Shown here piece after piece: positions 1 through 42,910 of a DNA stretch of 42,910 nt; positions within the stretch are counted from its first letter, which is position 1; each line of letters begins with the position of its first letter. The notes under the pieces were generated by a model. That model was not told the origin of the DNA. It saw only the letters and a list, made by a program, of their open reading frames with translations, and searched no databases. The position numbers and the translations under genes were made by a program. The DNA comes from Pseudomonadota bacterium. Its GTDB lineage: Bacteria > Pseudomonadota > Gammaproteobacteria > Burkholderiales > Thiobacillaceae. Location of the stretch: positions 1 through 42,910 of the forward strand of contig JAUYFG010000070.1 of assembly GCA_030690985.1 (NCBI GenBank), read 5' to 3'.

Positions 1-1
1 C

Positions 2-187
2 CGCACCACCGACGTGACCGGCGCGATCGAACTTCCCGCCGGCACCGAGATGGTGATGCCGGGTGACAACGTCTCGATCGTTGCGGCCCTGATCGCCCCG
101 ATCGCGATGGAAGAAGGTCTGCGTTTCGCCATCCGCGAGGGTGGCCGGACCGTCGGCGCCGGCGTGGTCGCGAAAGTCATCGAGTAA
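2..187 (+). CDS. tuf: Elongation factor Tu, C-terminal part (truncated by window start)
   Basis: The first 61 visible residues, read from base 2, are the C-terminal beta-barrel domain of EF-Tu. They include [12 protein letters not shown], the VMPGDN loop and the ending [20 protein letters not shown]-Tu is the GTPase that delivers aminoacyl-tRNA to the ribosome. Only about 15% of the protein is in the window; the GTPase domain lies upstream. The TAA stop is 14 bp before rpsJ, so this is the str-operon tuf copy running straight into the S10 genes, as is usual in betaproteobacteria. Identification is firm. Confidence 0.97.
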
Positions 188-201
188 TCAAGGCAACCAA
201 C

Positions 202-513
202 ATGTCAAACCAGAAAATCCGAATTCGCCTCAAGGCCTACGATTACAAGTTGATTGACCAATCGGCCATGGAAATCGTCGATACCGCCAAGCGCACCGGC
301 GCCGTCGTGAAGGGGCCTGTGCCGCTTCCCACTTCGATCGAGCGTTTCGATATCTTGCGCTCCCCGCACGTGAACAAGACTTCGCGTGACCAGCTTGAAA
401 TCCGTACTCACAAGCGCTTGATGGACATCGTCGATCCCACTGACAAGACCGTCGATGCACTGATGAAGCTTGATCTGCCCGCAGGTGTGGATGTCGAGAT
501 CAAGTTGCAGTAA
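202..513 (+). CDS. rpsJ: 30S ribosomal protein S10
   Basis: S10 (103 aa, the normal length) is a 30S head protein; in the NusB-NusE complex it also takes part in transcription antitermination. The N-terminus [15 protein letters not shown] and the central VKGPVPLPT stretch are family signatures. The long loop that enters the 30S head is intact. It starts 14 bp after the tuf stop and has no promoter of its own that I can see, so it is probably cotranscribed with tuf. The next gene, rplC, is separated by a 98-bp gap with its own promoter-like signal. Confidence 0.98.
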
Positions 514-519
514 TTCAGG

Positions 520-549
520 TTGCCTTAAGGGCGCGAGGGTGTATATACT
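520..549 (+). promoter_or_regulatory. Sigma70-like promoter upstream of rplC with GC-rich discriminator
   Basis: TTGCCT (520-525) and TATACT (544-549) are separated by 18 bp. They are followed by CTCGCGC before the probable start site. A GC-rich discriminator is the known hallmark of ppGpp/DksA-controlled stable-RNA and ribosomal promoters. The -10 lies in the loop of the inverted repeat at 531-556. This is inferred from sequence only; the position inside a 98-bp gap of an otherwise tightly packed cluster supports it. Confidence 0.55.
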
Positions 550-556
550 CTCGCGC
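531..556 (+). promoter_or_regulatory. Inverted repeat between rpsJ and rplC
   Basis: A 9-bp stem (531-539 pairing with 548-556, one G-T pair) has an 8-nt loop and is followed by TTTCTATTT. As RNA it could be a weak terminator or attenuator after rpsJ. As DNA its loop and 3' arm contain the -10 and discriminator of the proposed rplC promoter. The U-tract is interrupted, so efficient termination is doubtful. Confidence 0.5.
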
Positions 557-611
557 TTTCTATTTGTAACCGCTGGCCAATTGTAGTCGGCGCCTTGAAA
601 AGGAAACAAAA

Positions 612-1256
612 ATGAGTCTAGGCCTTGTCGGTCGGAAGATCGGCATGACCCGCATTTTTACCGAGGATGGTGTATCCATTCCGGTGACGGTGTTGGACGT
701 GTCGAACAACCGCGTCAGTCAAGTCAAGACGGCCGCAACGGACGGTTACACCGCTGTTCAGGTCGCCTACGGTACACGCAAGCCGAGCCGTATCACCAAG
801 CCTGTTGCCGGCCACTTGGCCAAGGCGGGTGTGGAAGCCGCTCGCGGTCTCGCGGAATTTCGTGTTGCAGCGGAGTTGGTTGAGCAGTTTCTGCCTGGTG
901 CTGCGCTCAATGCCGAGTTGTTCCAGCCCGGCCAAATGGTTGATGTCTCTGGGGTGACGCAAGGTAAGGGTTATGCGGGCACCATCAAGCGCCACCACTT
1001 CAAGTCTCAGCGTGCTTCTCACGGCAACTCGCGTTCCCATAATGTGCCCGGATCCACGGGTATGGCGCAGGATCCCGGTCGGGTGTTCCCTGGCAAGCGG
1101 ATGTCCGGCCATCTCGGGGCGGTACAACGTACCGTGCAGAATCTGGAAGTCGTTCGTGTTGATGCTGCGCGTCAGCTACTCCTGATCAAGGGGGCGGTTC
1201 CTGGTCCCAAGGGCGGTGATATCGTGGTCTGCCCTGCCGTCAAAGGAGTTGCATGA
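612..1256 (+). CDS. rplC: 50S ribosomal protein L3
   Basis: L3 (214 aa, full length) is a primary 23S rRNA binding protein near the peptidyl-transferase centre. The N-terminal [13 protein letters not shown] and the extended loop ([12 protein letters not shown]-like, then [15 protein letters not shown] and [15 protein letters not shown]) are typical. The Gln in the MAQDPGRVF segment is the position modified by PrmB in relatives. AAGGAAACAAAA supplies the ribosome binding site before ATG 612. The stop overlaps the start of rplD, so the two are probably translationally coupled. Confidence 0.98.
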
Positions 1257-1879
1257 TGGATCTGAAGCTGATCAATGCGCAGGGCCAGGATGCTGGTGCC
1301 GTGAGTGTTTCTGACGCGGTCTTTGCCCGCGATTACAACGAACCACTCGTGCATCAGTTGGTAACGGCGTACATGGCCAATGCCCGGACGGGTGATCGCG
1401 CTCAGTTGACGCGCGCCGAAGTCCGTCACAGCACGAAAAAGCCGTTCAAGCAGAAAGGAACCGGCCGAGCTCGTGCGGGTATGACTTCTTCCCCCATCTG
1501 GCGTGGTGGTGGTCGTGCCTTCCCGAACAAGCCTGATGAGAACTTCAGCCAGAAGGTCAACCGCAAGATGTTCCGTGCCGGCATCGCGACCATCTTCTCG
1601 CGTCTCGCGCAAGATGGCCGCCTCACCGTGGTGGACAGCCTGGTCATCGAGGCGCCCAAGACCAGGATTCTTGCCGGCAAGCTCAAGGAAATGGGGATTT
1701 CCAACCGCGTGCTGATTATTGCGCACGAGATTGATGAAAACCTTTGGCTCTCTTCCCGCAACCTGCCCAACGTGTTGCTGCTTGAGCCGCAGCATGCCGA
1801 TCCGGTCAGTCTGATCCGTTTTGATCGCGTGCTCATGACGCGCGATGCGGTCAAGTCCATTGAGGAGATGTACGCATGA
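1256..1879 (+). CDS. rplD: 50S ribosomal protein L4
   Basis: L4 binds 23S rRNA and lines the exit tunnel; in enterobacteria it also represses the S10 operon. The tunnel loop ([26 protein letters not shown]) is present and complete. Two adjacent ATG codons are possible, at 1253 and 1256. I prefer 1256 because the GGAG at 1245-1248 is then 7 nt away rather than 4, giving MDLKLINAQ, 207 aa. The gene overlaps rplC by one base and rplW by four. No S10-type leader is visible upstream of rpsJ, so L4 autoregulation of the enterobacterial kind is not supported here. Confidence 0.97.
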
Positions 1880-2187
1880 GCGCCGTGCAGATGAAAGAGG
1901 AGCGCCTGCTCCAGGTCATCCTGGCGCCGGTTATCTCTGAAAAAGCGACGATGCTTGCTGATAAGCGCGAGCAAGTCATTTTCCGCGTTGCCACAAGCGC
2001 AACCAAGCCTGAAATCAAGGCGGCTGTTGAACTGTTGTTCAAGGTTCAGGTGAAGGGCGTGCAAGTGACCAATGTGAAGGGCAAGAGCAAGCGCTTCGGC
2101 CGTTTCAATGGCAAGCGCTCTGACTGGAAGAAGGCCTATGTCTGCCTGCAGCCTGGTCAGGAACTCAACTTCGCCGCAGGAGAATAA
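1876..2187 (+). CDS. rplW: 50S ribosomal protein L23
   Basis: L23 (103 aa) sits at the tunnel exit and is the docking site for trigger factor and signal recognition particle. The [18 protein letters not shown] start and the [21 protein letters not shown] segment are typical of the family. The start ATG overlaps the rplD stop (ATGA), so coupling is likely. A second ATG five codons inside (MKEERLLQ) would also give a normal-looking protein. GAGGAG upstream of 1876 favours the first ATG. Confidence 0.97.
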
Positions 2188-2190
2188 GTC

Positions 2191-3015
2191 ATGCTGGTAA
2201 AAGTCAAACCGACCTCCCCCGGCCGCCGCGCTGTGGTGAAGGTGGTCACGCCTGGTCTGCACAAGGGCAAGCCGGTAGCTTCGCTGGTCGAAAAGCAGAA
2301 TAGCAAGGCGGGCCGCAACAATAACGGCCATATCACCACACGCCACAAAGGCGGTGGTCACAAACAGCATTACCGGCTAGTCGATTTCAAGCGCAATAAG
2401 GATGGCATCCCTGGCAAGGTTGAGCGTATTGAATACGATCCCAACCGTAGCGCACATATCGCACTGATACTTTATGTCGATGGCGAGCGTCGCTACATCA
2501 TCGCGCCACGTGGTGTTGAGGTGGGAACAGTGCTGATGAGTGGTGCTGAGGCACCGTTCAAGCCGGGTAATTGCATGCCGCTGCGCAATATTCCGGTGGG
2601 TGCCACGATACATTGCATCGAAATGATGCCTGGCAAGGGCGCGCAGATTGCTCGCTCCGCAGGTGCAAGCGTTCAGCTTCTGGCGCGAGAAGGCACCTAT
2701 GCTCAGCTTCGTTTGCGCTCAGGTGAAATTCGCCGCGTCCATGTCGATTGCCGCGCCACGCTGGGTGAAGTCGGCAACGAAGAACACAATCTGCGTTCTA
2801 TCGGTAAGGCCGGTGCCATGCGTTGGCGTGGTGTTCGCCCGACCGTTCGTGGAACTGTGATGAACCCGGTTGATCACCCGCACGGTGGTGGTGAAGGCCG
2901 TACCGGTGAAGGCCGTGTGCCTGTTTCTCCTTGGGGTCAGCCTACCAAGGGCTACCGAACCCGTAACAATAAGCGTACCGATAGCATGATCGTGCGTCGC
3001 CGTCATAAAGCGTAA
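2191..3015 (+). CDS. rplB: 50S ribosomal protein L2
   Basis: L2 (274 aa) is one of the largest and most conserved 50S proteins, needed for subunit association and peptidyl-transferase activity. The conserved histidine region [17 protein letters not shown] is present with His229 and His231, matching the functionally important His of Escherichia coli. The basic C-terminus [14 protein letters not shown] is intact. It lies 3 bp after rplW and 12 bp before rpsS in the S10 operon. Confidence 0.98.
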
Positions 3016-3027
3016 GAGGTGAGTTGA

Positions 3028-3306
3028 ATGGCTCGTTCTGTAAAAAAAGGCCCCTTCGTTGACGGCCACCTGATGAAAAAGGTGCTGACCGCGCTGGCGG
3101 TGGGTGACAAGAAGCCGATCAAGACCTGGTCGCGTCGTTCCACAGTGTTGCCCGATTTCATCGGTCTGACGGTTGCTGTGCATAACGGTAATAAACATAT
3201 CCCCGTGTACGTTACGGAAAACATGGTGGGCCACAAGCTCGGCGAATTCGCACTGACCCGTACGTTCAAAGGTCACGCAGCCGACAAAAAGGCCAAGAAG
3301 AAGTAA
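3028..3306 (+). CDS. rpsS: 30S ribosomal protein S19
   Basis: S19 (92 aa) forms a head complex with S13 and contacts the A-site finger. Signatures [28 protein letters not shown] and the [15 protein letters not shown] segment are intact. GAGGTGAGTTGA precedes the ATG. Length and position between rplB and rplV are standard, and nothing is unusual. Confidence 0.98.
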
Positions 3307-3317
3307 GGAGAGCAGCG

Positions 3318-3647
3318 ATGCAAGTATCAGCAATTCTGCGTGGCACGCGGCTTTCCTCACAGAAGGCCCGTTTGGTCGCTGACATGGTGCGCGGCAAGCG
3401 CGTCGATCTGGCGCTGAATATCCTCACCTTCTCTCCGCAGAAGGCCGCCTTCACCATCAAGAAAGTGCTCGAATCGGCTATTGCCAATGCCGAGCACAAC
3501 GAAGGCGCGGATATCGACGAACTGAAAGTCAGAACCATCTACGTCGATCAGGGCTCCAGCCTGAAGCGTTTCACTGCCCGGGCTAAAGGTCGCGGAAACC
3601 GCATCATCAAACCGACTTGTCACATCACTGTGACGGTTGGCGACTGA
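3318..3647 (+). CDS. rplV: 50S ribosomal protein L22
   Basis: L22 (109 aa) binds all domains of 23S rRNA; its beta-hairpin lines the exit tunnel near the macrolide site. The start [24 protein letters not shown] and the tunnel hairpin ([24 protein letters not shown]) are conserved, with no deletion of the kind seen in erythromycin-resistant mutants. AAGGAGAGCAGCG is a strong ribosome binding site. Confidence 0.98.
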
Positions 3648-3657
3648 AGGAAGGCAA

Positions 3658-4362
3658 ATGGGACAGAAGATTCATCCGATAGGATTCCGCCTGAGTGTCA
3701 ACAAAGGTTGGACTTCCAAGTGGTATGCGAATAGCAAAAATTATGCGGCCACCCTGCTTGAGGACATCAAGGTGCGCGACTTTCTCAAGAAGAAGCTCGC
3801 CCATGCCTCACTGAGTCGCATCGTTATCGAGCGCCCGGCAAAAAATGCTCGTATTACCCTGTTTTCCTCACGCCCCGGCGTGGTGATCGGCAAGAAGGGT
3901 GAAGACATCGAAGCCTTGCGCCGTCAGCTCAATGCCATGATGTCCGTACCGGTTACGTTGAACATCGAGGAAGTACGCAAGCCTGAGACTGATGCGCAGC
4001 TGATTTCCGATTCAATCGCAAATCAGCTTGAGAAACGGATCATGTTCCGCCGCGCCATGAAGCGCGCAATGCAGAACGCGATGCGTTTCGGTGCCCAGGG
4101 TATCAAGATCATGTCTGCCGGACGTTTGAACGGTATCGAGATCGCACGTACCGAGTGGTACCGCGAAGGACGAGTTCCTTTGCATACCTTGCGTGCTGAT
4201 ATCGACTACGGGTTCTCTGAAGCCAAGACCACCTACGGGATCATTGGTATCAAAGTCTGGGTTTATAAGGGTGATGCACTGGCGCGCGGCGAAAAGCCCG
4301 TGGCCGCACCCGAGCCTGAGCGTCGGCCGCGTCGTCCGGCCGCGCGGGCAGGAAAGGAGTAA
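3658..4362 (+). CDS. rpsC: 30S ribosomal protein S3
   Basis: S3 (234 aa) lies at the mRNA entry channel and has helicase and mRNA-binding roles. The KH domain GxxG motif ([14 protein letters not shown]) and the C-terminal domain ([33 protein letters not shown]) are clear. Start 3658 gives the conserved [12 protein letters not shown]; an upstream in-frame ATG at 3637 lies inside rplV and is not needed, and GAAGGCAA precedes 3658. The C-terminal tail after GEKP is Pro/Arg-rich, a variable region in the family. Confidence 0.97.
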
Positions 4363-4365
4363 CAC

Positions 4366-4782
4366 ATGCTTCAGCCAGCCAGAAGAAAGTACCGCAAGGA
4401 ACAGAAAGGCCGAAATACCGGCCTGGCTACACGCGGAGCGAAAGTGAGTTTCGGCGAATTTGGCCTCAAAGCCATTGCACGTGGTCGCCTTACCGCACGC
4501 CAGATCGAGGCCGCACGTCGTGCCATGACCCGGCACATCAAGCGTGGTGGTCGCATCTGGATCCGAATTTTCCCGGACAAGCCGATTTCCCAGAAGCCCG
4601 CTGAAGTCCGTATGGGTAACGGCAAGGGCAATCCGGAGTTTTACGTCGCTGAAATTCAGCCGGGTAAAGTGCTCTACGAAATGGAAGGTGTGGACGAAGT
4701 TACTGCACGTGAGGCGTTCCGCCTGGCCGCAGCCAAACTGCCCATCGCCACCACTTTTGTGACTCGCCATTTTGGGATCTGA
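4366..4782 (+). CDS. rplP: 50S ribosomal protein L16
   Basis: L16 (138 aa) helps position the acceptor stem of A-site tRNA. The starting [17 protein letters not shown], the [28 protein letters not shown] stretch and the C-terminal [13 protein letters not shown] are typical. The Arg in the RMGNGKG segment is the position hydroxylated by the RoxA/YcfD oxygenase in E. coli. It follows rpsC by 3 bp and ends 1 bp before rpmC. Confidence 0.98.
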
Positions 4783-4783
4783 C

Positions 4784-4984
4784 ATGAAAGCGAATGAACT
4801 CAAGGCCAAATCCACGGAAGAACTCAAGCAGGAAGTGAAGGAATTGCTTCGTGCCCAGTTCAGCCTGCGTATGCAGCTTTCCACCCAGCAGACAACCAAG
4901 ACCCACGAGCTTCGTAAGGTTCGCCGTGACATCGCCCGCGTGCGCACTGTCATGCAGGAACAGAAGCTTACGGCCGGCAACTGA
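4784..4984 (+). CDS. rpmC: 50S ribosomal protein L29
   Basis: L29 (66 aa) is a small helical hairpin next to the tunnel exit, contacting L23. Start 4784 ([10 protein letters not shown]) is chosen over the in-frame ATG at 4772 because the latter lies inside rplP and adds non-conserved residues. The family pattern [19 protein letters not shown] and [16 protein letters not shown] is present. The start is 1 bp after the rplP stop, so reinitiation is likely; only a weak GGGA precedes it. Confidence 0.96.
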
Positions 4985-4995
4985 CGAGCAGGATC

Positions 4996-5268
4996 ATGAG
5001 CGAACAACAAACTGTAAATGTCGCGCGCGCCCTCACCGGCACCATTGTCAGCGACAAGATGAACAAGACCGTTACCGTACTGGTGGAGCGTAAAGTCAAG
5101 CACCCCCTGTATGGGAAAATCATTCGCCTGTCCAAGAAGTATCACGCCCACGACGAAAACAACGAGTTCGGCACGGGCGATGTCGTGGTGATCGAGGAAT
5201 GTCGGCCGATCTCCAAGACTAAAGCCTGGCGTGTAGCTCGTTTGATTGAAAAAGCACGCTTGGTGTAA
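4996..5268 (+). CDS. rpsQ: 30S ribosomal protein S17
   Basis: S17 (90 aa) is an early-assembly OB-fold protein of the 30S body. The signatures [39 protein letters not shown] and [18 protein letters not shown] are intact. It is the last gene of the S10 operon. A 180-bp gap with promoter and hairpin signals follows before rplN, matching the classic S10/spc operon boundary. Confidence 0.98.
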
Positions 5269-5275
5269 ATAGTGC

Positions 5276-5304
5276 TTGCATAGGAAGCCGCCTGCCAATA
5301 CAAT
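5276..5304 (+). promoter_or_regulatory. Sigma70-like spc-operon promoter upstream of rplN
   Basis: TTGCAT (5276-5281) and TACAAT (5299-5304) are separated by 17 bp. They are followed by the GC-rich discriminator GGCCGGC. Position 145 bp before rplN agrees with a spc-operon promoter. As with the rplC promoter, the -10 lies in the loop of an inverted repeat (5283-5316). This is sequence inference only. Confidence 0.6.
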
Positions 5305-5316
5305 GGCCGGCTTTCC
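5283..5316 (+). promoter_or_regulatory. Inverted repeat enclosing the rplN promoter -10
   Basis: GGAAGCCG (5283-5290) pairs with CGGCTTTCC (5308-5316, one bulged T). As RNA it would be a short terminator-like hairpin after rpsQ with only a TTTCC tail. As DNA it frames the TACAAT box. The same arrangement is seen at 531-556. Confidence 0.45.
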
Positions 5317-5448
5317 AGTTCACCGCAGCGGTGCTCTGGAATTGACCGCATAGCCTTATGGCTATGCAACAAATTCGCGTGAAAGCGCGCAACCCGAACG
5401 GGATCCAAAACTGCTGGCCTTAAGTGGTTGGCAAGTTGGAGAGAAAAC
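5317..5448 (+). promoter_or_regulatory. Structured 5' leader of the rplN (spc) transcript
   Basis: This non-coding stretch contains a perfect 8-bp hairpin with a TTAT loop (GCATAGCC at 5348-5355 with GGCTATGC at 5360-5367). It also holds the small inverted repeat ACCGC-A-GCGGT and a CGCG-N6-CGCG stem further on. It ends with GGAGAG before rplN. Such a leader could be a site for autoregulation by a ribosomal protein. In E. coli the S8 target is inside rplX-rplE, so a match there would be needed to claim homology, and I do not claim it. Confidence 0.45.
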
Positions 5449-5817
5449 ATGATCCAGATGCAATCCACGTTGGACGTGGCTGACAACACCGGTGCGCGCA
5501 CCGTTATGTGCATCAAGGTGTTGGGTGGCTCGAAGCGGCGTTATGCCGGTGTAGGCGATATCATCAAGGTCAGCATCAAAGATGCTGCGCCGCGTGGTCG
5601 CGTCAAGAAGGGTGACGTTTACAGTGCCGTGGTGGTGCGTACCGCCAAGGGCGTGCGTCGTCCTGATGGTTCGCTCATCAAATTCGACAAGAACGCGGCT
5701 GTCCTGCTCAATAACAAACTTGAGCCTATCGGCACCCGCATTTTCGGGCCTGTTACCCGTGAACTGCGCACGGAACGATTCATGAAGATCGTTTCGTTGG
5801 CGCCGGAAGTGCTGTAA
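5449..5817 (+). CDS. rplN: 50S ribosomal protein L14
   Basis: L14 (122 aa) forms an intersubunit bridge with 16S helix 14. Start 5449 gives [28 protein letters not shown], the family start. A TTG 21 bp upstream is in frame but leads into non-conserved residues and is rejected. GGAGAGAAAAC precedes the ATG. The C-terminus [21 protein letters not shown] is normal. First gene of the spc operon. Confidence 0.98.
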
Positions 5818-5828
5818 GGAGCCTGGTC

Positions 5829-6143
5829 ATGCGAAAGATTCGTAAAGGCGATGAGGTCATCGTCCTGGCGGGAAAAGACAAGGGCAAGCGCGGAACTGTT
5901 CTGCGCATGCTTGAGGAAAAGTTGGTGGTTGAAGGTGTGAACCGCGTGCGTAAGGCTGTCAAGCCGAACCCAATGCGTGGAACCACTGGCGGCTTCCAGG
6001 ACAAAGACATGCCTATTCATCAATCCAACGTCGCGGTGTTCAATGCTGCCGCCGGCAAGGGTGATCGTGTGGGTATCAAAACATTGGAAGATGGGCGCAA
6101 AGTGCGTTTCTTCAAATCCAATGGCGAAGTACTGAACACGTAA
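5829..6143 (+). CDS. rplX: 50S ribosomal protein L24
   Basis: L24 (104 aa) is an assembly initiator with a KOW motif ([22 protein letters not shown] near residues 6-28). The central [20 protein letters not shown] and the C-terminal [15 protein letters not shown] are conserved. Spacing of 11 bp from rplN and 9 bp to rplE supports cotranscription. Confidence 0.97.
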
Positions 6144-6152
6144 GGAGTGGTC

Positions 6153-6692
6153 ATGGCTCGTATGCACGATTACTACAAAGACACTGTCGTCAAGCAGCTT
6201 ATGGATCGCTTTGGCTACAAGTCGGTAATGGAAGTGCCTTGTGTTACAAAGGTCACCCTGAATATGGGGGTCGGTGAAGCGGTCGGTGACAAGAAGGTCA
6301 TGGATCACGCTGTGGGTGATATGACCAAGATTGCCGGTCAGAAACCTGTGGTGACGCTGTCCCGTAAATCGATTGCCGGTTTCAAGATTCGCGATCACTA
6401 CCCGGTTGGATGCATGGTCACCCTCCGTCGCGAGCGCATGTATGAATTTCTGGACCGTCTGATCAGCGTTGCGATACCGCGTATACGCGATTTTCGGGGG
6501 ATTGGTGGCAAGGGTTTTGATGGCCGTGGCAACTACAACATGGGCGTCAAGGAGCAGATCATCTTTCCGGAAATTGAGTATGAAAAGATTGATACGCTGC
6601 GTGGGATGAATATCACCATCACCACGACTGCCAAGACCGATGAAGAAGCCAAGGCTCTTCTCTCGGCGTTCAAGTTTCCTTTCAAGAATTGA
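6153..6692 (+). CDS. rplE: 50S ribosomal protein L5
   Basis: L5 (179 aa, same length as in E. coli) binds 5S rRNA and contacts P-site tRNA. ATG 6153 ([13 protein letters not shown]) is chosen because AGGAG at 6143-6147 is well placed; a GTG at 6147 overlaps that site. The conserved [32 protein letters not shown] and the ending [19 protein letters not shown] are complete. Confidence 0.97.
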
Positions 6693-6699
6693 GGTTGCG

Positions 6700-7005
6700 A
6701 TGGCTAAGCTCGCACTGATCAACCGTGAAGCAAAGCGTCGTGCCACGGTGAAGAAGTTTGCTGCAAAGCGTTTGGCGCTCAAGGCAATCATCAATGATGT
6801 CAAACTGGACGACGGCGATCGTATGGATGCTCGTCTGAAACTCCAGTCGTTGCCACGCAACGCCAGTGAGAGTCGTCTGCGCAACCGTTGCCAATTGACT
6901 GGCCGCCCGCGTGGCGTGTTCCGTAAGTTCGGCCTGTGCCGTCACAAGATCCGCGAGTTCGCCATGAAGGGTGAAATTCCCGGCGTGGTCAAGGCTAGCT
7001 GGTAA
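6700..7005 (+). CDS. rpsN: 30S ribosomal protein S14 (long, zinc-free form)
   Basis: S14 (101 aa) is a 30S head protein. This is the long type that lacks the CxxC zinc ribbon: only two cysteines occur, in [12 protein letters not shown] and [10 protein letters not shown]. That form is typical of proteobacteria. Start 6700 gives [14 protein letters not shown] with GAGGTTGCG before it. An upstream ATG at 6640 lies inside rplE and is rejected. Confidence 0.97.
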
Positions 7006-7016
7006 GGGGTGCATAT

Positions 7017-7412
7017 ATGAGCATGAGTGATCCCATCGCCGACATGTTGACCCGTATTCGTAATGGTCAGATGGTCGAGAAAGTTACGGTAAAAATGCCG
7101 TCCTCAAAACTGAAGAATGCGATTGCCCAAGTCCTAAAGGACGAAGGCTATATCGATGATTACAAGGTTAATGAGAACGGTGGACTGCCGGAAATGGAAG
7201 TGGCGCTGCGTTACTACGCGGGCCGTCCAGTTATTGAAAAAATCGAACGCATCAGCCGCCCTGGTCTGCGCATTTACAAGGGCCATGACAATCTGCCCCG
7301 CGTGATGAACGGCCTCGGCGTCGCCATTGTTTCCACATCGCAGGGTGTCATGACCGACCGAAAGGCGCGTTCCCTGGGTGTCGGCGGTGAAGTTCTCTGC
7401 GTTGTGGCGTGA
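7017..7412 (+). CDS. rpsH: 30S ribosomal protein S8
   Basis: S8 (131 aa) organises the central domain of 16S rRNA and is a translational repressor of the spc operon in E. coli. [18 protein letters not shown] and the C-terminal [23 protein letters not shown] are typical. ATG 7017 has AAGGGG seven bases upstream; the second in-frame ATG at 7023 is less well spaced. Confidence 0.98.
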
Positions 7413-7420
7413 GGTAAAAA

Positions 7421-7954
7421 ATGTCGCGCGTTGCTAAAAATCCTGTTTCTGTGCCGTCTGGTGTTGAAGTCAATCTCACCAGCGACGCGATCTCCATCAA
7501 GGGCCCTCTCGGTGTCTTGACGCAAGCTCTGGTCTCCCATGTCAGCGTTACTCACGCCGATGGTCGTCTGCAGATTGCTACCGCCAATGATTCGCGTGAA
7601 GCGCATGCCATGTCTGGTACCACTCGGGCATTGCTGGCCAATATGATCCTTGGTGTAACCAAAGGCTTTGAGCGCAAGCTGACGCTGGTCGGCGTTGGCT
7701 ACCGTGCGCAAGCGCAAGGTAACAAGCTCAATCTGACCCTGGGTTTCTCGCATCCGGTCGAGCACATCATGCCGGAAGGCATCAAGGTTGAAACACCTAC
7801 CCAGACCGAAGTCTTGATCAAAGGTATGGATAAGCAGGTGGTCGGCCAAGTTGCTGCTGATGTGCGTGCGTACCGCAAGCCCGAGCCATACAAGGGCAAG
7901 GGCGTGCGCTACTCGGATGAAGTTGTGGTCCGTAAAGAGACCAAGAAGAAATAA
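7421..7954 (+). CDS. rplF: 50S ribosomal protein L6
   Basis: L6 (177 aa) has two related domains and lies near the factor-binding site. [16 protein letters not shown] opens it. The C-terminal signature [24 protein letters not shown] is intact. A GAGGTAAAAA site precedes the start 9 bp after rpsH. Length and sequence are ordinary. Confidence 0.98.
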
Positions 7955-7969
7955 CCTGGAGCGATTGCA

Positions 7970-8323
7970 ATGGACAAGAAATTCCGTCGGCTGCGCAGGG
8001 CGCGCAAAACCCGCGCCAAAATCGCGGAGCTGGGTGCGATCCGCCTTTGCGTACATCGCAGTAATACTCACATCTACGCGCAACTCATCGACGCGACGGG
8101 TGGCAACGTGCTGGCATCTGCTTCCTCACTTGAGAAAGATATGCGCACTCAGTTGAAAAATGGCGGCAATGTCGATGCAGCCAAGGCTATTGGCCAGCTC
8201 ATCGCCGAGAAGGCCAAGGCAATTGGTGTCGAGAAGGTTTCTTTCGACCGTGCCGGATTTGCGTTTCACGGTCGTGTCAAGGCACTGGCTGAAGCTGCAC
8301 GCGAACACGGTTTGCAGTTTTAA
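7970..8323 (+). CDS. rplR: 50S ribosomal protein L18
   Basis: L18 (117 aa) binds 5S rRNA with L5 and L25. The Arg/Lys-rich N-terminus ([18 protein letters not shown]), [17 protein letters not shown] and the ending [24 protein letters not shown] are family hallmarks. It is separated from rplF by 15 bp containing CTGGAG and lies 24 bp before rpsE. Confidence 0.98.
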
Positions 8324-8347
8324 GCGAAAAATCTAAGCGAGAAGATC

Positions 8348-8863
8348 ATGGCGAAACCCCAACAGCAACAGCAAGAAGATCGCGGCGACGGCCTGCAAGA
8401 AAAGATGATTTCGGTCAACCGTGTCACCAAAGTGGTGAAGGGCGGCCGTATTCTCAGCTTTGCCGCACTGACCGTGGTTGGTGACGGCGATGGCGCCGTC
8501 GGCATGGGCAAGGGCAAAGCGCGGGAAGTACCTGTGGCCGTAACCAAGGCGATGGATGAAGCCCGTCGCAAGATGGTCAAAGTGTCGCTCAAGAATGGCA
8601 CCTTCCACCACGCCGTCATCGGCCGCCATGGCGCATCTCGTGTTTTGATTCAGCCTGCATCCGAAGGTACCGGGATTATCGCCGGTGGCGCGATGCGCGC
8701 CGTGTTCGAAGTGATGGGCGTGCACAACGTGCTGGCCAAATGCCTGGGCTCCACCAATCCTTACAACGTCGTCCGTGCGACGCTGAATGGTCTGTCTCAA
8801 ATGATGACGCCCAGCGAAATTGCGGCGAAGCGCGGCAAGACCGTTGCTGAAATCCTGGAGTAA
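8348..8863 (+). CDS. rpsE: 30S ribosomal protein S5
   Basis: S5 (171 aa) has an S5 double-strand-RNA-like domain and a ribosomal S5-D2 fold, and takes part in decoding fidelity. [18 protein letters not shown] and the [23 protein letters not shown] segment are typical. The first 20 residues are rich in Gln ([14 protein letters not shown]), a variable extension; the downstream core is standard. The spectinomycin loop looks unmodified. Confidence 0.98.
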
Positions 8864-8866
8864 GTC

Positions 8867-9058
8867 ATGAGCGACGCAAAAGGAAAGATCAAAGTCACGT
8901 TGATCGGAAGTCCGATCGGCACTGTACAGTCCCACCGTGCCAGCGTGCGTGGTCTCGGGCTCAAACGGATGAACCAGAGCAGAGTTCTGGAAGATACCCC
9001 GGCCGTGCGCGGTATGATCAACCGGGTCCACTACCTAGTGAAATTCGAGGTTGCGTGA
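8867..9058 (+). CDS. rpmD: 50S ribosomal protein L30
   Basis: L30 (63 aa) is a small peripheral 50S protein. [28 protein letters not shown] and the ending [10 protein letters not shown] are the family pattern. It starts 3 bp after rpsE with GGAGTAAGTC upstream, and its stop TGA shares bases with the rplO start, so coupling is likely. Confidence 0.97.
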
Positions 9059-9495
9059 TGAAGCTCAACACAATCAAACCCGCTACGGGTAGCACACACT
9101 CCAGCAAACGTCCAGGTCGCGGTATTGGTTCCGGCCTTGGCAAGACTGGCGGCCGTGGTCACAAAGGCCAGAAATCGCGTGCCGGTGGTTTTCATAAAGT
9201 CGGATTTGAAGGCGGTCAGATGCCATTGGCTCGCCGACTTCCCAAGCGTGGCTTCATATCCCTGGATAGGGCATTCAAAGCCGAGGTTCGCCTCTCCGAT
9301 ATTGCGGCACTGCCTATTGATACAGTCGATATGCTGGCGCTGAAGCAAGCTGGTCTCGTGTCACAGATGACCCGTAGTGCCAAGGTCATGCTGTCGGGTG
9401 AGATCGATAAGGCTGTCAAGCTGGTTGGCATTGCCGCCACCAAGGGCGCTCGCGCCGCGATCGAGGCTGCCGGCGGCAGCCTGGTCGAGGCCTGA
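9058..9495 (+). CDS. rplO: 50S ribosomal protein L15
   Basis: L15 (145 aa) is a late-assembly 50S protein. The start [12 protein letters not shown] and the Gly-rich [25 protein letters not shown] followed by [17 protein letters not shown] are diagnostic. ATG 9058 overlaps the rpmD stop by one base. The GTG three bases earlier is less likely as a start. Confidence 0.97.
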
Positions 9496-9509
9496 GAAGG
9501 AAACGTATC

Positions 9510-10835
9510 TTGGCCGGTGCTGCCAACCTTCTCCAGATGTCCGGCAAGATGGGCGACCTGAAAAGTCGCCTCTTCTTCCTGCTAGGCGCGCTTATTGTCT
9601 ATCGCATCGGTGCGCATATTCCCGTACCTGGCATAGACCCAGCCGCCCTAGAGCAGCTATTCCGCAGCCAGCAGGGCGGTATTCTGGGCATGTTCAATAT
9701 GTTCTCGGGTGGCGCGCTATCTCGCTTCACGGTATTTGCCCTCGGAATAATGCCCTACATATCTGCTTCCATCATCATGCAATTGATGACTGTGGTGTCG
9801 CCACAGTTGGAAGCATTGAAGAAGGAAGGCGAGGCTGGACGCCGAAAAATTACTCAGTACACCCGTTACGGCACCGTCCTACTGGCCACTTTTCAAGCTA
9901 TAGGCATATCCATTGCACTTGAAAGTCAGCCCGGACTTGTGCTTGAGGCGGGTCTGATGTTCAGACTGACAACCATGATTACCCTGGTAGCAGGCACCAT
10001 GTTCCTGATGTGGCTGGGCGAACAGATTACAGAACGCGGGCTGGGTAATGGTATTTCAATCATTATCTTTGCCGGCATTGCGGCTGGCTTGCCGCAGGCC
10101 ATTGGTGGAACACTTGAATTGACACGCACCGGTGCCTTCTCGATTCCCATGGTACTGGTGTTGTTTGTTGGCGCACTCCTGGTGACGGCACTGGTGGTTT
10201 TTGTCGAACGTGGCCAGCGGAAGATACTTGTCAACTATGCAAAGCGCCAGGTTGGCAATAAGGTCTATGGCGGACAAAGTTCACACCTGCCTCTGAAGTT
10301 GAACATGGCTGGTGTGATCCCTCCTATATTCGCTTCCAGCATCATCTTGTTTCCCGCGACCATCGCGGGTTGGTTTGGCAGCCACGAAGGTTTTACCTGG
10401 CTTAAGGATCTTGGTGCGGCGCTGTCACCTGGACAGCCCATATATGTGATGTTGTACGCCACAGCGATTGTTTTCTTCTGTTTCTTTTATACCGCGCTGG
10501 TCTTCAACCCGCGGGAAACAGCGGACAACCTGAAGAAGAGTGGCGCTTTTATTCCTGGCTACAGGCCTGGCGAACAGACGGCGAGATTTATCGACAAGGT
10601 GATGACTCGCCTGACCTTGGTGGGCGCTGCCTACATTACTCTGGTCTGTTTGATACCTGAATTCCTTATCGTTAACTGGAATGTTCCATTTTATTTCGGT
10701 GGTACGTCCCTGCTCATTATCGTAGTAGTAACCATGGACTTTATGGCTCAGGTCCAAGCGTATGTTATGACTCATCAATACGAGTCGCTGCTCAAGAAGG
10801 CCAACTTCAAAGGCGGAAATTTCATTTCGCGATAA
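9510..10835 (+). CDS. secY: Preprotein translocase subunit SecY
   Basis: SecY (441 aa) is the inner-membrane channel of the Sec translocon. The conserved segments [27 protein letters not shown] at the first helix, the plug region, the [12 protein letters not shown] helix and the cytoplasmic loop with [21 protein letters not shown] are present. Ten hydrophobic segments are expected and seen. The start is TTG 9510, with AAGGA 8 bp upstream; ATG 9537 (MSGKMGD) is an alternative. It follows rplO by 14 bp. A 238-bp gap follows instead of infA. Confidence 0.97.
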
Positions 10836-10944
10836 CTGCGATGGCACTGGCGTACTCAAACAGCTTCGGGTGACGTTGCATATATCTCACGAATGCCAGC
10901 TCCAGAATCGGATGGGAGAGGGCGCGTAGTACACGGACATACTT

Positions 10945-10983
10945 CCGGAAATATCTGTATGCATCGCATAGATATATTTCCGG
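10945..10983. repeat. Long hairpin in the secY-rpmJ gap
   Basis: CCGGAAATATCT...ATGC pairs with GCATAGATATATTTCCGG across a 3-nt loop. About 16 base pairs form, with one two-base bulge on each arm. It is AT-rich compared with its surroundings and is not a REP type seen elsewhere in this window. It could be an RNA regulatory stem in the secY 3' end or the remnant of an inserted element. Confidence 0.6.
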
Positions 10984-11023
10984 TGACAAGATCACGGTTG
11001 AGTTCATGCCCACGATCTATCGC

Positions 11024-11057
11024 GTGCGCACAACGTTTCGCGTGCGCAGTTTTTTTT
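11024..11057 (+). terminator. Rho-independent terminator-like stem before rpmJ
   Basis: GTGCGCA (11024-11030) and its partner (11042-11048) can pair around a 10-nt loop and are followed by G and eight Ts (11050-11057). The two arms also form an 11-bp direct repeat, TCGCGTGCGCA. The T-run stops 16 bp before the rpmJ start, so it may attenuate readthrough from secY into rpmJ. Confidence 0.55.
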
Positions 11058-11073
11058 GATAAAGGAGCCGGAC

Positions 11074-11187
11074 ATGCGTGTTCAAGCCTCTGTAAAGAAG
11101 ATTTGCCGTAAATGCAAGATTGTCCGCCGTAAGGGCGTGGTTCGCGTTATTTGTAGCGAAGCACGTCACAAGCAGCGCCAAGGCTGA
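11074..11187 (+). CDS. rpmJ: 50S ribosomal protein L36 (zinc form)
   Basis: A 37-codon gene encodes [20 protein letters not shown] and then [13 protein letters not shown]. The zinc ligands Cys11, Cys14, Cys27 and His32 are present, so this is the C+ form. L36 is a small late-assembly 50S protein. AAAGGAGCC before the ATG is a strong ribosome binding site. It is the last gene of the spc group and is followed by the alpha-operon promoter. Confidence 0.96.
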
Positions 11188-11194
11188 TTTCAAC

Positions 11195-11224
11195 TTGCCA
11201 AGTAGCAAGTTGATTCACTATAAT
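11195..11224 (+). promoter_or_regulatory. Alpha-operon promoter upstream of rpsM
   Basis: TTGCCA (11195-11200) and a consensus TATAAT (11219-11224) are separated by 18 bp, 31 bp before the rpsM start. The inverted repeat AACTTGC...GCAAGTT (11192-11198 with 11205-11211) covers the -35 and half of the spacer, as an operator would. Unlike the rplC and rplN promoters, its discriminator is AT-rich (TTTTTCG). Confidence 0.65.
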
Positions 11225-11254
11225 TTTTCGTTTTTGTTTGTTGGGGGTTAGTAG

Positions 11255-11617
11255 ATGGCCCGTATCGCTGGGGTAAATATCCCAAACCATAAGCATGCCG
11301 AGATCGCGCTTACGTCGATTTACGGTGTCGGCCGTACACGTGCGCGGCTCATCTGTCAGGAGGCTGGAGTAAATCCGGCACAGAAGATCAAGGATCTTAC
11401 TGACAACGACATCGAGAAGATTCGCGACAGCATTGGCAAGCTGACTGTTGAGGGTGACCTGCGCCGTGAGGTCACCATGAATATCAAGCGCTTGATGGAC
11501 CTGGGTTGCTACCGTGGTGTTCGCCACCGCAAGGGCTTACCGCTGCGTGGTCAGCGGACCCGTACAAATGCCCGTACCCGCAAGGGCCCCCGCAAGCAGA
11601 TGCAGAACAAGAAGTAA
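11255..11617 (+). CDS. rpsM: 30S ribosomal protein S13
   Basis: S13 (120 aa) is a 30S head protein that contacts the 50S (bridges B1a/b) and P-site t[32 protein letters not shown] starts it. The basic tail [18 protein letters not shown] is complete. GGGGGTTAGTAG precedes the ATG. It is the first gene of the alpha operon. Confidence 0.98.
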
Positions 11618-11629
11618 TAGGTAAACGAT

Positions 11630-12022
11630 ATGGCCAAGGCTAGTGCAGCGCGAGCGCGCAAGAAAGTTAAGAAGAATGTTGCCGAAGGTATCGCGCACAT
11701 TCACGCATCCTTCAATAACACCATCATCACCATCACTGATCGTCAGGGCAATGCACTTGCCTGGGCGACTGCCGGTGGCGCTGGCTTCAAGGGCTCCCGC
11801 AAGAGCACCCCTTTCGCAGCGCAGGTAGCTGCTGAAAATGCCGGGAAATTAGCCCTGGAATATGGACTGAAAAACCTGGAAGTGCGTATCAAAGGCCCCG
11901 GCCCTGGTCGTGATTCCACCGTGCGCGCGCTGAACGGTCTCGGTTACAAGATCACCAGCATCTCCGACGTGACGCCCATGCCGCACAACGGCTGCCGTCC
12001 GCCCAAGAAACGCCGTATCTAA
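11630..12022 (+). CDS. rpsK: 30S ribosomal protein S11
   Basis: S11 (130 aa) lies on the 30S platform beside the E site. [32 protein letters not shown] and the C-terminal signature [20 protein letters not shown] are fully conserved. The Asn-Gly in PHNG is the known isoaspartate site in E. coli S11. Spacing to neighbours is 12 and 17 bp. Confidence 0.98.
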
Positions 12023-12039
12023 GCAAAAGGAGAGCATAA

Positions 12040-12666
12040 GTGGCCCGCAACCTAGATCCCAAATGCCGTCAGTGCCGACGTGAAGGCGAGAAGCTCTTCA
12101 TAAAGGGTGAGAAATGTTTCAGCGACAAATGCGCCATTGAGCGTCGCAACCAGGCGCCTGGTCAGCATGGTGCAAAGAACATGCGTGTGTCCGATTATGG
12201 CGGCCAGTTGCGTGAGAAACAAAAAATCCGCCGCATCTACGGGGTTCTCGAACATCAGTTCCGCTTGACCTATTTCGCCGCAGATCGTCGCAAGGGTGTT
12301 ACCGGCGAAAATCTGTTGCAGATGCTTGAGTCCCGTCTTGATACTGTCACCTACCGTATGGGATTCGGCGCCTCACGCACTGAATCACGCCAAGCGGTTC
12401 GGCATAATGCAATTCTGGTTAATGGCAAGCGCGTAAACATTCCCTCTTACCAGGTAAAGCCGGGTGATGTGGTGGAAGTGGCGCTGAAGTCAAAAGGTCA
12501 ATTGCGTATCAAGGCCGCCGCCGAGGCTGCAGCGAGTCGTGGTTTTCCTGAGTGGGTAGAAGTCGATGCCAAAGCACTCAAGGGCACTTACAAGGCTATG
12601 CCGCAACGTTCCGAATTGCCGCCCACCATCAATGAACACTTGGTGATTGAACTTTATTCCAAGTAA
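12040..12666 (+). CDS. rpsD: 30S ribosomal protein S4 (four-cysteine form)
   Basis: S4 (208 aa) nucleates 30S assembly and represses the alpha operon in E. coli. The start is GTG with AAAAGGAGAGC upstream. The N-terminus carries Cys9, Cys12, Cys26 and Cys31, the zinc-binding form absent from E. coli S4. The S4 RNA-binding domain ([35 protein letters not shown]) lies near residues 95-130. Confidence 0.98.
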
Positions 12667-12694
12667 TTGCCTGGTTCTCTGAAGGAAGCGAAAT

Positions 12695-13687
12695 ATGTCT
12701 AACAATGGTGATTTGCTGCAACCGCGCATCGTTGAGGTCAACAGCATATCCCCCCGCCAGGCTCGCATTACGCTTGAGCCTTTTGAGCGTGGGTATGGCC
12801 ACACGTTGGGTAATGCCCTGCGTCGCATCCTCTTGTCATCCATGCGTGGCTATGCACCCACCGAGGTTCGCATCGCGGGTGTCGTCCACGAATATTCCGT
12901 AATCGAAGGTGTGCAGGAAGACGTCGTCGACATTCTGCTCAATCTCAAGGGGTTGGCGGTCAAGTTGAATAGCCGTGATGAAGCATTGCTGACCATAAAC
13001 AAGTCGGGCGAAGGTGTGGTTACCGCAGCGGATATCCAGGCTGGCCATGACGTCGAGATACTGAATCCTGACCATGTGATTGCTCACCTGACCAAGGGTG
13101 GCAGTCTGGAGATGGAAATCAAGATCGAAGGCGGGCGTGGTTATGTCCCTGCCAGTACTCGTGTGCTTCCTGACGAATCACGCGCTGTTGGTGTGATTAT
13201 GGTGGATGCGCTTTACAGTCCGGTCAGAAAAGTCAGTTTCAGCGTCGACAGTGCTCGTGTCGAACAGCGTACAGATCTGGATAAGCTGATCATCGAAATC
13301 GAAACCAATGGGGTCATTGAACCTGCGGAAGCTGTACGCCATTCAGCTCGTTTGCTCATCGAGCAATTGGCTTCATTTGCAGACCTGAAGGGTGTGGCGA
13401 CTATCGCAGAAGTTGGCAGCAAGAGTCCGTCTTCTCCTGCCGTTGACCCGATCCTGTTGCGCCCGGTGGACGAACTCGAACTTACGGTACGCTCCGCCAA
13501 TTGCCTGAAGGCCGAGAATATTTATTACATCGGCGACCTGATTCAACGCAGCGAAACCGAATTGCTCAAGACTCCCAACCTGGGCCGCAAATCCTTGAAC
13601 GAGATCAAGGATGTACTGGCAGCCCGTGGCCTTACCCTCGGCATGAAGCTTGAGAACTGGCCGCCTGTTGGCCTCGAGAAACCCTGA
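12695..13687 (+). CDS. rpoA: DNA-directed RNA polymerase subunit alpha
   Basis: RpoA (330 aa) dimerises to start RNA polymerase assembly. The N-terminal domain contains [29 protein letters not shown]. The C-terminal domain that binds UP elements and activators contains [20 protein letters not shown] near residues 290-315, joined by a linker rich in Ser and Pro. Length and order between rpsD and rplQ are standard. GAAGGAAGCG precedes the ATG. Confidence 0.98.
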
Positions 13688-13707
13688 TCTCTATTAGGTA
13701 GAACAAT

Positions 13708-14088
13708 ATGCGCCACCGTCTCGCCCATCGAAAACTAAACCGTACCAGCAGCCACCGCGCCGCCTTGCTGCGTAACCTTTCCAATGCCCTGCTCAAGCAT
13801 GAGGCGATTAAAACCACACTGCCCAAGGCCAAGGAATTGCGCAAAGTGGTCGAGCCTCTGATCACGCTGGGAAAGAAGCCCAGCCTGGCTAATCGCCGTC
13901 TGGCTTTCGACCGACTGCGTGACCGGGACATGGTGGTCAAACTTTTTGACGACCTTGGACCCCGCTTCCAATCCCGTCCTGGTGGTTATGTACGTATTCT
14001 CAAGTTCGGCTTTCGCCAGGGTGACAACGCACCTATGGCACTGATTGAGTTGGTTGATCGTGCTGAAGAGGTTGTTGTTACCGAGTAA
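13708..14088 (+). CDS. rplQ: 50S ribosomal protein L17
   Basis: L17 (126 aa) is at the tunnel exit. [32 protein letters not shown] and the ending [26 protein letters not shown] are family signatures. The spacing after rpoA is 20 bp. It closes the alpha operon, with a strong terminator 17 bp downstream. Confidence 0.98.
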
Positions 14089-14104
14089 GGTCACGCGACT
14101 ACCC

Positions 14105-14133
14105 AAAAAAGCCGGCTATAGCCGGCTTTTTTT
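14105..14133 (+). terminator. Rho-independent terminator of the alpha operon
   Basis: AAAAAA, a perfect GCCGGC stem around TATA, then seven Ts. The A and T tracts can extend the stem, so it may also terminate transcription arriving from the other strand. It marks the end of the ribosomal supercluster. Confidence 0.93.
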
Positions 14134-14157
14134 ATGCACCCTTTGCCTGTAACTCGT

Positions 14158-14413
14158 CATGGCTCTTTATGAGCCGCCCCGCCCTATGAAACAACTGCCG
14201 TAGGATGTGGTTACCGAAGGGTATAAGCAGGGACTTGGCTGCCGTTTTTTGGCGGCTTGGTCCTTCGCTTAGGGGCTTTATCAGAGCGCAGCGAACCGCA
14301 TCAATCTGGCACACGCGGCATGATGCGGTTCGCTGCGCTCTGATGAAGCCCCTACCCTTCGGTAACCGCATCCTACGCAGGGTTTCGATGCTGGCTGTTT
14401 CACAGTAACAGCT
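14158..14413. repeat. Large composite REP-type palindrome downstream of rplQ
   Basis: The outer arms are 21 bp (14200-14220 with 14356-14376, 20/21 matching, GTAGG head). The inner arms are 34 bp (14270-14303 with 14321-14354, 33/34) and carry the GAGCGCAGCGAACCGCATCA core. The left side has 49 extra bases including a small GC-rich hairpin with a T6 loop. An outer module at 14158-14192 recurs at 35727-35761 (30/35), and GTTTCACAGT follows on the right in both places. No gene is visible here. Confidence 0.85.
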
Positions 14414-14517
14414 CGAAACGGCGATGCCGTGCTTCACACGTTCAGAAAAAATTACGCAACAGGGTGTCAGCTATTTAATGGTTCATTCTTCCCACGGTTT
14501 ACCCATCAGCGAGGCCG

Positions 14518-14545
14518 TTGTTAGAATGCAACAAATACCTAATAG
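14518..14545 (+). promoter_or_regulatory. Probable promoter of the OmpA-family gene
   Basis: TTGTTA (14518-14523) and TAATAG (14540-14545) are separated by 16 bp, about 38 bp before the start codon. TTGTT-N7-AACAA forms a small inverted repeat over the -35. The AT-rich stretch stands out from its surroundings, and the upstream gene is terminated, so a promoter is needed here. Confidence 0.5.
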
Positions 14546-14582
14546 ACTGTTTTTTCTAGCATTTTTTCGAAAAGGAAACACC

Positions 14583-16220
14583 ATGAAACTGAAGTTGATC
14601 ACTGTTGTGCTCGCCCTTGCGGCGACACCGGCTCTGGCCGCGATGGGCACCACCGAGATTCCGACCTTCGCCGGCCAGGCCGCCGCCAAGGCTACCGCCA
14701 CGACCAACGTGCCGCAGACCCCGGAAGTGTGGCTGGCGCGCATGACCGACTTCTCGCGCAACCTGTCCGCGTTCAAAGATCCCAAGATGTTCGTGCCCTG
14801 GGCCAACGCCGTGACCGAGCCGGGTTTCTATGTCGCCATGATGAACGGCATGATGGACCCGGGTGGCTGGCTGAACATGATGAATACCGCCGCGCATCCC
14901 GATGCCGTGCGCAACCTGGCCCAGTTTGCCGACCCCAACATCTATCTCAAGTGGGCCGCCGCGACCGGTGACCCCAACTTCTACACGGCCGTGCTCACCC
15001 CGCTTTCCGACCCGGGCAAGCTGACGCGCTGGGCCATGCTGCCGGTCGACGCGAAACTGTGGAATACCTTGTTGTCCACGCTCAACCCCAATACCTACAT
15101 CCGCTGGGGCCTGGCCGGCCTGGACCCGCGTGCCTGGAATCTGGCGGGCACGATGGCCAACCCCGCGCTCTACACCGGCATGATGGGCGCCGTGGTGAAC
15201 CCGAACTCCTACGGCCAGGGCACCAGCAACTGGCTGACCTGGGCGCCGCAACCCTCCGTGCAGGGTGCCGGCAGCTTCGCTATGTGGGATCCGGTCGCCA
15301 TGCTGGGCAATCTGTCCGGCTTCGTTCCCGGTATCAATCTGGCCGCGCTGCCGACGCTGCCGAATATCGGTATGCCCACCATGACCCTGCCGACCTTCCC
15401 GGCGGTCGCCCCGACCTTCAACCCCGCCTCGGTCTACGCACCGGCTGCGGCCCCGACACCGGCCGCCAAGGCTGCCGTTGCCGCACCTGTAGCCGTTGCC
15501 ACGCCACCCGCCGCTGCCGAAGCAGCAAAACCCGCCGAGGTTGCCAAGCCGGTTGTCGTGGCCAGGCCCGTCGTGGAAGCCGCCAAGCCGGTTGATGTGG
15601 CCAAGCCGGTCGAGCCGACCAAGTCCGTGTCGGCAGCCCCCAAGGTTGAAGTAAAAGCGGTCGCTGCGCCGGTTCCGGAAGTCAAGGCAGCCCCGGTCGC
15701 CAAGCCGGTCGATGTGGTCAAGCCCGCCGAGCCGACCAAGGCTGTGGTGGCAGCCCCCAAGGTTGAAGTAAAAGCTGCCGCCGCACCGACGCCTGTCGTA
15801 GTGGCCACGCCTGTTGCCACGCCTGCTCCGGAAACCAACAAGGTGATCCTGGCCGGTGACGCGCTGTTCATGTCCGGCAAATCCGGGATCAATAACCTGT
15901 CCAAGGACGGCAAGACTCGCCTTGATGAGATCGTTGCCAAGATCAAAGCCATGGGCGACATCGAGCAGATCAAGGTGGTCGGCCATGCCGATCCCACCGG
16001 CAATGCCAAGGCCAACCAGGCGCTGTCGGAAGCGCGCGCCAAGTCGGTCAGGTCCTATCTGGTGGCCAAGGGTGTGAAGCCCGGTGTCATCATCACCAGC
16101 GGCATGGGCGACACTCAGCCGGTGACCCAGTGCGACAAAACGCTGGCGAGCGCGGATCTGAAGGTTTGCCACGCACCCAACCGCCGCGTGGAAATCGAGA
16201 TCATCGGCAAGGCCAAATAA
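14583..16220 (+). CDS. OmpA-family envelope protein with N-terminal 13-residue tandem repeats
   Basis: This 545-aa protein starts at ATG 14583 after AAAAGGAAACACC; an upstream in-frame ATG at 14424 has no such site. Residues 1-20 form a signal peptide ending ALAA. Residues 66-210 contain twelve tandem units of 12-13 residues, consensus (D/N/E)-P-x-x-(Y/W/F)-x-x-(W/M). Residues about 285-425 are a low-complexity Ala/Pro/Lys/Val linker, including a 90-bp DNA repeat. The last 125 residues are an OmpA-C peptidoglycan-binding domain (VVGHADPTGNAKANQALSEARA and a C-terminal RRVEIEI). It probably tethers the outer envelope to peptidoglycan; the role of the repeats is unknown to me. Confidence 0.85.
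   Translation: MKLKLITVVLALAATPALAAMGTTEIPTFAGQAAAKATATTNVPQTPEVWLARMTDFSRNLSAFKDPKMFVPWANAVTEPGFYVAMMNGMMDPGGWLNMMNTAAHPDAVRNLAQFADPNIYLKWAAATGDPNFYTAVLTPLSDPGKLTRWAMLPVDAKLWNTLLSTLNPNTYIRWGLAGLDPRAWNLAGTMANPALYTGMMGAVVNPNSYGQGTSNWLTWAPQPSVQGAGSFAMWDPVAMLGNLSGFVPGINLAALPTLPNIGMPTMTLPTFPAVAPTFNPASVYAPAAAPTPAAKAAVAAPVAVATPPAAAEAAKPAEVAKPVVVARPVVEAAKPVDVAKPVEPTKSVSAAPKVEVKAVAAPVPEVKAAPVAKPVDVVKPAEPTKAVVAAPKVEVKAAAAPTPVVVATPVATPAPETNKVILAGDALFMSGKSGINNLSKDGKTRLDEIVAKIKAMGDIEQIKVVGHADPTGNAKANQALSEARAKSVRSYLVAKGVKPGVIITSGMGDTQPVTQCDKTLASADLKVCHAPNRRVEIEIIGKAK
15582..15788 (+). repeat. 90-bp direct repeat in the OmpA-family linker
   Basis: 15582-15671 and 15699-15788 are near copies. Both encode AKPVDV-x-KP-x-EPTK-x-V followed by AAPKVEVKA-x-AAP. 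The identical codons in the middle of the unit suggest recent duplication or slippage. Copy number may vary between strains. Confidence 0.75.
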
Positions 16221-16242
16221 ACCGGCTGCGTTTGATCCAGGA

Positions 16243-16269
16243 AAAACCGCCCTTCGGGGCGGTTTTTTC
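16243..16269 (+). terminator. Rho-independent terminator after the OmpA-family gene
   Basis: AAAAACCGCCC, a TTCG loop, GGGCGG and six Ts. The UUCG-type tetraloop stem is strong. It lies 22 bp after the stop and ends the monocistronic unit. Confidence 0.93.
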
Positions 16270-16325
16270 TTTGGCGCTTGAGAAACACAACGTAACCAAT
16301 TGATCCTGAAAACCTCAGCGAGGGT

Positions 16326-16420
16326 GGGCGGAAAAGCGGCCTTATCGCGCCTTCCGCCAGGTTCCGCTGGAGGATGGCGGAAGGCGCCTGCCCCGCCGGC
16401 TTTTCCGCCCTGCGCGCTAC
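16326..16420. repeat. REP pair (GGCGGAAAAGCG family)
   Basis: The left arm GGGCGGAAAAGCGGCC... (16326-16359) faces a right arm TGGCGGAAGGCGCC... (16375-16410), and GCGCGCTAC closes it. On the minus strand the GTAG head (16417-16420) supplies the TAG stop codon of the small gene 16417-16707. Related copies lie at 24508 and 36671. Confidence 0.75.
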
Positions 16421-16707
16421 GGTTCAAGTTCGGGGAATGCCTCTTCGTAATAGCCGATGCGTTGCCAGGAGTTTTCGTTGAGGGCGACTTCGTAGCGTGC
16501 CCATTTGCGGAATTCGTCGAGGGTGCACTGCCCGGTCTTGCGCCGGCAGGTGCCGGCGATCCCTTTGAAGCGCACGGTTTCCTCGCCGCTTTCAGCATCG
16601 AGAGAGAAGTCGAGCACCTGGCGCACGCCCCAGGCGCGTCCATAAGCGCCATTGCTGTAATTGCCCCCCACGCGGATATCGAAGGGAATGCTGAGTTGCT
16701 GATTCAT
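16417..16707 (-). CDS. Unknown 96-residue protein
   Basis: I do not recognise this protein. It starts at ATG 16707, overlapping the stop of the upstream c-di-GMP gene (ATGA), so it is probably translated with it. It is soluble, mixed alpha/beta in appearance, with the pair TCRRKTGQC (residues about 53-61) and an acidic C-terminus EEAFPELEP. No signal peptide is seen. Its stop codon lies in a REP palindrome. Coupling to the GGDEF-EAL gene suggests a related role, but nothing more can be said. Confidence 0.7.
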   Translation of the reverse strand: MNQQLSIPFDIRVGGNYSNGAYGRAWGVRQVLDFSLDAESGEETVRFKGIAGTCRRKTGQCTLDEFRKWARYEVALNENSWQRIGYYEEAFPELEP

Positions 16708-19700
16708 GCCTGCCGGCGCCGCCACAGTTCCAGAAACGCCTTGGCCGGCAGCGGGCGACTGTAGAAATAGCCCTGGTAGGCGTCGCAGTCGTGTATTTGC
16801 AGAAAGGCCAGTTGCTCCTCGGTTTCCACGCCTTCGGCGAGGACTTTCAGTTTCAGGTTTTTCGCCATCGCGATGATGGTGGCGGCGATTTCCACATCGT
16901 TGATGTCCTGCGGGATGTCTTGCATGAAACTGCGGTCGATCTTGAGTTTGTCCACCGGGAAGCGCTTGAGGTAAGCCAGAGAGGAATAGCCGGTGCCGAA
17001 GTCGTCGATGGCGAGGCCCACCCCCAGCCCTTTCAGCGCGGCCAGTGCGGCGGGCGCCTGGTTGCCCTGGGCCATGATGGCGCTTTCGGTGATTTCCAGC
17101 TCCAGGAGGTGCGCGGGGAACCCGGTTTCCTCCAGCACGGTGTGCAACCGTTCGACCAGATCACGTTGTTCGAACTGGCGTGAAGACAGATTCACGGACA
17201 ATCGCAGCGGTGCCAGGCCGGCGTCGAACCCGGCGCGGAACCAGGCGCATGCCTCACGCAAGATCCATTCGCCAAGGGGGCGGATCAGGCCGGTTTCTTC
17301 GGCCAGCGGAATGAAGCGGGCCGGCGGCACCAGTTCACCCTCCGGCGTCTGCCAGCGCACCAAGGCTTCGGCGCCGAGCAGACGGCCATCCCGGGTGGCG
17401 ACCTGGGGCTGGTAGTAGACGACGAATTCACCGCGTTCCAGGGCGCCGCGCAGGCGCGATTCCAGTTGCATGCGCTCGTTGGCGACGCGGGTGAGCGCTT
17501 CGGTATAGAAGCGATAGGTGTCGCGCCCCTGTGACTTGGCCTGGTACAGCGCGGCATCGGCATTGCGCACCAACTGAGTGGCATCGACCGCATCGTCCGG
17601 GAACAGGCTGATGCCGATGCTGGCGCCGCTGAACACCTCCTGGCCGCCACTCAGGTGGAACGGCTGGCGCAGCAGGGCGAGCAGGTTCTGGGCGACCACG
17701 GCGGCTTCGTTGGGGCCATCGAGGTCTTCCAGGAGAATGACGAATTCGTCGCCGCCCAGACGCGCCAGGGTGTCTACCGTGCGCAGGTTGTCGGACAGGC
17801 GCCGGGCGATGGCCTGCAACAATTCGTCGCCGGCCGGGTGGCCGAGGCTGTCGTTGATGTTCTTGAAGCCGTCCAGGTCGATGAACAACAGCCCCAAGCC
17901 TGTGCCGTGGCGCTGCGAGACATTGATGGCGTGGGCCAGGCGCGACTGGAACAGGTTGCGGTTGGGCAAGGTGGTGAGCGGATCGTGGTGCGCCAGGTGT
18001 TCGAGTTGCGCCTCGGCGACCAGTCGCTGGCTGATGTCGATGAAGGTGACCACCGCGCCGGCCAGACTGCCTTCGCGCACGACCGGGTGCGACCAGTATT
18101 CCACCGGCAGCGGGGTGCCGTCCTTGCGCCAGAACACCTCGTTTTCCACATGGCGCTTTTCCCGCAAGGACATGCCGGGCATGGCCGGGCAGTCGCATTC
18201 CGGGTAGGGGCGGCCATCGGCATGAGCGTAGTGGATCACTTCATGGATGCGTTTTCCCAGGAGATCCTCGGGCGCGCCGTAGCCCAGCATTTCCAGGCAG
18301 GCGCGGTTGACGAAGGTGCAGCGGCAATCCATATCCACGCCGAAGATCGCCTCGGCCGTGGAATCCAGCAACAGGTGGATTTCCGCTTCCTTGGCGGCGA
18401 CCGCCTGCTCCACGCGGTCGCGCCGCAGCACGCCGGCCAGGGCGTCGCCCACAGCTTCGAGAAATTCCTGTTCTTCCGCGAGGCGCGGATGCCCCACCGG
18501 CAGATACAGCACCAGCACCCCCAGCACCTCGCCTGCGGCCGCGAGCGGCAGGCTGTAGTGGCCGTGATCGGTCATGCCGGAATAGGTAATTTCGTGGCGG
18601 TGGTCGACACACTCCGCGTAAATGGTGGCGCCGGTCTCGGCGGCACGCCCACAGAGACACTGGCCCAGCGCCACCCGGGCGCAACTGGCCTGGATTTCCG
18701 GCGAGAAATTGCGCTGCGCCAGCAGGCGCAGACCGCCGCCTTCAATGACGAAGATGCCCCCCTTGGGCAGCAGGGTGAGCCAGGAAACCGCCAGCAAGCG
18801 GTCCAGACAGCGTTCCAGACGCTCACGCAGGCTGCCGTCGCCGATGCCGATTTCCAGGATTTCCCGCAGCGCCTTCTGCTGTTCGCGATCCAGGCGGATA
18901 CGCGCTTCATGGTGTTTGCGCTGGCTGATGTCGCGCACCACCGCGACCAGGTAGTCGTGCGTGGCGTCGCGGTCGTTGCGAATATGGCGCAGGCTGAGCT
19001 CCACCGGGAACCACTCGCCGGTCTTGCGGCGGAAGCGGGTTTCCTCGGTCTGGATGCCGCGCTGGACGAAAGCCGCCACCCAGGCCGGCCAGTTTTCCGC
19101 GCCGCCACAGAGTTCCGCGAAACCGTAGCAATAGCGTTCGAGGAGTTCCGCCTGGCTGTAGCCGAGCAGATCGCCCGCCTGCTCGTTGGCCTCCACTACG
19201 CGGCCGCTGGCCAGATCGACCACGAAGACGGCGTCGTTCACCTGGCTCATCACGCTGCGTTCCATGAGCCGGTGTTCCACCGTTTGCAGATGGTCGCGAG
19301 TGAGGTTGAGGTCTTGTTCCAGGCGCTCGATGGTGGCCTGCAACAACTCGACGTAGTGTTCCTGCAAGGCTTTCACCACGTCGTGGCGGGTGAGCAGGCC
19401 GACCAGTCCGCCCGCCGCGTCCACCACCACCAGGCGACGGATGCCGGCCTGTTCCATGCGATGCATGGCAACGGCCAGGAGGTCTTCAGCCTGTACCGCG
19501 ATCAGCGGTTGGCTCATCACCGCGCCCAGCCGCAGCCCCTCGGGATCGCCGCCGCGCCGGGACAAACGCACGATGTCGCGCTCCGAGAGCATCCCGACCG
19601 GACGCCCGGCACGCACCACCACCAGGCAGCTCAATACCCGTTCCGCCATGGCGCGGGCGGCGGCCAGCAGGCTGTCGTTCTCGTTCAGGGTGACCACTTT

Positions 19701-20135
19701 GCCGGTCATGGCCGAAGCCACCGTGCGCGGCTGCACCAGGTGCTCCATGCCGATGCCGTGCAGCAGGTCGCCTTCGCTGACCAGGCCGAGCAAGGCGCCG
19801 TCGCCATCCACCAGCAGCAAGTGGCGGACATTGCGCGCGGCCATGAGCTGATAGGCGCGGTGGATGTCCATGCCCGGGTTGCTGGCGATCACCGGCTCGT
19901 GCATATAACTGCTGATCGGCTCGTTTTCCTGCCAACCCGGCTGCCAGCCGCCGCGTGCCACCAGCGCCACGCTGTCACGCTCGGTGAAAATCCCTACCGG
20001 GGTCCGCTCGTCCAGCACCACCACGCAACTGATGCGCAACGTTTCCATGCGCCGCCACACCTCGGCCAGCGGCGTAGCCGCCGGCACGGTGTGAACATTG
20101 GGATTGAGTACCTGTTGCAGGGTGACCGTGGTCAT
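16704..20135 (-). CDS. Multidomain c-di-GMP enzyme: 4xCBS-PAS-GAF-PAS-GGDEF-EAL
   Basis: This 1143-aa cytoplasmic protein has four CBS motifs (about 1-265, two Bateman pairs), a short coiled coil (265-300), PAS (about 300-415), GAF (425-585), PAS (590-725), GGDEF (725-890) and EAL (900-1140). The GGDEF signature is intact at 794-798 and the EAL motif at 923-925, with DDFGTGYSSL later, so both cyclase and phosphodiesterase activity are possible. CBS pairs usually bind adenine nucleotides, so the protein may link energy charge to c-di-GMP. There are no membrane segments. It overlaps the downstream 96-aa gene. The family is clear; the signal is not. Confidence 0.93.
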   Translation of the reverse strand: MTTVTLQQVLNPNVHTVPAATPLAEVWRRMETLRISCVVVLDERTPVGIFTERDSVALVARGGWQPGWQENEPISSYMHEPVIASNPGMDIHRAYQLMAARNVRHLLLVDGDGALLGLVSEGDLLHGIGMEHLVQPRTVASAMTGKVVTLNENDSLLAAARAMAERVLSCLVVVRAGRPVGMLSERDIVRLSRRGGDPEGLRLGAVMSQPLIAVQAEDLLAVAMHRMEQAGIRRLVVVDAAGGLVGLLTRHDVVKALQEHYVELLQATIERLEQDLNLTRDHLQTVEHRLMERSVMSQVNDAVFVVDLASGRVVEANEQAGDLLGYSQAELLERYCYGFAELCGGAENWPAWVAAFVQRGIQTEETRFRRKTGEWFPVELSLRHIRNDRDATHDYLVAVVRDISQRKHHEARIRLDREQQKALREILEIGIGDGSLRERLERCLDRLLAVSWLTLLPKGGIFVIEGGGLRLLAQRNFSPEIQASCARVALGQCLCGRAAETGATIYAECVDHRHEITYSGMTDHGHYSLPLAAAGEVLGVLVLYLPVGHPRLAEEQEFLEAVGDALAGVLRRDRVEQAVAAKEAEIHLLLDSTAEAIFGVDMDCRCTFVNRACLEMLGYGAPEDLLGKRIHEVIHYAHADGRPYPECDCPAMPGMSLREKRHVENEVFWRKDGTPLPVEYWSHPVVREGSLAGAVVTFIDISQRLVAEAQLEHLAHHDPLTTLPNRNLFQSRLAHAINVSQRHGTGLGLLFIDLDGFKNINDSLGHPAGDELLQAIARRLSDNLRTVDTLARLGGDEFVILLEDLDGPNEAAVVAQNLLALLRQPFHLSGGQEVFSGASIGISLFPDDAVDATQLVRNADAALYQAKSQGRDTYRFYTEALTRVANERMQLESRLRGALERGEFVVYYQPQVATRDGRLLGAEALVRWQTPEGELVPPARFIPLAEETGLIRPLGEWILREACAWFRAGFDAGLAPLRLSVNLSSRQFEQRDLVERLHTVLEETGFPAHLLELEITESAIMAQGNQAPAALAALKGLGVGLAIDDFGTGYSSLAYLKRFPVDKLKIDRSFMQDIPQDINDVEIAATIIAMAKNLKLKVLAEGVETEEQLAFLQIHDCDAYQGYFYSRPLPAKAFLELWRRRQA

Positions 20136-20184
20136 GGGGTTGAGCTGAACTCGTGGTGGCGAATAGTTACAACACTGTAGGGCA

Positions 20185-20257
20185 GTAGGATGTGGTGACG
20201 AAGGAACCGCATCATGGTAGCGCGATGATGCGGTTCGCTGCGCTCACCACATCCTAC
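20185..20257. repeat. REP pair (GTAGGATGTGGT family)
   Basis: GTAGGATGTGGT at the left and its complement ending CACATCCTAC at the right enclose ACCGCATCATG/GATGATGCGGT. Only the right half keeps the GAGCGCAGCG core; the left has lost part of it. It lies between the c-di-GMP gene and the duplicated cbbO end. Confidence 0.85.
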
Positions 20258-20259
20258 GT

Positions 20260-20364
20260 CTCCTACCTTGTCAGGCGCCGGTAAATGTCGGAAACCTTGA
20301 ACGGCAGTTGCCGCACGTCGTCGAGGATGATGTAGCGAGCGGCGCCGTACATGTGCGGCAGGTA
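20260..20364 (-). pseudogene. Duplicated 3' end of cbbO
   Basis: This 105-bp segment repeats 20466-20570, the last 34 codons and stop of cbbO plus a few bases, with about nine substitutions. It carries no start codon of its own. Between the two copies lies a REP pair (20370-20454). The arrangement looks like insertion of the REP into the end of cbbO with duplication of the target, leaving the upstream copy functional. Confidence 0.9.
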
Positions 20365-20369
20365 GTGTC

Positions 20370-20454
20370 GTAGGATGGGTTGAGCGATAGCGAAACCCAT
20401 TGATCCTTCCGCACCACTTCATGATGGGTTTCGCTATCGCTCAACCCATCCTAC
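20370..20454. repeat. REP pair (GTAGGATGGGTT family) between cbbO 3'-end copies
   Basis: Arms of GTAGGATGGGTTGAGCGATAG followed by CGAAACCCAT form a large palindrome with its inverted partner around a 20-nt centre. Each half alone is a classic REP: a GTAG head followed by an imperfect hairpin. It is bounded by the 105-bp direct duplication. Confidence 0.88.
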
Positions 20455-20468
20455 GCGGCCTACGGCTC

Positions 20469-22577
20469 CTACCTAGTCAGCCGTCGGTAGATATCGGAAA
20501 CCTTGAACGGCAGTTGCCGCACGTCGTCGAGGATGATGTAACGGGCGGCGCCGTACATGTGTGGCAGGTAATCGCGTGCTTCGCGGTCGATGGTGATGCA
20601 GAACGGGTGCACCCCGGCGCGGCGCGACTCCAGCAGGGCCATGCGGGTGTCTTCGATGCCGTACTGGCCGCGATAGCCGTCGAAGTAGTCATCCGGACGG
20701 CCATCGGAGAGGGTAATCAGCACCTTGGTCGCGGCATCGACTTCGTTCAGCAGTTTGCTCAGATGGCGAATGGCGAAGCCCATGCGCGTGTATTCCTGGG
20801 CGCGGATGCCGGAAATACGCGCTTTCACTTCGTCGCCATAGGGTTCGGCGAAGGTCTTGATGCGAAACAACTCGCAGCGTTTCCGGGTCGTGCCGGAAAA
20901 GCCGTAGATGGCATAGCGGTCGCCCAGGCGTTCCAGCGCTTCGCACAACAACACCAGGGCTTCGCGCTCGGCCTCGTTGATCCAGCCCCGGGTGGAACCG
21001 CTCATGTCGACCATGAAGGCGACCGCGATGTTGCGTTCCGCGCGATGCTGGCGCACGAACAGGCGGTCGCTCATCTCACGACCGTCGCGGGCATCGGCCA
21101 GGGCTTCGACCAGGGCGTCGATGTCCACCTCGTCGCCGTCGGTCTGGCGTTTCAGCGTGCGGTTTTCATCGCGCATGGCTTCGAAGCTCTTGCGCAGTTG
21201 TTTCACCAGACCGGCATGTTTTGCCAGGGTCTCCCGGTAAAAACCGTCATACGCCGGGGGGACATCCTTCTCCCGCACCACGCACCAATTCTTGCGGTAG
21301 TGCTCGCGGCCCATGTCCCACTCGGGATAGAACAGCGCGCCTTCCTCGTGATAAGTGCCCTGCCAGACCGAATCCGGGTCGGCGCTCTGCTCGTAGAGCA
21401 GGCTGGGGTCGTATTCACCCGCGCCGGCCGGCACCAGATATTCCGGGGGGATTTCGCCGAAATCCAGGTAGATCGAGGACAGCAGCGCCTTCACATCGTC
21501 GGGCGGGGCGATGGGCGCGCCGTCGAGGGTGATTTCCAGGTCCAGGCGGCCGTCTTCGTCGTTGATTTCGGCGGCGAATTCAGGCGATTCATTCCCCGGA
21601 TTTCGCTGCGCTGCATCCGGGCTACGCTTGGCGTGCTCTTCCAACAGGTCGGCCAGTTTCACGCGCAGGCGGGCCTTCTCCTTTTCCCGGCGCGCGGCGA
21701 AGGCGGCGGCCACGGCTGCGGGCCTCAGCTCGCCCTGGAAGCACCAGGGGGTGAAATCGGGCAGATGCAGCGCATCGCCCAGGAGGATGAGGCTGTCTTC
21801 CAGGCCGGCTTCGGGCTGCGCCAGACGTTGCGCGATCGCTTCCCAGCCGGCCGGCAGCGCCTCGCCCAACTGGCTTTTCAGCCGTTCCATATCGCGATAA
21901 AGCCCCGGCAACTCGCGCGCGATGCAGGCCGACAGGCGCAGGGTTTCCAATCCGTGCAGTTGTTTCAGCGCGCGTTGCGGATCGGGAAAATCTTCGCAGG
22001 CGACGGCAAGGTCGGCGCGGAAGGTGCCGAAGCGGGTCTGCCCCCAGAGCAGGGCCACCGCCGCCTTGGCCAGCTTGAAGTTGTCCGCCACCACGGGAAA
22101 GCGGGCAATCACGCCGGGCAGCAGAATCTTCTCGCTATCGGTATACAAGCTCTCGCCCAGCTCCACCCGCAGGCGCCGCCCGGACAGGCCGCGCACGAAG
22201 TTGCCGAGCACCCCGGCCACCTCGTCGAACAGCACCCCGGCAGTCATTTCCAGTTGCCGTTCGGCGTAGTGGTCGGCCTCCTCCAGCACTTGCAGCGCCT
22301 GGCGCAAGCCCTCGCGGTCGTAGGTATCGCAAGCGCCCACCGCCCAGGCCTCCATCAAGCGCCGATCCATGCGGCCAATCAGGGAAGGGGCGCGCCGGGT
22401 GAACTGCCAGGCGACTTCCAGATTGGTACTGGCGATGCGCTTCACCCAATCAAGCAGAAAACGCTGGTCGGATTCGGAAAGCGCAGCCAACAAGACAGCC
22501 GCCGGCCCCACCTTGCGAAACGAGAAATCCGCTTCCAGCAGGTCTTCCAACAGGAGGGTGAGGGCTGCGGCGTTCAC
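20469..22577 (-). CDS. cbbO: CbbO-type rubisco activase subunit (VWA domain, NorD family)
   Basis: This 702-aa protein pairs with a CbbQ AAA+ ATPase to remodel inhibited rubisco; NorD, its relative, serves nitric oxide reductase. The C-terminal von Willebrand A domain has an intact metal site DMSGS (Asp524, Ser526, Ser528) and a later TLSDGRPDD. The start is GTG 22577 with GGGAAGG upstream; a REP lies just before it. A REP is also translated in frame near residues 320-330 (SPDAAQRNPG). The CbbO rather than NorD call rests on the CbbQ-like partner and on length. Rubisco genes are outside the window. Confidence 0.85.
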   Translation of the reverse strand: MNAAALTLLLEDLLEADFSFRKVGPAAVLLAALSESDQRFLLDWVKRIASTNLEVAWQFTRRAPSLIGRMDRRLMEAWAVGACDTYDREGLRQALQVLEEADHYAERQLEMTAGVLFDEVAGVLGNFVRGLSGRRLRVELGESLYTDSEKILLPGVIARFPVVADNFKLAKAAVALLWGQTRFGTFRADLAVACEDFPDPQRALKQLHGLETLRLSACIARELPGLYRDMERLKSQLGEALPAGWEAIAQRLAQPEAGLEDSLILLGDALHLPDFTPWCFQGELRPAAVAAAFAARREKEKARLRVKLADLLEEHAKRSPDAAQRNPGNESPEFAAEINDEDGRLDLEITLDGAPIAPPDDVKALLSSIYLDFGEIPPEYLVPAGAGEYDPSLLYEQSADPDSVWQGTYHEEGALFYPEWDMGREHYRKNWCVVREKDVPPAYDGFYRETLAKHAGLVKQLRKSFEAMRDENRTLKRQTDGDEVDIDALVEALADARDGREMSDRLFVRQHRAERNIAVAFMVDMSGSTRGWINEAEREALVLLCEALERLGDRYAIYGFSGTTRKRCELFRIKTFAEPYGDEVKARISGIRAQEYTRMGFAIRHLSKLLNEVDAATKVLITLSDGRPDDYFDGYRGQYGIEDTRMALLESRRAGVHPFCITIDREARDYLPHMYGAARYIILDDVRQLPFKVSDIYRRLTR
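21595..21625 (-). repeat. Single REP inside cbbO coding sequence
   Basis: On the minus strand it reads GTAGCCCGGATGCAGCGCAG followed by CGAAATCCGGG: a GTAG head, a CCCGGAT/ATCCGGG stem and the AGCGCAGCG core. It is translated in frame as SPDAAQRNPG. The same family recurs outside genes at 42674-42704. It sits between the helical N-terminal half and the acidic linker, where an insertion is likely tolerated. Confidence 0.9.
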
Positions 22578-22592
22578 CCCGGCCTTCCCGTC

Positions 22593-22665
22593 GTAGGTTG
22601 GGCAAAGCGAAGCGTGCCCAACATCGCGGCGGGTTGTTGGGCACGCTTCGCTTTGCCCAACCTAC
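22593..22665. repeat. REP pair (GTAGGTTGGGC family) at the cbbO start
   Basis: GTAGGTTGGGCAAAGCGAAG...GCCCAACA and its inverted partner form a long palindrome between the toxin gene and cbbO. The flanks 22556-22577 and 22672-22693 match at 18 of 22 bases. Both would encode a cbbO-like start (GTGAACGCCGCAGCC and ATGAACACCGAAGCC on the minus strand). A second copy of this family is at 42793-42866. Confidence 0.88.
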
Positions 22666-22692
22666 GTGACCGGGTGATGGCTTCGGTGTTCA

Positions 22693-23079
22693 TCACCACC
22701 GCGTCAGCACCGGATACTGGGTAATCAGGGGGTCGGGCGTCAGGAGCGTCATCTGCTGGGAGATGGCCTGGCAGATCAACATGCGGTCGAAGGGGTCGTT
22801 GTGCAGCATGGGCAGTTTGTCCAGCACCAGCGTATCCGCCTCAAGCAGGGGCAGCGCTTCGACACCATGCTTGTCGCGCTCACTGGGAACATAACGCACC
22901 GGCACATCGCCCAGGGGCAGCTTGCCTAGACGGTGCTTTACCGCGATTTCCCAGGCCGATACCGATGAGAGGTAGATCGTGTTGCCGGCATCGCTGAACA
23001 GGGCTCTCGCGATAGGGCTGGCCTCTGGGCGGTTGCGGATCAACCAGAGAAACGCGCAGGTATCGAGCAGAATTTTCAC
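22693..23079 (-). CDS. vapC: PIN-domain toxin, VapC type
   Basis: This 128-aa protein is a PIN-domain ribonuclease of the type II toxin family. Acidic catalytic residues are in place: Asp6 (LLDTCAF), Glu44 (AWEIAVK), Asp95 and Asp98 (NDPFDRM). VapC enzymes typically cleave tRNA or rRNA and are held inactive by the antitoxin. Its ATG overlaps the antitoxin stop. Its stop TGA overlaps an ATG (22691-22693) that looks like an older cbbO start. The pair is set between cbbQ and cbbO. Confidence 0.9.
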   Translation of the reverse strand: MKILLDTCAFLWLIRNRPEASPIARALFSDAGNTIYLSSVSAWEIAVKHRLGKLPLGDVPVRYVPSERDKHGVEALPLLEADTLVLDKLPMLHNDPFDRMLICQAISQQMTLLTPDPLITQYPVLTRW

Positions 23080-23399
23080 TTCTTGTAACGCGTGGGCGGT
23101 TCGGCAGCGATGAGCGACGGCACGGGTTGATTCATGTTGCCCAGCAGCGGATCGGGCAATTCACCGTTGAAGGCGGCAAGCAGATCGTCAGGCAGCGGAT
23201 CGAAGAAGCTCGCCGGAATCTCATAGCCCGCATCGCAGGCCAGGCCGACCGGGCGCGGCTCCTTGCGCGCCTGGCGAATCGGCACGATTTCCGCCACCGG
23301 CACGTTGCGGCGGCAGATGATGACCGTCTCGCCCGCTTCGACGGCGCTCAGATATTCAGACAACTTGGCCTTGGCTTCGTGAATGTTGATGGTTTGCAT
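23076..23399 (-). CDS. Antitoxin, Phd/YefM family
   Basis: This 107-aa protein has the Phd/YefM DNA-binding N-terminus (MQTINIHEAKAKLSEYLSAV then ETVIICRRNVPVAEIVPI), followed by a toxin-neutralising tail ending PTRYKK. Start 23399 is chosen because GGAGG lies five bases upstream; an ATG four codons earlier overlaps that site. It overlaps vapC by four bases. It has its own promoter and palindromic operator upstream, so autoregulation is expected. Confidence 0.9.
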   Translation of the reverse strand: MQTINIHEAKAKLSEYLSAVEAGETVIICRRNVPVAEIVPIRQARKEPRPVGLACDAGYEIPASFFDPLPDDLLAAFNGELPDPLLGNMNQPVPSLIAAEPPTRYKK

Positions 23400-23422
23400 G
23401 AGGTCCTCCATTCGAGATCATG

Positions 23423-23462
23423 TACTTGACCAAGTATAGGGTCATATACCAGATCAGAACAA
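23423..23462 (-). promoter_or_regulatory. Promoter and operator of the toxin-antitoxin pair
   Basis: On the minus strand TTGTTC (23462-23457) and TATACT (23438-23433) are separated by 18 bp. The palindrome TACTTG-AC-CAAGTA (23423-23436) overlaps the -10, as expected for a Phd/YefM operator. The -35 lies inside the last codons of cbbQ. The toxin-antitoxin pair can therefore be transcribed independently, and its transcript may continue into cbbO. Confidence 0.55.
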
Positions 23463-24266
23463 CGAAGAAGATAGTTCCTGGATCGCCGCCAGCATGTCGC
23501 CGTCATCGGTAATCGCCTGGGCGACGGCGCTCCGGCAGGCCAGCACCGGGTCGATACCGCTGGAAATCAGTTTGCCGGCATGCACCAGCAGGCGGGTGGA
23601 AGCGCCTTCTTCCAGGCCGGCGCCCTTGAGGTTGCGGGTGGTCTGGGCGAAGCGCACCAGGCGGGCGGCCAAAGCAGCATCGACGCCGGACTCGTTGGCG
23701 ACGATGCGCGCTTCCAGGTCCGGCGCCGGGTAATCGAACTCCAGCGCGACGAAGCGTTGCCGGGTGGATTGCTTGAGGTCTTTCAACACGCTCTGATAAC
23801 CGGGGTTGTAGGAGATGGCCAGACAGAAATCGTCCGAAGCCTCCAGCAACTGGCCCAACTTCTCCATCGGCAGGGTGCGGCGGTCATCGGCCAGGGGGTG
23901 TATCACCACCATCGTGTCCTTGCGCGCTTCCACGATCTCGTCCAGGTAGCAGATGCCGCCCACCCGCACCGCGCGAGTCAACGGCCCATCCATCCAGACC
24001 GTCTCGCCGCCCTTCACCAGATAGCGCCCCACCAGATCGGAAGCGGTCAGGTCGTCATGGCAGGAAACCGTAATCATCGGCCGCTGCAAACGCCAGGCCA
24101 TGTACTCCATGAAACGGGTCTTGCCGCACCCGGTCGGGCCTTTCAACAGAATCGGCAGGCGGTTGGCATAAGCCGCCAGGAAGATGGCGATCTCGTGGCC
24201 GACGGCTTCGTAATAGGGTTCTTTCTGAATGAAATGCGCTTCGGGAGCGAGGGCATGGGCGTTCAA
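23454..24266 (-). CDS. cbbQ: CbbQ-type AAA+ ATPase, rubisco activase
   Basis: This 270-aa MoxR-type AAA+ ATPase has Walker A GPTGCGKT (residues 43-50) and Walker B ICYLDE (Asp109, Glu110). The conserved blocks [30 protein letters not shown] and SYNPGYQS are those of CbbQ/NorQ. With CbbO it forms a ring machine that removes inhibitory sugar phosphates from rubisco. The start is uncertain: TTG 24266 is the only in-frame candidate before the conserved core and has no clear ribosome binding site. It is upstream of the toxin-antitoxin pair and cbbO on the same strand. Confidence 0.88.
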
Positions 24267-24397
24267 GGGACGTACTCGGGAAGTGGGAAAACGCCGGTGA
24301 ATGTCACCCAGGTGACGGCGTATTTCAACCCTGTTGCTGAATGGGACTTGGCACGGATAGGCCTACCCCGTAGCGCCGGCATCCCTGCCGTCAGTGA

Positions 24398-24490
24398 GGA
24401 AAACAGTGAGGAAAACAGGGGACAGACCACGGTTTACCGAGCACGGCAGCGTGGAAACCGTGGTCTGTCCCATGTTTTCCCCTGTTTTCC
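24398..24490. repeat. Palindrome with GGGACAGACCACGGTTT arms
   Basis: The left arm (24398-24438) and right arm (24453-24490) are inverted repeats of about 38 bp with small gaps. Both contain GGAAAACA and GGGACAGACCACGGTTT. The left arm has an extra GGAAAACAGT unit. It is unlike the GTAG-headed REPs nearby and looks like a small non-coding mobile element. Confidence 0.75.
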
Positions 24491-24507
24491 CGGGAAATCC
24501 AGTACGC

Positions 24508-24627
24508 GTAGGGCGGAAAAGCGGCTTTATCGCGCCTTCCGCCGAATGTTTGGTATTCGGCGGATAACGCCGGCAAGAAGACGCCGGCTCATCCGCCCTA
24601 CGCGTGCTACGCGTGCTACGCGTGCTG
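24508..24627. repeat. REP pair (GTAGGGCGGAAAAGCG family) plus 9-bp tandem repeat
   Basis: GTAGGGCGGAAAAGCGG... faces ...CATCCGCCCTAC (24508-24601). It is followed directly by three copies of CTACGCGTG (24598-24624), which start inside the closing CTAC of the REP. The tandem repeat probably arose by slippage at the REP edge. Confidence 0.8.
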
Positions 24628-24699
24628 TCTGTCCATTGCCGCCGTCGAAGCCAGGCCAACGGGCATGACCGGTTGGTTACTCCCGAAAAGAAATCCGCC

Positions 24700-24757
24700 G
24701 TAGGAGTCGAATAACGCTTGCGGGCGTGGTAGTTCGGCCCGCGAGCGGCCCTCCTAC
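24700..24757. repeat. GTAGGAG...CTCCTAC palindrome
   Basis: GTAGGAG at the left and CTCCTAC at the right enclose an imperfect stem with CTTGCGGGC and GGCCCGCGAG. It belongs with the GTAGGAGCCGGC (34742) and GTGGGAGCGGGC (35767) group but is more degenerate. Confidence 0.6.
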
Positions 24758-24793
24758 ACAACGTGCGTGCCAGCGCAACCGGCCGTCGTTTTA

Positions 24794-25864
24794 TCAACGC
24801 GTTGTCGCAGGCGTTTCCATAATCCGGGAAAGCTGGGGATGCGCCACGCCGCCACGCGCCGCGAAGTAATTCAACAAGCGCCCTGGCAACCAGCCGGATG
24901 CGCCGGGGAACGGCCCGGTGACGAAGCCGGCGTGGCCGCCGGTTTCCGGGAAATCCAGGGTGACCTGGGGCGAGACTTCGTTCGCGCCGGGTAGCACTTC
25001 GGCGGGCATGAAGGGGTCGTTGCGGGCGTTGATGATGAGGGTGGGCACGGCGATAGCCTTGAGGCCGGGTTTGCTGGCGGCGCGTGCCCAGTAGTCGTCG
25101 GCGTCGCGGTAGCCGTGCAGGGGGGCGGTGACCAGGGTGTCGAAGGCCTTGATGCTGTCGATTGCCGCCACCGCCTGGCGGTCGTACAGGCCGGGGAAGC
25201 GTTCCAGTTTCGCCAGCGCCTTGGCTTTCAGCGTTTTGAGAAATCGCGCCGTGTAGACGCGGCTGAAGCCCTGATCCAGCGCCGCGCCCGCCGCCGGCAG
25301 GTCGAGTGGGGCGGAGACGGCGGCGGCGGATTGCACCAGTTCGCGCGCCTTGTCGCCGCGTTCCCCCAGCCACTTCAGCAGCGCATTGCCGCCCAGGGAG
25401 ACGCCGGCGGCGTAAAGCGGCGCGTGGCCGTTTCCGGCGCCGACATGGCGCAGGATCGCTTCGATTTCCGCCGAATCGCCGGAGTGATAGGCGCGCGGCA
25501 GGCGGTTCGGTTCGCCGGAACAGCCGCGAAAGTGCGGCACCACGCCGCGCCAGCCGCGCTGTTTCACCGCCGCCATCAGGTGCAATGCGTAGGCGCTGTG
25601 CGAATCGCTTTCCAGCCCGTGGAACAGCACCACCAGCGGCGCCTCGGCGGGGCCGTCGACCCAGTCCAGATCGAGGAAATCGCCATCCGGCAATTCCCAG
25701 CGCTCGCGCCGGTAATCCACCTTGGGGCCGCCGATCACCGTTCCCCAGATGGTTTGCAGATCGCCGCCGGGCAACCAGAACGGGGCGGCGTAGGGTTCGG
25801 CGGAGCAGGCCACGGGCGCGGACAGGAACAGCCAGGCGAGAAGGAGAACGCGCAACCCGTTCAC
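24794..25864 (-). CDS. Alpha/beta hydrolase, YheT family, with predicted signal peptide
   Basis: This 356-aa protein matches the YheT/COG0429 hydrolases: YAAPFWLPGGDLQTIW, an oxyanion block FHGLESDSHS, nucleophile Ser156 in GVSLGG, an Asp in NARNDPF and a His in GGHAGF. Unusually, the first 22 residues look like an export signal with a possible lipobox (APVAC, Cys20), whereas typical YheT is cytoplasmic. The start is GTG 25864, overlapping the stop of the cupin gene. The substrate is unknown; esterase activity is likely. It is the third gene of the sigma-factor operon. Confidence 0.85.
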   Translation of the reverse strand: MNGLRVLLLAWLFLSAPVACSAEPYAAPFWLPGGDLQTIWGTVIGGPKVDYRRERWELPDGDFLDLDWVDGPAEAPLVVLFHGLESDSHSAYALHLMAAVKQRGWRGVVPHFRGCSGEPNRLPRAYHSGDSAEIEAILRHVGAGNGHAPLYAAGVSLGGNALLKWLGERGDKARELVQSAAAVSAPLDLPAAGAALDQGFSRVYTARFLKTLKAKALAKLERFPGLYDRQAVAAIDSIKAFDTLVTAPLHGYRDADDYWARAASKPGLKAIAVPTLIINARNDPFMPAEVLPGANEVSPQVTLDFPETGGHAGFVTGPFPGASGWLPGRLLNYFAARGGVAHPQLSRIMETPATTR

Positions 25865-26328
25865 CCCGCCCGCATGTCCGGGTATTGCTTCTGCCCGCGC
25901 AGGAACAACAGGCAGCCGCCATCGCTACTCACCACGCCATGCGGCACGCCGCTGTGGGCCAGGTGGTAATCGCCGGCATGGGCATGCACTTCGCCCAGCC
26001 AGACATCGCCTTCCAGCACCATGCATTCCTCATCGAGGCTGTGGGCGTGGGGCGAGACCCGGGTACCGGGCGCCATGCGCAGCAGGTAGCTGCGGGTGCT
26101 GGCATCCTCGCGCAACAGTTTCATGTCGATACCCGGCATCAGGGGCACCCAGATGCCCTCGCCTTCGTGCACGGTGAGATGTTGCAGCGGATTGCCGGGG
26201 CGGCTGGCGTGCAGGCGGCCGAGCACCCGGTCGCGCAGGGCGCGGGCGCGCTCCGGCGGCGGCAGGAGCGGCGCCTGGGCTTGCAGCAGGGCGTTGCACA
26301 GAGATTCGTCGAGCAGTTTGGTTTTCAT
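25861..26328 (-). CDS. Cupin-type anti-sigma factor (ChrR-like)
   Basis: This 155-aa protein has a C-terminal cupin with metal ligands (SPHAHSLDEECMVLEGDVW and GVPHG). It starts by overlapping the ECF sigma gene (ATGA), the standard sigma/anti-sigma arrangement. In ChrR a similar cupin senses stress and a zinc-binding N-terminal domain with HxxxCxxC holds the sigma. Here that motif is absent from the short N-terminus, so sigma binding must be different or lost. It overlaps the hydrolase gene downstream. Confidence 0.8.
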   Translation of the reverse strand: MKTKLLDESLCNALLQAQAPLLPPPERARALRDRVLGRLHASRPGNPLQHLTVHEGEGIWVPLMPGIDMKLLREDASTRSYLLRMAPGTRVSPHAHSLDEECMVLEGDVWLGEVHAHAGDYHLAHSGVPHGVVSSDGGCLLFLRGQKQYPDMRAG

Positions 26329-27005
26329 AGCGACTCCTTGCCGCCGGTAAGTGCGACTTGCAGAGCCAACAGGCCCTTGCGGATGTGGGTTTTCACGGTG
26401 CCCAGAGGCATTCCCGTGTGGTCGGCAATCTCCTGATGCGAGAGATCGCGATAAAAGGCCAGGGCCAGCAACTGCCGCTGAATCGCTGGCGCCCGTTGCA
26501 GCGCGGCATGCACTGCGCTGTCGCGCTCCACGCCGAGCAGGAGATCGAGCGGGTCGGCGCGCGGATCGGCTTGCGGCTCGGCCAGGGTTTCCGGCTCCGG
26601 GTGCGACTGGGCTGGGTCGCGCCGGCGCAGGCTGTCGAGGGCGCGCGAGTGGGTCATGGTGAGCAGCCAGGTCAGCGGCCGGCCGCGCGTCGCGTCGTAG
26701 CGCCCGGCCTGGCGCCAGGCCTGGTGATAGACCTCGGCGGCGACGTCCTCGGCGGCATCCGCGCGGCCGCTGATGCGCAGCGCCAGACCGTAGACCTTAC
26801 CCAGGGTGGCGTCGTAGAACTCGCCCAGCGCCGCCTCTCGTTCCACCTCATGGCCCGCTGCCATGCGCGCGATCAAGGCCGCGAGCAGCGCATCGCGGGC
26901 GGCATCGTGCTCCGCTGGTGTGGTTTCTTCGTGCATGGCGGCTTCCCGGTTCATGGCCGGCAACAGTATCAGAATGACACGGGGGGCTGGTTGGGGCGGA
27001 TGCAT
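26325..27005 (-). CDS. ECF-type RNA polymerase sigma factor
   Basis: Region 2 (GKVYGLALRISGRADAAEDV and AAEVYHQAWRQAGRYD) and region 4 (LSHQEIADHTGMPLGTVKTHIRKGL) are clear, and the ECF class lacks region 3. It should direct transcription of a small stress regulon and probably its own operon. Start 27005 (226 aa) is chosen because GAGAAGG lies six bases upstream. ATG codons at 26954 and 26936 would give shorter forms and cannot be excluded. Upstream is an operator-like inverted repeat. Confidence 0.88.
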   Translation of the reverse strand: MHPPQPAPRVILILLPAMNREAAMHEETTPAEHDAARDALLAALIARMAAGHEVEREAALGEFYDATLGKVYGLALRISGRADAAEDVAAEVYHQAWRQAGRYDATRGRPLTWLLTMTHSRALDSLRRRDPAQSHPEPETLAEPQADPRADPLDLLLGVERDSAVHAALQRAPAIQRQLLALAFYRDLSHQEIADHTGMPLGTVKTHIRKGLLALQVALTGGKESL

Positions 27006-27053
27006 GACGAACCTTCTCAAGGGGGACATCACCAATACGCTGCGTCGGCGGCC

Positions 27054-27072
27054 TTGGATGCGGCACATCCAA
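27054..27072. promoter_or_regulatory. Operator-like inverted repeat between divergent genes
   Basis: TTGGATG-CGGCA-CATCCAA is a perfect 7-bp inverted repeat with a 5-bp spacer. It lies in the 137-bp gap between the ECF sigma operon and the acyl-CoA dehydrogenase gene. A dimeric regulator could act on both directions from here. Confidence 0.4.
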
Positions 27073-27142
27073 TCGCGGCGGCGGCGCGTATCAGTTGCAG
27101 GCAGCTTCTCCGCCCCCCTGAAACAAATCGCAGGAGCAGACC

Positions 27143-28392
27143 ATGGCCGACTTCGATTATCTGGAACTGGATATCCACATCACCCCGGAACAAAAGGCGC
27201 TGAAGGCTCAGGTGCATGCCTTCGCCCGCGATGTGCTGCGGCCGGCCGCCATCGCGCTCGACAAGCTGGCGGACCCGGCCCGCGTCATCGCCGCCGACTC
27301 GCCGCTGTGGCCGGCGCAACGCGCGGCCTATGCGGGCGGTTTCCACACCGCGTTGATTCCGGTCGAACAGGGTGGCCTGGGCTTGTCCGGCCTTTCCCTG
27401 CACATCGCCCTGGAGGAACTGGGTTGGGGCAGCGCCGATTTCGCCGCCAACCTGGCGGTGGCCGGCATGCCCTTCGCCTGGGCGGCGAAAAGCGGGAATG
27501 CCGCCCTGATCGAGGAATTCGTGCGCCCCTTCGTGGCCGACCGCGCGGCGCGCTGGATCGGCTGCTGGTCGATTACCGAGCCGAATCACGGCTCCGACCA
27601 CTTCCTTACCCAGGGCCCGCAATTCACGGACCCGGCCATCCACGGCGAGGTGACGCTGCGGCGCGCGGGCGACGACTACGTCATCAACGGCAGCAAATCG
27701 AAGTGGGTGAGCAACGGCACCCTGGCCACCCATGCGCTGCTCTACCTGACGCTGGATGCCGGCCAGGGCATGGCGGGCGGCGGTGTCGCCCTGGTGCCCC
27801 TGGATTTGCCTGGCGTGTCCAAGGGCGCGCCGCTCGACAAGATGGGCCAGCGCGCTCAACCAGGGCGAATGCCACTTTCATGAAGTGCGCATCCCGGCGC
27901 GTTATGTGTTGCTCTCCGACCCGGCCGGTTACGTCGCCGAACTGGACTACACCCTGTCCTTCACCGCCGCCGCGATGGGCGCTATTTTCACTGGCGTGGC
28001 GCGCGCCGCTTTCGAGGAAGCGCTGGCTTACACGCGCGGACGGATCCAGGGCGGCAAACCGATCTGCGAACATCAATTGGTGCAGAAACACTTGTACGAC
28101 ATGTTCGCGCGGGTCGAGACCAGCCGCGCCCTGTCGCGCGCCGCGATGATCTACAACCAGTCCGGCGCCGAGATCGCCAGCGAATACGCCACCGCCGCCA
28201 AGATCTACTGCACCCAGGCCGCCTATGAAGTGGCCGACGCGGCGGGGCGTGATGGGCGGCCACGGCCTGAGCAAGGCCGCCTACGTCGAGAAACTGTTCC
28301 GCGACGCCCGCGCTTCCCTGGTGGAAGACGGCGTCAACGACGTGCTGGCCCTGTCGGCAATCCGCAAGGTCATGGCGCGGGCGGCCGCCTGA
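27143..28392 (+). pseudogene. Acyl-CoA dehydrogenase broken by two frameshifts
   Basis: The reading starts at ATG 27143 (MADFDYLELDIHITPEQKAL) with AGGAGCAG upstream. It carries the FAD/substrate motif CWSITEPNHGSDH and GSKSKWVSNG. The frame is lost near 27853-27860, where a GC pair seems missing from a CGCGC run (…KMGQR|ALNQGECHFHEV). It continues in another frame to about 28250, and changes again in a GGCGGGGCG run before GVMGGHGLSKAAYVEKLFRD and the stop at 28392. Joined, it is a full-length acyl-CoA dehydrogenase of about 416 residues. Both breaks are in GC runs, so sequencing error remains possible. Confidence 0.85.
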
Positions 28393-28419
28393 GTCCAACG
28401 ATCACGAGAGGAGCCGAAC

Positions 28420-28812
28420 ATGAACCCTGATCTTGGCCTTGACCCGCGCACCACCATCGACACCTATTTCGCCGCTTTGCGCCGCGCCGACCGGGCCGCC
28501 TGGCTGGCCACTTTCGCCCCGGATGGCGCCGCCGAAGACCCCGCCGGCACCCCGGCCAAACGGGGCCACGCGGAACTGGGGGCATTCTGGGACGGCGTCG
28601 CGGGGGCGCTTACCCGCATGGACTTCCATCCCCTGTCCGTCCATCTCTGTGGCGACCGCGCCGCCGTGAGCTGGCGGGCGGAACTGGCAGCCGGGAACGA
28701 CAAGTCCACGGTATGCAGCGGCATCGACCTGTTCGAATTCGACGCCCAAGGCCGCATCGCCAAGCTCACCGGCTACTGGGACCCGGCGGCCGCTTTCGCC
28801 GCGCTGGCATGA
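28420..28812 (+). CDS. SnoaL/NTF2-like protein
   Basis: This 130-aa protein has the NTF2 fold pattern: an N-terminal helix pair (TTIDTYFAALRRADRAAWLATFAPDG), EDPAGTPAKRGHAEL, and a C-terminal sheet with IDLFEFDAQGRIAKLTGYWDP. Relatives include steroid delta-isomerases, SnoaL cyclases and many uncharacterised proteins. AGAGGAGCCGAAC precedes the ATG 27 bp after the acyl-CoA dehydrogenase stop, so it was probably cotranscribed with that gene and acts on a related acyl or polyketide substrate. This is inference only. Confidence 0.82.
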   Translation: MNPDLGLDPRTTIDTYFAALRRADRAAWLATFAPDGAAEDPAGTPAKRGHAELGAFWDGVAGALTRMDFHPLSVHLCGDRAAVSWRAELAAGNDKSTVCSGIDLFEFDAQGRIAKLTGYWDPAAAFAALA

Positions 28813-29069
28813 GAACGCAGGGGCCGATCCTGCACCTGGCGCTGGCCCTGAGCGCGCCCGCTGCGGCACTGGAAACCCTGGGCAACACCTTCGCAGCCCT
28901 GAGCAGGAGCGGGCTTGGCGGGCGGGATGCCCCTCCCACATCCAATCTCGGCCGGACCGCGTATAGCGGGTGTGGTTCGCTGTATGGCCACATCCCCGCC
29001 CTGACGAGCGATGAGGAAACCACTGAAGATTTGGCTAATGGTTTCGTTTTTGCTTGCCAGCCAGATTGA
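28809..29069 (+). CDS. Doubtful 86-codon frame with a signal-peptide-like start
   Basis: An ATG overlapping the SnoaL-like stop opens MRTQGPILHLALALSAPAAA, which looks like an export signal. The rest runs through a REP-like stretch (28917-28939, GTGGGAGGGGCATCCCGCCC on the minus strand) and matches nothing I know. It could be the remnant of an exported protein cut by the repeat, or chance. Confidence 0.25.
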   Translation: MRTQGPILHLALALSAPAAALETLGNTFAALSRSGLGGRDAPPTSNLGRTAYSGCGSLYGHIPALTSDEETTEDLANGFVFACQPD

Positions 29070-29143
29070 GTTAGCCCGGTCGCTGCCTCCGGTGTTGCAC
29101 ATGCATGGCAGCCAATCGTCCATTGGAAAGAGAGGAGACAACC

Positions 29144-29565
29144 ATGAACAGCAAAGCCAAAACCTTGGGGCTACTGGCCCTGTCCGCCGCGCTGCTTGCA
29201 CTGCCCGGCACGCGAGGCTGGGCCGCCAGCCATAGCGATGCCCCGCTGATCAAGCAGGATCCCCAGGCCAACCTCACCGATGTCTATGCCTGGCCGGACA
29301 GCCGGGCTTCAGCCGTTTCGGCTTTGCGGGGGGGGACACGACCAGCGACAGCAGCGGACGGGTCAAATCCAGCGGCTGGCCCAACGGGCGTCGCCTCGGC
29401 GATGACGTGGTGGATATCGCGTTGACCGCCGTCGCCAGTGGCCCCAGCTACAGCCCCGTCACCGTGGTCGGCGACAACGTCCCGGCCAACGACCAGGTCT
29501 ACAACCAGGTCTTCCCCTATTCCGGCACGCCCAATGCCGGCCCCACGAATCGCAAGGATCCGTGA
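29144..29565 (+). pseudogene. DUF4331 protein remnant with large internal deletion
   Basis: GAGGAG precedes ATG 29144. A signal peptide is followed by ASHSDAPLIKQDPQANLTDVYA, the N-terminus of DUF4331 proteins. Near 29290 the sequence jumps, in another frame, to FSRFGFAGGDTT, SSGWPNGRRLGDDVVDIAL and VFPYSGTPNAG, which are C-terminal DUF4331 blocks, and stops at 29565. Family members are usually several hundred residues long, so roughly 350 codons are missing and the frame is broken. The intact family is exported and found beside TPR and HupE genes as here; its function is unknown to me. Confidence 0.85.
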
Positions 29566-29670
29566 GTTCCGGGCGGGAAGGTCGGCGAGTATGCCGACCT
29601 TCCCCATTGCGGGGATCGGCCCCCGCACCCAGCCCAACAATGAAACACCCATCGCTACCGAGGAGAAACC

Positions 29671-30372
29671 ATGAGAACCATCCTGATTACCCTGACCCTG
29701 GCCCTGGGGATCACCACCGCCCAGGCCGCGCCCATCGTTTTCACCAGCGCCGATTACACCACCTTCGCCCTGGCCAGCGTGGGGGCGGTGGACGATGGGC
29801 CCTACGCGGGTACCGCGCCCCCTTCCTCCCTGCCGCTCTTCAGTTCGGCTTCTCTCGCGACTCCTGACGACTCGGCGACGGCCACTGGCATCGCCGACAA
29901 CCAGCTCCTTTCGGCCACCACGGAAGCGGTCAGTAGCGTGGCGGGCAGCAGCGCCAGGGCGGTGAGCACCTTCCTCGGCGGCTTCACCACGTCAGGCGAG
30001 AAGCTGTCTCTGTCGGTGATTTTCGACGACGTCATCGACCTCCTGGGCGACGGCAGTGCCGGCTCCGAGCTCTTCGTCACGCTGATAGTGGATGGGCTCA
30101 CCCTGTTCGACGCCAGCTACACCGCCGACCAAATCATCAACGCCGACTTCCTGACCCAGGTGGGCTTGTTCGGTTCGCTGGATCTCACGCTGGTGAGCGT
30201 CGCCGATGCGCAGAATGGGTTCGGCTTCAACCTGGCCAGTGCGGACTTCAGCCTGAACAGCGTGCCCGAACCCGCCAGCCTGGCCTTGTTGCTGGGCGGC
30301 CTGGGGTTGCTGGGCATGGCGCGCGGCCATGGCGGCCGAGGTGGCGTCCACTCCGGCTTCCTCGCGCAATAA
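29671..30372 (+). CDS. PEP-CTERM exported protein
   Basis: This 233-aa protein has an N-terminal signal peptide (LITLTLALGITTAQA) and a C-terminal sorting signal VPEPASLALLLGGLGLLG followed by Arg residues. The PEP motif is at residues 199-201. Exosortase EpsH-type enzymes process such proteins to the cell surface or matrix. The body is Ser/Thr/Ala-rich beta sequence with no known enzyme motif. The tail after the helix (GHGGRGGVHSGFLAQ) is longer than usual. GAGGAGAAACC precedes the ATG. No exosortase gene is in the window. Confidence 0.88.
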   Translation: MRTILITLTLALGITTAQAAPIVFTSADYTTFALASVGAVDDGPYAGTAPPSSLPLFSSASLATPDDSATATGIADNQLLSATTEAVSSVAGSSARAVSTFLGGFTTSGEKLSLSVIFDDVIDLLGDGSAGSELFVTLIVDGLTLFDASYTADQIINADFLTQVGLFGSLDLTLVSVADAQNGFGFNLASADFSLNSVPEPASLALLLGGLGLLGMARGHGGRGGVHSGFLAQ

Positions 30373-30390
30373 ACCGACTGGGGATTGGCT

Positions 30391-31488
30391 ATGTGGTTGA
30401 CCATGTGGCAGCGGCTGGTTGTCATCTGCCTGCTGGCTTGTGCGATCCCCGCCGCGCCTGCCGCAGATGAGCCTCTGCGCGAAGCGGAGTCTCTGCTCCT
30501 GGCCCAGCGCACGCGGCCGGACGTGGCGCAATTCGAACGCGCCAAAGGAATCGTCGAAGTGGAGCTGCGGCGCCGTCCAGGCGAGGCACAGGGTTGGACC
30601 CTGCTGGCCTGGGTGCGCATGAGCGAACACCGCTTCCTCGCTGCGCTCGACGCGGCGCGGAGGGCTGACACACTTGCGCCCGATGAGCCGCGTGCGCTGG
30701 CGCTGATGAGCGATGCCCTGACGGAACTGGGCCGCTATGACGAGGCGGTGGCAATCACCCAGTGCTTGGCCGACCTCGATCCAGGGGCGCCGGCCTGGAT
30801 TCGCATAGCCCGTCTGCGCTTCCTGCGCGCCGATATGGACGGCGCCATCCAGCTCATGGCCAAGGCGGCACGCGCCGGGGAAGCGCGTGGCGAGGCGTCC
30901 GCCTGGGCCTGGCTGGAGCTTGCCCGGCTATATCTGCTCGCCGGACAGGCCAGCGCTGCGGATCAGGCCATCGCTGCGGCGCAACGGGCCTATCCCGGCC
31001 TGCCCGCGATCCTGCCTGCCCAGGCCCGCCTGCGGCTCGCCCAGGGCGACTCCCGCGCCGCCCTCGATCTGTACCGGCAGGCACTCGCCGCCCGGCCCTC
31101 AGCCGAGGAGGCTCTGGCCGCCTGGCGTCTGGCCCGACAGATCGGCCAGGCCGGGCCGGAAAAACACTATGCCGCCCTGCTGGAAGGCTTGGCCAAGCTG
31201 GATGCCGGCGGCCTGTCGCGGCGGGCGCTGGCCGAGTATTTCGCCGAGAGCGGCCAAAGCCAACGGGCCCTGGCGCCGGCGCGGGAAGAGTTCGCCGCGC
31301 GTCCCGACCTCTACAGCCATGCCACGCTGGCGCGGGTGTTGCACCGCGCCGGCGACGTGCCGCAAGCGCGGCAACATGCGCGGGCCGCGCTGGCGTTGAA
31401 TACCCCGGACCCGCAACTGCGGACCGATATGGACAAAATCATGGGCACCATCCTTGCCCCTGTGCCGGGGGCGGAGGCGCGAGAGTGA
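30391..31488 (+). CDS. Exported TPR-repeat protein
   Basis: This 365-aa protein has a signal peptide (WLTMWQRLVVICLLACAIPAAPA) followed by tetratricopeptide-like helical pairs through most of the length, for example AWVRMSEHRFLAALDAARRAD and ARLRLAQGDSRAALDLYRQAL. ATG 30391 is preferred to an in-frame TTG at 30385 because GGGGA sits six bases before it. It probably acts as a periplasmic scaffold. Its TGA overlaps the GTG start of the HupE-like gene, so the two are coupled. Confidence 0.85.
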   Translation: MWLTMWQRLVVICLLACAIPAAPAADEPLREAESLLLAQRTRPDVAQFERAKGIVEVELRRRPGEAQGWTLLAWVRMSEHRFLAALDAARRADTLAPDEPRALALMSDALTELGRYDEAVAITQCLADLDPGAPAWIRIARLRFLRADMDGAIQLMAKAARAGEARGEASAWAWLELARLYLLAGQASAADQAIAAAQRAYPGLPAILPAQARLRLAQGDSRAALDLYRQALAARPSAEEALAAWRLARQIGQAGPEKHYAALLEGLAKLDAGGLSRRALAEYFAESGQSQRALAPAREEFAARPDLYSHATLARVLHRAGDVPQARQHARAALALNTPDPQLRTDMDKIMGTILAPVPGAEARE

Positions 31489-32858
31489 GACGCGCCCCGG
31501 CAACCCTTGCCCTATTGGCGGCCCTGCTCATGGCCGGCCTCAGCCACGGCCATCCGCTGGGCAACAATACCGTCAACCGGCAGGCGCTGATCGAGGTCGC
31601 GCCCGAGGGTGTTTCACTGCGCTACCTGCTGGACCTGGCGGAAATTCCCACGCTTCTGGCTGCCCAGGAGGCGGATACGGACGGCGACGGCGCCACGTCA
31701 ACCCAGGAATGGGACGCCTACGCCCAGCGCCGTGGCGACGAAATCCGCGCCGGAATCGAGCTCACCGCCACGGCCAGGCCGCTCCTGCCTGGCCTCGCCA
31801 CGACCCGCTGGCAACGCCTGCCTGGCGCGGCGGGGCTCGATACCCTGCGCCTGGAAGCACGCTTTGCCGCGCCATTGGAAGCTTACGCAACCGCGCGCAT
31901 TGCCTACCGCGACCGGCGGCGGCCGGACGAGGCGGGCTGGAAGGAGGTCGTCGCCGTGGCCGGCAAGGGCGTGAGGATCGCCTGGGCCGACGTGCCGCGC
32001 ACCAGTCCGAGCCACGATCTGACGGCCTATCCCGCTGACGCGGGAAGCGAGCCGAATGTGCTTGCCGCGCAGATCGAGGCTGCGGTGGCACCAGCAGTGG
32101 CACCAGCGGTGGCACCGGTCGAGGCTCCCACCGCGACAGGTGTCGGCAACCCGGTGGCGGCATCGGTCGACGCCCCCAAGCCTTCCCCCGCCGTCACCCA
32201 TGTCGCGGCGGAACCGCCCGCTCCCGGCGCGCGGCCAGCGCCGATTGCATCCACCCCGCCGGCGCCACCGGCCGGTCCGGCCACGACCGCGCAGACTGGG
32301 GCGTTTTTCCGGCTGGGCCTCCACCACATCGCCAGCGGCATGGATCACCTGGTATTTCTGTTGGGACTCATGGTGGCGCAGACGTCATTGCGCCGGCTGG
32401 CCTGGGTCATCACCGCGTTCACCGCCGCCCACAGCCTCACCCTGGGCTTGGCCGCGAGCGGTCTGGTGTCGCTGCCCGGCGCCTGGGTGGAACCCGCCAT
32501 CGGCCTGACCATCGCCTACGTGGGCTTTGCCAACCTGGTCGGCGTGCTGCGCCACGGCGCGGCGGTCGCATTCGCCTTCGGCCTGGTCCACGGCTTCGGT
32601 TTTGCCGGCGCCCTGGCCGAAAGCCTTGCCGCTACCCAGATCGGCGGCAGCGGCTGGCTGCTTGACCTGGCGCTGTTCAATCTCGGCGTGGAGACCGGGC
32701 AGATGGCCTTTGTGCTGCTGGTGCTGCTGCTCGCGCGGGCGGTGCAAACCCGCGCAATTCAGTGGCCGCAGGCCGTCCGGGCGCTGCCCGCCTGCGTGGT
32801 GGCTTCACTCGGCGCCTACTGGACCATACAACGCAGCCTGGTGCTGTTCGCCGGTTAG
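31485..32858 (+). CDS. HupE/UreJ-family membrane protein with EF-hand loop
   Basis: This 457-aa protein starts at GTG 31485, overlapping the TPR gene stop. A signal peptide (to about residue 22) is followed by an exported N-terminal domain. That domain has a textbook EF-hand loop, Asp64-x-Asp66-x-Asp68-Gly69 to Glu75 (DTDGDGATSTQE). Next come an Ala/Pro-rich linker (about 185-265) and a C-terminal HupE/UreJ_2 membrane domain beginning LGLHHIASGMDHLVFLLGL with about six helices. Relatives are linked to nickel or metal transport, but this branch is not proven to do that. Confidence 0.85.
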   Translation: MRRAPATLALLAALLMAGLSHGHPLGNNTVNRQALIEVAPEGVSLRYLLDLAEIPTLLAAQEADTDGDGATSTQEWDAYAQRRGDEIRAGIELTATARPLLPGLATTRWQRLPGAAGLDTLRLEARFAAPLEAYATARIAYRDRRRPDEAGWKEVVAVAGKGVRIAWADVPRTSPSHDLTAYPADAGSEPNVLAAQIEAAVAPAVAPAVAPVEAPTATGVGNPVAASVDAPKPSPAVTHVAAEPPAPGARPAPIASTPPAPPAGPATTAQTGAFFRLGLHHIASGMDHLVFLLGLMVAQTSLRRLAWVITAFTAAHSLTLGLAASGLVSLPGAWVEPAIGLTIAYVGFANLVGVLRHGAAVAFAFGLVHGFGFAGALAESLAATQIGGSGWLLDLALFNLGVETGQMAFVLLVLLLARAVQTRAIQWPQAVRALPACVVASLGAYWTIQRSLVLFAG

Positions 32859-32866
32859 GAATTCTG

Positions 32867-34684
32867 TTGCGCACACTCAGCCGCTTACCCCCGCTGGCAC
32901 TCACCCTGGCCCTGCTGTTCGGCAGCCTCGCCGCCGACCTCGCGCGGGCCAGCGACGGCAAACCGTCATTGATTGCCTGGCGCGCTTGGGACGAGGCCCA
33001 GTTCGAGCAGGCGCGGCGCGAGCACAAGCTGATCTTGCTCGACCTGGAAGCGGTGTGGTGCCACTGGTGCCATGTCATGGATCAGGTCACCTACAACGAC
33101 CCGGCCGTCGCCGCCAAGGTGGCGCGCGACTTTCTGCCGGTGAAGGTGGATCACGACGCCCGCCCGGATCTGGCCGAGCGCTATCGCGACTATGGCTGGC
33201 CCGCCACCATCATCCTGGACGCCGACGGCCGCGATATCGTCAAACGCGCCGGCTACATCGAACCCGCCGCCATGGCGCGCCTGCTCCAGGCCGTCGTGGA
33301 CGATCCCAGCCCGGAGCAAGACGCCGCGCGCCCGGCGCAGGGGTTTTCGCTGTCCGCCCAACTCGATGCCGCTACCCGCGCGGAACTGGAGCGCCGTTTC
33401 ATCGCCAGCCACGACAAGCGCCTGGGTGGCCTTCGCGGCGCGATGAAGCTGGTCGACCGCGATACCGTCGAATACGCCCTGCTGCGTGCGCGCCAGGGCG
33501 ATGCCGGCGCCGCCCGCATCGCGCGGCAAGACCTGGATGCCGGGCTGAAGCTGATCGACCCGGCCTGGGGCGGGGTCTACCAGTATTCCACGCATGGCGA
33601 TTGGAGCCATCCGCATTACGAGAAGCTCGCCGCCCAGCAAGCCGCCTATTTACGCCTGTACGCGCTGGCTTACCGCGTCACCGGCGAAGCGCGCCACCTG
33701 AAAGCCGCCCAGGCCATCCGGCGCTATGTGCAAAGCTTCCTGACCAGCCCGGAAGGCCTGATCTACACCAGCCAGGACGCCGACCTGAAGCCGGGTGAAA
33801 AGGCCCATGCCTACTTCCGCCTCAAGGCTCCGGCGCGTCGCGCCCTCGGCATTCCGCGCGTGGATCGCCACGTTTATGCGCGGGAAAACGGCCTCATGAT
33901 CGCCGCCTATGCCATGTTGTACTCGGCTACCGGCGACCAGGCGGTTCTGGACGACGCCCTCGCCATCGCTCAGGGCATGAACGTGGGCCGCGCCCTGGCG
34001 GAAGGCGGTTTTCGCCACGATCGACGCGATTCGGCCGGTCCCTACCTGTCCGACACCCTGGCGATGGGCCAGGGCTTCCTCGCCCTGTTCGAGGTCACCG
34101 GCCAACGCGAATGGCTGCGCCGGGCCAAGGCGGCGGCGGAGTTCATCGACAGCCGCTTCCGCGCCGCCGCGCAGCCCGGTTATGCGAGTGCCGCGCGCAG
34201 CGGACGCCTGGCGCCCGGCATCAGCATCGACGAGAACCTTGCCGTCGCCCGCTTCTTCAATCTGCTGGCCCGCTATGGCGGCCGCGAAGTCGACCGGGCG
34301 CGCGCCGAGCACGCCATGAAATACCTGGCCACCCCGGCCATCGCCCGCGCGCGCATCACCGAAGCCGGCGTGTTGCAGCTCGACTGGGAACTGGCCAACG
34401 ATCCCGTCCACCTCACCGTGGTCGGCGCTCGTGACGACACCCGCGCCCAGGCGCTGCACCGCGCCGCTTTGGCCTACCCGGCGGTCTACCGCCGCATCGA
34501 CTGGTGGGATCCGCGCGAAGGCCCGATGGACAATCCGGACGTGCGCTATCCCGATCTGGGCAAACCTGCCGCCTTCGTCTGTGGTGCGGGCCGCTGTTCC
34601 CTGCCGGCTTACTCGGCGGAGAGTCTGGTCCAGTTGGCGGATGCACTGGGGCAGCAAGATGGCGGGGTGGAACGGCTGCAATGA
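32867..34684 (+). CDS. Exported thioredoxin-domain (DUF255/YyaL-like) protein
   Basis: This 605-aa protein starts at TTG 32867 with AGGA six bases upstream, giving a signal peptide (LPPLALTLALLFGSLAADLARA). The thioredoxin-like domain has a CHWC motif at residues 65-68 (EAVWCHWCHV). The rest is an alpha/alpha-barrel of the YyaL/SSP411 kind, with blocks YTSQDADLKPGEKAHAYF and VYARENGLMIAAYAML. In this family the CxxC-type site is conserved, but the reaction is unsettled. The signal peptide places it in the periplasm. It is 8 bp after the HupE-like gene, the last of this operon. Confidence 0.85.
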   Translation: MRTLSRLPPLALTLALLFGSLAADLARASDGKPSLIAWRAWDEAQFEQARREHKLILLDLEAVWCHWCHVMDQVTYNDPAVAAKVARDFLPVKVDHDARPDLAERYRDYGWPATIILDADGRDIVKRAGYIEPAAMARLLQAVVDDPSPEQDAARPAQGFSLSAQLDAATRAELERRFIASHDKRLGGLRGAMKLVDRDTVEYALLRARQGDAGAARIARQDLDAGLKLIDPAWGGVYQYSTHGDWSHPHYEKLAAQQAAYLRLYALAYRVTGEARHLKAAQAIRRYVQSFLTSPEGLIYTSQDADLKPGEKAHAYFRLKAPARRALGIPRVDRHVYARENGLMIAAYAMLYSATGDQAVLDDALAIAQGMNVGRALAEGGFRHDRRDSAGPYLSDTLAMGQGFLALFEVTGQREWLRRAKAAAEFIDSRFRAAAQPGYASAARSGRLAPGISIDENLAVARFFNLLARYGGREVDRARAEHAMKYLATPAIARARITEAGVLQLDWELANDPVHLTVVGARDDTRAQALHRAALAYPAVYRRIDWWDPREGPMDNPDVRYPDLGKPAAFVCGAGRCSLPAYSAESLVQLADALGQQDGGVERLQ

Positions 34685-34741
34685 GCGTGGCCTCCCGGGC
34701 AAAACACCCCCTAACCTCCTGCATCCCGCAGTGGCCGTATC

Positions 34742-34765
34742 GTAGGAGCCGGCTTGCCCGCGATA
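34742..34765 (+). repeat. Single REP (GTAGGAGCCGGCTTGCCCGCGAT)
   Basis: A GTAG head is followed by the stem GCCGGC-TT-GCCCGC, related to the GTGGGAGCGGGC pair at 35767-35843. A short GAGCAGCGATTGG stretch follows. The 178-bp gap between the thioredoxin-domain gene and the SSB-like gene otherwise shows nothing but the latter's ribosome binding site. Confidence 0.75.
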
Positions 34766-34862
34766 GTCGCCTCCAAGGGTCAAGGCCGAGCAGCGATTGG
34801 CGCTCGCCATTAAGATGGCAACCCGAAGCGCTTCGCACACCCCACCACCAGGAGGAAACCGC

Positions 34863-35513
34863 ATGACTACCTACACCCGCGACGACCAGCTCGCCGTCCA
34901 GCCTGAAACCAACTTCGGAGGCCGCATCGAAACCTCCGGCGCCTACATCGGTCGCCTCACCCTGGCCAAGGAACGCACCGCCAAGACCGGCACCCAGGGT
35001 ATCGAATTCAACTTCGAGGCGGATGACGGGCGGGTGGCGCGCTACCTGACGCTCTGGGTCGCCCGCGCCAACGGCGAGAAGATCGAATACCCCTACAGCC
35101 TGCTCTCGGCGCTGATGGCCTGTCTGGACGTGAAAAACATCGAATCCACCCCGGAAACCATCGATGAATGGAACACCGCCAGCGGCATGATGGCGCCGAC
35201 CGAAGCGCAGACCTTCCCGGCACTGATGAACAAGCCCATCGGCATCCTGTTGCAGCGCGAGGAGCGCGAGTGGGAAGGCAAGACCTACGTCAGCATGAAG
35301 ATCGTCCAGTTCTTCGACCCGCGCGACCGCAGCACCCCCGCCGAAATCATGTCCGGCAAACGCTCGGGGCAGGCACTGGAAAAGATGGTCACCAACCTGC
35401 GCGAAACCGTGGTCCGCGCCGACGCCCCTCCCGCCGGTGCCGCCCCGGCCGGCGCCAGTTCCACCAGTTCCACCGGCTTCTCCGAGATCGACGACGACGA
35501 CGTGCCGTTCTAG
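34863..35513 (+). CDS. Phage-like single-strand DNA-binding-type protein with SSB-like acidic tail
   Basis: This 216-aa protein starts at ATG 34863 behind a perfect AGGAGG. The body (GRIETSGAYIGRLTLAKE, GTQGIEFNFEADDGR, ARYLTLWVARANGE and MNKPIGILLQREE) resembles proteins I recall from phage recombination and replication modules. The C-terminus is low-complexity Ala/Ser/Thr and ends EIDDDDVPF, very like the DDDIPF tail by which SSB recruits partners. Neighbours are not phage genes. ssDNA binding is inferred, not shown. Confidence 0.7.
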   Translation: MTTYTRDDQLAVQPETNFGGRIETSGAYIGRLTLAKERTAKTGTQGIEFNFEADDGRVARYLTLWVARANGEKIEYPYSLLSALMACLDVKNIESTPETIDEWNTASGMMAPTEAQTFPALMNKPIGILLQREEREWEGKTYVSMKIVQFFDPRDRSTPAEIMSGKRSGQALEKMVTNLRETVVRADAPPAGAAPAGASSTSSTGFSEIDDDDVPF

Positions 35514-35674
35514 CAGCCTGTCGGACTTTGGAATCGTCGGCTGCAAAACGACCGCGACGGCCCGGTTTTTGTCTGTTTCTTGGGCAATAGTTCGGCTATT
35601 CCCCGGCGAAACAGTCAAAAACCGACCTCGCCGGGGCCGTTTTTCGCCATCGACGACCAAAGCCCGACAGGCTG
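35514..35674. repeat. MITE-like element with about 67-bp inverted ends
   Basis: CAGCCTGTCGGACTTTGG at the left and its complement CCAAAGCCCGACAGGCTG at the right are the tips of imperfect inverted repeats of about 67 bp. These contain CGGTTTTTG-N-CTGTTTC. A central loop of about 28 bp joins them. A partial copy of one tip follows at 35681-35703. It begins one base after the stop codon of the SSB-like gene and has no coding capacity. Confidence 0.8.
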
Positions 35675-35726
35675 CCAGCGGCCTGTCGGACTTTGGTCGT
35701 CGCCAGGTAACGGCTCGATAACTGGA

Positions 35727-35868
35727 CATGGCTCTTTTTGAGTCGCCCCGCAAGATGAAACCCGTCGTGGGAGCGGGCTTGCCCGCGATTTTCGGCCTCG
35801 GCGTGGGTACGAACGCCTCAATCGCGGGCAAGCCTGCTCCCACGGGCGGTTTCACAGTGACTCATGGC
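35727..35868. repeat. REP pair (GTGGGAGCGGGCTTGCCCGCGAT) within an outer module
   Basis: GTGGGAGCGGGC...GCGATT (from 35767) and AATCGCGGGCAAGCCTGCTCCCAC (to 35843) form the palindrome. Outside it, 35727-35761 repeats the module of 14158-14192. GTTTCACAGTGACTCAT on the right pairs with GAGTC...ATGAAAC on the left. Confidence 0.85.
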
Positions 35869-35885
35869 GGCACAGTCGCTGGCCC

Positions 35886-35925
35886 GTAGCTTGGGTCAGG
35901 CGCGTTGCGTCGTAACCCAAGCTAC
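35886..35925. repeat. GTAGCTTGGGT...ACCCAAGCTAC palindrome
   Basis: An 11-bp perfect stem with GTAG head and CTAC end encloses CAGGCGCGTTGCGTCGTA. It is a REP-like unit of another stem family, three bases before the tail module at 35928. Confidence 0.8.
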
Positions 35926-35927
35926 GC

Positions 35928-35968
35928 CACTACCCGTAGTGGGTGTCCGCGACAACCGGATAAGCACG
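35928..35968 (+). repeat. Tail module CACTACCCGTAGTGGG...GACAACCGGATAAGCACG
   Basis: A small palindrome CACTACCCGTAGTG is followed after 9 nt by GACAACCGGATAAGCACG. The same module follows REP pairs at 40512-40555 and 42868-42910, and an inverted copy starts at 42727. It seems to be a repeat family associated with REPs. Confidence 0.8.
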
Positions 35969-36065
35969 ATTGCTTGTTTCGCGCTAAAGATTTCCCGCGT
36001 CGCGCCGATGAAGGCGCCATCACTACGCGCAGTGTCCTATCAACAGGAACAACGGAGATTCCCGC

Positions 36066-36635
36066 ATGGAAGAGAACAGCAGCTTCACGGTTCCCCCCTC
36101 TACCGCCGCGCGCCCTGACCTCGACTGGAGCCAGGTGCGCGAGACCATCATGATGCTCAACCTGGCGGTGGCTCAGATCGAGATGGCGCTGAAGGAATCG
36201 AGTGGTTCGGTCGACGTACTGACCAATTCCTTTACCGACATCTACGGCAATCTCATGGCGCTGGTGCAGGAGGCCAAGTTGCTACCGGATTCGCCGGTGA
36301 AACAGACCATCGAGGAAAGCGGCGCCACCGCCTCCGGGCAGATGCAGCATGTCATCGTCGCTTTCCAGTTCTATGACCGCCTCTCGCAGCGGCTTTCTCA
36401 TGTCTGCCGCAGCCTCGACGACCTCACCGGCATCGTCAACGAACCCGCCCGGCTCTATAACCCGGGCGCCTGGCATGCGTTGCAACAGAAGATCCGCTCC
36501 AAGTACACGATGGAAGACGAGAAATTGATGTTCGATACGCTGCTTGAGACCGGCGATGTACAGGCCGCGCTGGACATGTTTGTTTCCACCAAACAACACG
36601 AGGCCGGCGATTCGTCGGATATCGAGCTGTTCTGA
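36066..36635 (+). CDS. CheZ-like protein with D-x-x-x-Q motif
   Basis: I recognise no named family, but the helical 189-aa protein has FQFYDRLSQRLSHV at residues 100-113. There Asp104 and Gln108 reproduce the catalytic D-x-x-x-Q of the CheZ phosphatase (Asp143 and Gln147 in E. coli). The C-terminus ends DIELF, recalling the CheY-binding tail of CheZ. A long N-terminal helix pair (ETIMMLNLAVAQIEMALKES) fits a CheZ-type bundle. A REC-domain response regulator lies 385 bp away on the other strand. GGAGATTCCCGC precedes the ATG. Phosphatase activity is inference. Confidence 0.75.
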   Translation: MEENSSFTVPPSTAARPDLDWSQVRETIMMLNLAVAQIEMALKESSGSVDVLTNSFTDIYGNLMALVQEAKLLPDSPVKQTIEESGATASGQMQHVIVAFQFYDRLSQRLSHVCRSLDDLTGIVNEPARLYNPGAWHALQQKIRSKYTMEDEKLMFDTLLETGDVQAALDMFVSTKQHEAGDSSDIELF

Positions 36636-36670
36636 GCGGCGTTGAAGTCGCTTGGCGCCATGAGCGGTAA

Positions 36671-36745
36671 GTAGGGCGGAAAAGCGCAGCGCCTTCCGCC
36701 ATTCATTGCACATTCGGCGGAAGGCGCGAAGAAGCCGCTGGCCCG
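36671..36745. repeat. REP pair (GTAGGGCGGAAAAGCGCAGCG family), degenerate right half
   Basis: The left unit GTAGGGCGGAAAAGCGCAGCG followed by CCTTCCGCC is complete. The right half GGCGGAAGGCGCGAAGAAGCC lacks the closing CTAC. Relatives are at 16326 and 24508. Confidence 0.75.
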
Positions 36746-36769
36746 ATCCACCGCTCCGCCGAGTGCGAC

Positions 36770-36842
36770 GCGTTATCCACCGCCGCCCGCCCTCCCGCCG
36801 GCGTGAGAGGCGCGCTCCCGGCCGGGCGGCCGTGGATAACGC
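36770..36842. repeat. Palindrome with GCGTTATCCAC ends
   Basis: GCGTTATCCACCGCCGCCCG and CGGGCGGCCGTGGATAACGC form a stem of about 20 bp with one mismatch, enclosing about 33 bp. TTATCCAC resembles the DnaA-box core (TTATCCACA), occurring once on each strand. No other origin feature (AT-rich unwinding region, further boxes) is visible, so I list it only as a palindrome. Confidence 0.6.
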
Positions 36843-37019
36843 TGCGCCTCACCCCGATCCGGCCGCATCCGCCTTGAAAAAATAGACCCGCTCTTCCTTG
36901 CTTATCTGGAGGAGTTCATATACGCCCTACGGCACTGCGGGAGACGGATGCGCTGTTCGCCCATCCTCGATGGTTTGAACACGCAATGGCCGCATGGCCT
37001 GCTCCCACGTCGCGGTTGC

Positions 37020-39146
37020 TCAGTGCGCTTGCAGCAGCCCCGTGGCGTCGCGCGCGGTGACCGGGCGGCTGAACAGATAGCCCTGGTAGGCATCGCAGCC
37101 GATCGATTTCAGGTAATCGAGCTGGGCGCTGGTTTCCACGCCTTCGGCCACCACGTTCAGGTGCAGCCCTTTGGCCATGGCGGTGATGCCCGCGACGATG
37201 GTGCTGCCGCTGCTGGGGGCGGCCAGGTCATGAATGAAGCTGCGGTCGATCTTGAGGGTGTGCACCGGTAGTTTCCTGAGATAGGAGAGGGAGGAATAGC
37301 CGGTGCCGAAGTCGTCTATGGAAATTTCCACGCCTTGATCGGCGAGCCGGCGCAGCTTTTCGATGGCGCCGTCCATGTCGCGCATCAGCGTGCTTTCGGT
37401 GATTTCGATCTCGATGCCTTGTCCATCGATGCCGTTGTCTTTCAGTGACTGGATGAACTTGTCGACGAAATGCGGGTGCTCGATCTGGCGCGCCGAAAGA
37501 TTGACGCCCAGGGAAATGGGTTCCAGTCCCGTGGCACGCCAGGCTTTGGCCTGTTTGCAGGCGACATCCAGCACCCATTCGCTGATCGGCGCGATGAGCC
37601 CGCATTCCTCGGCGATGGGGATGAAATCGTTGGGCGCGACCAGGCCGCGTTCCGGATGATGCCAGCGTATCAGTGCTTCCATGCCGCGTATGCGCTGGCT
37701 CTGGATGTCCACCTGCGGCTGGTAATACATCTCGAATTCGCCGCGCGTGAGGGCGTGGCGCATGTCGTTTTCCACCGCCAGCCGGCCGCTAAGCGAGTGC
37801 TGCAGGTCATGGGTAAAAAAGCGGAAGTCGTTCCGACCGTGATCCTTGGCGTGGTACATGGCCAGATCGGCGTGCTTGATCAGTATTTCCCGGGTTTCGC
37901 CATCGTCGGGAAAGAGGGCAATGCCGATGCTCATGCCGGAGTAGATTTCCATGCCGTCGATGTGGAAGGGCTGTTTGAGCGAGGTGATGACCTTCTCGGC
38001 GATGAGGGTGGCATTGTCCCGCGTGTGTATGTTCGGCAACAGCAACATGAATTCGTCGCCGCCGATGCGCGCCAGGGTGTCGCCTTCACGCAGGCTGCCG
38101 CGCAGGCGCTGCGCCATGGCTTGCAACAGACCGTCGCCGACCAGATGGCCGTGAGTATCGTTCACCACTTTGAAGCGATCCATATCCAGAAACATGACCG
38201 CCAGCGCCTGCGTCTGGCGGCGTGCCTGGGTGATGGCCTGGCCCAGGCGGTCGTTGAACAGGGTGCGGTTGGGCAGGCCGGTGAGCAGGTCGTGATAGGC
38301 CTGGAAGGTGACGGTCGCTTCGGCCTGTTTGCGTGCGCTGATGTCGCGCGCGACGCCGTAGGTGCCGAGGAATTCGCCGGTGCCATCGGCGAGCGGGCGA
38401 TACATCCCGGTGGCGGAGACTTCCACTGTCACGGTCGCTTCACCGCCGTTTTTGCCGGGGGCCTTGTTGAGGCGTAGTTCGACATTGCGTGTGGAGCGAT
38501 CACCGGTGCGACGTTCATTGAGGTGATAGCGCGCATTGTCCAGCTCTTCACGCGGAACAAGGGCTTCGTAGCTATGCCCCACCAGGTCTTCCGGGCGATA
38601 GCCAAGAACGCGGCTGATGCTCTCGTTCAGAAAGGTGAAGTGGCCGTTGTCGTCCAGGGTGTAGATCACATCCGGCGAGGTGTTGATCAGCAGGCGATGC
38701 CACTGCTCGGATTGGTCGATCTGTTGCAGCATGCGTCGGTTGTCCCGCTCCAGTTGCACTTTGTGGGCGGCATTGCTTACGGTTTTTATCAACTCTTCCG
38801 GTTCACAGGGCTTGCGCAAATAGTCGTAAGCGCCCAGCCGGATGCAATGAATCACGGTATCGACTCTGCTGTCGCCGCTCATGACGATGACGCGGCTGTC
38901 CGGATACTGTTCGCGCAGATGCGCCAACAGTTCGTGGCCGCTGCTGTCGGGCAGGCGGAGATCGAGCAGGATCAGGTCGTAATTGCTCCGCGCCAGCTGC
39001 GCCAGTGCCTGCGCGCCGGTCAGGGCGGTGGTGATCTTCTGGATGTGCGGGGTCAGCAGCAGGCGTGTGCTTTCCAGGTAGCGCGGCCCATCTTCGACAA
39101 TGAGAAGGCGGACGGCAGCGGCAGTGGTTTTGGCATCGGATGACAT
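37020..39146 (-). CDS. Response regulator with REC-PAS-GGDEF-EAL domains
   Basis: This 708-aa protein has a receiver domain (about 12-128; phospho-acceptor Asp62 in LILLDLRLPD, conserved Lys in YLRKPCEP), a PAS domain (about 150-275), GGDEF (intact at 362-366) and EAL (motif at 490-492, with IDDFGTGYSSLSYL later). Both catalytic domains look active, so phosphorylation by the adjacent kinase probably sets c-di-GMP level. There are no membrane segments. It lies 46 bp downstream of the histidine kinase gene on the same strand. Confidence 0.94.
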   Translation of the reverse strand: MSSDAKTTAAAVRLLIVEDGPRYLESTRLLLTPHIQKITTALTGAQALAQLARSNYDLILLDLRLPDSSGHELLAHLREQYPDSRVIVMSGDSRVDTVIHCIRLGAYDYLRKPCEPEELIKTVSNAAHKVQLERDNRRMLQQIDQSEQWHRLLINTSPDVIYTLDDNGHFTFLNESISRVLGYRPEDLVGHSYEALVPREELDNARYHLNERRTGDRSTRNVELRLNKAPGKNGGEATVTVEVSATGMYRPLADGTGEFLGTYGVARDISARKQAEATVTFQAYHDLLTGLPNRTLFNDRLGQAITQARRQTQALAVMFLDMDRFKVVNDTHGHLVGDGLLQAMAQRLRGSLREGDTLARIGGDEFMLLLPNIHTRDNATLIAEKVITSLKQPFHIDGMEIYSGMSIGIALFPDDGETREILIKHADLAMYHAKDHGRNDFRFFTHDLQHSLSGRLAVENDMRHALTRGEFEMYYQPQVDIQSQRIRGMEALIRWHHPERGLVAPNDFIPIAEECGLIAPISEWVLDVACKQAKAWRATGLEPISLGVNLSARQIEHPHFVDKFIQSLKDNGIDGQGIEIEITESTLMRDMDGAIEKLRRLADQGVEISIDDFGTGYSSLSYLRKLPVHTLKIDRSFIHDLAAPSSGSTIVAGITAMAKGLHLNVVAEGVETSAQLDYLKSIGCDAYQGYLFSRPVTARDATGLLQAH

Positions 39147-39192
39147 CGGCAGCCCGGGAAATTATGGGAGGAGGGTGCCCTATGGCTTCTGG

Positions 39193-40338
39193 CTATCCCA
39201 AAGGGAATAGTAGCCGGAAGGTGGTGCCGGATGAGCCGGTTTTGAAAGAAACGATACCGTTCAGGTCTTCCGTAAGCGTTCTTACTATGTTCAACCCAAG
39301 ACCCGAGTGGCCATCCCCCTTCCGGGTTTTCACGGGATCGAACAAGTGCGCGGCCAATTCCGGATGGATGCCGGGGCCGGAGTCGCTTATTTGCAGTTCG
39401 ATGAATCGCTCGTGTTTGTGGTTGGTGATCTGAGTGATTTCAAAACGTACTTCACCGTCGTCGGGGCTGGCTTCCAGCGCGTTGAACAGCAGGTTGAGCA
39501 GGATTTGCTTGAGTTTGTCGCGATTGCAGATGAGCCGTGGCAGTTTCGCGCTCGGTATGTTGATTACCTGGATGCCACGCGGTTGCCAGGTGGGCGCGGT
39601 GACTTTGAGCAGATCGTCCAGCAGCAGGCGGATATCGGTTTCTTCCGAGAGTTCGGCCAGGCTGTCATCGCCGTGGGCGAGGGCGCGCACGATGCGCACG
39701 ATGCGGTCGAGTTCCTCCTGGATGATGCGCAGCTCGTCCGCGATGGGGGGCGCGTCGCCCAGCTTGGTTTTGAGGATGGCCAGATAGTTTTTGATGGTGC
39801 CCAGGGGATTGTTGATTTCATGAGCGGCACGGCGGACACGGCCTCCCAGGTAGGGGTCGTAGTCTTCCGGCTTCGGCTTCCCGGGCTGGCTGCCGCGCCA
39901 CGGCGCTTCGCCCGGATGGATATAGCGCTCCGCGTGCGCGGCGATGTCGGCCAGGGCCGCGCGGTCGCCGCAAACCAGCAGGACACCGCGCGCGGTCCCT
40001 TCGCCCACGGGGATGGCGGCCACACCGTCCGCGCCGGCCTGGCGCGCCAGTTGGACGTCCAGCAGGGAAGCATCGCCGTCTTTGTCGGTGTAAACCACCA
40101 CGGGTATGCGCGTGAACAGCGCGCGCACGGCGGCGGTATTGCTGCCTTCCACGCGGATCGAGAGGGTGGCGGCCGGCCGCTCTCCCAGGGCTTGCGGCTC
40201 AAGCATGCTGGTGCGTTTGTCCAGGCGCAGATAGATCGGGTCGCGTAACCCTTTTTGCCCCGCCAGCAGACGGGCCGCCGCCAGCACAGGTTCACTGGTT
40301 CGTTCGTGCATACCGGGTTCCATTGTTTTCTGCGGCAT
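39193..40338 (-). CDS. Sensor histidine kinase partner of the REC-GGDEF-EAL regulator
   Basis: About 381 aa from ATG 40338 (MPQKTMEPG); ATG 40311 (MHERTSEP) is an alternative, and neither has a good ribosome binding site. The H-box is RRAAHEINNPLGTIKNYL (His173). N, G1 and G2 boxes are NLLFNALEAS, ISDSGPGIHPE and GHSGLGLNIVRTL. The first 130 residues look like part of a GAF-type sensor, with no transmembrane helix. The start region is duplicated upstream next to a REP, and the N-terminus may be shortened. It probably phosphorylates the response regulator gene that follows. Confidence 0.88.
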   Translation of the reverse strand: MPQKTMEPGMHERTSEPVLAAARLLAGQKGLRDPIYLRLDKRTSMLEPQALGERPAATLSIRVEGSNTAAVRALFTRIPVVVYTDKDGDASLLDVQLARQAGADGVAAIPVGEGTARGVLLVCGDRAALADIAAHAERYIHPGEAPWRGSQPGKPKPEDYDPYLGGRVRRAAHEINNPLGTIKNYLAILKTKLGDAPPIADELRIIQEELDRIVRIVRALAHGDDSLAELSEETDIRLLLDDLLKVTAPTWQPRGIQVINIPSAKLPRLICNRDKLKQILLNLLFNALEASPDDGEVRFEITQITNHKHERFIELQISDSGPGIHPELAAHLFDPVKTRKGDGHSGLGLNIVRTLTEDLNGIVSFKTGSSGTTFRLLFPLG

Positions 40339-40426
40339 TGCCCTAAGCGATTCATCATCTGATGGTCCGGCAAGGATAACGTATCGCTGTGGGTGGGGCG
40401 CGTTACCTGTGTCCCACGCGCCGGAG
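40297..40426. repeat. 130-bp direct repeat, copy 1 (start of kinase gene)
   Basis: It is identical to 40554-40683 at 124 of 130 positions; all six differences are transitions. This copy contains the kinase start codon and its upstream region. Between the copies lie a REP pair and a tail module. Confidence 0.93.
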
Positions 40427-40430
40427 GGCC

Positions 40431-40511
40431 GTAGGATGGGGTGCGCGCAGCGAACCGCATCAACCACGGTTGCGCTAGCTGTGGCGGTTCGCGGCGCTCA
40501 CCACATCCTAC
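40431..40511. repeat. REP pair (GTAGGATGGGGTGCGCGCAGCG family) between the 130-bp repeats
   Basis: GTAGGATG...GCGCAGCGAACCGCATCAA faces ...GGCGGTTCGCGGCGCTCACCACATCCTAC. It belongs to the same family as 14200-14376 and 20185-20257. It starts four bases after copy 1 of the direct repeat. Confidence 0.87.
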
Positions 40512-40555
40512 TGGGCTACCGGTAGTCGCTGTCTGTGACAACCGGATCAGCACGG
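40512..40555 (+). repeat. Tail module CTACCGGTAG...GACAACCGGATCAGCACGG
   Basis: It is adjacent to the REP pair and matches 35928-35968 and 42868-42910. It ends where copy 2 of the 130-bp repeat begins, so REP plus tail appear to be the inserted unit. Confidence 0.8.
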
Positions 40556-40683
40556 TTCGTTCGTGCATACCGGGCCCCATTGTTTTCTGCGGCATTGCCC
40601 TAAGCGATTCATTATCTGATGGTCCGGCAAGGATGACGTATCGCCGTGGGTGGGGCGCGTTACCTGTGTCCCATGCGCCGGAG
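40554..40683. repeat. 130-bp direct repeat, copy 2
   Basis: This second copy repeats the kinase start region, including an ATG context reading MPQKTMGPGMHERT on the minus strand. The frame then runs into the tail module and REP, so it cannot give a full kinase. It may still carry the original promoter. Confidence 0.93.
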
Positions 40684-40744
40684 CCGGCGGGAGTTCAGCT
40701 AGAGGTGAGAGGCGGTTGCCATGCGTAGTGGCTACGCGACCACC

Positions 40745-41254
40745 TCAGGGAGCGGTATCCCGCAGCAAGCGGAACAACTGGCGGCTGGATTTGGGCGGCT
40801 TGCTTTCGGCGGCTTCCTTGCGGGCGTTGCGTATCAGTTGTCGCATTTGCTGGGCGTCGGCGTCGGGATACCGGGCCAGCCATTCGGTGAGGGCCGCGTC
40901 GTCTTGCAGCAGGCGTTCGCGCCACTGTTCCAGGGCGTGGAATTCGGTTTTGGCGGCGGTCGATTCGCCTTTGATGAGCGCCAGTTGTTCGGCGATGGGG
41001 TCGGACTCCACATCGCGCATCAGCTTGCCGATGAGCTGCATCTGGCGGCGGATGGCGCCGTTCGCCGTGAGGCGCTGCGCTTCCAGCAATTCCGTGAGCA
41101 ACCGGTCCGGCAAATCCATTTTTTCCAGGCGCTCGCGCGACAACTTCACGAGTTCCACGCCGAGATCCTGCAGGGCGTTCATTTCGTTCTTGCGTCGGGT
41201 CTTGCTGATGGGGGAATCGCCGGATTCGTCGTGGTCTTCGTCGTGGTGGTGCAT
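40745..41254 (-). CDS. darP: Ribosome maturation protein DarP (YjgA, DUF615)
   Basis: This 169-aa protein acts in late 50S subunit assembly. The family pattern is seen in NEMNALQDLGVELVKLSRERLEKM, LTANGAIRRQMQLIGKLMRDVE and the basic tail SSRQLFRLLRD. The N-terminus is His/Asp-rich (MHHHDEDHDESGDSP). It is divergent from pmbA with a 50-bp gap, an arrangement also found in E. coli and many proteobacteria. Confidence 0.93.
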   Translation of the reverse strand: MHHHDEDHDESGDSPISKTRRKNEMNALQDLGVELVKLSRERLEKMDLPDRLLTELLEAQRLTANGAIRRQMQLIGKLMRDVESDPIAEQLALIKGESTAAKTEFHALEQWRERLLQDDAALTEWLARYPDADAQQMRQLIRNARKEAAESKPPKSSRQLFRLLRDTAP

Positions 41255-41304
41255 GGCATGCGGGCGGAGTGCGAGGGGCGGGTATCATAGCGGCCTTTGC
41301 CAAA

Positions 41305-42660
41305 ATGTCAGGTTCAACCGTGTCCGACAGTCCATTCAGCTTCACCCGCGAGACCTTGCAGGCACTCGCCGCTCAAACGCTCGATCTGGCCCGCGCCGGC
41401 GGTGCTTCCGCCGCCGAGACGGAGATTTCCGAAGGCAACGGCTTGAATGTTTCCGTGCGCCATGGCGAGGTGGAAACCATCGAGCACAACCGCGACAAGG
41501 GCATCGGCGTCACGGTCTATCTGGGCCAGCGGCGAGGGCATGCTTCCACCTCCGATTTTGCCCCGCAGGCGCTGGCGCGCACGGTGGAAAAGGCGCTGAC
41601 CATCGCCCGCTATACCGCCGAGGACGATTGCGCCGGCCTGGCCGAGGAAAACCTGCTGGCGCGCCTGCTGCCGGACCTGGACATCTATCACCCCTGGGTG
41701 GTCGATGTGGCGCAGGGCACCACCCTGGCGCAGGAATGCGAGGCGGCGGCACTCGGCGTCGATACGCGCATCAACAATTCGGAAGGCGCTTCGCTGTCCA
41801 CCCAGAGTTCGCAATTCATCTATGCCAACAGCCTGGGATTTTCCGGTGGCTACCCAACCACGCGGCAGAGTCTCTCGTGCGCGGTGATCGCCGAGGAAGA
41901 CGGCGCCATGCAGCGCGACTACTGGTACACCACCGCGCGCGCCGCCGAGGACCTGGATAGCCCGGAGTCGGTAGGGCGGCGTGCCGGAGAGCGCACGGTG
42001 CGGCGCCTGAATGCGCGCAAACTGTCCACGCGGCAGTGCCCGGTGCTGTTCGAGGCACCCATCGCCACCGGCCTGATCGCCAGTTTTGTCTCAGCCATTT
42101 CCGGTGGCCACCTGTACCGCAAATCCTCTTTTCTGCTCGATAGCTTGGGGCAACAGGTTTTCCCGTCGTTCTTCCAGTTGCTCGAAAACCCTTTCCTGCC
42201 GCGCGGCCTGGCCTCGTCTCCGTTCGATTCGGAAGGGGTGGCGACGCATGAGCGGGAAGTGGTGCGTGATGGCGTGGTCCAGGGCTATTTCCTGGGCAGC
42301 TACAGCGCCCGCAAGCTGGGCATGAAAACTACCGGCAACGCCGGCGGCAACCACAACCTGATCGTGCCTTCCACCGGCGAGGACTTTGCCGGCCTGCTCA
42401 AGAAAATGGGCAGCGGCCTGCTGGTGACCGAATTGCTGGGCCAGGGCCTGAACATGGTGACCGGCGATTATTCGCGCGGGGCGGCGGGCTTCTGGGTGGA
42501 AAACGGCGTGATTGCCTATCCGGTGGAAGAAATCACCATCGCCGGCAACATGCGCGACATGCTGGGCGGCATCGTCGCCATCGGCCGCGATGTGGAAACA
42601 CGCGGTTCGCGCCGAGTCGGGTCGATACTCATCGGGAATATGACGGTGGCGGGCGAGTAA
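41305..42660 (+). CDS. pmbA: Metalloprotease-related protein PmbA/TldE
   Basis: This 451-aa protein is the TldE subunit of the TldD/TldE protease, which matures microcin-type and other modified peptides and affects CcdA turnover in E. coli. The blocks VSVRHGEVETIEHNRDKGIGVTVYLGQ, GNAGGNHNLIV, MVTGDYSRGAAGFWVENG and ITIAGNMRDML are diagnostic. TldE itself lacks the zinc site of TldD. Start 41305 (MSGSTVSDSPF) is chosen over an ATG at 41269 that extends into the promoter gap; GTG 41320 is another option. tldD is not in the window. Confidence 0.93.
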   Translation: MSGSTVSDSPFSFTRETLQALAAQTLDLARAGGASAAETEISEGNGLNVSVRHGEVETIEHNRDKGIGVTVYLGQRRGHASTSDFAPQALARTVEKALTIARYTAEDDCAGLAEENLLARLLPDLDIYHPWVVDVAQGTTLAQECEAAALGVDTRINNSEGASLSTQSSQFIYANSLGFSGGYPTTRQSLSCAVIAEEDGAMQRDYWYTTARAAEDLDSPESVGRRAGERTVRRLNARKLSTRQCPVLFEAPIATGLIASFVSAISGGHLYRKSSFLLDSLGQQVFPSFFQLLENPFLPRGLASSPFDSEGVATHEREVVRDGVVQGYFLGSYSARKLGMKTTGNAGGNHNLIVPSTGEDFAGLLKKMGSGLLVTELLGQGLNMVTGDYSRGAAGFWVENGVIAYPVEEITIAGNMRDMLGGIVAIGRDVETRGSRRVGSILIGNMTVAGE

Positions 42661-42673
42661 TGTCGATGTGGTG

Positions 42674-42704
42674 CCCGGATTCCGCTGCGCTGCATCCGGG
42701 CTAC
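42674..42704 (-). repeat. Single REP (GTAGCCCGGATG family)
   Basis: On the minus strand GTAGCCCGGATGCAGCGCAG is followed by CGGAATCCGGG. It is the same family as the REP translated inside cbbO (21595-21625), differing at one base. It lies 14 bp after the pmbA stop. Confidence 0.88.
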
Positions 42705-42726
42705 GTGTTCGGCACGCTCGAATGAA

Positions 42727-42910
42727 CCGTGCTTATCCGGTTAGCTCCCAATGACACTAGATGTAGTGGCCCGTGATTTCGCGGCATGGCGCCGTAGGTT
42801 GGGCAAAGCGAAGCGTGCCCAACATCGTGGCGGTTCGTTGGGCACGCGCAGCGACGCCCAACCTACGTCACTACCGGTAGTGGGCTTGGGAGACAACCGG
42901 ATAAGCACGG
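42727..42910. repeat. Composite MITE-like element: inverted tail modules around a REP pair
   Basis: CCGTGCTTATCCGGTT (42727-42742) and its perfect complement AACCGGATAAGCACGG (42895-42910) bound the element. Similarity continues inward (CTCCCAA, CACTA...GTAGTG). The centre is a REP pair of the GTAGGTTGGGC family (42793-42866). The right end coincides with the window edge, so the element may extend further. Confidence 0.85.

Follow-up and report, generated by a model that had tools for sequence, protein, structure and literature searches.

Half elements with one REP end and one IS1595-type end can lie between long, variable direct repeats of their target DNA

Half elements, made of an inverted pair of REP sequences at one end and a ‘tail’ resembling an IS1595 terminus at the other, have two joints to their target, and the target DNA between the two joint sites is either duplicated (10-129 bp) or, at one locus (L020), missing (1,175 bp). 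The reading that we favour, with about even confidence, is that these are hybrid mini-transposons whose ends would be joined by a DDE transposase and a RAYT-type HUH enzyme at independent sites on opposite target strands, which would leave a long duplication or a deletion.

One case of the arrangement is found in the window, the whole stretch of 42,910 nucleotides that was analysed, where a half element lies at the start of a histidine kinase gene. Its features, with two other loci of the window that are used below, are:

39193-40311, minus strand: histidine kinase (HisKA 2.3e-8, HATPase_c 2.7e-20)
40298-40426, unstranded: X1, the kinase-side copy of the duplication, which retains the kinase start codon with the 115 bp before it
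40427-40554, plus strand: half element (REP pair and IS1595-type end), with REP-side joint GAG|GGCC|GTAGG and other end AGCACG
40431-40511, unstranded: REP pair (REPIN), palindrome GTAGGATGGG...CACATCCTAC, arms 40431-40458 and 40484-40511
40512-40554, plus strand: tail, an IS1595-family terminal region (one end), final bases AACCGGATCAGCACG
40555-40562, plus strand: GTTCGTTC, the 8-bp target at the IS end, in the top 0.2% of background
40555-40683, unstranded: X2, the darP-side copy of the duplication, which contains a cut-off copy of the kinase start
40745-41254, minus strand: darP (yjgA), upstream neighbour of the kinase, right of the insert
42728-42909, unstranded: two-ended element (end-REPIN-end) of the same family, 182 bp, left 8-mer GAATGAAC
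20253-20577, unstranded: second REP-in-duplication, a tail-less REPIN with 112-119-bp repeats and joint TAG|TGTC|GTAGG

An earlier, sequence-only reading had described this locus as a 130-bp duplication differing by transitions alone, with a REP pair and a tail module between the copies, at the start of a histidine kinase gene, and each part of that description holds, including the kinase domains. The stretches 40297-40426 and 40554-40683 share 124 of 130 positions, and the six mismatches are transitions throughout; after trimming at the element ends they become direct repeats of 129 bp (40298-40426 and 40555-40683, 123 of 129 identical) on either side of a 128-bp insert (40427-40554). The insert consists of the REP pair, whose GTAGG arms are two inverted 28-nt stretches (89% complementary), followed by the 43-nt tail ending in AACCGGATCAGCACG, and positions 40427-40553 have a strong single-stranded DNA fold (z = -6.6). 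With two inverted REPs and GTAG at the foot, it is a REPIN in the usual sense. It is also a unit with one IS end and one REP end, not one with IS inverted repeats at both ends, and its target duplication is 129 bp rather than the 8 bp of the IS1595 type. The duplicated stretch comprises the first kinase codons and the 115 bp upstream of the kinase, and the IS-end target within X1 (40298-40305) covers kinase codons 3-5. A candidate for a further IS end within X1 (12 of 15 matching), first filed as the partner of the tail, was judged to be chance because it lies in the coding MHER start and the relative L127 is similar there without an insert.

The tail recurs throughout the 3.96-Mb genome that holds the window (G000). 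Allowing up to two mismatches, its motif is found at 106 places (57 + 49), against none for a reversed control, so its repetition is not due to chance; with one mismatch, 15 of the family's 117 genomes have it, and it is commonest in G000, G025, G026 and G103. Numerous copies are paired in inverted orientation about 182 bp apart. Target duplications of 8 bp flank 25 such two-ended elements in several genomes (20 exact, five with one mismatch; 29 rows, four of which are the same element seen from its other side), and the 8-bp repeat is absent at 16 further rows of two-ended copies. The window, and with it the contig, stops one base past the two-ended element at 42728-42909, so that a right-hand target copy would lie outside. 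Several other G000 contigs begin or finish in copies of the two-ended type.

Target duplications in the IS1595 family are usually 8 bp. Two 1,111-bp elements (L182 and L183, in G024 and G036) have the same ends as the tail and encode a 351-aa transposase; these transposases match PF12762 (9e-37 and 2e-36) and PF12760, and the one scanned against NCBIfam matches the IS1595 family (1.9e-59). One of the elements is flanked by the 8-bp duplication AAAGCAGG; L183, which has a damaged end, has none. Since these IS1595 elements and the 8-bp-duplicating two-ended copies share their ends with the tail, the tail is, judged by sequence, an IS1595-type terminus. The ‘tail module’ of the earlier reading is thus a real unit that can be further identified as the end of an insertion sequence. 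In G000 the IS1595 transposase is represented by a single partial PF12762 match (47 of 153 profile positions, in a short ORF).

Many tails stand alone. The catalogue, which for G000 drew on matches listed among its 106 tail places, was reduced from 205 tail matches to 177 and then to 127 with sufficient flank; 71 of these were filed as having an inverted partner and 56 as partnerless. Outside it lie, for example, tails at contig starts (C3:123, C31:79, C76:123, C81:123, C166:122 and C288:135) and the window tail at 35954. Among the matches listed, 14 half elements have direct repeats, 11 in G000 and three in its congener G025, with lengths of 129, 63, 58, 55, 53, 45, 39, 37, 35, 34, 33, 20, 14 and 10 bp, compared with 8 bp for the two-ended copies. 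All begin at the first base past the tail, a start that is given by construction because repeats were sought from the tail end onwards. Their other limit is not so given, and it falls 0-3 bases from the REP joint in 13 of the 14, the repeat of L149 stopping 7 nt before its CAG.

The set comprises 11 of the 13 single-tail rows that scored at least 10, L046 and L058 being excluded as nested or tandem REP arrays, together with L001 (the window, earlier filed with a partner under a loose rule), L041 (filed as incomplete) and, as a manual addition, L027 (score 6). In a null of 1,000 cross-pairings, 99% of repeat scores were 8 or less, and the top five, of 46-79, were taken for putative overlapping or paralogous loci. 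The weakest repeats are those of L027 (nine of 10 bases, score 6, inside the 95% null range) and L149 (13 of 14, score 10). The earlier claim that a REP within a duplication is no coincidence and reflects an insertion process is therefore borne out, the window being one case of a wider pattern. The mobilisation that was supposed to duplicate 100-130 bp does duplicate, but the range was drawn too narrowly, and a process that only duplicates is too simple, since target DNA can also go.

The joint at the IS end follows the target choice of the two-ended copies. A weight matrix was made from the 8-mers of the two-ended elements and used to score the first 8 bases past the tail. Each of the 14 joints scores within the top 6% of the 46,161 background 8-mers (p = 2.7e-10 in a Mann-Whitney comparison with 5,000 sampled background 8-mers), and the 21 other half elements, which here include L046 and L058, give p = 2.4e-12, with three of the 21 (L042, L046 and L148) looking like background. 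The window 8-mer, GTTCGTTC, is the entire 8-bp target duplication of the two-ended copy L011. The shared preference argues for the same kind of transposase in half and two-ended elements, and such an enzyme most likely made the IS-side joint.

The joint at the REP end follows a different rule. Among 41 half elements from four related genomes (G000, G025 and one each in G026 and G031), AG stands exactly 4 bases before GTAG, mostly as CAG, in 35 (34 without one reassigned hairpin) and is lacking there in six; at other offsets AG is found in 0-5 of the 41. Read on the opposite strand, the joint is CCTAC-NNNN-C|T. NAG is also found at the X2 end in 12 of the 14 duplicated cases and is thus part of the target; the exceptions are L053, with TAG instead of CAG, and L149, with NAG outside the matched stretch. 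In the shorter type, AG is at offset 4 in 17 of 19, while the two-ended copies mostly read TGG there. As these would-be donors mostly read TGG, microhomology with a two-ended donor is not the explanation, and template switching at microhomologies is disfavoured by the same joints. The two-ended copies of the shorter type have C|C instead of C|T where the cut would fall; to judge by this, the donor must have been another half element, unless the C|T rule is looser.

According to the accessible text of PMC8266576, RAYT cleaves single-stranded REP DNA at C|T, on either the 5' or the 3' side of the REP, and the C|T joint is consistent with the predicted cutting and joining of the REP by such an enzyme. 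Four Y1_Tnp matches occur in G000, and the one scanned against NCBIfam is a RAYT (NF047646, 7.8e-26). The RAYT gene at L188 (G000:C78, 1-722) directly adjoins a REP-plus-IS-tail copy. Elsewhere, at L132 (G013:C29, 132-1649), what looks by eye like a Y1-type transposase is encoded roughly 0.75 kb away from an IS1595-type end.

The exactness of the REP-side joint bears on an explanation that dispenses with RAYT, namely one-ended IS1595 transposition, after which the host would extend or resect the freed target 3' end and join it where the REP hairpin stalls repair. The target preference that the IS end shares with two-ended copies would be expected from such events, as would the presence of both duplications and a deletion among half elements, and in laboratory lines IS copies have been reported at the centre of large duplications and deletions without target duplication (PMC11708052, in its accessible part). 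However, host end joining predicts scatter, and a joint with AG at offset 4 in 35 of 41 cases is too exact for it. We regard this course of events as possible but unlikely.

Long repeats are also seen around REPs that have no tail. The second REP-in-duplication locus named by the sequence-only reading is real: 20253-20371 and 20459-20577 are 90% identical. By eye, the copied stretch at 20253-20577 resembles the end of a VWA/NorD-like gene. Nine tail-less rows scored at least 10, two of them being both strands of one locus; L058, L008, L139 and L086 were dropped, and the four loci kept have repeats of 113 bp (window, 20370), 114 bp (L066), 19 bp (L110) and 13 bp (L118). NAG precedes the 4-nt spacer at all four, X2 at 20370 having TAA there, while L086, with a 17-bp repeat, has no NAG. 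Because tail-less REPs also have repeats, an IS end is unnecessary for a long duplication, and it is the REP end, not the IS end, that long duplications accompany.

A RAYT acting alone, inserting REPINs with long duplications and carrying the IS end as a passenger, would account for the 13-114-bp repeats and the NAG joints of tail-less REPs. A passenger end, however, would choose no target, and the tail joint lies at IS1595-type 8-mers. This makes RAYT alone improbable to us.

Other repeats were noted in passing. At 35887-35968 another REP type (GTAGCTTGGG) is fused to the same tail, and its right flank resembles, by eye, the one at L146 (G025), so that the insertion may be an older one that the two genomes share. 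Two 117-bp units, 79% alike, lie in tandem at 15581-15814. A third REP type (GTAGGGCGGATGAGC) directly follows the tail at L046 (G000:C173) and L086 (G000:C68), forming a head-to-tail array at L046.

Relatives were compared at seven loci (the window, L020, L074, L041, L070, L079 and L144), and the comparison was clean at two, the window and L020. In the nearest relative compared at the window (L127, kinase 88% identical) there is a single copy of X and no insert, and the darP flank is continuous with X save for 36 unaligned window bp between darP and X2; the comparison of orthologous loci proposed by the earlier reading thus gave an empty site, and a duplication lacking the REP was not seen there. 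Two other relatives, L128 and L129, have different sequence upstream and are less informative. At the six positions where X1 and X2 differ, L127 matches X1 five times and X2 once; this would be expected if constraint acts on X1, but six positions are too few for a test. At L074 the support is partial: all five relatives have one copy of the first part of X at this locus, but the right flank is not collinear.

The half element at L020 has no repeat and replaces 1,175 bp that four of five relatives keep (L203, L204, L205 and L207). The stretch lies between ...GGGCAG and GTTC(A/C)TCC in these relatives (the script's 1,176 includes the G of CAG), and the fifth relative, L206, differs at the deleted stretch. 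On this comparison, we read L020 as a two-joint event of the same kind that ended in a deletion. Deletions such as this would have a simple account in two steps, a two-ended insertion with an 8-bp duplication and a later RAYT rearrangement against nearby NAG sites, and the two-ended copies do have the same REP and tails. But the duplication cases that were read out have no two-ended element beside X in their outer flanks, and the making of X1 would then require a still-empty sister chromosome; the chance of a two-step origin seems to us small.

Hairpins can stall polymerases, which might favour slippage into a tandem duplication and a later insertion of the REP at the junction, but this is scarcely credible when 13 of the 14 repeats abut the tail and end 0-3 bases from the REP joint, and when L127 has neither duplication nor insert. 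Retrotransposition, which long and variable duplications might suggest, was set aside, the tail being an IS1595 end with IS1595-type target choice; the four reverse transcriptase matches in G000 have no observed link to half elements. IS91-type rolling-circle transposition, considered for the GTTC/GAAC-like targets, was likewise set aside, given the 8-bp duplications of the two-ended copies.

A usual transposon has its two 3' ends joined to opposite target strands at a fixed spacing. In the hybrid mini-transposon proposed here, a DDE transposase would join the top-strand 3' end of the element (the IS tail) to one target strand, and RAYT, using a separate C|T site on the opposite strand, would join the bottom-strand 3' end (the REP side) there. 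The stagger would be variable because the two joints are independent. With the 8-mer ahead of the C|T site, filling in the overlap would give a long duplication; with the order reversed, the intervening stretch would be lost as a deletion. In the window, the IS end would have struck the kinase start and the duplication would have restored that start. The junction pattern is observed; from it we infer the identities of both enzymes and the single-strand step.

The spread of REP elements is described as poorly understood in the accessible text of PMC8266576. The 41 joints from four related genomes provide a readable rule, with C|T by the REP, an IS1595-type 8-mer opposite and a variable stretch between, and this makes REP mobility testable. 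If the two-enzyme mode is true, natural insertion junctions become available for REP elements, and long duplications may let the element land in the end of a gene and yet return that end, as at the kinase start. That two unrelated enzymes, a DDE transposase and an HUH tyrosine nuclease, would serve one element at two independently chosen opposite-strand sites, with variable duplications or deletions as the result, is a claim to which we give slightly less than an even chance.

Hybrids of REP and IS1595 were not found in titles or abstract starts among the matches listed from the REP/RAYT, IS1595 and duplication literature, which included few subscription papers. The nearest known systems each share part of the arrangement. 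With REPIN/RAYT (TnpA_REP) the half elements share an imperfect palindrome with GTAG at its foot, REPs in inverted pairs, a high copy number, a RAYT gene in the genome and the C|T joint; a Coxiella REP reported by Nunvar et al. reads GTAGGTTGGGC...GCCCAAC (PMC2817692, accessible part). They differ in that their other end is a DDE-type IS end and in their target duplications of 10-129 bp. Members of IS200/IS605 are described in the same accessible part as making no larger target duplications (PMC2817692), so that the repeats of the half elements also set them apart from IS200/IS605-type single-strand insertion. An IS1595-family MITE would share the termini of the 1,111-bp IS1595 elements, the lack of an internal gene and, in two-ended copies, the 8-bp duplication, whereas half elements have a single IS end and no 8-bp duplication. 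One-ended transposition of IS801, of the IS91 family, also gives insertions with only one complete end; there the other end shows homology to the element's own left end, and no long target duplication is described in the accessible text (PMC3189936), whereas in a half element the REP and a target motif fix where the other joint falls. Like half elements, the IS copies of Ngan et al. lie between duplicated DNA copies or replace deleted DNA, in large-scale events for which insertion into existing breaks is proposed in the accessible part of that paper (PMC11708052); half elements, in contrast, have repeats of 10-129 bp, are recurrent and show target motifs at both joints.
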